Shown piece after piece: positions 1-64,000 of a DNA stretch of 64,000 nucleotides (the first letter of the stretch is position 1; every line of letters begins with the position of its first letter). Origin of the DNA: Phytoseiulus persimilis (lineage: Eukaryota; Arthropoda; Arachnida; Mesostigmata; Phytoseiidae); assembly GCA_037576195.1 (NCBI GenBank), contig CM075101.1, positions 46,686,001 to 46,750,000 on the forward strand. Reading direction: 5' to 3'. A program made the translations under genes and the position numbers. The notes beneath the pieces were generated by a model, which saw nothing but the letters and a program-made list of their open reading frames with translations, did not search any database and was not told where the DNA came from.

Positions 1-2449
1 CGGCCAGGAGGACGAGGAAGGAAGCGGGCCGGGAAGGAACGCCGAGAATCCTCTTCAGCGTTCGTAGCTGCCGGTCGAAGTTCCCTCAATAAGTTCATAA
101 CTTTCAACGACGGTGTTGGCTGTTCTGCGAAGCCCCACATCTTGTCGAGAGGCTTCAAAAGGGAAGTCTGGACTTTAATTGGGCCCGTGCTGATAACGAT
201 GATCTGAACGCTCATCTCTCAAGTGCGGCCGCGAGTGGTTTGACTCATCGAGAGGAGAGCGGAAAACCGTCGATAAGTATCACGACCCCACAAAGCTCGT
301 TGGCATCTCGTGGAACAGCAATGTTCGGATTCTATTTAGGGGTTCCGCGGCTCACGATTTCGGGCCTCCTCCTCCCGTTCCTCTTCCGATCGTCCGTCGA
401 AGGTGAAGATACAATGTCTACTTCACACTTACTGGATTCGTGCTTGACCCAGCGATGTCGACGGAGTGGAAGGGCCTCAGGACTTCTCCATTCAATTCCA
501 CGAGCTCGGCTTGGCTCTGGCCCGATCATCGTAGTATTTCATCGCTACACGAGGTCTCATCTGACCCCATGGTGTCTCAGCGCTGTTGATCAGCTGACGT
601 GTGTGAGTCTTGAAGTCCTTTAGATGAGCGGTCGGATGACTCCATCTCTCAAATGTGAGCTCTGATATGCTTTCGTCTAGGGGTTCTCTCGACGAAATTT
701 CCACGGATGGTTGGCTCCTGAGAAGGAGGAGAACCTCATCCAGGAGCGCGCCGTTGGATTCCATTCGTGAATCCGCGGACGAGTGCCGTAATCGAGTTTT
801 GGTTTGGTCATACGATTCGCGGGAATCAGCGTGAAATTGAAATTTGAAATTAGCTCGAACACGATACGGTAGGCGATTTTTTGCCTCTTCGTTCTGATTC
901 CGTTAAAGCAGTGTTCTCGCTCCGAAGCGATCCGCGTTTCTTTCGATTCTGTTCGTCGGTAACAGGTTTTCTCTTTTCGTTCGGAGGAAGTAAATGATCT
1001 TTACCGAAATGGTTTTGGTGGCTCGCGGCGGTTCGTGATATTGCTACCGGAACCTCTTCCGACCTGACGGATCACAGGACTGAAACAACTGCAGTGTTGG
1101 CTCTCTTTCACGTCCAGAGCCACTTTCGGAAGAACGATTTTTACTTCGGTAACATCGAAAAGCTGCTCGCCACTGCTGACAACGTTTGCAAAGTTCCCCG
1201 AATCGGGCCAACCCAAGGAATGGACTGTCGTGATCCGTTCTGGGAGCGATCCAACCAGACCGCACTCGAAACTTTCCGGATCGCACGAGGGATGCCTCGA
1301 CAACGGTTTCTATTCTGTTTCAGCGAGCGGACTAGTTTGGGAAAAAAGAGAACTAGATTGTTTTCCGAGTGGGCTCTGGTGGAACGAGAGCGTAAACAAA
1401 GATTTACCAACGACCTAGTGAAGCCAAACACCGTCTCTCCCTCGGAACCTTTCTAGCGATCGTCAAGTAGCTCGCTAACAGCCGAACGAGCTCTCAGATC
1501 CAATCAATATCGGATTGAATCGTCGCTGCCGAACCCTCCCTAAACTTTTCCGAGGGCGAGATCGGGACTATCCCTAACGAGCGAAGCTCCGGGGCACTGG
1601 TTTACCTCGAGGATTCGGCAGCGTCAAACAGTGGCTGGTGTCCAGCACGAGGCTATGACGGCTGAGCCGCGTAAATCCCAAGATATATCAGGTTGGGCCT
1701 CGTAATTTTTCTCCTGCTTCCATTCGTTTTAGAGCTATTAGTGCTAGTTGCTTCGAATACACGAGATTATTTGAGAGAACCCTGGAAAGGTTTCAGGAAC
1801 GTTCGCAGGATGGAGCGGTCGGGAGCCAGTTTTCCTGCCCTGTAAGTGCTCCGGCAACGTTTGGCCTTCACTAAACCTGGATTGGCTGCGCTGCCATTCA
1901 AAGCGGTCCCTCCTTGGCACCGAATTTTTCAGGCCCACGTGAACCGTCTGCTTGATCAATGATTGAGCTCCAGCATCGTGATCTAGATTCGCAGAGCTCT
2001 GCTTTGACAATTCTATCCGGAGACTTTCAACCCCCAACCTTGATTGCAATGAACTGTCAACGGTATTCATTTCACGAGTGAGCAGTGGGTGGTTGTTGAG
2101 TACGGAGACCTTCCGCTTACAAACAATGGGAAACCGACATCCAACCAAGTCAATGAGTTGTGAGAACTCGTATCTTCGAAACGAAGAATGCTTCAATCCA
2201 GCTTCCGACGCAAATGGGTCTCAGCTTACAACCGGAACAGTTCGTCGAAGCATTTTGAGTGGAGTTCCAGGATAGACTTGGCGAAAGCGCTCCAATGTAC
2301 AGCGCAGGAGGCCTCGAATACCGGCGGAGAAAGAGACTTCGAGTTCTAAACGAGCCTTCGCCTAAACTCGGAGATCGACTTCACAGCTTTTCGAAGTTCC
2401 GTCGGGAACGGTTTGAGGCGCTCCCAGTTGGCGGCGATTTTAAACTTAC
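1..2449. other. non-coding stretch, nothing recognised
   Basis: Open frames here are short, overlap on both strands and show no recognisable domain. If the exon at 2,450-2,774 is real, this is its downstream intron, because its donor reads toward lower coordinates. I looked for a homeodomain helix-3 signature (WFQNRR-like) on the minus strand and saw none. Confidence 0.5.
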
Positions 2450-2774
2450 CTTTCTCGTCGTCGAAATTGAGATTCCTAGTCGCCATGTGAGCCGGTGAAG
2501 TGGGATTCTTCCCGTTGAGGAAGGCGTGAGCGTGAGAGGGAGTCGTCCTTAAAGGCGAGCAAGTTGGAGACCGTGAGCTATCGGCTTCGTACGCGAGGTT
2601 CAAAGGTCTCGAGCTCAGCAGCATCGGCTGCTGCGACAGCGGTGACGGGGACGAAGACGACGGAGGACAAACGTTCCGACCGTTGCTGCTCTTCAGGCCC
2701 AGGATGTCGACGATGAAATGAGGCGTTGGCGATTTCGGGGGTGAAGCGTACCGATGCTCGTGCCACGACGTCAT
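2450..2774 (-). CDS. possible first coding exon of a homeobox-type transcription factor
   Basis: The first ATG of this minus-strand frame is at 2,774. Eighteen codons later the frame reads HFIVDILG (residues 19-26), preceded by SPTP. This fits the HxIxxILG eh1/octapeptide that binds Groucho-type corepressors and lies near the N-terminus of many homeobox proteins (Rx, Pax, Hhex and relatives). The remainder is rich in Ser and Pro, as expected for a disordered N-terminal region. It ends at FDDEK followed by a strong donor, AAAG|GTAAGT, at 2,450/2,449, leaving phase 1 after 108 codons. The frame stays open upstream of 2,774 through a poly-Gly tract (about 2,829-2,860) but has no ATG there. No homeodomain exon lies downstream inside the window, so the family assignment rests on the motif, the composition and the donor. 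It could be a chance open frame. Confidence 0.38.
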
Positions 2775-5700
2775 TATGGATTGTTCAGCCCCGGCGAGGT
2801 GCGGTTGCCATAAATGATTGATCCCACCGCCGCCGCCACCACCGCCGCCGCCGCCGACAAGTGGGTGGTGACTCGGAGGTGACTCCGAGGGTGCCAACGG
2901 GGACCCGGTCAAGTCCGCGGCCCCCGCCTCGAAGATCGCCGTCGAATCTATCCTGACAGTGGTCTCTAGTTCCGCTTTCCAGCAACACGTCGAGCAGCGC
3001 TTCCGGGAGACCGTTCCCCGATGAATCAAACAGGTAGTTCGCTGTATATCGGGGCTTCAATCACGCAGCCGACACGATTCGACGTCGTTCGGAAGAGAAC
3101 ACACAGCGCCGAACTCTAAGATTGGCAGACGGAGCAAGCACAGTTCACCAGTTCGCTCACGTGTCAACTGACCACGGTAGCAGTTTTCGCCGAGGCGGGA
3201 GTGTTTTCCCGACGACGACGAGTTGTCGCCCGGGTGCGAATGTTTCCTCCCCAGCGGGTCGGGTTGAGGTGTACTCTCTGACGGGTTTTGTTCGGTGACA
3301 GTCAGTTCATCAAGGAGCGGATCACTGGCTGTACGGAGCACTTGAAAATAACAGAGGCACTAATTGACAATGTCACCGTCTTCTTGCACATACACAATTC
3401 TGTGAGATATTGGTGCTTTTGTTTTTCTTTCTCCCCCCGAACGGAATGGGTGCGCGATACCGGCCGCTATTTCTCTCGTCACCCATGCGCCGGTAGGAAG
3501 GACAGTGCGGAGCGCGTGCACGCTTTCATCCGTCTCTGCTGAGCACAACAAGCACCACTAGCACCACCAATGGTTTCACCACTAGTTCGAAGAGCACGGC
3601 GACGACGACATAACCCAACGACAGGGCCGAGTCGGAGGCGGGATTTAGAAGCGCACGCGCAAACACCCTCGTCCAAGTCTCTCCACTGCCTCGCGCTTCG
3701 GACAGGGTGGATCGAAGCAGCGTCCGCGAGCGGGATCCGTGACGTTCGGGGCACGACTGACCGGAGTCGGCTCTTCCACGAACCGACGTACGACAACGTT
3801 CCTTTCTCTCGTTTCGGAATCCTGCCGTCAACCTCCGCTGGAACCAGTTAATGGCTTTATCTCTTCGCCGATAAGAGTTTTTCGCGTCAAAGCCCACCGA
3901 CCGCGGCCAGATGGACGGCCCAACGAATGAGTACGAAGCGCGTTTATTCGAATCGCGTGGATCAAGGTGACGCGGTTCCGAGCATGGTCTCGACGTGATC
4001 CCGCAACGTCGATCGCCCGGTTCAGTCGTTTTTGGCAAGAAGAACCGAACCCGTTGTCTCCGGACGCGCATCCGAATCGATCGCTGCTCGCTGCATGCCG
4101 TTGTGATTCTCCGGGCACTGCGCTCAGTTGCCAGAACGTCAGCTGACAGAGTCGCGATCTCCCGGCACTCTTACCGCGAGCGGAAATGGCCGCGGCAGCA
4201 GCTCACCACAAACTCCTGCCACAGCCGCTGGTTATGATTTGATGCTCATGGGCGGGAGCGGCGGCCCCGATGCAGAGGCTGCAATCGGAGAGCAAACATG
4301 TCGGAAGGGGTTGTGTCAAGAGGAGAAAACACTCCCGGGAGACAGGTGGCGGGTTGGGAGCAAAGATCAGCGGAACCTTTGCACGCGGAAGGGTCGAAAC
4401 GTCGCACGGGAGAATCCCGGGAATCAGGAACCAGGATCCGGTGTCAAGATGAAATCAACCTCCGTGGATTCGGCTCCTGAACGTTCCCGACTTCGATGCT
4501 GAGGACCAAACTGTCGGCTCGGTGGAGACGAGGGTTTCGACAGCCGGGTCGGAGAAAGCTGCAGCCCTTCGTTGAAAACGATGACAACAGACGACATGAC
4601 GACTATTTGGCCGTCGCAGAACGATGGGCTGGCATGAAGCGTTCGTCGATCTGTCTGTCTGTCTGTGATTCCGTCCGCTGTTCCGTCCTAGTCGAAGCGA
4701 TGAGATCCCACCAACGGCGTAGAGTTTCGCCGTTTTAAGTGTTAGCGTGAGAGTGAAGCAGGCGCTCGCGTAACTTTGACGAGGGCGGTCTTCCGTTTGC
4801 GCCGGACCACGGGAGACAGAGGAGGAGCCAATTCGCTGCGGCGGCACCGGTCTGCTTGCCGCTATGGCTGCGACCGCCACGGCTGCCGTGGCCCAGGCCG
4901 CCATTGCCGACCAGCCAACGGACCGACCAAGCCACCAACTAACTACAAGGGCGGCAGATAACCTACCTGCTAGGTTCGTTGCTCATCTGCTTTGCAACCG
5001 CCGGTCGCCTCCCAGGGAACCTTGTCTAATTGTGAGAGCGACACGCCAATCGAGTCAGAGGCAGCTGAACGGGAAAGCCCGGGTCGCGCGCATCGCTCGC
5101 GGGGCCGTCGAAATCAAATTCACAAATATTTGAGAGACGTTCTCATGATGCTGCCATGATCGCTCGAAATATGATTTTCCGTGAATAAAAACAAGACTCT
5201 CGTGTCCGACGAGCTCGGTATCGTGTTCTATCAGGTGTCCAGAGCTGTGCGGGTCTGATGCGGCACATTCCCGAACATTACCTTTTCCACAAGTGCCTGG
5301 ACGGGCTCGCTCTCGACTCCTGAATAGTTTCCCCATGAGAGCTCCCGCTACGCATCCGCGACCGTGGTTGGAGTCGCGGTGCGTAGTTGGAGACGGTGGT
5401 ATCGAGTCGGAGCCGATCCAAGCAACCGAGGTAGAGATACAAACTGCTCGAAACCATTCGGAGTCGCTGCGGCAGTCATAGACTCGCACCTCAACTCAGA
5501 CCGTTCTATTTTAGTCGCTCCGCGTCGTCAAATGGTTTGTGAGTGTCGTTCGAGCTCCGGAAACTTAGTTCAGATTTGGAAACAGTGTCGAGGGTCGACG
5601 CTTTCGATTCTGAGAGGAGTCGATGACTGCATCGAGTGGCAAGGAAAACCGTCCTCTATGATGACTGAAGTTTCGTGATTCTCAGGACCTTTGAGGACGT

Positions 5701-8481
5701 GAGTTTTTCTTGTCTTTTTTTCCCCAGTAATGCTCAGAATCGACGAGATGATTGCCGGGAGTCCCAACCAGGCTACCGACGCGTTCCCGCAGAGGAGCGG
5801 TTAAAAACTCAGCATCTGAACAAGATCTCCTGAGAACTAGAACCTCAAACGAGGAATATAGCGTTCTCCGTCCCAGAAAGCCTGGCAATCTCTCGATTCG
5901 AATAACAAACAGCTGGAATTCCACAAGGAGAACTTCATGGATCACATAGTCAAGTACCCGCCAGTTACCACTGCGTTACATTTTTATTCTGACACGGAAG
6001 TCTGAAAATCACGTGGACAGCTATGGCAACCACAACGAGCCTCAGCCTCTCCAATAAAAGGAGCTGGTGCCGCCCTCGAGTGCACACGTTGAGATAGTTT
6101 GCGCTCCTTCACGGCTGCCAAGCGAATCATGCAGTCTGCTCGAGCTCCACAGAACCACAGCTCCATGATCAGCAACAAGTGGAGCGAGAAGAATCCCTTC
6201 GGCGTTCCGACACGTACCACGAGGCTGGTACATTTGAACAGCTTCACGGCATGAGTCAGGAACAAAACCCAAACATTGAAAGATATTCTGAATACCGAAC
6301 GTTTCATGGAGTGCCCCAGCTAGCCTCTAGGACGCGAGGGGGAATGACGAGGGAATCCTCGCGCCTTAGTTGTTCTCGTTCATGAACCTGTGTTTTGCAC
6401 CGTGAGTGGGAACGCTCCAACTCAAATAATCCGTTCGCCATCAACGGACCATCCATCCAGTCTCCCTACCGCACGGGCAGTGCATCGCGTTACCCCTTCC
6501 GGAAAAGAGCGACCGGGGGACCAGCTGGCTCGAGAGATGCCACAATGGTCCCTCCATTCCGCCAGCTTACCCTCCGGCCCCCACCCCTTCTCCCCGTCCA
6601 ATATCCTTCCTTCGGCGGCTCATGTGGGAGACTCTTCAGCAACGCCCCTAGCCAGTCAGCGAGTCAATTAGCAGTCACCGGAAGCATAGAGCGATGATCT
6701 TCAATTAAACTTGTTTAAGGACATCAGTAGAGCCATCCAGCTAGCTAGTCAGCCAGTCAGGGCGAAGTGGAGAGCGGGCCCGAGGGGATGTATTATGACA
6801 ATGACGACATGTCATTTAGCGGCGAGGCAAGCGTTCTGTTGATGGCATGAGTCGCTTGTGTTTCAGCCGCACTGCCTCTGATGTGAGCCGTGGGGGCTTT
6901 CAGTCACCTCGATTTCTTGCACGAAATTCTGTCCTGATCACACCCAGACAGACGAATTATTCGCGATAAATAGCTAGATAGGATCGAATGATCATATCAT
7001 CCCTCCGACTGTGCAGCCGGACACTGATTGCACAATGCATCAGCACTCGTTCAGGGAGCGATCTCAGCTCATTCGGAGTTGAGCTCTCCAACGGCTCGAA
7101 CCTCGTTTTCAAGCTCTGATCTTTACCCGAATCGTCGGAGCATTCGTGATGGAGTCCCTCCTTACCAAAAGCCGACCAATCGGTGCGAGATGCCCCGGGG
7201 CGTAATAGTCGCACAGAACGCAAAACGACCCATTGAGCTTCGGAATCAAGCACAATCAGCAAGGACTGGCCACCTGTGTGATTATTGCTGATGTACACCT
7301 GTCACAGCTTCAGGGTTGAGCCTGTAAAACCTCGATAGATAGACGAGCAGGCATTTTTCTTTCTTCTTGCTTTCCTCCCTGTCTAAGCCTCTACCGGCGT
7401 ATCTGACGCCGGCTCGTCTCGCCGACACTAATTGATGTGCGTCCGCGATTCCGTTTTCCGCTTTGACGTCTTTTACGGCAATCTCTGAACCTCCTTTCGC
7501 GATGGCTGTCTGAGTGAGCGACACCGTCCAACTGCTCTATTCCGCGCTCAAATACGCGAGACGGGAACGCATTGGAGGCAGCGATTTCGATCGGAGCGAC
7601 CGATTCCAAACGTCTTCACAAATTGATAAATGCACTGGCCAGACAGCATCGCGCCGCTCTCGCTGAACTTTCCGACCAATCATTCAGCCCTCTGGAACCT
7701 GATTCGAAGTTTCACTGGAAGAGCCGTTCCAACGTCAGAACGATCTCCGATGAATTGTTATCGAAGCTCGAAATCGCTTTTCGAGGCTCTCTTCAGTGAA
7801 CCATGGACCCGAGCCCTCATTCGAAAGTCTCTCGCGGAACCTCTTCCTCTCTGATTGCCCCCGAGTTACCCTTGGGTCCACTCCGAGAACCTCGTGCCTG
7901 GTTGCTGCCCGAATCCCTCCACATCGGCCTGCGTTCCCACCATAGTTCGCTTTCGAATTAGCCTGCGCTCCCGTTGGTTCGTCGTTCCCCCCATACCTCC
8001 TAGTTGTCCCGTTCCCCGTCCCCGCCCCGAGACGAAGATATGTATCGGATTCCAATGAAACTATTAGTTAATTCTACGCATCCTCTCGAGCGCCCTGCCG
8101 TCTTCCTCCACGGTGTTGTCGTTGTCGTCGGCCGAAATCAAATGAAAGGATGCGTTTAATTAAAACCCTTCCACTCCGAAACGAGACTCCAGCTCGGCTC
8201 AGGAGGATGCAACTCAACTTTTTACTGGGGACAACTACCCTCAGGGGTGGATTCTATTGGATGCTATTGCCTGCGTTGCAAAACCCTGCCCGCTCGCGAA
8301 ACGCAGTCAGTTAGCCAGTCAGTCAGCCAGACAGACACTGGTCATCCAAATCAGGATTCGTGCCGAAAGAGGAGACAGCATGCCTCCCGTGCTGGCCTTA
8401 ATGAAAAACGACCGGACACTCGCCGGAATCTGCCCTCATCAAACTCGTGTCGTCCACATTTCAATCTCACTTTCTGAGAGC
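2775..8481. other. non-coding stretch with short simple repeats
   Basis: No credible exon is seen. The stretch contains a CCG/CCA triplet run at about 2,829-2,859, CTGT repeats near 4,650-4,670, and 4-bp-periodic patches built on CAGT/CTAG at about 6,650-6,670, 6,731-6,765 and 8,304-8,338. Open frames are short and overlap on both strands. Confidence 0.45.
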
Positions 8482-8835
8482 TCAACGGAGCTCAATGAAC
8501 GGGGGAACCCGGCGGAAATCGCATAATTCATTGCATTCGCATTTATGACCGGAAGTTCTCAGCTTCCAGTCCGTTTCCGCGATATCTATGCGTCTTCCAC
8601 CTCTGTTGGTTCGCTGGTTGGAGCTGAAATTGAGCTCTGGCGGCTCGTTCGGCGGATTCGGAATCCCTTTTGAAGGGGGCGGCTGGAAATTCGACATGCT
8701 GTGTGATGATGGACGCATTCCGGTTCCAGTATCCAGTTCTGGGGAGCGAGGAGGGAAACAATTCAGATACTGCCCGGGCGGATGTTCTGGTGGAGTTCCG
8801 GGCGACAGAGTAAGCGACAAGTTGTTTCTGATCAA
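8482..8835 (-). CDS. hypothetical Pro/Ser-rich open frame, possible exon
   Basis: This minus-strand frame is open for 117 codons. It is rich in Pro, Ser and Asn, with segments such as LSPGTPPEHPPGQ and SNFQPPPSKGIPNPP, which resemble a disordered region of a regulatory protein. A possible acceptor (TTTTGATCAG) lies close to 8,835. The neighbouring candidate exon at 9,383-9,487 ends in phase 0, which does not obviously join this frame. No domain is recognised, so it may be non-coding. Confidence 0.15.
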   Translation of the reverse strand: MIRNNLSLTLSPGTPPEHPPGQYLNCFPPRSPELDTGTGMRPSSHSMSNFQPPPSKGIPNPPNEPPELNFSSNQRTNRGGRRIDIAETDWKLRTSGHKCECNELCDFRRVPPFIELR

Positions 8836-9382
8836 AAGCCCGCTCGATGCTCCTCGGCCGCTACGCGTGTCGGAGAAATTAAAAGAAGAATATCAGAGCT
8901 CTCAAACCGAATACGAACGGCCGTCTGTTCCGCGCAGTGTTCCAATTTGTCCCTGCTTCTGAGCCGTGCTGACACTGCTGCGGTTGAGTGCAGCATCGAC
9001 GAATGAATAGACGGAGGAACTGGCTATCAAGCACTTGACAAACTTAGCTACGAGTGACCGTGATTGTGTCTCAATCAATCGAGTCTCTGGAGGAATCGGC
9101 GAACGAAACGACTGCCGTAGTTCTCATCTCTATCTGTTTTACTTCGTGCGCTGTTGAAATACACGGGATTCGGAGTCATGGCCGAGTTCGCTGAAACTTC
9201 CATCGAAACCAGACACGCTGTTCGTATCAGTCGGAGTTCGCGTTGAATTCCAGCGGTAACGCGGAATTAGTACTCCCCGATTGCCAGAGCTCTTGCTGAA
9301 GTTCCCAAACACGAAGAGGGAAGACAGCGTTCTGAAGCTGGGAGAAATTTTGAAGTATATGGCGATCCGCGTTGTTCTTTAC

Positions 9383-9487
9383 GCTCATCGAATGGAAACC
9401 AGGCCCAGCAGTCTCAGGGTGCTGATATTGGAGATCTTTGCCGTCGTAGTAGTAGTAGTGCTGGTGAACGTTGTGGTGATCGACCAT
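9383..9487 (-). CDS. candidate short first exon of an unknown gene
   Basis: A 35-codon minus-strand frame starts at an ATG in strong context (A at -3, G at +4). It encodes a His/Tyr-rich stretch that includes HQHYYYYDGKDLQYQH. It ends at a plausible donor, AGC|GTAAAG, at 9,383/9,382, in phase 0. A second in-frame ATG at 9,523 could add 12 residues. Low-complexity His/Tyr N-termini occur in developmental transcription factors, but nothing here identifies a family and no second exon was found. Confidence 0.22.
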
Positions 9488-9523
9488 TGTGCTGCTCACT
9501 CTAATTGGAGGCAGGCGGAACAT

Positions 9524-12500
9524 CGGACGCGGCCGCGGCCATTTGTACCAATCACCATTAATTGATTGACGAGCTCATCGATGCCACGAATCCAATATAC
9601 ACATCAACGGAACAAAGAAAAAACAGCTAATGACAACGATGCACTCGCTTGAAACACCGACTGTTGGAAAGCTCCGTTTACTTTCGCAACAGTAGGTTCG
9701 ACGCTAAACGGACGACCGCGGAGTGTTTCAGTATCAAGTTCTGACACCAAAATCGGAACAGCAAGATATTCGAATCGAACGGATCAGGGTAGATGCCATT
9801 ACCACGCGGAATATCATCTGGTTATGCGCTCGAGGAAGCTACAACAAAGCTCTAAATATTCCAAGAATACATTCGACGCCGGCTGTAGACTCCGTAAACC
9901 GTGCGTCGAATGTTCGACAAGCGAGCCCTGGGAACATTTATCAGAGCGCCCGGCGTCTACAATGGATAACAGCTTATTGGCTTCTCGGTCAGTCTCAGCC
10001 TCCGCCCGCGTGGCTGTGGTAGTCATCGGAGTCGTCGCCGTCATTCGTTAGACTCGGTCTCCCTCTACTGCTCTGTTGAGCGTTCCGTTCCATTCAAGCG
10101 TCCGCCAACGAGTTCGGTAGAGACAAATATCGTGGCATGACGAAACGTAAGCAACACTCCTTTCATGGGCTTCACCCCCATTAACCCTACGATGAGACAG
10201 CGATATCGACGACAAATTGCTTCACCTCTTCCAGTCCGGCCCACTCAACGGAGATCCCTCTCACTGAGATGCCTGCCGAAACAAATCCATGGAGAACAGA
10301 AACGGAAACAGATGCGAGTGGATCACAAAAGAGCTTGTTCGCAAATGACTGCGACACATTTTCTCGAGGAGATCAGACATTTACCATTCGAGGACTGTTT
10401 GAACACATTCACGCTTTTGGGAACTAAGTTGTAGCTTGATTCATCGAAATCCATGATCAGTAGCCGAAGCAATGAGCGCCAGAGGCAGATCCTGTCAATT
10501 GAAAAGAATCCGCTCTGCTCCATTTCTTTCTGTTGATGTGTTCAATCTCCTCACTCCTCATCCGAGCCCAGGAAGTGGTCGGAAGTGCCTCCGAGTTATT
10601 GTCAACTATATCACCAAACCACTGCCGCCATCTCCACTACCTCCTCCACCAACATCGTCGTCACGACCGCTTGTATCCCAACGGTCCATGTCGACGACGA
10701 TGATGGGCGACGACGCTGAAAACACCGATCTTTCCACGAAAGCTCTGTTTACATCAATCTCGACACGTTTGTTCTCGACGTCATGGGTCGCACGTTGCTA
10801 GATTTCAGCGTTCGCCGTCCGAACAAATATTGGATTTGAGCGCGAGACTCTGGAAACGAGGAGAAGAACTCTGTACCGTGTGACACAACGGAAGCTACGA
10901 CATATCAGCAACTGGGAGTTTGAGAAAAATCCAGAGGCGAAACGACTTTTCCATGCGATTGTGAAGCCCGATGAATTTGAACTTACTAGTCGAGACCTCG
11001 TCGTGACCGTGGTCGTAATCGTAATCGTCGGAGCCGCATCACCGATAAGGGAGCGACAAGCATCTTGGTCAAGAAAGAGGCCCCGATTAATCGATTTTGT
11101 CAACAGAGCGACATATTTTTATCCTCTTCGTCCAACTCACAGGACATCTGCTTGGCGATGCAATTAGAGAGCTATAGCCAGATTATCAGATCACCGATAG
11201 CGAAATGGGGAATTTTGAAATATATTGAAAAACGTACCGCGCCAGCTCGGGCAAGGCAGGCAACGCAATCTCCCGGGATCCACGACGAAACATGCTCGGT
11301 ACAAATAAATTAGGGGAAAGCAGACGCTGTTTTGAACAATACGGAGCACCCTATCGTTGAACCGCTTGACATGTGAAGTGTGCGTGAGATGTTATTCTGG
11401 ATTATAATGAACAGTGCGATCTCACGATTGAATTGAGTGATAACGAGCGATAATCAGTTCCTCGTGGGAGACAGATATCCATATTCTTCCGCACGAAGAA
11501 ATTTCGAACTACCGACGAAGATTGAACTGTGTTCGAATGATATTATGAAAACGATTTGATAACCCCTCAAACTAGCGAGAGTCATATCCACAGAATATCT
11601 TGCGGCGGCCTTCCGTTACTGAGCGCGAGCCCGGTCAGAGGACAGCGAGGAATGTTCGCGTTCTCAAAGCTGGCCAAGCGCAAACTTACAACCTCAGGAT
11701 TTCGTACTGGACAGTATCCACACAAGTGACCTAACACACTATTGGAGGCTGCAAGCATGCCGCGTGAGCGGGACGTCGGCTTTCTGCTGGAGCAGGGATT
11801 CCTGAAAGAGCTCTTTTCCGCCGATGCTTCCGGTCGGTTCGTTTTGGCGGAAAATCGAGGAACTCTCCCTACCATCTGTCGTCTGTTTCTAGGGTGGCTT
11901 GTCACAAATTAAGGAGCAGCTTTGTTCCACAAGATTGGTATTTATTTTTCTTGAACAGTATCACAATCAGACATCGGGATGCTTGCTTGTCTCACCTATG
12001 CGTATCAAAGAAAACACGACTACGCTTCTCGCAGCCGATGTAGAAAAAGAAACGGGAACTTTTGAAAACACAGCTTTTCGGCGTTGTTGTGATTGTGGCG
12101 CTTGTAATCTATTACGCGGGATGAGCTGTTTTCCCTCGGCAATATGTCGTAGGTGACACTGTGGATCGCCGACGATTCAATTACGACAGGGACAAGCCTG
12201 TGGAAAGGCGGACGGACCGACGGAGGCCTCTTGTCGCCGACATGCGATTCCCATGCCGCCGGCGTGGGTGAGCAACCATGTAGGAGGACGGAGAGGAATT
12301 AAGGCAAACGCGAAAAATGAGTTCGTCGTTTGGTTTCTCGATATCATTCGATGCTTGCCGACATCCCCATCCATCGGCTCCACAACACTGACCGAGGAGA
12401 GCTTGATTAGTTCTATGATTGAGGGATCGGAAAGGGCGAGCAAGTACCATTCCGTGTGGTGGAATCGCTCCTCCGAAGGGGTTCGAGCTATTCGGAAAAA

Positions 12501-15500
12501 TGTCACCTCGGACCGTTCGAGTAGAGCTCAGCGAATCATTCAGCAAACTTTCCGAGCAAAGGGCTGGTCGAGTTCGACACGATATAGAGTGTTACGAACT
12601 CGTGAGCCTCATATGAAACTCCTAGACGCAGACTCGATTCAAGTGGGTTTTTCATCAAATTCAAGTTAGCTGTGTCGACCAGCACCTCAATAAGAGGATA
12701 AGACGACTACTAAAAGATCCCGAACGTCTCCGAGTTCCGCTGCCTCTTGGAATAACACCTCGTTAATCAAAGCTTATGGAGAGTGTACAGCGGAATCGAT
12801 TCCGTCTCGGAGGAAGTGTACAAGACGAGTGATCGCATTGTCGCCGTGAGAATTTGCAGCAGTTACGCTAAGCGTTATCATCATTGGCTACAGATTTCGC
12901 GCCAAACACCGAAAACCGCCAATATCGTTGACCGGCAGGATGGCCGACCGGTCAGCGCGGTCTTCACCCTACTAGCAGATTCGTGCCTCCTACAAGTTAA
13001 CGCTGTCTCGAGCGGGAAGCCGAAGCGTCGGTTCGATCCCCAATGCTGTCGGCCCCCTGGTCTTCGGACATGTGCCGGAGGCACGCGCTGAGTTCTCTGA
13101 TCCCAGGGGTCGGCCAACCTCCGAGATACAGCCAATGAGATATGAAGATTCGAGCATCATGTTTAAGATCGCGCCGATCACGTCCAATCTCACGTGTAAC
13201 CAAATCGCGATCATGGCCAGTTGCTGGCTGTCCTGGGTCAATTTTTCTGTCTGTAGCCCCTCTCTCTCTGCTGGTTCTCTTTCCTTCTCTTTTTCCGGCC
13301 TATGAGAGGGTGGGGGAGGGAACAGGTCGGGAAAGATTCAGACGGAATCCTTCAGCGAGGCTCGTCGTGCCACCCGTTCATGTCCCGAACCAGGGAACAT
13401 GCATTTGAGAATCGCGTAACTGTGACTTCGTTGCACGCGATCGGTCTCTCGGAGTCTCAGAGCGAATTCCCACAACTCCTCCCTCTACTCACTATCTGGG
13501 GCTCATTCGATTGGATCCTGCTTTTTCTCCACGATTCTTCGGAGTTTTGCGCTCGAAATGACCTGATGCGGTGTCGAGACCACGCACCCAACGCTGATAA
13601 CAGAGACCCGAGAGGAATCCGCCGCAGCCTCCTCTGGAGTCCCGTGGCCGTGGAAGCCATGAGTGTTGATACAGCTGTTGCGGCGGCTGCTGGTGTCGAC
13701 AGCGGCGGCGGCGGCGGCTATGGATTTTGCGAATAAGTGTCTATTAGAGCCCTCGACTACATAAAGCACACATTTATGCCAAATTGCTCAAAATGCTCAA
13801 CGAAAGCCCGGCAGCTCATATAATAAAAACCGATCGAACGGATGAACACTCTGTGGCTGGTCGACCGATCGGTTCGGTCGCCGGCCGGCCGGCCAACTTG
13901 GATAAACACTCGAGAGAGCGAAGTGCTTTGGTCTCATGAACTGGTTGGGTAGCGGCTGGCGAGGCGAAAGTAACTGAGGTTAAACGAAGACTTGATGCAC
14001 AGTGAGAACGAACCTGGCTCATTTCTGCGGCGGCTTTCTCTCTCGTGAAGTGGGGACCGAGACGGGATCGGCGGATCAACAGATCGGAACACTCTCAGAT
14101 TGGACACAGGGTGCAAATCGCTGTTGGGTTTGCGTTCGAACAAAAGTTTGCTTCGGATGAGCGACGGGACAAAAGCGAGTCGGTGCCCAACGAAAGTGCA
14201 AACGCAGAGAGCTCTTCGCAGGATCTCGTCGGGTTCGTCTGGCGGCACGCGGGCATTAAACGGCATTTCTTAGCTTTTCGTTTGTCGTTATCACTCGTAG
14301 TCTGCGTATCGCGAACTATCGGGGGACACATTACTCATCATTATCAGACGCTCCTCAGGGAGTGCTTCGGTTAAGAGTGAGCGACTTCCTCGTCTCCTTC
14401 GTTTTTGCTCCTTCTTCTCATTTCGAACACCTTTCGCAATTCCAGATCGCTCTCGCTCCTTCGAATATATAAATCATAATATCGCTCCCGAATCAAGTTT
14501 CAGCTGTGACGAAACGCGCCAAGCGGTGACGGAAGGGGGCACGTTGGAGGAGATAATCGCCATCCATCATGGATCTCAATCGATGGATTCAACTTATTCG
14601 GAAAACTTCATCGACTCGGAGACCCTGTCGTAGTTTCCAGGCGAGGCTGGAGCCAACCTGTCTCCGAGGTGAGCGCGACGCAAGGATTCGATTCGACATT
14701 GGAATCGGGCGCACGACCCAACCAACCCTGTTGCGAGGCAGACAGAGGCCGAAAAGTCAGTGAAACCCTACCAGGAGTGATTCGAGCCCGATCCCTCGTC
14801 TGCAAAGTGATAAGACTGGATCTCGAGTGTTTTTACCATTTTCCCCATGGATTCTGAGGATGGTGTTACTATTCGTCATCTCAACTCACTTTTTTGCTCC
14901 GCTGTATGACGATTCTGGGAGTTTCTTCGCTTCGCACCGATTTTTTGTTCCGTGATCCGGACGATTCCCCGGGCGGCGATTCCCTCCGACTCCGGTCCCG
15001 AACGAGACACTGACATGCAAGGAAGCAGATCTCATGAGCTTCCGTGTTAACATGCGTATCGGTTCTCGTGCGGCGCCGATCAACTCAGAACCGGGGGCCC
15101 TGCGTCAATGCGAACGAAATTCAAGCCTGAATCTCGGATTTCCCCGAGAAAGTCTGGAAGAGCTCTTGGCAACCTTGTTTTTTTGTAGAGGGCTATCGCT
15201 TTGTTTATATCGGACAGTACCAATCCGGCCGATCCCGAATACTGGTGGGCTTTGTAGGCTTTTCGAGACGAAAGTGCTCCTTGATTCGGAGCCAGGGACA
15301 GAACGATGTTGAGACAGATAGGAGGAGCTGTGAAATAGGGCAAATCACCACCCGGCGAGTGGTGCTGTTGAGCCCATTACCATGACAGGGGTTAGTGGGC
15401 GATTCTACCTTCAACTACTGAGCTCGGATCGCTAGCCGAGCAGCTAGTCAGCTAGCTCGCTCCCCTCCCCCGCGACCCGTGTTCCCTCCCCTTTTCCCAA

Positions 15501-18500
15501 ACCTCTCCATGCTTCCGAGGCAACGCTCCCCTTCTCGACATCCAACTGAGTAATAATAGACCAATTTAGTGGCTACTGCAACACAAGAGAGCTTCTCCAA
15601 TCCTCATCTCACACCCGCCCTTGCTCCCGCCATTCCTCTTCCCTCATTCCCGCCGCCGCCACCGCTACAACGACCCCCACCAGCATCGGCAGTTCTTGCC
15701 TACTGGCAAGCCCTCTTCCCCGGTGAAGGAATGAAGAAATTAGAGATTTGCCGAGAGAGTCAGCCAATGCGCCCGTTGATCTGTGTACCTTCGGAGCCCA
15801 TCGTCTCCAGCCACGAGACGACGAGTGATGGGGAACTCTGAGGCCGACGCGAGGAAGCGGTCGGATACGTGACGATGGTGGTGACACAGGAACAGTCTGT
15901 GACTATCGAGATTCAATGGCTAAATGAGGCGGATAATAGCAAGCGGTGTGCCTCTCTCACCTCCTTGTTGTCATTGTTGGAGTCTCCCTCTCATGACGTC
16001 ACCGCCCCGGCCAGGGTGGACATCGCGCGCGAAGACGTCTCCTCGACTACCCTCGTTGTGGCAAGCTCGTTCACTCACTCATTCATTTGTTCACTCACAA
16101 CTACGACCGTATAATAGCCAGCGAACGGATGATGACCGGGGGTCGGCTTCTGAGTGGCTAGCTGAGTGAGCTGGGGAGAGAAGACGGGATGAGTGAGCTA
16201 TTTGGCCTGACGGCCGACTAAGCGGCCGGTTCGCCGGCGCTCCATCCAACCAGCCCACATATCGATTATTGAGAACTGTGCTGCTACCGATTGCCAACAC
16301 CGGCGGCCGAAGCACTTGAATTAATGTTGTTTCGGAGCATCATAACGACGCCTCGAGCACGAATCTGCTTCGATTCGGACAGTCTCCGCGCACCCTCCCA
16401 TTTCCCACTTGGCTCCCGCGACTCCGGGCCCCCAGCCCTGAACTCTTCTTCTAACGCTCTCTCTCGGAAGAAAATTCCGATTTCGGTGTTTGACACGACG
16501 AGTTTCTCATGGGCTTATCCACATTCCCGGAACTTTTGAGGAATCGTTCCAGTTGAGCGTCGAGTCTGCAGTAAATAATAATCGACGGCTGCGAATTGTT
16601 ATGAAACATTCCCCGATTTCAGGGCGTCTCCGTCGATGAACAATTGCGAACCTCTGGCCGGAACCCAAAGCCGGGCATTGGTCTCTCGTTCCCTCGTTGT
16701 AGCTTGCCCACGTGAATTTCCGCAGCGTTTGGTGATTTTTGATGTGAGGCGCTTTCGGCACCCGTCGTCAGCCGATAACTGTACCGAAGTCCGCTGTGAT
16801 GGCTCGCTCCAAAGTTGAAGAAGGAAGCGGCGGAAAAAGCAAAAGCGCAAAATTGAAGGGTCAGCAAGTGTCCTCTGGGATTTCGCAGTCTTTCAATCTC
16901 TGCCCCGCTGTTGACCGATGGCCGACTCGGCATCAAAACTCACTTTGATGCCCTTGACACAAGCCAACGAACTCTGTATGACGGAGTTTGAGCGCTTTCG
17001 CGGGAATCAGCATACTTCACATCGGAGACGTTCCAGCACAACCTCTGGGGGCTATGGGAAAGAAATTCTCGGTTTCGGGACCCCCCTCCCCATGATTCAT
17101 GCCGTTGTTCTAGCCACGGTTGACTTGCTCCGGTTCGAGTCCGTTTTCCTGAAAAAGTTCTCAAGAAAGTTCGATCCCATCGGAGCACTTCTTGGTGATT
17201 ATCGAATGCGCGCCTCCCGCGAACAGTTCTCGAGTTCAGGCAGGTGATCCGAGTGTTAGGTTTTCCGGCGAGTCCGCCGCGGAACCCGTTCCGAGCCTAC
17301 CGCAACATCCCGCAGCGAACCCTTCCCTTAAGGGAAGTCCGATCATAGCAAAACATTGTCACTCAGCTCTCGTTTATTGGGACACACATGAAGATCAAAG
17401 GAGCCCGGAACGCTGCAGCAGGGTCTAAGTGAGCGAGAGTGTCCGGAGAATGGGGGAAAGGAACTCGGTGAGTGGCTCGTTGCATGGAGCCTCGACTCTA
17501 TGTATCCATGAATCTCGGCGACGGAGTTGGTTGTCGGTAGCAGCGACAGCAACGATTGGTTGGTCGGCCGGCCGGCCGGTCCAACGGTCTCGGACCAACC
17601 GACAGATCTCGGTATCTTATCTCAATAATAGTGCTTATATTGGCTATAACAGCGGCATTCTCTAGTGAGATAGATTGCTTCTCTCGATCTCGCCTCGTCG
17701 TCCTTTTCCTTTCTTCTCCCGCTTCTTCGTCGTCGTCTGTTCCTTCCTCGGCTGCTTTGAGGGTAGAAGACAGGCTGCTCGGTCGGCCCGCTGGTTGTCA
17801 CGCCTAAGAAGCTATTTGGTAACTCCTCAATGAGTTCCAGCGAGGGATAAATAGAAAGAGCGGGAGAGAGGTGAGAGTGGACGATTCTATCCAGCAACAG
17901 TGGAGGCGGCAGGCCAGGCGGTCGCTTGCCTCCGTTCGCAGTCGGCGAGCTCGCCGGTTGAAGGCTGACTAGGCAGATAGGTAAGAGCTCGGCGACCGAT
18001 ACACTCCGGACGGCTATTCCACCTGAGTGGCAGGTGGACATCTCAGAGCCAACTACAGATTGCGAAGCTTTCGTCCCGGTCACACATCTTCCTCCTCCTC
18101 CATCGGTCGCTTGCTTGTTTGTTTGTTTGCTCGCTCGCGCACACCGACGCGGCTCACTGGACTGACCGATGAATAGATGGCCAGTCAAGGAAAAGAGCTT
18201 GTAGGCTCTTCGGAGAATGGGCATGACAACTTTGGGGGGAAACGACAACCACTGCTTTTCAGGAACACGGCGGGGTAGATAATGTCCTTCACTCAAACGG
18301 AGTGCGGCACTCTCCATCGTCGTCATCGTGTTTTCTGCGACCGAATCAGCTGGTGGAATTCACGAGAGGCCAAGGCCGCTACTTCGGCGGACTCGACGTC
18401 CGTGGTTCGCTCGCGCTCACCCCAGTCGGCCCCATCATAGCGTGTCTAAGAAACATGACACTCGCATGTGCTCGCGAAAAATCGCGAAACGAGAGGGCCG

Positions 18501-18561
18501 ACCGATGGACGAGGAGGTGATCCGACGACGAGCTGATCGACAGTGAAATCTTTGTGGGTTT
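9524..18561. other. non-coding stretch, nothing recognised
   Basis: No exon with a supporting motif was found. An open frame of 234 codons on the minus strand (17,622-18,326) has no domain character. A CAGT/CTAG-rich patch occurs at about 15,424-15,455. The GC-rich tract at 17,560-17,580 is only a short GGCC run. Confidence 0.45.
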
Positions 18562-18569
18562 CCTGTGTG

Positions 18570-18806
18570 CAGGGGCGTGCCCAGCTTTTTGGGGGAGGGG
18601 GGCAAGGATGTGATGATGATCATCGTCGCGAGCTTTTCATGACGCAATGAACATGATTTTCAAACCCGTGAAGATTTTCCTCATAACACTGAATTTTCGC
18701 GGAACAATTTCGTTCATCGAAGTCCTATTTAATCCACTGTTCCCACTATTTCCGGAGAGTTTTGGGGGGAGCTCCCTTGCCACTTCCCCCCCTGGGTACG
18801 CCACTG
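18570..18806. mobile_element. hAT-like MITE, 237 bp
   Basis: The ends are inverted copies of one motif: CAGGGGCGTGCCCAG on the left, and CAGTGGCGTACCCAG when the right end is read in reverse complement (13 of 15 identical). G-rich tracts lie just inside each end. The element is flanked by CCTGTGTG (18,562-18,569) and GCTGTGTG (18,807-18,814), an 8-bp target duplication with one mismatch. An 8-bp duplication is the hallmark of the hAT superfamily. There is no transposase frame, so it is non-autonomous. A diverged relative in the opposite orientation lies at about 28,560-28,752. Confidence 0.72.
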
Positions 18807-18814
18807 GCTGTGTG

Positions 18815-21800
18815 TCACTGTGAGGAATCACTCCCGGACAAAGATAACCGCCAAGCAGCCGAGGAAAGGGAAAATGAGGTAAGTTATCTGAACACCGAGT
18901 CTTCAGCGAAGTATGAACGAGCGTCCAGCTGCGTTGGAATCCGGGCGAACACAAGAAGATAGTATCGGAACACGGTCGCTGCCGAGGCAAGGCATGAGCA
19001 GTGTCTGTTTGGATCACTGGGCCATTTCATCATATCTAAAGAGCTACTGATGGAATGTTTTCGCGGCAACATTTCCTCTTGCTTCTCCCCCTCCGCTCCC
19101 AGAGAGAGCGAGAGACAGGGAGACAAACAAAGAGAGAGGAAGAAATTTTCTTCCGATTTACCCTGAGATGGCTCCTCTCTCCTCCAGAATGGAACTCGAC
19201 CGGAACTGTTGGAGACACAAACCGTAAGCCAGCAGTCATCGTCGACGCCGGCCCAATTTTTCCCCGACCGTTTCGTCGATCATGACCAATCGGCAGTCAA
19301 CAAGCCGAGCCAATGTTGGAGGAGCTTCCTCCGAAACTCAGAGTTCTTCTCCTTTCCTCGATACTCTCGGCTCTGTTCCCGATCGTTTGCTGTTCTCCAT
19401 TGAGCCTCCAGGACCCCGATTCCGTCTTACCCCTATCAGATAGGCCCCGTTGGCGCCTCCTCGTATCCTTCGCTGCCTTAAGGCTGTGTTGCGAACCTCT
19501 CGCCTTTCTGAGCCCTCCAGCGCCTGTTCGGACCATCGTTCCTCATCGAGTTCAGCTGCTCGGTGGATTTTCGTTATCAACGCAGTGAAGTCAGTTGACG
19601 AAAACAACCCGAAAAAAGGGAGCAACCCGCTCTTTATTGGGTCGATCGGCGACCGAGTCGTTCGTTACACCGTTACTCTGCCGTATCCGTCTCGGGTTCG
19701 GCTCGCTCCGAGGAACACAACGTGGTCCGAAGCGGCACTGGCGCCAACCGAAGTCGCCCAGATGGCGACAACTCCGGAGCCTGGACTTTGATTTGCCGTG
19801 GACCTTTCCTCAGACACTGTCGTCATCCGCGTCAACGTCGCCGTCAAGCGTTAAGCGTTAATTACCTGCTCGAAGAGAATCAGTTTGAAGTCTCACTCCA
19901 GACTTCTGGTCGGTCAGACACTTGACAGTCCGGTCCATGCATGGGTAAAAACCCTCGTTCGTCTGCGTGGTGGAACTGTTCGCTTCATAAAACTTCTGTT
20001 CTTCCTCTCTGCCGACCCGAGTCTATCCAACGCTGGTAGCCGTCGGGATTCCCAGATGAAGATGCGAAATCTTGGACACGAGGTGGATCGGGCACCTCAC
20101 TGATTTGGGAATCGTCGATTCCGTCGCGTGATCGGACGACACCGGGAGAGATTCGTTTGATACCATCGCCTGCTGCGACTGTCTGTCAAAACTCCGAACT
20201 CCAGATGACCATCGGGTGTTGATTTCAACTTCGCTCGTTTCCGGGCCTCTGTCTGTTTCGTTTGTTGCAAACTACTCGAAAGGCTTCCGTGGACGTTCGT
20301 TCAGGATGAGCGTTTTGCTGTTTACCGATCAAGTAGGATCTTGAGCCGGCTCGCTTCCGAGTTGGCATCGGAGATTCGTCTTGCCTTGCCGAGCGACTCC
20401 TTACCATGCGACAGTGTGTAGGTAAATCGGGCAAGCGAGCGAGGAAGCAGTCGGTGACCGGTCCCACATTCTGTCTCTAATGGGCGAACGTTTGTTCCTG
20501 GCAATCCTTTCTAACAAATAGGCATACAGTCAGCGAGCACACCGAAGAAAAGCGCACCCGCGCCAGCAACTTCGTTGGCGGCGGTAAGAGTCCGCCAACA
20601 GCTTAAACTTACTTTTCGGACTCTTCAACTGCAGCTCTTGTCCTTTTTCCACGCCCCGATCGTTGGAGTCGGCGTTCGTTTACCTTTGCATCCTGCGAGG
20701 CGAAGAGACAGAGAGGGAAGATGTGACCGGCCAAATCGACTGGAATCAACAGAGTAAGTCCGAGTAGGGAGTGGACTTTCCTCACGGCAAGCCCAGAGAA
20801 AATATTTGGGAGAGCGACATCAGCCAGCGCACGCCTACCTGGGATCGGGATACGACTTGGAAAAATGCGACTCATTCTCGCGAGACGTTTTGAGCGCAGA
20901 TTCAGCTGCGGCAGACGAGATTTATTCGTTACTTGATTGTGGTCAATTTCTCATCAGGAGATCCGGAACGCCCGCGATCTCACTCCGAGAAATGTTTCCG
21001 AGAGTGTCGACCTCTTCCAGGTCGCAAATCGAGGTCGAGCTGATATTGGAGTGCCAGTCCTGGGGCCTAGAAGCTGGGTTCGACCTCCGGTGCAGAAACG
21101 CAGATATGCAGTTCTAGAGCGAACGAACGAGTGATCTGTTGAACTATCCCGTTCTCTAGACAGCTGGACAGTGAGTCGCACGCAGTTCCGCAACGGAGCC
21201 CGCAGGAAAGCACTATACGCGGCACCCAATCTTGTGATACCGATTGAGTCAGCCCTCAGTTTCTGGGGCGATCTTCTCCTCCATCTTCCATCAGGATCGA
21301 TGAAAACCAACGATCCAACACGGAGTCATGGCCGCTCTCGCAGACAAGCCGTTCGTGAGGCAGACAATGAGATGGAACCGAGGTTGTGACTCCCTCAGAA
21401 GCGTCTTTGGTGGCTCTCGTGAGTCTTTTGGCAACAGAGCGTTTGCTTAAGTGTGTCTCATTAGTCAGATACGAGTCCGATTGGACCGGGCTGGTCGGCG
21501 AGCGGCACCCGCAGCAACAACTCAGGGAGACACTCACTATCTATCTGCAGCAGGTTTGTATGCATCCTTGTTGTTACTCGTTCACATCTGTTTTGCGGCT
21601 TGTTCCCTCTTTGGTCGCTTCAGTGGGCCGCTTGCTCTCTGTTTGTTAGGCTGTCCAATCGGCTGACTTGAATCATGTGGTTAAGAGTGTGGGGACGTGC
21701 TCCGTTCGATTGATGTGGGCTTAGTCACTCAACTTGAGCAGAAAACGACGCCACCACCGATGCTCCGAGCACAAAAAGCAGACTCGCATGGCCACGAGAG

Positions 21801-24800
21801 CTCGCCGAGGGCGGAGATCGCCTCGAGTACGTATCGAACCCAGGAGCGTTCCGCCCGTTGCCCCGAATCGTTTTGGGGCAGGAACTCGCCGCGAAAATTC
21901 ATGATCTAGCCGAAAATCAATGTGCCGATTCATCGGGGAAAGTTGCTCGGAAGCAAACAACAACAACAACAGCACAACGACTAGGACTACAATGGGAGCG
22001 TGGAACACAAGAAAACAACGTGGGGTGCATTCGATATGAGAGACACCGACTGTCAAGTATCGCCCCAGGCCGATGCCATCTGCGGTTTGCAAACGACCCG
22101 TGAAAGGGCAAGACACACAACGACGACGACGACCGCGACCACGGTGACCGTCACAACAAGGGAGCCTTCACAGTGGCAGAAGCGGCAACAACAGCTGCAT
22201 ACGGATGCACTGATTCACATAAATACGAATCAAACTGGGCAAGCTCACGTACGTATGCGACGGAATAGCCGCGTTCGAGAGCGTGAACCTGCTCAAGCAT
22301 GAGTCTCCTGAGCGTTACTCCGGACATGCCCGGACACAGGCTGCGAAGCTCCAGCGCGACTCCCTCCGGTTCATGTAGCAATCGGCCCGCTTTGATTCAA
22401 CGTGGCTCAGAACTCTCGAATCCGTTGGAGAACTCGGTCCGAAAATACGCCGGGAGCCGCGAGTTGTTCCGCGAATATTCGTCGTGACTACTGGAGGAAA
22501 ATGATTAACATTTCATCTGGAAATAATTTCGGTGGGGAATATGCTTCGAAGCGACCTCTGGACCCGCGGAAATCCGATAGCAATCAACGCGGTCGACCCA
22601 CACGTCGTCGCATGAATTGAGGTCCGCCGCATGAAGGAATCGTGTAGGCGACTACCGAGCAGAGGATCGAGACGCGCTCCTTCCAGCAATGGATGGATTG
22701 AGAGTTTTTTTTCTTTCGTTTTTCCAGAGTAGGTAATTTTCTAGAAAGCCTGTCGATGCGTGGCCGTGCCGATAGCGCGGCGTGGTTTCCTAATTTGAGA
22801 CAATAAATTACATTCGCACCTCGACAGCCACCGCGCTGCCAACTTGCCCGCCCGCCGGCCTGGCGTTGAGCAAGGCGGGCCACATCTGTTGCGGTTGTTG
22901 TCGTGGTTTTTGTTGTTGCTGTTGTGGAGTGGCGGCGGCTGCTGCTGGATATCGAACGCTAATGTTCTAAGTGGCAATAATGGCTCGAATCGTATGGCTC
23001 CTTCACGATTCACACCTCGTGACGACGCGCTCCGTGCCGCCTGTGATCGATCGATATCCCAGTCGACTTCTCTTTCTTCTTCGTTCCCCCTCTTTTTATG
23101 CTGAGGTCCCCGCTGGTTAATTTCGTCATAGAGAACTTCTTTCTCTCTCTCTCTCTCTCTCTCTCTCGGCACCCATTTCGTGTTGCGCACTTGGCGCTAA
23201 AGTTCCTCTCGCCACAGCCCAATAGCTGTTACGATGGTCTAGGGCTTCCGACGCGCGCAGAGTCGGCATACGCGACGCGGCGCCGCGACGTCCACTACAG
23301 AGCGACCGGGAGCGGGGACGTAGGGGATCAGGTAGAAGTCTACGAAGTCTCAATTGATTATCGCATAGCCAGACAGGCGCCGCAATCGACCGAACCACCG
23401 ATCGTCGTCTTCACTGTTTGAGCGATGGCTCTGAGTCATTTGGCAAAATCAGTCAAAGCTCAGACATTTACTCAGATTAAATTCTCAAACGGAAACCATT
23501 AAAAAAAAAAATTACCCCGGTTGGTGACTGCCGATTTTTTAAATTCCCGGCCGACGAGCAGAGGGACGGTGCGCCAAATCAGCAAGAGACTGATCGAAAC
23601 CCCCACTGAAAAGAACGACGCTTCTTGTTCGACTTGCACGCCTATGGGTCGAATGTCGTAGAATCGAATGTCACTCGATCTCGTCTATACTACACTCGTG
23701 TCGTGTATAAGAGGATTGGAGCCGGCTAGAAACTCCTTCGTCCTTGATGTCTCGATCGAGTTCAAATGCGCGTATCGAACCCGGCAAGAATATCTTGGTC
23801 CTTACGCACTCCCCGCGAACAGCTCAGCTTCCAGATGAGTCGCGAATTTTCTTGCGTCTCTTGATTGAGTCCTCGAAACCGCGAATACGGACTTGGAGGA
23901 AGTACAAGGTGAATACTCCTGCTCCAGGCATCGTGAATTGAAAATAGCCGTCCATGTCGAGGAACAACGTCCAACCCGGAGTGCGGTGAGGAACGGGGTA
24001 GCCAGAACCGGAGCTGAAGGCGTCCGAGCGGCTCGTTCGCTCATCTTCCTCGGGTCTGCGGAACGATTCCGTGTACGCCGTTGGAATGAGCGACCGTCAA
24101 GTCTATTTTGGCAGATTTCGTGGCCAGGATAGAGTGGCGAATCATAAAAATCCATTATTCGATTGACTGCTCGACTAACTGCCCGAAGGACTGACCGACC
24201 AGGCGACTCGCTATCCGGACGGCCGGTTTGAGCATAAGCCGATGCGTTCAGAGTTGCCGACCATAATAATTGATCCTCTGCCTCGGACAACGTTAACAAT
24301 TATTCGCTTTATCTTTGGCGTGATTTATGAGGATCTGCTTTCATCGACAAGCTCACGAAAAAACGCCGGTAGCTCCCCGGCTCGCAGTTTCGCCCGTTTG
24401 TTCACTCACGAAAGAGCCGAACTGCCTTGATGAAAACGGAGAAGACTGATTCATCTTTAGACTGATCTTTTCTCCAATCGGATAATCGGTTCGATGCTCA
24501 CCTCATTTGCACACCTCGAGAACAGACAATCTGCTTCGCGTTCGTTGTTGCCTTCTATTTCCCATTCATCCAGCGTTTCAAAGATCTATCAGCTTGTTTT
24601 CAGGCAAGAAATGTATCCAGCGAAAAATGCACCTCTTCACCCGAATGATTGGAGCTTTCGATCAATTTAGACCTAAGTCCCTCGGAGTTTTCGGAGCAAA
24701 CTTCTCGGTATGCCCATTCCATTCTCGCGCTTCGACAGGTCTCTTGAATGCTCGGAGTTTGGTCAACTAAGCTCAAGTCCTCATTGATGCCCACCCAAAC

Positions 24801-25545
24801 ATACATACAACCATCAATCTGGCCATCAAAACCCGATCGCACACTGTGGATAATACTCACAGCAGCTTGAGCCGACGTTCATGAAAACGGAATACCCAAA
24901 AATCCAATCTGGTAACATCAAATCGGGCGGAATATTGGAACCGCCTTCGTGCATCGTTTCCTCAACAGCTAGAGTTTACTCCGATCTGCTCCGCGTAACT
25001 TTTCAGCCATGATCGTGAGAGTGGGATTTCGCTCGGGATCCCCATAGATTTTCACGGACGGAACTCTTTCCGTAACCCTTCCGATTTTATGTTCTCCTCC
25101 TCGTTTTTCCATAGGGATCGACATCCCGGTGATTATCAAGAAGATCCAAAGTCGTTACTCTCTTGGAAGAGCTTGAAGGAGCCAAACAGAATGCCGAGCG
25201 AGCAGCAACAGGTCAAACCGATCGTTGTTTACGTTTGGTTGCGTGGGAACTCCTCCGGTTAGCTGTGGTTAACTCGGATGAGAGGGGAATCGGGGACTGA
25301 AGGGCTCATACGCCCCGCAGAACGGATGCAACACTTTCCATCCCGTGGCAGAGGATCGAATCAGATCTGCGCTTTGCAGAGAACTCCTCCAGGGTCCCAA
25401 CTGCCGTGGAGGGACCCTGGTGGGCACTCGTTATGATTGGAGCCTCGAATCTTTTCGGGCCTTTTTCAATGATCCTGTTTCATCAATCCATTGAGAGTGA
25501 ACTCTCGGATAGCTCGATGACATATACCCTCCCACCCTGCGAACT
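18815..25545. other. non-coding stretch with microsatellites
   Basis: No credible exon is seen. It includes a (CT)13 microsatellite, short ACG/GAC triplets near 22,115-22,140 and GTT-type triplets near 22,895-22,930. Open frames of up to about 165 codons lack motifs. Confidence 0.45.
23142..23167 (+). repeat. (CT)13 microsatellite
   Basis: A perfect CT dinucleotide run of 13 units is read directly from the sequence. It probably varies in length between individuals. Confidence 0.9.
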
Positions 25546-25692
25546 ATGAAACTTACGAATCAAACTCTCATCTCTCTCAACTCCCATGGATGCATGGAAG
25601 GCGTGAAACTATCAACGCATAAATTTCTAGGCTATAGCGCTGATAAGCATCTCGCATGGAAGTACTGCTGCATTAGATTCAGCTCGGACTGA
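25546..25692 (+). pseudogene. relic of a LINE reverse transcriptase
   Basis: The frame MKLTNQTLISLNSHGCMEGV is followed by KLSTHKFLGYSADKHLAWK and then a stop at 25,690-25,692. The arrangement KFLGxxxDxxLxWK, after a short strand, matches the conserved block that follows the catalytic YADD motif in Jockey/R1/CR1-type non-LTR reverse transcriptases. An in-frame TAG lies at 25,510-25,512, the catalytic block is missing in frame, and there is no endonuclease. This is therefore a small, dead, 5'-truncated fragment. The clade cannot be decided. Confidence 0.4.
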
Positions 25693-28559
25693 ATTTTGAG
25701 CGCTTCAATCTTGTGCACTGGGTCCCAAATCCTCGCCTGACGTTTCCGTCCACGGCGTACGCAGATGAAGATTTGGGAGAGACTCGTCGAAACTTCGATT
25801 GACTCTGTCTGTTCATGGAACTCTCCTGTCTAGAATTCTTAAGATCCTATCACCAATTAAGGACCTATGTCGGTGATGTGGCCGGGATTGAAATATGTGG
25901 GGCATCGGGAGAAGGAGCCAAGACACCGAAACGGAAAAAGCATAACAGACAACGAATGAGACCTAGACAGAGCGTGGGGGGAGGGCACGATGATGTTGGC
26001 TGTCGCCCCTTGATTTCTGTGGTGGATTTTCTTGAGATTGACCCTGTGTGGGGAAATGACCTGACGGCATCACAGCCACGGAAACGAGGCTCTTCGCGCT
26101 GGAGAACATCGTCGTTCTCCCTTTTCCGATTGGGGTTTTTTCTCGAGCATAACACGAATCGATGGAGCGCATGGATCTTACCGCAGTTCCCTCGCGTGGT
26201 ATTCGTTGTTCGGAATACAATAAACATCGGACACATACACGGACACTGAAACGGGCCACCTTGTGCACGGGGCCGATAGAAACGCGGGTAAACTTCTCAC
26301 ACGCTGGAGCGATGCCGGGAGCCAGAAAAGGAGGCACATTGATCGGAAAAGTTATGAACAACTATTTTTCCACGACCTACGACCTCCGTTAGCGGCAAGA
26401 AGCGAATCGTGACTTTCTAAAGCAGCTACCGTGGTGAATGGAGAATTTATCTCTACAAGCTACAGAAGAGAAGAAGCAGCAACGACCATAGCAGGGTTTC
26501 ATTATCGAACTCCGACTCGAAAGAGAGAAGCGAACGAACGAGCTTCAGTCATAATCATCATCAGCATCATCGGCGACTTGATCGGTGACTTCATCCGATC
26601 GGCCGAGCATGTTGATGCTACCGACGACTCTGCCGACGCTGCTAAGTCGGCAATCAAGGGAAGCGTGTTAAATCAGCACACGACTAACAGAATTTCCACC
26701 GGCTGCGTGTCGCATCGGAAACGGCGAGAAAGACGAGGCGAACGAGGGCGAGGAACTGAGTAACGAGAAGTCATATCAGAACCCATCCTCGAGTTGATAC
26801 AGAATCGCTGAACCGGTATCCTCGAACTCCTTCTGATTTTCTCCAGCAGGAAGTTCCAGGGAGGACGCTCCGCATCCAGGATCTTGGGTGTCCTCAAGGA
26901 GACCCCCTCTTTTTTCGAATCCAACCGTTCGTGTGAGTACCATTCCGCGTTCAAGATCTATAGATTGGTTCGAACGACGAGGTGCGATTCGTCTATGATG
27001 GAGAAACTTTTAGGGAACGATGATCACGCGAAAGCAGGGGAGATGAACTGCAATTGGCAAGTGAAGTCTGTCAGCACGAAGTATCATTCTAGAGGCGCAC
27101 GCGGCCGTTCGATGACCTGAAATTTTTCACAAATCGTATCTCTCTTCCCGTAAATTAGAGTCTTGAAAACACACTGGCTGCCGAGTTTATTGAGCAAACA
27201 AAAGATAAATAAGGAGGGGATACAGAAAAAGCCAGTCGTCTTCATTGACTTTCCTGATGCTTTTTGTCAGGTGATGTCGGATGCGAGCCAAAGAAGAAGA
27301 GAAGAAAAATTAAAAAAAACTCGGAACGGTAGCTGCGAACACCGCGTCGAAATAAGTTCGCCTTTTCAAGTCGACGACGATTTATATTCGATTTGCTCAG
27401 GTCACGACGTGCACACTTGGCGCCTTCATCATTCCACTTCGACCCGGCTTCCATTTGTTCTCGCCAGGATTTCGCCCGATGAGCGGCGGTGCTTCCGTAT
27501 TTTTTTTGAAACATTCGTGCTCCCACCTGCGCTTCCATCTCTGTGGCGGAGAGAGTATCAACACTCTGTTCGACCGCGAAACTGCGGTCGTCAATCGAAG
27601 GCTGTGGCTTATTGCGTTCCGGCTAGAAAATAAACTTTCGTCCACAACGCATTGCACCTTCAGCCGGCACTGCTCAATCGATTCCATAGTTTTCTGATTA
27701 TATGAACGAGCCGTTTTCACGCTCTGGCTTAATAAACTCTAAAAAGCGTAGCTGATACGGTACTCACGCTTCAGAGAGAAAAGAAGAGAAGAGTGGCTAC
27801 CGTGCACCAGAAGCGGGATGAATCCGCCGCCAATGCCACGTTTCGGGCGAAGACCTGTGACTAGTCTTGTTTTTCTTCTCCAATATTTTTCTCGGATCCG
27901 AGATTAATAGACGGCCCCGTTCATCACGATTCAATAAAGCGTTTGGCTATTAGCGTTTCGGTATTGCGATGTTCAACTACGGTGGTCATGTAGCCCCTCG
28001 ACGAATCGACCCGCCAACGTCACTCCATGCCAAACCCTCCGCCATTTCCCTCCCCCGGCGCACTGGAAGCGTTTTCCTCATTTCATGGTAGCTGTATTCT
28101 TCCGTTCGGACCCATTAGTCAAAGAATGCAGGAAAAACTACCGAACAGACTCGAGCTGCCGTAGTACCTCGAACTCGTATTTTCTCTTATTGCTCCTGGA
28201 CACAGAAAGTAATGACGATCTCTGCTAATCTGTCCGGTCACCGCAGCACTGACCATCGCTCACGAGATGGATGAAACAATCAATCGATGAGCTGGTTCGT
28301 CGAACAGCACTGGAACAGACCGATCGGCACATTGAACGATCCATTAACTCAGTTATCATGAAGCTCAACCGTTTTCGATCACGATTCACTCCATCATATC
28401 GTTTTGCAAGGTGCGCGCCCGGTGACCGAAGAGCGAGCGAAGAGCTCAGCGAATCGAAGGTCCCCAATCGGGATCCAACACTGGGAGCTTTGTTCGCCAG
28501 AGCCTGTCCATGGTTAGTTCCTGTCACCGCTGATTTTAGATGCACTTCAAACAAATTCA
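25693..28559. other. non-coding stretch, nothing recognised
   Basis: No supported gene is seen. Open frames are short and mutually overlapping. A region around 26,430-26,760 is rich in charged codons (KR/RE) but has no motif. Confidence 0.45.
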
Positions 28560-28752
28560 AGAACCTTTCGATCATATCGAGAAGGGTGGATCGTATCTTA
28601 CTTTGATGGATGGAAGTATCCCGCTAGAATTCGTCTCATCAAAAACATCCTCAGAGGTTTGAAAACCATGTTGATTGAGTTATGAATAGCTCGTGACGAT
28701 GATCATGATCATCATCACATCCCTCCCGAGAGAAAAGCTGCGTCCGGCCCTG
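28560..28752. mobile_element. decayed relative of the 18.57-kb MITE, inverted
   Basis: Read on the plus strand, this matches the reverse complement of the 18,570-18,806 element over most of its length. Shared blocks include GTTTGAAAA.CATGTT.ATTG at about 28,655-28,677, the GACGATGATCAT...CATCACATCC block at about 28,696-28,722, and a terminus AAGCTG....CG.CCCTG ending at 28,752. The opposite terminus has eroded, and no target duplication could be defined. The left boundary is approximate. Confidence 0.5.
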
Positions 28753-29528
28753 AACGAAACCTTTGGCACTGAAATACTCGTCCGGAATCCAGCACCTGAA
28801 CTGGGAAAAGACCGAATCTCTTTCAAGAGCCGTTGCACACGTTTGCGTATTGGGTCTGACGAAGTTTCGGCAGGTACTGAAGTGGCACCGGAAAATCTGA
28901 TTTTCGAGGCTCATGGGAAATTCCGATCAGCGGAATTTTCGAGAAGACAACCTCGAGCTCCCCCTCCTCTCTCTGATCACGAGCTGCACTTCGAGCCGGC
29001 CCGGAACACCGAGCTACTCTCACGAGCCGGAGATCATTTTCGCAGCGAACAAGAAATCGCCTCCATTCCCAAATCATGATAATATTCTGAGCAGCGGAGG
29101 AAATGATGGGATGAGGGCAATTCTTCTCCAAAGAGGAATTCTTTAAGTCAGGGACAGCTGAGTCGGAGGTTCATTTCCCACTAGGTACTTCGGAGTCGTC
29201 CCCAGAGCCCTGGAATCTGAGACCCGACATGTGCGAGCCTGAAATGCAGAGCAGGAAGACAGTGTTGAAGTCTGGACTAGGTCCCAACTAATTCCGGTCT
29301 GAGCAGGGGCACTAATGAGAGATTCGGAAGTTCTAGTTCAGAGCCTCGACTGAGGCAATCTGGAATGCGCGCAATGAGAACGCAGTCGGTCAGACTGACA
29401 GTTGTAAGACAACCCGCAGCTTCTGCTTGCTTGCAGTTCTCACCAGGATTCGGTTTTGTTTCGGGAAGCTTTAGCTGGACAGGAACGGGAGCGACCTTGG
29501 CAGCTGACAGCGCTCCGCAAAATGATAC
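28753..29528. other. non-coding stretch
   Basis: No gene is supported between the MITE relic and the first tRNA-Tyr. Confidence 0.45.
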
Positions 29529-29615
29529 TCCGTCGAACCGGATTTGAACCAGTGACCTAAGGATCGCTGTCCAAGTTTCTACAGTCCTCCGCTCTACCAA
29601 CTGAGCTATCGACGG
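29529..29615 (-). tRNA. tRNA-Tyr(GTA) with a 14-nt intron
   Basis: The gene is 87 nt including the intron, and the mature tRNA is 73 nt. The acceptor stem CCGTCGA pairs with TCGACGG and the discriminator is A. The anticodon arm reads GAGGA-CTGTAG, then a 14-nt intron (AAACTTGGACAGCG), then A-TCCTT. The intron therefore sits at the canonical 37/38 site, as in essentially all eukaryotic tRNA-Tyr genes. An intact A box (TAGCTCAGTTGG) and B box (GGTTCAAATCC) are present. A TTTT terminator follows about 4 nt after the 3' end on the minus strand. Confidence 0.95.
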
Positions 29616-29874
29616 CACATTTGCAAGCGACGCAGAAGTGGCAACCGAACAGGAGCCGGAAAGGTTGGTGGGAATAATCAATACTCGGTCGGCAACCCGA
29701 CCCTGGGGAGATAGTCCGCATGTTTGTGCTATCAGGATGGTCAGCGGCTCCATACGCTGTCCAGACATGCGGCGCTGGCAACGGCGCGTGTCTCATGACG
29801 CGATGCTGACCAAGGACACTTGCGGAACCGGCTGGTGATCCAGATGTTTTCTGCGCGGTGCCGAACAAAAGCTA

Positions 29875-29962
29875 TCCGTCGAACCGGATTTGAACCAGTG
29901 ACCTAAGGATCGCTGCCCGATTTCTCTACAGTCCTCCGCTCTACCAACTGAGCTATCGACGG
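29875..29962 (-). tRNA. tRNA-Tyr(GTA) with a 15-nt intron
   Basis: This has the same body as the copy at 29,529-29,615, about 260 bp away and in the same orientation. Its intron is different, 15 nt (AGAAATCGGGCAGCG), and again lies at 37/38. A TTTT run follows about 4 nt downstream on the minus strand. The intron is identical to that of the inverted copy near 39.8 kb, so these two are the closest relatives. Confidence 0.95.
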
Positions 29963-32900
29963 CACACTATGCTATGAAACCCCTCGTGATACTGGTCGAC
30001 GTGTTCGCATGGACAGAGGTCAGAACTGAACATCTCGGAAAAACAGACTAAATCACACCGAACACATTGTTGCAGCCGTTGTGCTATGAGGCGTCGTTGC
30101 CGGGGGCTCAGTCAGTGATGTTGTTCGCTTGCGGCGTCGGCCACGCCCCGACAAAAGCCGATCGTGTCTCGATGGCGATCCAAGCGACTCGTTCCGACCT
30201 GAACGAGAAGAACTGTTGCCAACGGGAACTTCGAGAGACATCCGCGAAAACTTTGGACCGCTGCCGATCACTCGGAAACTCGCAGAGCTGACTTGCTGCG
30301 GTACGGGTCTTGGCTTCCGTCAAGTTCGAATCACGCTGCTCGGATTGAGGCCGGCTTCATTCACTCGTGTCGGACGGCAGAATACACCGATTACAGGTAT
30401 CTAACCGATTCTCGGTTGAATATTCGCTAAAAGTTCGGTGGGGCTGGGCCGCCAAGAGTGGATTGCGTGAGCTGTGAGATGTTTCATCAGAGGTTGAGCT
30501 GTCGTTTGCTCCGCTGGTATCTCAATTTGTAGTTTAGTTTGGCAGCAATTAAAGCAAGCTCGAGTCCGGGTCACGTACGACTAGCATGATGACTGCCTCC
30601 TCCCCTCGCCCTCCCCCCCTAACTCAGTACGAACTGCCTCTAACTGCTCCTACCACTGCCATGGCTACTGTAATCGGCGACGTGTTCACACCACTCGACA
30701 GATGGGCCTGAAGGGAGAAATGACGAATTTTGGAAGTAGAAGAAGGCCCGGAACGCGAGCAGCAGATGAAGAAACACCACGATGGGAATTTCAGGCGTGT
30801 CGAAGAGTGAGCCATTCCAAGTTACGGCTCGGCGGGGCAAGGGGACTCGAGGTTAGGAAGGTTGAGGGAGCGATGAGAACTGTATTCAGACGAGGGAGGG
30901 GGCGGGTGGGAAGAGGGCGTGGGGCGGGCTCGAAACCAAGCGTCTGTCTGTGGATCTGACCGCAATTGAGATGTCAAAACTTGCATTAGTGTAATTAAAC
31001 TGTGGGTGGCTCACAGACCCTCTGGCTACCTGGCCGGGTCGCCGCTGGTTGGGCTCGCTAGCTTTTGAATGACTGACTGGATGAGTGCATCACAGCGTTC
31101 GATGTTAAAAGCAAGAAGTGCTCCCGCTCGGTTTCTTCACGGTCCGATCGAAGCATCGGGACGGCCCGGCCTACCGTCGGAACACGACATCGTCTCCAGG
31201 ATTGACCACGAACGGAGAGCTCGACGCCTCGTGGAGAACCATTACGTGTCTCACACGTGTGAACCATCGCCAAGTTACGCATTCTATTCGAAATGGTTTG
31301 TGAGCGTGATAGGGAAAAAAATCAAGAATTTAAAGTCGTGGAAAGCCGAGCGGCCAGTTAAGAGGAATCCCCGTTTTTGATTTCGAAAACACGACGAGAT
31401 AAAAACGGATAGAGTATTCGAGCAGCACCGGACCTCGCTCCACGATAGATTTGTTCGTGTAGGCGGATCCCGGTCGTTCCATCAGTGGCCGTCAGCGACT
31501 CGCGCCGCCGCTAACAGAACCACACCGAGCAGAACTACACAAGAACGAGTAATTGTGCATAAAGCCCCGACAATGAGTCTCCCACTCTATGAATGCCTGC
31601 CGCCGTATCTCTCCGGGTCTACCTGATGATTCCGGGTTGCTGGTTGATAAATCCACCGTCGAAACGAATGGTAGGCCATGAATCAACCTGCTCAGCGATG
31701 AAGCTGTTTCGGCGGGTAACCGAGTTCCGGAGTCGTCCAGACCGAACATCATCCGAGTCTCGGGTGCAACCGGGCCAGCGGATAATTGGAACGAGCCGAT
31801 TCCAATGTTCGAAGATCGATGTCAATTTGAAAGTCGCAGAGCCAATCACCGGGTCGATCGATGCGCCGCTCAGATCGTTCGCCCCCCCCCCCTCCCGTTC
31901 CCGGGCAGATTTCGAGATGGCGATCCCCGGGCTAGAAATGCGAAGAACGAACTCTGAGCAGATTGGACTGCCGAGTTGGAGGGCGTTTTAAATGCTTCCG
32001 TTGGTCAGGCATTTTGAACGGTTACAGCTCTCATGCGCTTTATGTTGTAAATGCGAATAGGAGTGTGAGTCTTCGTGTGACGCTCGTTTCTACGTGATTG
32101 TCTACACCAGCTCATTTGTACGAGGCCGCTAAGCCAGATGACGGAAGACCTCGTTGCGGACAACGACGAGTGTTCCGTAAACGTTTTGGTTCGTCGTTGA
32201 AGTTCTGGCTGGCTGAAGCGTGAGGCGGAGTCGGTCGAAACCGGTGAGGTTGAAAGAGTTCTAGAAACTCAACGGAGTTCTCCTCAAAGAGATCTGAGTG
32301 GAGATTTCGTCGGGATATCATCGAGAAGCAACTGGCGTGAGCCCGCGGGGGAAGAATAGCTTCGGAAACCAGATTTCCCGACGAACTAAAATCACCATTC
32401 CGGAAATCATTGGACTCGGGCAATTTAGTCGTGTTTAACAGGGAGAACGCCTGTTCTGATTATAGTTTTCGTCGCTATTTACTCTGTTTTACGCGACTCC
32501 TCGTGACTCGCTCGTGAGATCAGCTCGGGTGGAAGCTTTGCGCAACCTGTTGGCTAATTAATCGACGTTGAGATAGAGGACAAATTAAGCAGTGAATCCG
32601 AGAAATTTCGAGCAGAGGGAGAATGTTCTCGACACCGCGGCGAGGTGTCTGCGTAACCAGGATCTCCGAGTCGCGAGGGAAGAGTAGGGGCGGGGGGAGG
32701 GACTCTAGAGGAGAACCGTCGAATAATACCGATTAAGCGCAGTTGCCGTCGGACCCCGCTCGGGCGACTATGCAGAAGGGGCTGCAGGAGATCGAGAGAG
32801 CCTTTCGGGGGGTTACGGTAGAAGGCCGCCACGGAAAGGGAACCTAGGGGAGGGGGTGTCTGGGAGCGAAGAGCGAAAAAGAATCCGCCCGTCCGTTATT

Positions 32901-34388
32901 ATTTTTCTTAATTAAAATGAAAAATGAATCTTCTATTAGCCGGTGCTGAGACTCGAAGTTGGTAGGAGAAGAATCAGAGAGAGCTGTTGCTAGCTAGTAG
33001 TTAATTATATTCTTTTTATGAACAGCAGAAAACGCGGTAGAGAACGGAAGAAGCCGAGGAGCTTGCCACTGACTGCTCTTTTTACACTTCCCCATCTCTT
33101 AATCTCTCTCCTCGTCACTTGTTCGCTCAGCAAGTCGTTTTGAGAGGCTCAACCATTTAGATTCAGGCTGCTTAAATGCCTCGCCACCTACGAAGTCAAA
33201 GAACGCTGTCGAGAACTTTTCGAGCGTCGGAAGAGACCCTTGCACGACCTTCAGTATTCCGACTCCCTGATGCTGACGTCCAACGTCGGAACCAGCGGAG
33301 CTGGAAGATGCTTCAGGGGAAATTTTCAAAGATTGCGCTCCCAACGGGATTTCTACGGACTCCGGAAACTGAAAAGTCGGAGACTAGTGTAGATTGCAGA
33401 CATGCGACATCGATCCTCCAACGTTCCGGTGCGTCCCGAACTTTCTCGGCCACGACACCGTTCTGTCTCGCCCGAGCTACGAACCTGGGTATGTATCCTC
33501 AAGCGCGCCATAGCCGAACCCTCCCGCCCCTGAAGGTTTCGCCCGCGTCCTCTACATCTCCTTCTGATTTGTCAAGCGAGAAGCGTTCTCCCGCGAATGG
33601 ATATTCAAGGAATTTGCCAATCGGGACGAAAAATGTTCCAAGCGTTTTAGGTGACTCATTCCTCGAGAACAGGGTTCGGTATGCTGTGGGAGAGAATCAT
33701 CCTTGAGTCGAGTTCCTTAGTGTACGAATATCATCATGTCGAATGTGCATTCGATCACTATGTACTCGGGATATAAGGGTGAACGCGCGAGAAAATGGCA
33801 GATCTAAATTTTCGCCGGCATTTTTCCGACTCGTGCTCGAGCCGATGTCGGTTGATGAATTGATGACCGGCGGTTGGCTTGGGGGATGCATACGAGCAGC
33901 GGACGGGTGTAACTCGTGGCTAGTCTATGCGCTAATTAAAACTACTTGCGGGATGAGCTCGGACCCGACAGCGAATGGATGCTTTCAGGAGCAAGCCAAG
34001 CGAGAGATCGAGTGAGGAACAGACAGGAGTAAAAGCGCGCGCGACACATCTCAGTCAGTCAAGTGATCGGGCGTCGTACATCTCTATTTTATGCCCGCGC
34101 TTCGTTCTAAAGGGGGTGCGGGGATCGGGATCGGAATATGGCGTTGCTGATGAGCGAGGCTTTGAGCTAGCGAACTCAACTCAGCCGAGTTCATGCTCCG
34201 CTTGACATCATTTCACACGAGCCGGACACGTTTCCTCTCATAATCTGCCGCAATCACTTTATTTGCATCGAAAACGCCTCCTGTCCAAGATTTCGATCCA
34301 TCCATCCATGTCCATCCATAGGGAGCACAATCAGCTGGTCTCCAGTCAGATTTCTCATCGCTCCTTTCACGATGATCATTCCGGAGGA

Positions 34389-34407
34389 GGGGGGGGGGGG
34401 GGGGGGG
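34389..34407 (+). repeat. poly(G)19 tract
   Basis: An uninterrupted run of 19 G is read directly, 295 bp upstream of a second run of 16 G. It could form a G-quadruplex. Assembly length error is also likely in such a run. Confidence 0.85.
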
Positions 34408-34701
34408 CCGGTGACGTCTTCCGGAAGAACTTGAAGGCTTTTTCAGTTGGATCAGCGGAGCTATCCGAGGAATCGAGGACGCATTGGTGGATCAAGCTCA
34501 TCACGCCTCCCCTGACCATCGACGAAACAAAACATCGGCCTCACGTCCCGGTTCACCTCATCCCGTGAAGATGCAGTGTCTGCACCGCAGCAAGGCAGAA
34601 TGGAAGCGCGATAGTGTCCTCCGTATTGTACATGGGCTCGGCGCAGAATTGAGCCGCAGTCCGATTCACGATTACGAGGCAGGAGGAAAATGTGCGGCGG
34701 A

Positions 34702-34717
34702 GGGGGGGGGGGGGGGG
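34702..34717 (+). repeat. poly(G)16 tract
   Basis: An uninterrupted run of 16 G preceded by GGCGGA. It is the second of two long G runs within 330 bp on the same strand. Confidence 0.85.
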
Positions 34718-37700
34718 AATAATGACTTAATCGTCGGAGGGTGATACTTGCTCTAATTACAATCAAGTCGTGACTGCCATACGTTCCGTATCGCAGTGCA
34801 CAGGAAGCACTCTGTTGGAGATGTATGATGTATCAATTAATATGTGAGCGATTCGCTTCGAAGAGTTGAAGGCGTGTACCCCTGCAGAATAAACATCTCA
34901 GCCGCGGCGGAAGCCAACAAACAGCCGGTCCGCTGCCGATAAAAATATCCGGGAATACGAAGGGGAGGGGAAGCATCGGGAAAGAAAGACACACCAAAAG
35001 AACAACGCGAGAGAGATACATGGGTGTTCTGAGCCAGCCGACGCCAACGTATTCACTCCGTCATCATGGATCCTTCCGGAGATCGGGCAGATTTCTTCAA
35101 TTGCGAGAAATGTCGAAGCCGAGGCACGATTTGGATACGATTCCAGAAAAGGCGAATGTTCCGAAAACAACCGGTCGAATAATTCGATTCGAGATGGGTG
35201 CGTCGTTATGTCAGATTCCATAAAAACGTCCGTCCATAGCAAGATCAGAAGAGTACACAGCGAGCGAGAGTCGGAAGAGGGGAAATAAGAAGCTCTGATT
35301 ATGCAGCCGATGAAATGTATCTTTCGACGAGATTCCTTCGCAGAGCGAGCTCGTTCACCAGCTGATGAACGAATGAACAAACGAGCGGGAAGGAATAGCG
35401 TAAACATCGTGAACACCGCTTTAACGATCCGCCGAACTGACAAAAAAAAGTCTGCCGGCCAGGAACCACCTCACATGATGAGCATCTGTGATTTTCTCCG
35501 AGATCTGAGCGGAACTGTCGCAACGCCGGAGGCTCAATGTTGGTTGTTGCACGTGCGCATCTGCGGCGAGAGCACGAGTGAATGGATGGAAGAACGCAGA
35601 TGCTGCGGCGACGTGCAACCGTGTTACGCAGACATTAGTCGTCTCAAAATTGATCTACCGAATATTTCGATCCGCCGACCAGAGATCCGCTCCCCTCCGG
35701 GATGCGTCGCTTGGCGGACCTTCCTTTCTTCTCGCTGATCTCAATCCTGCGGCTGGATCGGAACGCCGAGAGAAGATTGGGAGAGATGCCGAGGCAACCT
35801 GTTCGGCGCGAGAACCGTTATATATCCTTCCTCCAAAACAGCAGATTACCTCCGCCCGCAAGCATTCCGACTCGGAGCCACAAAACATCTGGATTTTTCC
35901 CGTGCTCCAACCACGGTTCGAATGGGACGAGCGAAACATGGGCAACAGAAGCACCGAGACCGACAATTCCGCCGTCGGAATGTTTCTTAAATATAAAGAA
36001 AGCCATTTATCACGACGGATATTAGCGCTCAAGTTCGCGTCGAGCGCCTCCCTTGGCAATAAGCAGCGGAAATTTTGCGTTTTGGTCTGATCGCGAAACG
36101 ATGACCACAGCTTGATCTCGCGGTCCTGCGCTCCGCAGCTCTCGCACCCCCAGATGGCTGTGGACGCACAGGCAACCGAAGAGTCAGGCTCTCCTCTCGC
36201 AGGAATGTATGCGGAAAGGAACGGAAGGAGACCCGGTTCCAAAGTGGATTCTGATGACAAGAAACTCGGCTCTCTTCATCCCTGCTACGGGGTTGAAACA
36301 AACTCGGAACTTGCTCGGAATTCAGAGAAAAACTCATTTCCCTCTCAGACCGTTTCTCTCGTCAAAATCTCAAAACTGACCCAAAACCTTACGATGAGCC
36401 CTCGGATCTAAGTTACGCGTGCATGACTCTTCCTGCTGGCGAAGGACCGAGATCAATGTTGAACTCATCCACGAGCATGAGCACCACATGTTGATCGGAT
36501 CGATGACGTATCAGCTGATGATTGGACTGAGCTCTTTCCCCGGAGCCCCCGTTTTCGACGCCTCAGATCCTAAAATCAGCCGTCCTCTCTGAAAGCAGTG
36601 GAATAGAAATGAAGGCTTGCGGTTATTGGCGAGATTCTCTGAAATGATTGCGGTTGTTTATCACAGCATCGCACGTGGCCGCTCGGGTGTCACAGACATT
36701 CGACTCGAGCGCCATGACGAAGTGGACGGAGCGGTGAGACTCCTGACCGCGATGACTCAATTAAGTGAATGAATTTTTAATAATTTCGAGCTCCACCAGC
36801 ATGAGTGAACGATCAGCGGCTGAGTGCGAGATGGCTAGATTGTTTGACACAATACCTGCCACTTGAATGCAGAGGAGGAGACGTTGGGCAGGCGGCCCGA
36901 AAAGAGAGAAACGGGAGAACACGAGCGAGAAGTTCGTTGTGTATCAGATCGGTCAAAATCGCGTTGTCAGTCACCTCACGTGAGTGACAATGAGATGAAT
37001 TCGTTCAGTTCGTCCTGCTTCGGAGGATTTCTACTTCCGAAACGCCGTGCGGCCAGCAGTCCCTTTTAATTTACTAATTGTTCGATAGGCTCCATGGCGG
37101 ACAGTCGATGTGCGCGGTCCTCATGATGCTATCCGCACTCAGTTTTCTAGCCGGAGGAGTCTCGGAACAAATCCGACGCTCGATGTTTCCACGCTTGTTC
37201 TGCTCTCGTATCATGCTCCCAAATGAAGACGGTTCCGAACGCCGAAAACTCGCTCACGTGGCGAAAAGCTCGTGTCTCCAGCGATCACAGCTGGATGGAG
37301 CCGCTTGCGAGAAACTTTCCGGTCTGGTAGTCCAATATGGCCGCAGCGTCTGGCAGCAGTGTTCCGTCTGGATTGCTGCTGACGACCGCCGGACAGCGCC
37401 CGTCTGGCTATCCAGACTTCCGATTCTTTAATCGTTGCCAGTTGGTAACACAGCGCTTGGCAACGGGTTCGACGTTGGGCGGGGCGGTCCAACTGAAGCT
37501 GATCTAGCAATACGGCGCATCGCCTAGGAGAAAATGAATCATATGCGGAGGTAGTTTCACACTGCTGTTCGGAGCCGAAGTCTCTTTCGAGTTGTTGTCG
37601 TGGATTCGACCTGACTCGGGTTTTGCCTCCCGACAGACGTCGATCCTGATGAGATTCCGAGCATTGATATCAGTTTTCTGAATTCTCAGAGGAAATTCTC

Positions 37701-39774
37701 GCGGGAGAAGTTCTCAAGGTAACATCGGGGTCACATGCGGCCAGAACTTTTTAGTCACCCGGACAACAACGGTCAGCAGCTGGGAGCCGCGGATCTCGTC
37801 GGAAGCTTTCACTGAAACACTAAACACTTCAACAGATGCCTCGACGAGAACGTGCATGCGGATGTTCTATCGCAGGCGAACGTGAATTCCAACGGCCAGA
37901 TTGTCAACAAAGACCTTGCCATAAGCACTCTCGTCGCGGTTGTGCTCGAGGGTGGAAGCTCGAAGCAGTCGTGGTGAGAAAAATGAAAGAATCGGAGCAT
38001 TCATTCATCAGAAGTGATCGGGAAACGTTTCTTCTCGCAGTCGCCCCCCACTTCTTCGGGCTCCGGGGAATAGTCGGGATCAAGGTCTTTCGACGATGTT
38101 CTCCGGCTCGCGCTCCGGTCGCCTGATCTCGCCCTCCGTCTGGACAATCGGAATCTGTTTCGTGAGACCCAGGAAGGGGCGAGGAGTCTCGTCGTCTCTC
38201 GAGGCTTCACAGCTCCGTTCCGTGATGCAGCATTGCTCGAATTTTGCGTGATAATCCCTCGATACGAACGGATGGAACGAGGAAAGTCAGCTATTTTGAA
38301 CTGCTGTGGGGAGAGGGGGGAATCTGTTTACTCCGACGCTCACCCTCAAACGAGGGGAGTGTATACGACGATGCCTGTCACTCGTATAGCGCGAGTGCGC
38401 CGTAAAGCAAACACAAAGGGAAGATAGTTGGGAGCAAATCAGAGAAAGAGAGAAAGCCCGTCGGTCGCTTGAGGTTGCATTGTTAATTTGCACTTATTGT
38501 TCCGAGCCTCAACACGGAAAAGGCGGAGCAGCACTGATCTGCAGATGACAGCAACTGCCGCCAACTGTCCGGATAGCAAAAAGTTTACAGCGGCCACGGC
38601 GTAGATAGTGATACGGCGACTGAGCCTCGTGATTCAAATCTCTGCGAGCTCCTCCTTGAAAACTCCGAAATTCTGGAAGCTCATCGACGTGGCCGGATTT
38701 TGCGATTGATTGAGTACGAATCGCCGGCGCCTCGAACGCGCTGGAAAGGGAGACGGGGAAGGCGCCGGTCACGTCGTCGGTCGCCGAGCTTTCGCTGAAG
38801 TGCTCGTCGTCGTACCCTCAACCAGAGCGGAGTTTACGAGGAGCAGTTTGTCGCTCACCAGATAAAGCCAAGATGGATTCCGTTGTAATGACGCAAGCTT
38901 GAAGCTATTCAGAGCGGGCTATTATGTCCGCAAATACCAAATCGCAGCCTTTTGTACTCCATTCGTCTAGGACCGACGCGATCACGCTGCGACTGACGCC
39001 TGTTTTTTCTTTCCAAACAGCCGAAACCATCAACGAGAATTTCCACCGGAAGTCAACTTGTGTCAACGACTATGGTCTGCGCTCGAGCCGCAGAGTTCCT
39101 GCCGAGACAGTCCGGAAACTTGAACAAGAAATAGTTGTTCATTATTTGTGAGCAGCTGAACGAGGCAACGTAAATTGAGGATGTGTTGCCTTTGGGCCTG
39201 AAGCGCTTGATGTCTCTTTCAGCCGGACCAGCTGTAATCTGAGGTGTGGACTCAATGGCCTGCCACTGGGTTGATTGGGCGCTCACTATCTCACTCGGGA
39301 GGGGTGGAAGGAGAGAGGGGGGGGGGGAATCGCTGGTCGGTCCGCTGGAGCGAGGCAGTATCGTAAAGACAGCGCGATAAGGGCGACACGAAGAAGGAGA
39401 AACAGGGATCGAACAACAGAGCCTCGGATGCCGACAGGAGCAGCAACATCTGTGCTAACGGAGTTCAGTGGCGAGTGCCCCGCAACGAGAGGATGAGACT
39501 GCTGTATCACTACGACCAGATTGTTCGAGCTTTGTCTAAGGTGCAATTTCGTCTCCGATGCGGACCTCCGATCGATGGCGCGAAGTTGGGCTATTGCTCT
39601 GAGGCAAGACTGATAGCTGGCTGCTTGCGCTCGGTCCACGCACCGTTGGGAGCCGTCACCGTTTATCTGAGAGATATGGCAGCGTTCGTCGCGATGGCTG
39701 TGGAGACTTTTTTCTCCGTTGACAGGAGCTCGACATCGAGAAGTCCACGACCAGTGCCACGGCAGTTGCTATGG

Positions 39775-39862
39775 CCGTCGATAGCTCAGTTGGTAGAGCG
39801 GAGGACTGTAGAGAAATCGGGCAGCGATCCTTAGGTCACTGGTTCAAATCCGGTTCGACGGA
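39775..39862 (+). tRNA. tRNA-Tyr(GTA) with a 15-nt intron
   Basis: This plus-strand copy has body and intron identical to the minus-strand gene at 29,875-29,962. The acceptor CCGTCGA/TCGACGG is intact, as are the GTA anticodon and the 37/38 intron. TTTT follows at 39,867-39,870. Confidence 0.95.
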
Positions 39863-40021
39863 AAACTTTTGTCCTGCGTTGTGCTCAGTTCTCGAGGCAA
39901 CCGCTTTCTTCGCTTAGTTTGGGAGCCATCCGCCGAACCGGAACTTTCGGGAGGGCTGGCCGGGATGCCGCGGACAGCACATTTTTGGGTGGCAAGGGTT
40001 CGAATATAGAATCAAAATTGA

Positions 40022-40094
40022 TGTTCCTGCCAGGGCTCGAACCTGGGACCTTCCGCGTGTTAGGCGGATGTGATAACCACTACACCACAGGAAC
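40022..40094 (-). tRNA. tRNA-Val(AAC)
   Basis: This 73-nt intronless gene has acceptor GTTCCTG pairing with CAGGAAC and discriminator A. The D arm carries GTGTAGTGGTTATCAC, typical of eukaryotic tRNA-Val. The anticodon loop CTAACAC gives AAC. The B box is GGTTCGAGCCC. A TTTT terminator lies about 7 nt downstream on the minus strand. It is 160 bp from the plus-strand tRNA-Tyr and points toward it. Confidence 0.95.
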
Positions 40095-40095
40095 C

Positions 40096-43000
40096 ACGTT
40101 TCACCGCTGCACCGATGATTGTCGTGACACAAAGTCCTGCGAGAAGAGCGCTCCCATCCGAAGCCGCGTGATGGAATGACCCCGCTGGATGACGTGAATA
40201 AAGCTGGACAGCGCGTTGGTGCCAGTCGAAGGGACCTTTATTTCAATCAATCTAACCGTGAGAATAATCATGACTAGTCCAGATTGCGGACGGTACACGC
40301 TTGTCGACAAGGGGGTCCGTAAAGCGATAAGGCGCAGGAATCACTATGGCGGGACCGGAGGACGAGGAAGAGAGTCTCCTGAGGGGTTTCGACGAGTGGG
40401 CGCGAGCGACGATGGGCGCCTGTCTCTACACACAACGCCCCGGCTAGCAAGCGACTGGCGGGCCATGAGGAGGAACGGGAGCACCCACACGCAGAGAGGA
40501 AAGGACGAGTGATGAATTTTGCAGCTCATTAAACCTGTCTTCTAAGAAAAGACTTCCATTCTTCCCTCTGCCTTGCGTTTGAGATAAGTCCAAAACGGGA
40601 GGATCTCTTGCTCCGCTGTTCTAATCACTTCACGGAATCGGTGTACTTAGCAGCGAGCGCCTGGCCAGTCGTCGTCGTGCTTGCTCGCTGGGTGCTGTTG
40701 TTCTTAATATTCTGTCTCAGCCCTTCATCGTCTTCGAATTTCGTTGAATTATTAAAAGCCAGAGGGGAGTTACGCAGTCATATTTCCTACCTCCCATCCT
40801 AGCCCCCTGTTTGTGGCGATCCCGCTGTTGAGATGTTCGACTGGCCGCCAATCCTTCCATCGAAAGGTAGCATTGCACGAGAGAGCCCCGATTACCCACA
40901 AAAACTATCAAACTCCAGGAGTTTCTGTAAGAGCTGAGACTTTCGGCAGGGAGCTGCTATTTGGAAATCATGAAGTCGAGCGGTCCCGATCCGACACGGA
41001 GGAGATCATTTGATCAAGCCTCGCTGCACCTCGTTGCCCTTGTCAAACTTTTTGTTGCCCGTGTTGTTATTATTGTCGGATATGCAGCATCGTCCGACTC
41101 TAGACTGATCTTGATGTTGAGTCTTAGTCCGTGCATAGAGCGCAAGCGTACGCGGTTTGCACCTCGAGCGCCGACCATCTTTCTCATTAGAGCGATCTAA
41201 TGAGGAAATGACTTTTCGCCGGAGGTGGCGCGAGTCCTCCTCAATGCCCTCCGTTCACACCGCAGCTAGATCACAACTTTCCGATGCATTGGAACGAGCT
41301 TCTGACATTGAGGAAAGCCTCCCAGAAGTGCGTTCCCTCCATGTCTAGGATGATGTTATTCTCGATTGACTGATTTCGCTTCGGGTTCCTCGAGGAGAGC
41401 TACAGCGTCGGAAAGGTGAGCCGTGTTCCTCCCCGTTCCACCCTCTCTGAACTCCTACTCCCTGGTGAAGTATGCAGCTTTAAATGTGGTTCTCAGCAAG
41501 TCGTTCCCACTGTCCAAGACAGGCAGCAAACGGGCAAGCGGGAAGGCGGACTGGTCGGCCTCTCGCTTTCTCTTAACGCCTCAAATGTTCTCCATAACAC
41601 CGAATGCTGTGCCACACCGGACTAGCGAGCGAGACCAAAGGGAACGGACAGACGAGTGAAGAGACGAGCCTCCAGGGCAGCGGAGTTCTTCGGGGAAAGG
41701 TTCACTTTGTTCTCTTCCCGCGCATTCTCGACTTTTGGATTTCAGTCCGGCTCTTGGTGACCGCCACCGTCGGCAGAAATTCCGTCTGGATCGTCGCTCA
41801 ACCGCCGCGTTGCTTCAAGTTTCTAATGTTCGCTCCATTTGACCGCTTTCATTGAGAGCCGCTCTGACACATTTGAATCCGCGATTCGGCGCCAATCGCC
41901 GTTCGGAATAGTTGGTGATCGCCCAGCGCTCCGGTGGAACGTTTCGCGAATTTCGTAGAGCCCTCACGAGGATGCTTCGATGGAGCTCTCGTGCGCGGCC
42001 TCTGTTGCCGGTGGAAGGCGGAACCGATTCGATCCGCAAACAGTGGTAATCGTCAAGCTTGTGGCGACTACGCTGCTTCTAACCAGCGGGATTGTTCCAC
42101 GGGATATGAAAGCTTTGCCTATCTGTGCGGTTGGATGTTCGGCGTGGGTGGGTGAGCGAGCGAGTAACTTCGCGCCGACGAGTACTCAGAAGCCAATCAC
42201 AGCTGATGGTTTCGACCCAGCGATCATCGACCCAGCGGCCAGCAGTCCATCAACATCTCAATTATTAACTCCGTCGCCCATCTCTCTCAAACCGTCCCCC
42301 CTCGATTGAGTGGCGGTTGTGGTAGCCGTCGGCGCCCGAGGCCCAACAACTCCTGAAGACTCTGACGACCTGAATCTCAGGCTTCTTGGCACGCGTACAA
42401 AAGATTCGCGAAGCCCTGGGCGACGGGATTAAGTCTGGTTCGCAGACAATAAGGCAAGACTTGCCGATGTGTTATTGAGACAAAAGATTCAAGATCAGTC
42501 CATCCTTACTGGGACCCGTTTTGCTCTCGATTCGCCCTTCGTCACCCTCCTTGGCTGCCCCGTCTCCTCCGCTCGGTCTGCGCTCCTGAGTTCGACAGCC
42601 CACCCGACTCGGCACCGAGATACACACAATCTGAGCTCGCGAAGTGGTCAGGCCGAGAACAGGACGCTCGGACGTGATCCTCGGCGACAACGGCCGAAGG
42701 CACAGCTCTTGCATGCAGCGTCTCAGGTGCGAGCATTTCTATCGACGAATCATTCCGAGAGAAGCTAGCGAGGGAGATGGCGTTCGGGTGGGCTGTTTTC
42801 CCAATCGGGATGGGCTGGCACCACATTTCATTCCCGATCGAGCCGCAGTCGACGCTAAAGACCGACAACGAAAACGACGACGAGGACATTCCTCTCGATG
42901 ATTCGAGGATACGAAGAGGCGACTCTCAGCTTGCTGAGCGACTCAACTATCATCTTTGTTTTTAATAAATATCGGATTAGAGTTCGGGCCGCGTGAGTGC

Positions 43001-45137
43001 TGCCCAATGGGCTCTTTAATAACTGCTGTGAGTCTCGATTGAGGAGCGGCCAAGTCGACTCGGGGGGACTCAATGGAAAAATATCGTTGTCCGCTGCAGA
43101 GTCCAAGCCTCTTTCGACTGGAACAAGTCTGTTGTCGGACCGGAACGCCTGATGTACGACCTGGAGAGCAAGAAGGAGCTTCTACAATCCCTGACCTCCT
43201 TCCACTGTTGTGCGGGTAATAAGTTGCGCTCGGTGTGGTCCTTCCTGAATTCCTAATATTCCGAATTCCCAGACCCGATTCTGTCCTGCCGGAGCTGGAA
43301 AGTTTAGATAGCCCAATTAGAACTCAAACATTGGGGAATCGAAGGACTCTTCCGTGATTCACTAATCCTGTGCAGCCGAAAATGTTCACGGCAGCTGCTG
43401 ACCGTTGCGGAGCGTGCCTCGGAGTAGATATGAAATCGGAGACGGGTCATGGAAAGCAATAGAAGCCAACTTGGTTCCTATTGCTTTGTAGACAGCTCCG
43501 GATTCGTCGGACTCAGACAACTCTGAGTGGTTCGCGCCCCCTATATCCGGGCCAATTTTTAGGTCACAGCTCCACGTTTGACACGGATGGCTCCGGGAGG
43601 GTGCGACGGGTTCCAAGCTGTGATGTCGGTCTCTCGTCGCTGCCAAATCGTTCTCCCTTGCTTGTTTAGACGACACCTCAGCCTCTCTTGACCGAATCCG
43701 AAGGCGACTCAGTGCATGGCCTGCTATATCGTCTGCCAACCTCGAAGTTGTCTCCAAACGGGAGAGAGTTGCGAATGCGACGTCGACTCCACACTGGCTG
43801 TCCATCAATCGTAGCCCAACGGAGGAATGCTGCATGGAGCAATCATGTTTCCGACGCAGGAAACTCCGAACGCTCCGCTAGAAAGCTCACGAGTCGTCTC
43901 CGAAACCCAGTTTCTCCATGATCACAAGCTATCAGGGGTAGGGAGCGAGAAAGATTCGATCTCAAGCTGTGCGTTGGCTTGCGATGGATTTTCTCTGCGT
44001 TTCAAACAACAACAAACCTGCACTGACAAATCCTTACCAGGATATTGCATCAGTGCCGACTGATCCTCGGGGATGATTGTGTCCTGACCGTGTGTGTATT
44101 TGTGCAGGCAGGTTTCTCGCATCTGTTGCAGACAACTATCATATCATGAAGCTGCCTGAGGGACAGCTATCACTAAACTTCGCTCTGCTGTTATTTCTCC
44201 AATCGTGGGATGGTTGCGAGCGAGCTCCGAAGGGAATTGACCAGCCTTTCTTCTATGTAGCCATTAAGTAAGTGTCTTCGTGTCACGTTCACAGCTAATG
44301 GCTCCTTGGGCTCATCAGATTAACCGTTATTAAGCGTATCTATCATTACTTTTATCATATAAACGGATTGTCTGTGTGCGATTACCACAATATTGCTCGC
44401 TGTTCCACTAGAAGCCAAACCACTGCCACATCTCGATGGAAGCCGCCTCGTTCCAGAATATGGAATAGCGAGAAGCTGAGCGAAAGCTTCCTCACCAAAG
44501 GAACTGCTGACTGCTGGCACAGTGAAGTCAGCCCCTCGAAAAGTGTCAAGATCGCTGATCTCCCGCCGCCGACGCAAGTGAGGATCGGGAATCAAAGTCT
44601 ACTCTGTTCAACGAAATTCGAATCACATGAACCGCCTCTGTGAGGCGGCATCGCTTTCGAGAGAGCAATCTAGATAGACCAATTGGTCAGTAACAAGAGG
44701 AGAGACACCACTCAAGAATTCACGATAATTGAGACAATGGCTGCGACTCACGTTGGTCATTAACGCAACGTTCTCTTGGTGAAAGCCTTCTTACTGAGGA
44801 AAGTCGCACTCTCACAAAGACTCCCTTGAGATCGATGAATGGCAAGCAAATCTAGGAAAATGGTCCTTCGCGAGTGGAGTGACCATTATTACCAGGACAG
44901 CAACGGTGCGGAGAAGAGAGGGCGTCGTTGAGAGCCTTGCTCCCACTCGCCTCGGTTCAGAGTTGAATCACAGAGACCGACACCGATGCCAGTTGACAAT
45001 TATGGAATGAATCGATGGAATCGAGGAGATGCGTTGATGGATGCTCCCTATCCACACATTGAAAATCCGTCCGAAGACAGACAACGTCTCTCTAAAACGG
45101 GAATCTTGGCGTGAAATTGACAATCTCGCGGAAAATC
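40096..45137. other. non-coding stretch, nothing recognised
   Basis: Open frames of up to about 150 codons show no motif. The last about 30 bp before 45,138 resemble an eroded array spacer (TCTCGCGGAAAATCTGG against TTTCGCGGAAATGG). Confidence 0.45.
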
Positions 45138-45208
45138 TGGATGCTTGATATTGATCCCAGAACCTCTCGCATGCTGAGCGGACGCGCCTCCATCTAAGCT
45201 ACATCCCA
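45138..45208 (-). pseudogene. degenerate tRNA-Ala at the left edge of the array
   Basis: It matches the consensus over most of its length but lacks 2 bp in the 3' acceptor strand and carries several mismatches in the anticodon and D arms. The spacer after it is also diverged. It is probably non-functional. Confidence 0.75.
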
Positions 45209-45280
45209 TTCTTTGTCAGACGTCTTTTTCACGGTCCGTGAGATCCTTTCGGCGGGCCAGATGCGAAAAAATCGCAACAA

Positions 45281-45353
45281 TGGGGAAGCTGTGTATCGAT
45301 CCCAGTACCTCTCGCATGCTGAGCGAGCGCTCTACCATCTGAGCTACATCCCC
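45281..45353 (-). tRNA. tRNA-Ala(AGC), array copy 1
   Basis: Variant: C33 instead of U33 in the anticodon loop, a mismatch in the T stem, and an altered 3' acceptor strand. Likely weak or inactive. Confidence 0.65.
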
Positions 45354-45426
45354 TTCTGTAACAGACGTTTTTTCCATGGTTCGTGGTATCGTCCTGGCGG
45401 CCCGAATGCGAAAAATCTCGCGGAAA

Positions 45427-45499
45427 TGGAGATGCTGGGTATCGATCCCAGTACCTCTCGCATGCTAAGCGAGCGCTCTACCATCTGAGCTACATCCCC
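45427..45499 (-). tRNA. tRNA-Ala(AGC), array copy 2
   Basis: Consensus body. Confidence 0.9.
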
Positions 45500-45572
45500 T
45501 TGTGTAACAGACGTTTTTTTCACGGTTCGTGGCATCGTCCTGGCGGCCCGAATGCGAAAAATTTCGCGGAAA

Positions 45573-45645
45573 TGGAGATGCTGGGTATCCATCCCAGTAC
45601 CTCTCGCAAGCTGAGCGAGCGCTCTACCATCTGAGCTACATCCCC
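45573..45645 (-). tRNA. tRNA-Ala(AGC), array copy 3
   Basis: Variant: C33, A37-to-U38 region changed (TCAGCTT loop), and G56 in the T-loop, which breaks the B box and the G19-C56 contact. Probably inactive. Confidence 0.6.
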
Positions 45646-45718
45646 TTCTGAAACAGACGTTCTTTTCATTGTTCGTGATATCGTCCTGGCGGCCCGAATG
45701 CGAAAAATTTCGCGGAAA

Positions 45719-45791
45719 TGGAGATGCTGGGTATCGATCCCAGTACCTCTCGCATGCTAAGCGAGCGCTCTACCATCTGAGCTACATCCCC
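45719..45791 (-). tRNA. tRNA-Ala(AGC), array copy 4
   Basis: Consensus body. Confidence 0.9.
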
Positions 45792-45864
45792 TTCTGGAAC
45801 AGACGTTGTTTTCATGGCTCGCGGTATCGTCCTGGCGGCCCGAATGCGAAAATTTTTGCGGAAA

Positions 45865-45937
45865 TGGAGATGCTGGGTATCGATCCCAGTACCTCTCGCA
45901 TGCTAAGCGAGCGCTCTACCATCTGAGCTACATCCCC
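45865..45937 (-). tRNA. tRNA-Ala(AGC), array copy 5
   Basis: Consensus body; its 3' trailer hairpin is altered (GCAAAAATTTTC). Confidence 0.9.
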
Positions 45938-46010
45938 TTCTGTAACAGACGTTTTTTTCATGGTTCGTGGCATCGTCCTGGAGGCCCGAATGCGAAAAGT
46001 TTCGCGGAAA

Positions 46011-46083
46011 TGGAGATGCTGGGTATCGATCCCAGTACCTCTCGCATGCTAAGCGAGCGCTCTACCATCTGAGCTACATCCCC
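46011..46083 (-). tRNA. tRNA-Ala(AGC), array copy 6
   Basis: Consensus body; terminator T-run shortened to TTTT. Confidence 0.9.
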
Positions 46084-46156
46084 TTCTGTAACAGACGTTT
46101 TTTTCATTGTTCGTGGTATCGTCCTGGAGGCCCGAATGCGAAAAATTTCGCGGAAA

Positions 46157-46229
46157 TGGAGATGCTGGGTATCGATCCCAGTACCTCTCGCATGCTAAGC
46201 GAGCGCTCTACCATCTGAGCTACATCCCC
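46157..46229 (-). tRNA. tRNA-Ala(AGC), array copy 7
   Basis: Consensus body. Confidence 0.9.
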
Positions 46230-46302
46230 TTCTGTAACAGACGTTTTTTTCATTGTTCGTGGTATCGTCCTGGCGGCCCGAATGCGAAAAATTTCGCGGA
46301 AA

Positions 46303-46375
46303 TGGAGATGCTGGGTATCGATCCCAGTACCTCTCGCATGCTAAGCGAGCGCTCTACCATCTGAGCTACATCCCC
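46303..46375 (-). tRNA. tRNA-Ala(AGC), array copy 8
   Basis: Consensus body. Confidence 0.9.
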
Positions 46376-46448
46376 TTCTGAAACAGACGTTTTTTTCATG
46401 GTTCGTGGCATCGTCCTGGCGGCCCGAATGCGAAAAATTTCGCGGAAA

Positions 46449-46521
46449 TGGAGATGCTGGGTATCGATCCCAGTACCTCTCGCATGCTAAGCGAGCGCTC
46501 TACCATCTGAGCTACATCCCC
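46449..46521 (-). tRNA. tRNA-Ala(AGC), array copy 9
   Basis: Consensus body. Confidence 0.9.
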
Positions 46522-46594
46522 TTCTGGAACAGACGTTGTTTTCATGGTTCGTGGTATCGTCCTGGCGGCCCTAATGCGAAAATTTTCGCGGAAA

Positions 46595-46667
46595 TGGAGA
46601 TGCTGGGTATCGATCCCAGTACCTCTCGCATGCTAAGCGAGCGCTCTACCATCTGAGCTACACCCCC
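46595..46667 (-). tRNA. tRNA-Ala(AGC), array copy 10
   Basis: A5-to-G in the acceptor stem (GGGGGTG) leaves a G-U pair; likely still foldable. Confidence 0.85.
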
Positions 46668-46740
46668 TTCTGTAACAGACGTTTTTTTCATGGTTCGTGG
46701 CATCGTCCTGGAGGCCCGAATGCGAAAAGTTTCGCGGAAA

Positions 46741-46813
46741 TGGAGATGCTGGGTATCGATCCCAGTACCTCTCGCATGCTAAGCGAGCGCTGTACCATCT
46801 GAGCTACATCCCC
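46741..46813 (-). tRNA. tRNA-Ala(AGC), array copy 11
   Basis: G22-to-C gives a mismatch in the D stem (GCTC/CAGC). Confidence 0.8.
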
Positions 46814-46886
46814 TTCTGTAACAGACGTTTTTTTCATTGTTCGTGGTATCGTCCTGGAGGCCCGAATGCGAAAAATTTCGCGGAAA

Positions 46887-46959
46887 TGGAGACGCTGGGT
46901 ATCGATCCCAGTACCTCTCGCATGCTAAGCGAGCGCTCTACCATCTGAGCTACATCCCC
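46887..46959 (-). tRNA. tRNA-Ala(AGC), array copy 12
   Basis: A67-to-G in the 3' acceptor strand leaves a U-G pair. Confidence 0.87.
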
Positions 46960-47032
46960 TTCTGTAACAGACGTTTTTTTCATTGTTCGTGGTATCGTCC
47001 TGGCGGCCCGAATGCGAAAAATTTCGCGGAAA

Positions 47033-47105
47033 TGGAGATGCTGGGTATCGATCCCAGTACCTCTCGCATGCTAAGCGAGCGCTCTACCATCTGAGCTACA
47101 TCCCC
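47033..47105 (-). tRNA. tRNA-Ala(AGC), array copy 13
   Basis: Consensus body. Confidence 0.9.
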
Positions 47106-47178
47106 TTCTGTAACAGACGTTTTTTTCATTGTTCGTGGTATCGTACTGGCGGCCCGAATGCGAAAAATTTCGTGGAAA

Positions 47179-47251
47179 TGGAGATGCTGGGTATCGATCC
47201 CAGTACCTCTCGCATGCTAAGCGAGCGCTCTACCATCTGAGCTACATCCCC
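47179..47251 (-). tRNA. tRNA-Ala(AGC), array copy 14
   Basis: Consensus body; one substitution in the trailer hairpin. Confidence 0.9.
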
Positions 47252-47324
47252 TTCTGAAACAGACGTTTTTTTCATGGTTCGTGGCATCGTCCTGGCGGCC
47301 CGAATGCGGAAAATTTCGCGGAAA

Positions 47325-47397
47325 TGGAGATGCTGGGTATCGATCCCAGTACCTCTCGCATGCTAAGCGAGCGCTCTACCATCTGAGCTACATCCCC
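47325..47397 (-). tRNA. tRNA-Ala(AGC), array copy 15
   Basis: Consensus body. Confidence 0.9.
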
Positions 47398-47470
47398 TTC
47401 TGTAACAGACGTTTTTTTCATTGTTCGTGGTATCGTCCTGGCGGCCCGAATGCGGAAATTTTTGCGGAAA

Positions 47471-47543
47471 TGGAGATGCTGGGTATCGATCCCAGTACCT
47501 CTCGCATGCTAAGCGAGCGCTCTACCATCTGAGCTACATCCCC
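47471..47543 (-). tRNA. tRNA-Ala(AGC), array copy 16
   Basis: Consensus body; trailer altered as in copy 5. Confidence 0.9.
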
Positions 47544-47617
47544 TTCTGTAACAGACGTTTTTTTTCATGGTTCGTGGCATCGTCCTGGAGGCCCGAATGC
47601 GAAAAGTTTCGCGGAAC

Positions 47618-47690
47618 TGGAGATCCTGGGTATCGATCCCAGTACCTCTCGCATGCTAAGCGAGCGCTCTACCATCTGAGCTACATCCCC
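47618..47690 (-). tRNA. tRNA-Ala(AGC), array copy 17
   Basis: C66-to-G gives a G7-G66 mismatch at the base of the acceptor stem (shared with copies 20, 24 and 42). Confidence 0.8.
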
Positions 47691-47763
47691 TTCTGTAACA
47701 GACGTTTTTTTCATTGTTCGTGGTATCGTCCTGGCGGCCCGAATGCGAAAAATTTCGCGGAAA

Positions 47764-47836
47764 TGGAGATGCTGGGTATCCATCCCAGTACCTCTCGCAT
47801 GCTAAGCGAGCGCTCTACCATCTGAGCTACATCCCC
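47764..47836 (-). tRNA. tRNA-Ala(AGC), array copy 18
   Basis: C56-to-G in the T-loop weakens the B box. Confidence 0.75.
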
Positions 47837-47910
47837 TTCTGTAACAGACGTTTTTTTTCATGGTTCGTGGCATCGTCCTGGCGGCCCGAATGCGAAAAAT
47901 TTCGCGGAAA

Positions 47911-47983
47911 TGGAGATGCTGGGTATCGATCCCAGTACCTCTCGCATGCTAAGCGAGCGCTCTACCATCTGAGCTACATCCCC
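47911..47983 (-). tRNA. tRNA-Ala(AGC), array copy 19
   Basis: Consensus body. Confidence 0.9.
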
Positions 47984-48057
47984 TTCTGTAACAGACGTTT
48001 TTTTTCATGGTTCGTGGCATCGTCCTGGAGGCCCGAATGCGAAAAGTTTCGCGGAAC

Positions 48058-48130
48058 TGGAGATCCTGGGTATCGATCCCAGTACCTCTCGCATGCTAAG
48101 CGAGCGCTCTACCATCTGAGCTACATCCCC
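48058..48130 (-). tRNA. tRNA-Ala(AGC), array copy 20
   Basis: G7-G66 mismatch type. Confidence 0.8.
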
Positions 48131-48203
48131 TTGTGTAACAGTCGTTTTTTTCATGGTTCGTGGCATCGTCCTGGCGGCCCGAATGCGAAAAATTTCGCGG
48201 AAA

Positions 48204-48276
48204 TGGAGATGCTGGGTATCCATCCCAGTACCTCTCGCATGCTAAGCGAGCGCTCTACCATCTGAGCTACATCCCC
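48204..48276 (-). tRNA. tRNA-Ala(AGC), array copy 21
   Basis: G56 type. Confidence 0.75.
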
Positions 48277-48349
48277 TTCTGTAACAGACGTTTTTTTCAT
48301 TGTTCGTGGTATCGTCCTGGCGGCCCGAATGCGAAAAATTTCGCGGAAA

Positions 48350-48422
48350 TGGAGATGCTGGGTATCGATCCCAGTACCTCTCGCATGCTAAGCGAGCGCT
48401 CTACCATCTGAGCTACATCCCC
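48350..48422 (-). tRNA. tRNA-Ala(AGC), array copy 22
   Basis: Consensus body. Confidence 0.9.
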
Positions 48423-48495
48423 TTCTGTAACAGACGTTTTTTTCATTGTTCGTGGTATCGTCCTGGCGGCCCGAATGCGAAAAATTTCGCGGAAA

Positions 48496-48568
48496 TGGAG
48501 ATGCTGGGTATCGATCCCAGTACCTCTCGCATGCTAAGCGAGCGCTCTACCATCTGAGCTACATCCCC
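48496..48568 (-). tRNA. tRNA-Ala(AGC), array copy 23
   Basis: Consensus body. Confidence 0.9.
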
Positions 48569-48642
48569 TTCTGTAACAGACGTTTTTTTTCATGGTTCGT
48601 GGCATCGTCCTGGAGGCCCGAATGCGAAAAGTTTCGCGGAAC

Positions 48643-48715
48643 TGGAGATCCTGGGTATCGATCCCAGTACCTCTCGCATGCTAAGCGAGCGCTCTACCAT
48701 CTGAGCTACATCCCC
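48643..48715 (-). tRNA. tRNA-Ala(AGC), array copy 24
   Basis: G7-G66 mismatch type. Confidence 0.8.
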
Positions 48716-48788
48716 TTGTGTAACAGTCGTTTTTTTCATGGTTCGTGGTATCGTCCTGGCGGCCCGAATGCGAAAAATTTCGCGGAAA

Positions 48789-48861
48789 TGGAGATGCTGG
48801 GTATCGATCCCAGTACCTCTCGCATGCTAAGCGAGCGCTCTACCATCTGAGCTACATCCCC
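48789..48861 (-). tRNA. tRNA-Ala(AGC), array copy 25
   Basis: Consensus body. Confidence 0.9.
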
Positions 48862-48935
48862 TTCTGTAACAGACGTTTTTTTTCATGGTTCGTGGCATCG
48901 TCCTGGCGGCCCGAATGCGAAAAATTTCGCGGAAA

Positions 48936-49008
48936 TGGAGATGCTGGGTATCGATCCCAGTACCTCTCGCATGCTAAGCGAGCGCTCTACCATCTGAGCT
49001 ACATCCCC
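48936..49008 (-). tRNA. tRNA-Ala(AGC), array copy 26
   Basis: Consensus body. Confidence 0.9.
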
Positions 49009-49081
49009 TTCTGTAACAGACGTTTTTTTCATTGTTCGTGGTATCGTCCTGGCGGCCCGAATGCGAAAAATTTCGCGGAAA

Positions 49082-49154
49082 TGGAGATGCTGGGTATCGA
49101 TCCCAGTACCTCTCGCATGCTAAGCGAGCGCTCTACCATCTGAGCTACATCCCC
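49082..49154 (-). tRNA. tRNA-Ala(AGC), array copy 27
   Basis: Consensus body. Confidence 0.9.
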
Positions 49155-49227
49155 TTGTGTAACAGTCGTTTTTTTCATGGTTCGTGGCATCGTCCTGGCG
49201 GCCCGAATGCGAAAAATTTCGCGGAAA

Positions 49228-49300
49228 TGGAGATGCTGGGTATCGATCCCAGTACCTCTCGCATGCTAAGCGAGCGCTCTACCATCTGAGCTACATCCCC
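49228..49300 (-). tRNA. tRNA-Ala(AGC), array copy 28
   Basis: Consensus body. Confidence 0.9.
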
Positions 49301-49373
49301 TTCTGTAACAGACGTTTTTTTCATTGTTCGTGGTATCGTCCTGGCGGCCCGAATGCGAAAAATTTCGCGGAAA

Positions 49374-49446
49374 TGGAGATGCTGGGTATCGATCCCAGTA
49401 CCTCTCGCATGCTAAGCGAGCGCTCTACCATCTGAGCTACATCCCC
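49374..49446 (-). tRNA. tRNA-Ala(AGC), array copy 29
   Basis: Consensus body. Confidence 0.9.
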
Positions 49447-49520
49447 TTCTGTAACAGACGTTTTTTTTCATGGTTCGTGGCATCGTCCTGGCGGCCCGAA
49501 TGCGAAAAATTTCGCGGAAA

Positions 49521-49593
49521 TGGAGATGCTGGGTATCGATCCCAGTACCTCTCGCATGCTAAGCGAGCGCTCTACCATCTGAGCTACATCCCC
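49521..49593 (-). tRNA. tRNA-Ala(AGC), array copy 30
   Basis: Consensus body. Confidence 0.9.
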
Positions 49594-49666
49594 TTCTGTA
49601 ACAGACGTTTTTTTCATTGTTCGTGGTATCGTCCTGGCGGCCCGAATGCGAAAAATTTCGCGGAAA

Positions 49667-49739
49667 TGGAGATGCTGGGTATCGATCCCAGTACCTCTCG
49701 CATGCTAAGCGAGCGCTCTACCATCTGAGCTACATCCCC
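49667..49739 (-). tRNA. tRNA-Ala(AGC), array copy 31
   Basis: Consensus body. Confidence 0.9.
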
Positions 49740-49812
49740 TTGTGTAACAGTCGTTTTTTTCATGGTTCGTGGCATCGTCCTGGCGGCCCGAATGCGAAAA
49801 ATTTCGCGGAAA

Positions 49813-49885
49813 TGGAGATGCTGGGTATCGATCCCAGTACCTCTCGCATGCTAAGCGAGCGCTCTACCATCTGAGCTACATCCCC
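49813..49885 (-). tRNA. tRNA-Ala(AGC), array copy 32
   Basis: Consensus body. Confidence 0.9.
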
Positions 49886-49958
49886 TTGTGTAACAGTCGT
49901 TTTTTTCATGGTTCGTGGTATCGTCCTGGCGGCCCGAATGCGAAAAATTTCGCGGAAA

Positions 49959-50031
49959 TGGAGATGCTGGGTATCGATCCCAGTACCTCTCGCATGCTAA
50001 GCGAGCGCTCTACCATCTGAGCTACATCCCC
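49959..50031 (-). tRNA. tRNA-Ala(AGC), array copy 33
   Basis: Consensus body. Confidence 0.9.
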
Positions 50032-50104
50032 TTCTGTAACAGACGTTTTTTTCATTGTTCGTGGTATCGTCCTGGCGGCCCGAATGCGAAAAATTTCGCG
50101 GAAA

Positions 50105-50177
50105 TGGAGATGCTGGGTATCGATCCCAGTACCTCTCGCATGCTAAGCGAGCGCTCTACCATCTGAGCTACATCCCC
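50105..50177 (-). tRNA. tRNA-Ala(AGC), array copy 34
   Basis: Consensus body. Confidence 0.9.
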
Positions 50178-50251
50178 TTCTGTAACAGACGTTTTTTTTC
50201 ATGGTTCGTGGCATCGTCCTGGCGGCCCGAATGCGAAAAATTTCGCGGAAA

Positions 50252-50324
50252 TGGAGATGCTGGGTATCGATCCCAGTACCTCTCGCATGCTAAGCGAGCG
50301 CTCTACCATCTGAGCTACATCCCC
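50252..50324 (-). tRNA. tRNA-Ala(AGC), array copy 35
   Basis: Consensus body. Confidence 0.9.
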
Positions 50325-50397
50325 TTCTGTAACAGACGTTTTTTTCATTGTTCGTGGTATCGTCCTGGCGGCCCGAATGCGAAAAATTTCGCGGAAA

Positions 50398-50470
50398 TGG
50401 AGATGCTGGGTATCCATCCCAGTACCTCTCGCATGCTAAGCGAGCGCTCTACCATCTGAGCTACATCCCC
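50398..50470 (-). tRNA. tRNA-Ala(AGC), array copy 36
   Basis: G56 type. Confidence 0.75.
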
Positions 50471-50544
50471 TTCTGTAACAGACGTTTTTTTTCATGGTTC
50501 GTGGCATCGTCCTGGCGGCCCGAATGCGAAAAATTTCGCGGAAA

Positions 50545-50617
50545 TGGAGATGCTGGGTATCGATCCCAGTACCTCTCGCATGCTGAGCGAGCGCTCTACC
50601 ATCTGAGCTACATCCCC
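50545..50617 (-). tRNA. tRNA-Ala(AGC), array copy 37
   Basis: C33 instead of U33 in the anticodon loop. Confidence 0.75.
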
Positions 50618-50690
50618 TTCTGTAACAGACGTTTTTTTCATTGTTCGTGGTATCGTCCTGGCGGCCCGAATGCGAAAAATTTCGCGGAAA

Positions 50691-50763
50691 TGGAGATGCT
50701 GGGTATCGATCCCAGTACCTCTCGCATGCTAAGCGAGCGCTCTACCATCTGAGCTACATCCCC
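50691..50763 (-). tRNA. tRNA-Ala(AGC), array copy 38
   Basis: Consensus body. Confidence 0.9.
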
Positions 50764-50836
50764 TTGTGTAACAGTCGTTTTTTTCATGGTTCGTGGCATC
50801 GTCCTGGCGGCCCGAATGCGAAAAATTTCGCGGAAA

Positions 50837-50909
50837 TGGAGATGCTGGGTATCCATCCCAGTACCTCTCGCATGCTAAGCGAGCGCTCTACCATCTGAGC
50901 TACATCCCC
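50837..50909 (-). tRNA. tRNA-Ala(AGC), array copy 39
   Basis: G56 type. Confidence 0.75.
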
Positions 50910-50982
50910 TTCTGTAACAGACGTTTTTTTCATTGTTCGTGGTATCGTCCTGGCGGCCCGAATGCGAAAAATTTCGCGGAAA

Positions 50983-51055
50983 TGGAGATGCTGGGTATCG
51001 ATCCCAGTACCTCTCGCATGCTAAGCGAGCGCTCTACCATCTGAGCTACATCCCC
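50983..51055 (-). tRNA. tRNA-Ala(AGC), array copy 40
   Basis: Consensus body. Confidence 0.9.
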
Positions 51056-51128
51056 TTCTGTAACAGACGTTTTTTTCATTGTTCGTGGTATCGTCCTGGC
51101 GGCCCGAATGCGAAAAATTTCGCGGAAA

Positions 51129-51201
51129 TGGAGATGCTGGGTATCGATCCCAGTACCTCTCGCATGCTAAGCGAGCGCTCTACCATCTGAGCTACATCCC
51201 C
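51129..51201 (-). tRNA. tRNA-Ala(AGC), array copy 41
   Basis: Consensus body. Confidence 0.9.
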
Positions 51202-51275
51202 TTCTGTAACAGACGTTTTTTTTCATGGTTCGTGGCATCGTCCTGGAGGCCCGAATGCGAAAAGTTTCGCGGAAC

Positions 51276-51348
51276 TGGAGATCCTGGGTATCGATCCCAG
51301 TACCTCTCGCATGCTAAGCGAGCGCTCTACCATCTGAGCTACATCCCC
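51276..51348 (-). tRNA. tRNA-Ala(AGC), array copy 42
   Basis: G7-G66 mismatch type. Confidence 0.8.
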
Positions 51349-51421
51349 TTGTGTAACAGTCGTTTTTTTCATGGTTCGTGGCATCGTCCTGGCGGCCCGA
51401 ATGCGAAAAATTTCGCGGAAA

Positions 51422-51494
51422 TGGAGATGCTGGGTATCCATCCCAGTACCTCTCGCATGCAGAGCGAGCGCTCTGCCATCTGAGCTACATCCCC
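51422..51494 (-). tRNA. tRNA-Ala with TGC anticodon, array copy 43
   Basis: The anticodon loop reads TCTGCAT, giving anticodon TGC, still alanine. It also has C33, G56 and a D-loop A-to-G change. The altered U33 and B box make function doubtful. Confidence 0.65.
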
Positions 51495-51567
51495 TTCTGA
51501 AACAGACGTTTTTTTCATTGTTCGTGGTATCGTCCTGGCGGCCCGAATGCGAAAAATTTCGCGGAAA

Positions 51568-51640
51568 TGGAGATGCTGGGTATCGATCCCAGTACCTCTC
51601 GCATGCTAAGCGAGCGCTCTACCATCTGAGCTACATCCCC
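51568..51640 (-). tRNA. tRNA-Ala(AGC), array copy 44
   Basis: Consensus body. Confidence 0.9.
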
Positions 51641-51713
51641 TTCTGTAACAGACGTTTTTTTCATGGTTCGTGGTATCGTCCTGGCGGCCCGAATGCGAAA
51701 AATTTAGCACAAA

Positions 51714-51786
51714 TGGAGATGCCGGCAATCAGTCCCAGTACCTCTCGCATGCTAAGCGAGCGCTCTACCATCTGAGCTACATCCCC
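51714..51786 (-). tRNA. tRNA-Ala(AGC), array copy 45 (diverged)
   Basis: The 5' two thirds is consensus. The T arm is changed (CTGGG...GCCGG with a mismatch, loop ACTGATT), so the B box is lost. It is probably a pseudogene. Confidence 0.55.
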
Positions 51787-51863
51787 TACTATTGCAGAAA
51801 GGGCTCTCGAGGTTCCTGCACTCCTACTTCCGGCACTCCCAACGCGGAAAGATTCGTAGAGAA

Positions 51864-51934
51864 TGGAGATGCTGGGCATCGATCCCAGTACCTTCTGCAT
51901 TCTTCGTGAGCGCTGTACCGTTCGCACTCGTCCT
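51864..51934 (-). pseudogene. degenerate tRNA-Ala at the right edge of the array
   Basis: Only the T arm and the 3' acceptor strand match the consensus. The anticodon stem no longer pairs and the 5' acceptor half is unrecognisable. The spacer between it and copy 45 is also unlike the array spacers. Confidence 0.75.
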
Positions 51935-51984
51935 CTTTTGCTCGAAGACGACTGGTATTGAGGGACGGAGCTTTCATGGTCTGT

Positions 51985-54466
51985 CTTGAGGTGATTCCAG
52001 GACCAATCTGACTATTACTTCCCGAGTCTGGAGGGGTGATTCCGGGACCAACCTGACCATGCTATTCAAAACCTGGAGAGGTGATTCCGGGACCAATCTA
52101 ACCTATGCTTCCCAAGTCTGGGGGTGATTCCGGGACCAATCTGACCATTACTCCCCAACTCTGAAGGTGTGATTCCGGGACCAATCTGACCATTGCTTTC
52201 CAAGTCTGGGGGGTGATTCCGGGACCAATCTAACCTCTGCTTCCCAAGTCTGGGGGTGATTCCGGGATCAATCTTACCATTACTCCCCAACTCTGAAGGG
52301 GTGATTCCGGGACCAACCTGACCATACTTTTCAACACCGGGAGGGGTGATTCCGGGACCAATCTGGCCATTGCTTTCCAAGTCTGGGGGGTGATTCCGGG
52401 ACCAATCTGACCATCGCTTTCCAACTCTGGAGGGGTGATTCCGAGACCAACCTGACCATACTTTCAAAACCGGGAGGGGTGATCTCGGGACCAATCTGAC
52501 CATTGCTTTCCAAGTCTGGGGGTGATTCTGGGACCAATCTGACTATTACTTCCCAAGTCTGGAGGGGTGATTCCGGGACCAATCTGACCATTGCTTTCGA
52601 AGTCTGGGGGGTGATTCCAGGACCAATCTGATCATTACTTCCCAAGTCTGGAGGGGTGATTCCGGGACCAATCTGACCATTGCTTTCCAAGTCTGGGGGG
52701 TGATTCCAGGCCCAATCTGATCATTACTTTCCAACTCTGGATGGCTGATTCCGGGACAAACCTGACCACACTTTTCAAAACCTGGAGGGGTGATTCAGGG
52801 ACCAATCTGACCATTGCTTTCCAAGTCTGGGGGGTGATTCCAGGCCCAATCTGACCATTACTCCGCAACTCTGAAGGGGTGATTCCGGGACCAACCTGAC
52901 CATACTTTTCAAAACCGGGAGGGGTGATTCCGGGACCAATCTGACCATTGCTTCCCAAGTCTGGGGGGTGATTCCGGGACCAATCTAACCTTTGCTTCCC
53001 AAGTCTGGGGGTGATTCCGGGACCAATCTGACCATTACTCCGCAACTCTGAAGGGGTGATTCCGGGACCAACCTGACCATACTTTTCAAAACCGGGAGGG
53101 GTGATTCCGGGACCAATCTGACCATTGCTTTCCAAGTCTGGGGGGTGATTCCGGGACCAATCTAACCTTTGCTTCCCAAGTCTGGGGGTGATTCCGGGAC
53201 CAATCTGATTATTACTTCCCAAGTCTGGAGGGGTGATTCCGGGACCAATCTGACCATTGCTTTCCAAGTCTGGGGGGTGATTCCAGGCCCAATCTGATCA
53301 TTACTTTCCAACTCTGGATGGCTGATTCCGGGACAAACCTGACCACACTTTTCAAAACCTGGAGGGGTGATTCAGGGACCAATCTGACCATTGCTTTCCA
53401 AGTCTGGGGGGTGATTCCAGGCCCAATCTGATCATTACTTTCCAACTCTGGATGGCTGATTCCGGGACCAACCTGACCACACTTTTCAAAACCTGGAGGG
53501 GTGATTCCGGTACCAATCTGACCATTGCTTTCCAAGTCTGGGGGGTGACTCCGGGACCAATCTGATCATCACTTGTCAACTCTGGAGGGGTGATTCCGGG
53601 ACAAATCTAACCATTACTTCCCAACTCTGAAGGGGTGATTCTGGGACCAACCTGACCATACTTTTCAAAAACGGGAGGGACGATTCCGGGACCAATCTGA
53701 CCATTGCTTTCCAACTCTTGAGGGCTGATTCCGGGACCAACCCGACCATACTTTTCAAAACCTGGAGGGGTGATTCTGGGACCAATCTGACCATTGCTTT
53801 CCAAGTCTGGGGGGTGATTCCGGGACCAATCTGACCATCACTTGTCAACTCTGGAGGGGTGATTCCTGGACAAATCTAACCATTCCTTTCCAACTCTGGG
53901 GGGTGATTCCGGGACCAATCTGACCATCACTTATCAACTCTGGAGGGGTGATTCCGGGACAAATCTAACCATTACTTTCCAACTCTGGAGGGGTGATTCC
54001 GGGACCAACCTGACCATACTTTTCAAAACCTGGAGGGGTGATTCGGAGACCAATCTGACCATTGCTTTCCGAGTCTGGGAGGTGATTCCGGAACCAATCT
54101 GACCATTGCTTCCCAAGTTTGGGGGGTGATTCTGGGACCAATCTGACTATTACTCCCCAAGCCTGGAAGGGTGATTCCGGGACCAATCTGACCATTGCTC
54201 CCCAAGTCTGGAGGCGTGATTCTGAGACCAATCCAACCATCACTTTCCAACTCTGGGGGGGTTATTCCGGGACCAATCTGACTATTACTTCCCAACTCTG
54301 GAGGGGTGATTAGGGACCAATCTGACTAATACTTTCCAACTCTGGAGGGGTGATTCCGGGACCAACCTGACCATACTTTTCGAAACCTGGAGGGGTGATT
54401 CCGCGACCAATCTGACCATTACTTTCCAACTCTGGAGGGGTGATTCCGAGACCATTGCTTTCCAAG
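51985..54466. repeat. minisatellite, unit about 43-44 bp, roughly 57 copies
   Basis: Units follow the plan GTGATTCCGGGACCAATCTG, then ACCATTGCTTTCCAAG, then TCTGGGG. Several subtypes differ in the second half: TTGCTTTCCAAG, TTACTCCCCAAC, TACTTTTCAAAACC and TTACTTCCCAAG. Subtypes recur in order. For example, a block starting near 52,690 returns near 53,270 and again near 53,405, and a block near 52,913 returns near 53,090, so higher-order duplication has occurred. The unit is not a multiple of three, so the minus-strand open frames (up to 210 codons, motif ESNGQIGPGITPPDL) drift through frames and are not evidence of a protein. It begins about 50 bp after the tRNA array ends. Confidence 0.93.
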
Positions 54467-54910
54467 ACTTTTTTTTTTCCGGCGGGAGGGAAAATCCCTC
54501 CGGATACAAGAGATAGGACTTACGTCCGTTGCCCTAGTTATGAGGTGTGTCCTCTAAAACCCCTCCCTCCGCCCTTTTGGTGACTGGGGACTCAAGACAA
54601 GCCCTGTATTGTATTACTTCCGGGTCACCAAGGACCGTCCGCTTCGTCATTCAGCTCTCGTCTCCCTTTTTTTGTTTGTCTTTTCTCCGTTCTCTCTTGC
54701 GGCTAGGGTTCCCTACGGGACCTCAGGCGCAGGCATAATTTGCCCGTTTAGTTCTGCGTTTCTTCGCATGAGCATGTTCTCCTTTTTTTTGAGTATACAT
54801 CCTATTTTGCGTGAGATTAAATTCCACTTACCTTCATTTTGCAGCATCTTCTGGACCAGTTCTGGGACCGAGTCTCCTTCTAAGCCTCGTCTTGGCTGAG
54901 ACAGCGCTCC
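54467..54910 (-). mobile_element. 5'-truncated LINE (non-LTR retrotransposon) 3' end
   Basis: This 444-bp segment interrupts the minisatellite. On the minus strand it ends in a poly(A) tail (T10 at 54,469-54,478 on the plus strand). Upstream is the end of an open frame, stop at 54,713, with segments GDSVPELVQKMLQNEGKW and ISRKIGCILKKKENMLMRRN. The pattern LVxxML....W..I...I..IL resembles the extreme C-terminus of R1/I-type LINE polyproteins. A 3' UTR of about 235 nt follows. The flanks GCTTTCCAAG (54,457-54,466) and GCTTCCCAAG (54,911-54,920) could be a target duplication, but they also match the minisatellite unit. Confidence 0.7.
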
Positions 54911-55013
54911 GCTTCCCAAGTCTGGAGGGTGATTCCGGGACAAATCTGACCGTTACTTTCTAACTCGGAGAGGTGATTCCGAGACCAATCTGACCATACT
55001 TTTCAAAACCATG
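54911..55013. repeat. minisatellite continuation after the LINE insertion
   Basis: Two to three further units of the same minisatellite resume directly after the insertion and end near 55,013. Confidence 0.88.
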
Positions 55014-55849
55014 ATGCTGAGCCAGTGAAGAGAGAGAAAAGTGCCGCGATGCCAGGGAACGCCGTCCAACCGCGCACAGCGCGGCCGGCTGGTGATTCAT
55101 AATCATATTAACAATCGAATCATGAATGCTAACTGGATTATGATTCATAGGCACAATTAAACTATGGTTCATACTCATGATCTTTGTCCTCCGTCCGTGA
55201 ATTCTCAGTTCAAAATTCGCTCAGGTGCTCTCCCAGAATCCCGGTAAGGTTTCTACTTGGATCAGAGGTGGAATGATATCAGAGGTACTTTGGATTTGCT
55301 CCGAAGCTCAAGGGTTATTTCGAATATGAATGAATCGCGGCGAAGCGAAACAGCTCAATTCCATCTAGCTCGATGATTTTCGGTGTATCATTTCAACTCA
55401 TCGAGAGCCTCCAAGAATGAGCCTGATACTATGCCATGTTGCATGAGTGATGCTAGACTTTACATCTTCGCCGAAGCCGTAAGATTCCGGTAGAGCGTGA
55501 CACGAACGGTTAAGGATAAGGTTGCAGAGCTCATTTGGGTATGATTCTGAAGTAGCGATACGTCAGCGCAGTTCAGTTCCAGTTTTCTTGGGAAATTCTG
55601 GCGACGACTCGTCCGGCTCAGTTTGTGAAATTATAGGGCTGATAACGAAACGTTCTTGGTTGCCCCCCCCCAAGAGGGCTCTAGAATCGCGTGAGGTGAT
55701 CGCAAGAGACTGATTCCGGTGTCATCTCCTAGAGAACTAGGTTCCAGGACATCCTTATGGAATGATAGGATGGAGCGATTCTACGTTCTTCGATTCCGAA
55801 CGGAAGAATACAAACAAAACAAGTCCGCGACGATTTGTCCAGCATAGCT
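55014..55849. other. non-coding stretch with an ATTCAT-rich patch
   Basis: From about 55,095 to 55,180 the motif ATTCAT/ATGAAT and close variants recur in both orientations (GATTCATAATC, AATCATGAAT, ATGATTCATAG, GGTTCATAC). Nothing else is recognised. Confidence 0.4.
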
Positions 55850-57460
55850 CATGCAACAAGCCAGCCGTAGCATGAAAGTGACAGCTCAATGTCTATACAT
55901 ATCATTGGAGTATCGTTCAGGGCGACTCTTTGGCTCCATATTCACAATCCTGGAAAAAGCTCAAACCGCTGAGATATATGAGAAATCAATCCGGACGGCT
56001 ATGCCGTCGAAGAAGAACGGCAGGTGCATGGCCCATCCCTGGAAAATGTCCGGAAGCAGTACTAACGTTGAGAAGCTGAGGGTATTTCGGATGCCAGAGT
56101 GACTGATGAGAATGCAATATCCGTGTTCGAATGCCGCTAAACTATAGCAGCTAGATGGCAGCGTTCTGGTGCTAATAGGGTGAAGCGGGTGATCTCCCAT
56201 CTGAAATAGGATTGGGCGCGATGAGTTGAGAGCTGCTGGCTGGGGAAGCAGCCGCTCTCTCTGAGTGATCTCTCTCAAAATGCGTCCTCTGTCCAGTTCC
56301 CCGAGCGGCTTGACGAGATCTCCGGAGTGGAAGCGACCGGAAACTATGGCTATTCCGTATTCAATTCCGTACACATATCAGCAGCTCTCGTCGAGACTGA
56401 TGACGGGCCAGAGAGTGGGACGTCGCCGAGGAGTTCGTGAGTATTCCCGATTTCTTTAGAATTATGACCAAGCCGACCCCAAAGAGACAGTGGGATCTCC
56501 GGAACAATCTGAGGAGTGCGGTCAGAGCCTCCTGGAATCGCATGGAGACTTCGGAATCGTGATCGGACATTCCTGCCCGATAATAAGAGTCGACCACAGA
56601 GATATGTTCTGACTTCTTCTCGGAAACGGCTTTGAATAATGTCCGATGTTCACCCCTGAAAATTCTGACCCGACTCCTCTGATCTGAACGATTCAGAGCT
56701 GTATGCAAATCAATGTAATGTCTCCGAAAGAAACCGGGAACTGATGAAATAATGGAGTTCCTATGACTTCAGCGAACTGTAAAAAGTGCTCCTGACTCTT
56801 TGCGCATTCCGGTCAATTCTTCATCGGGAATGACTCGAAAGTCCCAATCATCAAGGAAAAGAATAGAGGGCGAATAGGAGCTCCCTGCAACTCTGAAGGA
56901 CGCTCTCCCGGCAACGGCGGATCGGTATCTCTTCGAATGCAAACAATGCTCATCATACTCGCCGGTTGTTATGCTCCGAAAAGACAGCTGTTCCGTTTTC
57001 TGACACCGAGCAGGCAAGAGACTCAGCCCGTCGCAGAATACATAATCATTCCACGTGGACTTCATAAGATTTTTGATTCACTTAATTTGACGTATACGTC
57101 GGTACGAGACATGATCGGAAGCGGGGGGACGCTGTGGGCCCTCCCATCCATAAGGGTGGTGCTTGCAGCTTTCCAACTACACGGCTCAACTGTATGGATA
57201 TCAACACCATTCGCGCACGAGGAGGGCGCTGAAGACTCGAGTAAGCCGTTCGAAGGCCGCATTTGAGGAACCGCGAAAAGAACAAGAAAATTGTGCCAGG
57301 CGAAGAAGATAGTGCCTCTGTTGTAACAGATCTGCATGAAATGTAACGAGTGATGCTTGCGACGATACATCGTATCCGACACGGAACGGAGAACAGGCAC
57401 ACGCGTTTGACTGGCCTCGACCACAAAAATCTAGGGAGGCGAATCGAGGCTGCTACCAAA
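55850..57460 (-). pseudogene. possible broken ionotropic-receptor (IR) gene
   Basis: Several minus-strand frames, interrupted by stops and frameshifts, read in the order expected for an IR ligand-gated channel. A segment near 57,310-57,200 (IFLFFSRFLKCGLRTAYSS) resembles the third membrane helix. Later segments (LFLDDWDFRVIPDEELTGMR and KESGAL, 56,770-56,870) and (LPDIFQGWAMHLPFFFDGIA, about 55,990-56,070) resemble the second ligand-binding lobe with its GW and final helix. Repeated lobe-like pieces suggest more than one decayed copy. The assignment rests on visual family resemblance only; the pieces could also be unrelated. Confidence 0.25.
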
Positions 57461-58346
57461 AATAGGAGATCGACGGAAACCTCGCCAAAATGGAGTGTCG
57501 GAATCGGCTCACATTTTTGCTGTACATATTGGGTGCGTGCAAAAGTTCTGAGCGTTAAACTTTGACAGCTTGAAACTCCTCTCCCAGGAAGATTATAAAA
57601 GACTCAAAAAGGAATTCAGTCTACTTCCAGATGCTGTCGATTTCGTTCTTGTTCGACAAACGGCCTGCCAACATCGACGGTTTTATCGGAAGGACCGAAC
57701 ATCGGGAAATCGCGATTTTTCGATTCTGGCGAAACTAGGAATATGACCCCTGTTTTCTCTTCGGAATCACAAATTTCGTCGGAATCAAGCTGTTTAAGCC
57801 GCCGAGCGGAGATATCAGCCGCGGAGGAATCAGTTTCGATTTCTAGCCCTCTCGATCAATGTTGAGTGAATAGGAAAAATATGGGCCTTCTCGAAAAATG
57901 CTCCCTCTTCACCCAAATACGCCGCATAGCTTATCTTATAGCCGGGCTCAAAGCTTCGAAAACATGTCATCTGATCCAATCTTCGGCTCTCCACCTTAGC
58001 TTCGAATCGCGAGCTGGAATCACAGACTCAAGTTCCACCGGCACGATTTTCCCTGGAAACTCTCGGGAAGCCTGAAATTGGATGATATGACATGTTTTTG
58101 AACCCGGCCATGAGATGTGCTATGCAGTATCTCAAAACTGGCTCGTTTTTCAGTGTAGATCGAGCATTCTTGGAGAAGGCCCACATTTTTCCCATTCACT
58201 CAACATAGATCGAGGGGCTAAAACTCGAAACTTCCGAGGCCGATGCATCCGCTTGGCAGGATTTGGATCGCCCAATTCTCCTTTGAAACAGCGCCATTTT
58301 CGACGAACTTCATGATTGGCAAAGTGAACGGAAGAGAAAACAGGGG

Positions 58347-58354
58347 GTCACAAT
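58347..58354. repeat. target-site duplication, left
   Basis: GTCACAAT, identical to 59,516-59,523 on the other side of the hAT element. Confidence 0.9.
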
Positions 58355-59515
58355 TAGGCTTTGCAAATGACCGCATTTCTAAACAACCGCGGTTACGGTT
58401 CACCGCAAAATTAGGACCGAAAACCGCGGTTATAACCGCAAATAACCGCGGTTATATGGAAGAATGCTTCCTGAAGGACTTACAGGAAGCTTCTCCCCTT
58501 TTATCAGGAAGAAAGTTACATAATTAGCGGATACAACGCGATCTCAGAACACATCTCATAGAGACTCGTTTGTTACAGCTCGACCTTGATCAGATGGGGC
58601 CGGGAACATCGGTTGAACGTTTCAAGTCACGGAATCTTTGACAAATTATCCTGATGCAAAAGAGACCATCTTGTACTGTGGAGCCCCCCGTCCGATGAAT
58701 GAAGTCAGCAATTTAGGGTTCAACTCCTCACGATCCGCTGAGGAAGTGTTGCAAACTCTGAAATGTGTAATCGGCGCCACTTTCTGCACGGTTTCACGAG
58801 CAAAGAGTGCCCGAAGGCATGCTACCTTGTTGGGTTGTGATGACTCACGTAAATTTCACGTCCTGATTCTCGAGTTTTTTCTTATTGGGAATCCTCGAGG
58901 TCGTCTTTTGAGGCGCTTCCAATTTCTGTCTGACTCCAAATTACTGCTCCTGGCTTCGATATCACCGTTGTCGGCTTTGAAACGGGCGTATGCTCTCCGC
59001 TCCGACCAGTGCATGAGTGATAGCCGTTTCCTGGTAGGGCTTCATCACAGTCCTCTTATCGATGCCCCCCAATGGGGTGCAGCCCACACAATAGCAACTT
59101 CCATTGTGCTCTGTTCCCTGAACTCACCAGATGCGCAAAGCTCTGGAAGATTGAGTCCTCCGCCCCTGATGCTGGCTCATCGATTCCTTGAACGGCTTGC
59201 TCATGGGTACATGAGGAGGCTGTTCCTGATGTGTGTACAGGTATCATTGCTAGCCAGGTCCGGCTTTCGGAAGCGTGTACGAACTTGGTTCAAAGGGAGT
59301 CATCACACAAGATCTCACAGTTCCAGAAGCAATTCATTTCTATCCAATTCTCAGAACCTAGTTCCTGATTCCCAGCCAGAGTACACTCATCAGACACGAC
59401 GCTTTCTCAAAGAACCATACGTTTCGGAGAAGTGCGGTTAAATGCGGTTATAACCGCAGTTCGCTCGCGGTTATTGCGGTTATTAACCGCGGTTAAATAA
59501 CCGTTGCAAAGCCTA
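58355..59515. mobile_element. hAT-superfamily transposon, 1,161 bp, probably non-autonomous
   Basis: The terminal inverted repeats share TAGGCTTTGCAA perfectly (12 bp). The flanking 8-bp duplications GTCACAAT are perfect, as expected for hAT. Each end carries a cluster of the palindromic subterminal motif AACCGCGGTTA and variants (left about 58,381-58,456; right about 59,435-59,502), a usual site for transposase binding. One long plus-strand frame lies inside, but I do not recognise a BED finger or the hAT dimerisation block. The perfect duplication suggests a fairly recent insertion. It landed in the right arm of the older foldback element. Confidence 0.9.
58695..59441 (+). CDS. unidentified 248-codon open frame inside the hAT element
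   Basis: The frame starts at the first ATG (58,695) and ends inside the right subterminal repeat cluster. It encodes a basic, Ser-, Arg- and Leu-rich product with no motif I recognise and no similarity to hAT transposases that I can see. An uninterrupted frame of this length is unusual in a window of this composition. It may be a captured host fragment or a chance frame preserved because the insertion is young. Confidence 0.2.
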   Translation: MNEVSNLGFNSSRSAEEVLQTLKCVIGATFCTVSRAKSARRHATLLGCDDSRKFHVLILEFFLIGNPRGRLLRRFQFLSDSKLLLLASISPLSALKRAYALRSDQCMSDSRFLVGLHHSPLIDAPQWGAAHTIATSIVLCSLNSPDAQSSGRLSPPPLMLAHRFLERLAHGYMRRLFLMCVQVSLLARSGFRKRVRTWFKGSHHTRSHSSRSNSFLSNSQNLVPDSQPEYTHQTRRFLKEPYVSEKCG

Positions 59516-59523
59516 GTCACAAT
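59516..59523. repeat. target-site duplication, right
   Basis: GTCACAAT, identical to 58,347-58,354. Confidence 0.9.
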
Positions 59524-59706
59524 CTTAGTTTGGCCGGATTCGGAGACTCGCCATTTTTCGATTTTCGACCCTTTCAGAAAAACCGTCAGTGTTGGGGAGC
59601 CGCTCGTTGAATCAGAACGAGATCGGAACAATTCCGCGTATTTCAAGCATTCAATGATCTTTCTGCGACTGTCAGAGTTTAGAGCTCTGAACTTTTGCAT
59701 GCACCT

Positions 59707-60209
59707 TGCATGAATCTTCTGGTTGAGCCGATATGTGAGCTCTCATGACCTCGGACACGGAAACGGCATTGAACTCAGTCGAAAGACATGGATTCAATCG
59801 ATCTCAGGGAGATCGGCCCCACGTTGCGGAATGCGAATATCAGATCTCATTTTCATTGACTGGAAGAAGAGCTTCATCTCCTCGCTCTCGAAACCGCGAG
59901 AACAGAGTCGAAAATTGTGTTGCATCTTCTGAAGCGAAAATCCGAGCACCTCGAACGTCCGTTAGGGAGGCTGAATCCTCCGAATCTCATCAAGCCCATC
60001 CCAGTTTCGAATCCGAATATCGATGCAGGATCCTTCTGATGGCGTGCGACGGGAGACACGAACACCTCAGAAGCCAAACGTGTTGTTGTGGTCAGGGAAG
60101 CCGACTACTCAGTGGTCCCGAGCAGTACCTCTCCTAGCTCAGGAAAGCGCTTCTCGTGTCTCTGTCGTACAGCAGTACCATCTTATCTTGTTTCGGGATA
60201 GCGTGTAGC
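59707..60209. other. stretch without a recognised gene
   Basis: One plus-strand frame reads through most of 59,745-60,137 but carries no clear motif. It may be the eroded upstream part of the neighbouring IR-like relic. Confidence 0.3.
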
Positions 60210-60239
60210 TCAGCGGTGAGGCGACCTCTTTTCTCGATG

Positions 60240-61310
60240 GAACTGTCTTATGGATCTTTCGGACGGGATTGTAATTCATCGGAGAGGCTCCCGTTCGAAC
60301 GTTCCGCTATAGGGCGTCTTACCGGGCTAGTTTTCCATTCGAGGGAAAAAGCGATGAACTCACTGATTTGGTGCGGAACTTCGAGACTTTATCGATCGAA
60401 GCTTCCCTCCGATTGAAATCGAAACATGGAAAACAAGGCTGAGATGGTCTGGAGAGCAGGATTCCGGGTCTCAAGAGAACTCTTCTTTGTGAAGCCAGCT
60501 GTTTGCGAAATGAGGGATCAGTTTCGTACGGCCTTTGGAAATCCTCACGCTTTGCCTACCAGTTTGCCCATGGGCGACCGGACTCGAGGAACGGTCCCCA
60601 AGGTTCATTTGAGTAGACTGCCATACTATCACAGAATTAGGAAAGGCTCGCCACGCGTTAGTTTATCCCCCATGTATTCATGAACATCTATTCCTCCTGA
60701 TTTAAGGGGAAAGGGGAGAAGCGTGAGCGGGCGTCTTTTCATGCATATCGTGAAAGAAGGTAAAATCAGCTCCCTCTGATTCTACATGTCTCTCTCGACA
60801 GGAAGAAAACTCCCATTTGCAATCTTTTTATTGGTATCACAGAATATTATTTCTCGAAAATGATACTTGTCAACTCGCCTTCAATCCTTTGGAAAGAGCT
60901 ATGAGTTCCTCTATAGAACAATACAATGCTACATTCGTCTAATGTTAGTCTCTTTCGCTCATCACTTCAATCCGACGCTTCGGAAGAACGCTTTGCTCAT
61001 TGATTTCACGGATCTGAACAAGTGAAATATGATATCACGTCACTCTCTCGCCTAATATGGTCGTCGTTCTCCTAATTGCCAATCATGAGTATTCCATAGT
61101 GTTCTCGAACGACTCACAAGATATAAGGTAAGGAAATTGAATCATAGCATCGCTCGCGCGAGACACCCGATTTTGGAATACGCCAGGTGGCTCCCGTTGA
61201 AAGAACGGATGGACTCCTTCCTGTTTTTGAAGGTGTATCGACGGATTTTCCGCCATCCGCTGCGTCGAAACGCTGTTGCTTGCCAGATTGGCGATATACT
61301 TCACTCGTGT
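60240..61310 (+). pseudogene. second possible broken IR gene
   Basis: A plus-strand frame near 60,310-60,410 reads RASYRASFPFEGKSDELTDL followed by VRNFETLSIEASL. This resembles the end of the third membrane helix and the start of the second ligand lobe of IR channels (aromatic-R-x-S then T/D-L-x-x-L). A stop lies just upstream (about 60,270). A later frame near 61,175-61,240 (EYARWLPLKERMDSFLFLKV) resembles the W-P-L-K segment of the same lobe. The frames do not join. The direction is opposite to the other relic, and the foldback element separates them. Assignment is tentative. Confidence 0.25.
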
Positions 61311-61529
61311 GAGAAAAAATATAATACTTCAAAGCACCGGATCTCTAAAATGCCTTCGCGATCTGAGCGAATTAAGGTGTATCCTCATGAACGCGTGATT
61401 GCAAGACTAGAGAAAAATATTCATCAGAGATTCAACTCTGAGTGTTAAGGTACGATACAGCGTCGCGACGGCGTCGGTCCGGTGGTTCCCAATTTGTGAG
61501 CATTACTGAGATAGCGAGATTCTTTCTGT

Positions 61530-62838
61530 TTACTGATAGTCGACTACGAGGGTGACCTTGGCGCGTGAGAAGTCGGGGATGAAAGTGGCGACAAAGAACA
61601 TAAAAATCACGACGATCATCCATTCCCCGAACGCGCTCACAGTTGTGCCGGGGGGATATCTCCGTCCATGGTCAGGGGCTGGTTTCATCGTATCGAGCTC
61701 TGAGATTGGCGGCAAGCCGAACAGGACTGAAATAAGTGGAGGAAGAGCCCCGCAAGATGAGAGTCAAGTCGTATGAGGAGGAGTCTAGAGGAAAATTCTG
61801 CACGAGATTCCGAATATTTCAAGTTCCAGCGATCAGAATGTAGATGTTGGATGACTCACCAAGAAAACCACCAATGAGCGCACCGACCACCAGAATGCAT
61901 CGTGAGACGAAAACGAAGTTTAACCAGTTCGGTCTCTGAACCAGGAAGGTCGTTGCCGTCAAGGCCAGCATCATGCAGATTCCTGCGCAGAAGAACAACG
62001 CAGCTCCAATCAGATGGGGGAGGAGTATTGGCCCCGCCCAAGTCCCGTCCCGACGGAGATGTCCTGGAAAGGCAATGGATGGAAATTCGCGATTCAGTGG
62101 AGCGTTTTCTGTGTTTCTCTCAAGAGACCTTCAAAGCTGGGAATTCCAGGATGGTAAACGTACCGGTAGGGTTAGTTGCCACGCCGAAGAGTCCGATGGC
62201 CATCAAGAAGCCAGACGTGACAAGGAACCTGCCCGACCACGTGACAGTCTTGCACTCTTTTTGGTTCTGAGCTTCGACGATGAGGTAGCACAAGTAGATG
62301 CCAACGATAACTGCAAGCGGAAATGATTACTGACAGGATCCAGTCCAGGGTTCGGGGCGGAATGTGATTCAGAATGTGCGCCATGGGCGAAGCCCCCTCC
62401 AGGCGAATGAGATCAGCGAGTGCACTTTACTTCCGACCCAATAGGGCCTACAAAGGAATGAAAGAGAGCTCAGCCGCTCGGACCCGTGACTCAGAGTCTG
62501 GTCAGCGTCATCGCCGTGAGAGTGAAAGTCTGGAAATCGAACTCACACATGACAGCAATGAGACACATCCCAAGGGAGAATAGCGCACCCTGTGGTGGGT
62601 CGCCTCCGGCATCAGAGATGAAGGGTAGCCACGGGGGAACATCTCCCCGGTATACGGCGACCAGGTACGGCACAAGGATGGATATGAATCCCGTTGAGAG
62701 ACCCAGGTAGGGCAGACACTGGAGCTTGGAGAGGACTACGTGACGCGTGGAAGGCTGCTCCGAACTGAAAACATCCAGTGATATCATTGGCTCTGTAGTT
62801 GGAGCTTCTTCGGGTTGTTGTGGGTCTTCAGAAGACAT
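61530..62838 (-). CDS. Frag1/DRAM/Sfk1-family six-helix membrane protein (DRAM-like)
   Basis: Four exons join in frame to give 279 residues: 62,838-62,547, 62,310-62,164, 62,063-61,860 and 61,726-61,530 (stop TAA). All introns are GT-AG (236, 100 and 133 bp) and all are phase 1. I chose the ATG at 62,838 because the open frame beyond it begins only with a GTG. The N-terminal 38 residues are acidic and Pro/Ser-rich. Predicted helices lie at about 41-63, 85-108, 123-143, 157-188, 196-218 and 246-264. PFISDAGGDPP (72-82) after helix 1 and the final helix with EW (249-250), ending IPDF, match the pattern of DRAM proteins. DRAM members sit in lysosomal or Golgi-type membranes and modulate autophagy; related Frag1/PGAP2 proteins act on GPI anchors. 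Which subfamily role applies is inference. No breaks were seen. Confidence 0.9.
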
Positions 62839-64000
62839 GGCTTCGTTTATCCGAGGTGTCGTCGAGGGGATCAGACGCACGCAAAGCTCTAGAAACGGGC
62901 TACAGGGATATTCCTCGCCGCCGTATACTGGGTCTCACACGCGAGGTGGAGTCAACATTCGAGGTCACTTCCGACGCAGCGATTCATGTCCCGCGCGGAA
63001 ATCTTCGCAAGCTGGCTCGGATTGAAGTTGAACGGGTCTTTTGTGGCGATCTCCACTTCTCTCCTCTTGCTCCACTCGCACTTCCGTTGGCGGGCTCCGA
63101 GCTCCGAGCAAAATACTCGTAGCACTCGCGATCAATTTTCACCGAAGGTCTTCTTAGACAGATCGGGCAAAGGGGCTTTCGTAGCGATTTGTTTTCTTAT
63201 TTCGTTGCCCACTTCTGTTGTCAAGTAAGAGTGGCAAGAATTGCTGCACAACTTCGGGGTTTAGTTCCTTAAACAGGCAAAGAACTAAAATGAGCGAAGA
63301 AGACTGGCTCGTACGACGGGAAATGCCGCACCGAATTGCCTCGCCACGCGATGACTGCGGATGAGGACTCGAGGAAGACAGAATTTCACGCGAAGATTAA
63401 CGAGGAGGAAACCCCTCCGGAAGGAGGAACACAAAAATCCGGAGAGTCTATCTCCCTCGTGGCAGACACTCGCTCATGTCAGAGAGGCTTCCGACGTCAG
63501 AGCGATCTGATCGGAGAGATCGTAGAGTCAGGTTAATAACGAACGAATAAGGGCCGAAATGACAGCTTTGTTCTGCGCAGCCCTAACAGGGCCGCTGTCA
63601 GCTCGCCTGCCGTTGCTACGTCACTTGAATCGGCGATCACCTCTCGGCGAGAAGCAAAGTGTAACGATAAGACAGAAATTGGATCTTGCTGGCTTCCCAC
63701 CGAAGGCCGCGAGTGATTTCATGCAGTCCTGCTGCTGCTGTGCGCATTGAAATTCCGCTCTGGGTTCCGTCGCTTCATCTCACCTGGGTTCCGGCACGAA
63801 GTTCTTCAACACATGGAACATTTCAACTCGACAGGGCGAATCTTCACGTGCCGAGCAGATGCGCGTTCGGTCCAAAGCAAAGCCACACAGCCAAAGTGAT
63901 GTTCGCTCGTTGCGTCAAACCATGAAAACTTGGCGGTGCGGCTGTTCGCCACGAGTGACGTCAGGAGCGACAGAGCGGATCCGCGCGGTGGCGGCAAAAG
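62839..64000. other. upstream region of the DRAM-like gene
   Basis: The 5' untranslated exon and promoter of the DRAM-like gene probably lie here, since its transcription runs toward lower coordinates. No TATA box or second gene could be identified with confidence. Open frames are short and overlap. Confidence 0.4.

Follow-up and report, generated by a model that had tools for sequence, protein, structure and literature searches.

Organization of the tRNA-Ala array

The window (i.e., the whole 64,000-nucleotide stretch that was analyzed) contains a long row of tRNA-Ala genes on the minus strand. Scanning without gaps for the array's tRNA body located 47 head-to-tail copies (45136 to 51936), with a body-to-body spacing of 145 to 150 bp. 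The two outermost copies are decayed: the low-coordinate one (45136 to 45208, minus strand) has changes at 15 of 73 positions and the high-coordinate one (51864 to 51936, minus strand) at 20 of 73, with T50/A64 kept in both. Infernal reported 45 tRNAs above the Rfam gathering score (45281 to 51786, all on the minus strand), ARAGORN reported 42 tRNA-Ala genes (minus strand; AGC, n = 41; TGC, n = 1), and TRF delimited a repeat at 45140 to 51787 (period, 146; 45.5 copies; 96% matches). The 43 inner units are 146 bp (34 units) or 147 bp (9 units) long, and 29 of the 47 bodies are identical. An earlier note had described a single-strand, head-to-tail array with a 146-bp period and about 29 identical bodies, and these results bear it out on both counts. 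The genes lie less than 1 kb apart and represent a single isoacceptor, with the exception of the one TGC unit.

The copy number comes from a single assembly, and one conceivable reading is that the assembler inflated a small number of units into a long row. However, the 47 units comprise 27 distinct sequences, the array has private variants and decayed edges, and the window is free of N (i.e., gap-free), all of which make an artefact of this kind scarcely credible.

Predicted promoters, terminators, and damaged units

A representative unit has the consensus tRNA-Ala(AGC) body (49082 to 49154, minus strand; ARAGORN and Infernal), which is predicted to fold as a cloverleaf. On the basis of general tRNA numbering, we take its A box to lie at about 49136 to 49147 and its B box at about 49093 to 49103. 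The likely Pol III terminator is a T5 at +12 to +16 (49066 to 49070, minus strand), preceded on the same strand by a TTT at 49079 to 49081. This T5 starts at +12 in 34 of the 47 units, while 9 units have a T4 at +12 or +13 and 4 have other forms; within the first 40 nt past the body, a T-run of at least 3 is found in all 47 units and one of at least 4 in 45. The earlier note listed an intact T-run terminator, but the conspicuous T7/T8 of the plus strand is upstream of each tRNA (i.e., an A-run on the tRNA strand), and the T5 is the more plausible terminator. With an internal A box, an internal B box, and a T-run in every intact unit, we expect these units to be individual Pol III genes.

G3:U70, G15, A48, A54, A58, and A60 are present in all 43 inner units. 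All of these except G3:U70 make up a set that has been reported for the AGC-tRNA-Ala of eukaryotes (PMC7566577), although positions common to all units may reflect descent alone. This conservation of identity and tertiary positions is consistent with a capacity to form tRNA, yet 12 of the 43 inner bodies carry changes elsewhere that are predicted to be damaging, so the description of boxes and stems as intact holds for most inner bodies only. The commonest body variant, C56G, falls in the B box/T-loop and occurs in 6 of the 43 inner units (e.g., 50837 to 50909, minus strand; the others start at 45573, 47764, 48204, 50398, and 51422). Its effect on TFIIIC binding is known from yeast work. C66G, which is predicted to break acceptor pair 7-66, has spread to four units (e.g., 51276 to 51348, minus strand; the remaining three begin at 47618, 48058, and 48643). 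The unit with the TGC anticodon (51422 to 51494, minus strand; ARAGORN and scan) also carries T20C, T33C, and C56G and is probably a pseudogene.

The position of C56G bears on the suggestion that the array works as a chromatin domain or boundary bound by Pol III/TFIIIC, with the occupied B boxes, rather than the tRNAs, being what matters. The A and B boxes are indeed dense and repeated, and a tandem tRNA repeat at human 1q23.3 has been described with a proposed boundary role, via CTCF (PMC4041453). However, the commonest variant strikes the very box on which such a domain would depend, and we found no sequence features favoring a boundary. The suggestion is thus unsupported, and we regard it as highly unlikely.

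Relationship to other tRNA-Ala genes in the genome

Outside the array, searches of the assembly turned up seven scattered genes for Ala-AGC, together with at least six Ala genes that have TGC or CGC anticodons. All 43 inner array units have T50-A64, while all seven scattered Ala-AGC genes found have G50-C64. The two sets are therefore one base pair apart, the two-sided change preserves the T-stem pair, and sequencing can distinguish tRNAs of the array from those of the scattered genes. The array thus encodes a clustered isodecoder distinct from the dispersed genes. Intact array bodies score 61.0 bits with Infernal, compared with 60.3 bits for six of the scattered genes and 57.7 bits for the seventh; the predicted stability of the array body falls slightly below that of the scattered-gene body (folding energies of -29.6 and -31.1 kcal/mol, respectively).

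The 73-bp spacer (representative copy, 49155 to 49227, minus strand) had no match outside the array in a DNA search of the 181-Mb assembly that skips very common words, and in a search with the whole unit the scattered genes matched in the tRNA part only. One A-box pattern gave 76 matches (43 inside the array and 33 elsewhere) and a second gave 11; no second tandem row of tRNA genes was seen with these two patterns, which leave some isotypes uncovered. The genome tRNA family search scored 63 of 6164 candidates. There was no Pfam match in the 10 ORFs scanned among the 27 listed in the window (at least 150 aa), and a search for Spidroin_N also gave no match, its control being equally silent. A COX1 search was likewise empty. 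One reading frame resembles the single-domain arginine kinases of the PDB, and an arthropod source is likely; a predatory mite is a guess based on genome size, G+C content, and the small number of large scaffolds, of which four were seen, whereas two mites of this kind are reported to have three haploid chromosomes (PMC6902594).

Constraint on the tRNA bodies

Nucleotide diversity (pi) is 0.0114 in the bodies and 0.047 in the spacers (ratio, ~0.24; i.e., approximately 4-fold less variation in the bodies). The numbers of segregating sites (9 of 73 in the body versus 20 of 73 in the spacer; Fisher P = 0.037) and a column permutation of body versus spacer diversity (P = 0.004) point in the same direction, with linked sites treated as independent in both tests. 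When the 73-bp frame was moved through all 146 rotations, the diversity minimum coincided with the tRNA frame, tied only with shifts of 1 and 2 nt.

The largest 5S rRNA array seen in the same genome (on C4; 30 copies, ~286 bp) is likewise a tandem row of Pol III genes, with a similar spacer diversity (0.035). In contrast, its bodies are almost invariant (pi = 0.0006; 1 segregating site of 119), whereas those of the tRNA array are not. The constraint on the tRNA-Ala array is therefore weak, given a body/spacer ratio of ~0.24 against 0.017 in the 5S array.

The main rival explanation is that the array expanded much as a satellite does, for the most part neutrally: a tRNA gene would have been trapped in a 146-bp repeat that spread via unequal exchange, and most copies would be silent or make no difference to the tRNA pool. 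Bodies with predicted damage are frequent and have propagated within the array, constraint is far below that of the 5S genes, the scattered Ala genes exist regardless, and a 45-bp minisatellite that is dispersed genome-wide adjoins the array, outside it (51990 to 54454; TRF and genome search). However, a neutral satellite should be equally variable across its unit, and the contrast between body and spacer, with its minimum within 2 nt of the tRNA frame, provides moderate evidence against it; so do the pair-preserving change at T50-A64 and the retention of the T-runs. The contrast disfavors the pure form of the earlier proposal, a satellite that happens to carry tRNAs, while its looser form is doubtful but stands ahead of the other alternatives.

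Mode of amplification

Two spacer classes (X and Y) alternate along the array, with 25 unlike and 8 like neighbors. Among 20,000 X/Y shuffles, 64 had as many unlike neighbors and 94 as few like ones. Such alternation is the pattern expected from unequal exchange. The longest run of matching units, with at most one difference each, was 4, which was reached or exceeded in 200 of 1000 shuffles, and the longest run of exact matches was also 4 (146 of 5000 shuffles). Block amplification is thus weakly supported, and the evidence that two types of unit alternate is firmer than that for duplication of multi-unit blocks. Regional clustering of 16 shared variants yielded one variant with P < 0.05 (P = 0.045, a two-unit case).

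Comparison with known clusters and interpretation

Several known systems resemble the array in part. The silk-gland-specific gene cluster of Bombyx mori (Underwood et al. 1988, cited in PMC12308677) is, as described there, a tandem tRNA-Ala cluster forming its own set; silk-gland-specific use is reported for it. The Arabidopsis SYY (Ser-Tyr-Tyr) cluster, according to the same source, also holds a major isodecoder that differs from those of the dispersed genes, with a core enriched in the major form and more variable flanks (PMC12308677). Pseudogenes occur in both: 13 of 54 clustered Tyr genes are reported to give tRNA-like RNAs in SYY, comparable to the 12 of 43 inner units that look impaired here (PMC12308677). 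The SYY cluster differs in its three-gene unit, its two amino acids, and the root cap expression shown for it (PMC12308677).

Single-isoacceptor tandem arrays are reported from plants, with fewer copies (27 tRNA-Pro genes in Arabidopsis and 28 tRNA-Ile genes in maize), and the same report gives clusters of up to 26 identical tRNA genes and looser clusters of up to 110 (PMC12652284). Evenly spaced, near-identical animal tRNA genes are described in the noncoding RNA tandem arrays of Hydractinia, which, unlike the one tRNA array with a 73-nt spacer seen here, cover all 20 isotypes and have spacers hundreds to thousands of nucleotides long (PMC11067881). In the tRNA arrays of Entamoeba, a unit is described as holding as many as five tRNA genes, which are separated by complex short tandem repeats (PMC2652664); the present array is of another type, with one tRNA per unit and no shorter-period TRF repeat inside it. 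Our literature search did not find this array described, and we make no claim that it is unpublished.

The earlier note had called the array rDNA-like, homogenized, and unusual in its size and kind. The private T50-A64 pair, the array-only spacer, the conserved body, and the alternating unit types agree with concerted evolution of an rDNA-like kind. The claim that it is unusual needs tempering, given that constraint is much weaker than in the 5S array and that other arrays of a single isoacceptor have been described.

We consider the locus most probably (at roughly 0.6) a real, redundant, concertedly evolving tRNA-Ala cluster, probably partly active, that arose by tandem amplification of one genuine tRNA-Ala(AGC) gene. 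The founder would have been a single copy with ~73 bp of its own spacer and the T50-A64 pair already present. It would then have multiplied, its copies being kept similar through unequal exchange, partly in two-unit steps. Once position 34 has undergone A-to-I editing, an AGC tRNA-Ala should decode GCU, GCC, and GCA. If used, the product would add an alanine isodecoder to what at least seven scattered genes supply. Purifying selection on the cluster would be weak to moderate, tolerating defects in about one-quarter of the units.

For the proposal that the array serves a high alanine demand, the silkworm offers a close precedent, but the analysis identified no alanine-rich product or demand here. 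The cluster might be a dedicated, developmentally restricted U50-A64 tRNA-Ala locus of one secretory or cuticle-forming tissue that evolved separately from its silkworm counterpart and whose weaker T-stem pair tunes the tRNA for that use. We regard this reading as unlikely. On the best reading, a redundant and partly active cluster, the array is a further case of a known kind, alongside the silkworm tRNA-Ala and Arabidopsis SYY clusters.

The array bears on why genomes retain large redundant tRNA gene clusters. For this genome, its own 5S arrays offer an internal yardstick for the constraint on a Pol III array, and the one-base-pair difference from the seven scattered genes means that tRNA sequencing could show whether, when, and where the cluster is used.

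Structure and copy number of the tRNA-Ala array

An ungapped scan resolved a head-to-tail array of tRNA-Ala genes on the minus strand of the window (45136-51936; 47 copies, including two decayed end copies). TRF delimited the array at 45140-51787 (period, 146; 45.5 copies), and Infernal placed 45 array tRNAs above the Rfam gathering score. For this assembly, these counts bear out the earlier note, which described 45 head-to-tail genes with a period of 146 and about 29 identical bodies (i.e., tRNA parts; 29 of 47 counted). ARAGORN reported 42 Ala tRNAs (41 with anticodon AGC and one with TGC). Of the 43 inner units, 34 are 146 bases long and 9 are 147 bases long. Since the whole window contains no N and 27 distinct unit sequences occur among the 47 units, simple assembly duplication appears an unlikely origin of the copies.

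The 73-nt body (consensus anticodon AGC) has a predicted cloverleaf fold (-29.6 kcal/mol), and the same fold is predicted for the body of the scattered genes, i.e., the Ala-AGC genes outside the array (-31.1 kcal/mol). G3:U70, the alanine identity pair, and G15, A48, A54, A58, and A60 are invariant in 43/43 inner units. For eukaryotic AGC-tRNA-Ala, R15/A48, A54/A58, and a purine at position 60 are listed as features present in insects and mammals and absent from fungi and nematodes (PMC7566577). The boxes and stems, previously described as intact, look so in 31 of the 43 inner bodies (the 29 identical ones and one unit each with A5G and A67G, where G-U pairs result), while the other 12 carry changes expected to be damaging: C56G (6 units, two with additional changes), C66G (4), T33C alone (1), and G22C (1). 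In yeast, C56 is critical for TFIIIC binding. A5G is common to array unit 46595-46667 and a scattered Ala-AGC gene (positions 2043-2115 of the assembly piece L041).

On the tRNA strand, TTT at +1 past the body is followed by T5 at +12 in 34/47 units, and over the 40 nt past the body, the longest T-run is T5 in 34 units, T4 in 10, T3 in 2, and T6 in 1. Because T4 follows each of the window's four remaining tRNAs, as read from the sequence, T4 or T5 looks like a usual terminator here. The conspicuous T7/T8 run of the plus strand sits upstream of every array gene and is not its terminator. The likely terminator lies inside a short palindrome, GCGAAATTTTTCGC (tRNA strand; array spacers, e.g., window 49063-49076), which could form a small hairpin and is altered in some units. 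A 188-codon open frame (47699-48265, plus strand) runs antisense across several units and probably follows mechanically from the repeat structure.

Genomic neighborhood

A 45-bp minisatellite (TRF; 51990-54454) begins about 50 bp beyond the array end; its relatives gave at least 225 widely dispersed matches, many of them on contigs C1 to C4 and the small contig C109. The window further contains one Val and three Tyr-type tRNA genes, the latter 87 to 88 nt long with an apparent intron (29529-29615, minus, ARAGORN and Infernal; 29875-29962, minus, and 39775-39862, plus, both found by Infernal and not by ARAGORN). The last two are identical, on opposite strands, with about 10 kb between them. None of the 10 ORFs scanned, out of 27 in the window, had a Pfam match. 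COX1 was not found in a whole-assembly search, and the mitochondrial genome may be absent from the assembly.

A base pair private to the array

The assembly searched comprises 181 Mb in 127 contigs (the four largest seen, 28 to 55 Mb). The Ala-AGC anticodon-arm pattern had 48 exact matches, 41 in the array and 7 on C1, C2, and C4, and with one whole unit as the query, spacer matches were confined to the array. One of the seven scattered genes sits on the array's strand at a distance of about 94 kb. At least six additional Ala genes have TGC or CGC anticodons. For scale, a Val-type pattern had 11 matches, and nine genes scored equal to one Gly-GCC gene; we infer that all nine are Gly-GCC.

All seven scattered Ala-AGC genes carry the T-stem pair G50-C64, whereas all 43 inner array units carry T50-A64; both positions are altered, with pairing preserved. 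T50 and A64 are also present in both decayed end copies, an indication that the array and its changed pair predate the decay of the ends. G50-C64 was found in none of the 47 array units (one end unit has A64G), and exchange thus seems confined within the array. Spacers of two classes alternate through the array (neighbors unlike, 25; like, 8); among 20,000 shuffles, 64 had as many unlike neighbors and 94 as few like ones. Longer repeated blocks within the array are weakly suggested.

Constraint on bodies and spacers

Diversity was counted over the 43 inner units, with four end units of the 47 excluded. Nucleotide diversity (pi) was 0.0114 in the bodies and 0.047 in the spacers, with 9/73 and 20/73 segregating sites, respectively (Fisher P = 0.037; column permutation of the contrast, P = 0.004; sites treated as unlinked in both). 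When a 73-bp frame was slid through the 146 rotations, with linkage ignored, the tRNA frame was the diversity minimum, tied only at 1- and 2-nt shifts. Among the 47 of 10783 candidates scored, 5S rRNA genes formed three tandem arrays (C4:9744737-9753153, period about 286 bp; C1:9947256-9949903 and C1:10035887-10038371, periods about 281 and 344 bp, respectively). The C4 array served as a control from the same genome (28 of its 30 units counted, leaving out one at each end); its pi was 0.0006 in the bodies (1/119 sites) and 0.035 in the spacers (30/167). Therefore, the spacers of the tRNA array diverge like those of 5S, but its genes are far less protected than 5S genes. The earlier note had allowed for a satellite that merely carries tRNAs; a genuine tRNA gene cluster, held under weak to moderate constraint and perhaps in use, accounts for the data better than a neutral satellite does.

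Known systems

The array had also been called unusual, a view to be tempered, since this kind of array is already known. Plant tRNA arrays with 27 Pro and 28 Ile copies (PMC12652284), arrays of the kind in Hydractinia (PMC11067881), and clusters of fifty and more tDNAs in Nematostella and teleosts (PMC2888827) have been reported. The silkworm silk-gland tRNA-Ala cluster is the closest animal precedent, and the Arabidopsis SYY cluster, active in the root cap and silent in most tissues, is a well-studied analogue (PMC12308677). The private base pair, T50-A64, is the feature that makes the array testable.
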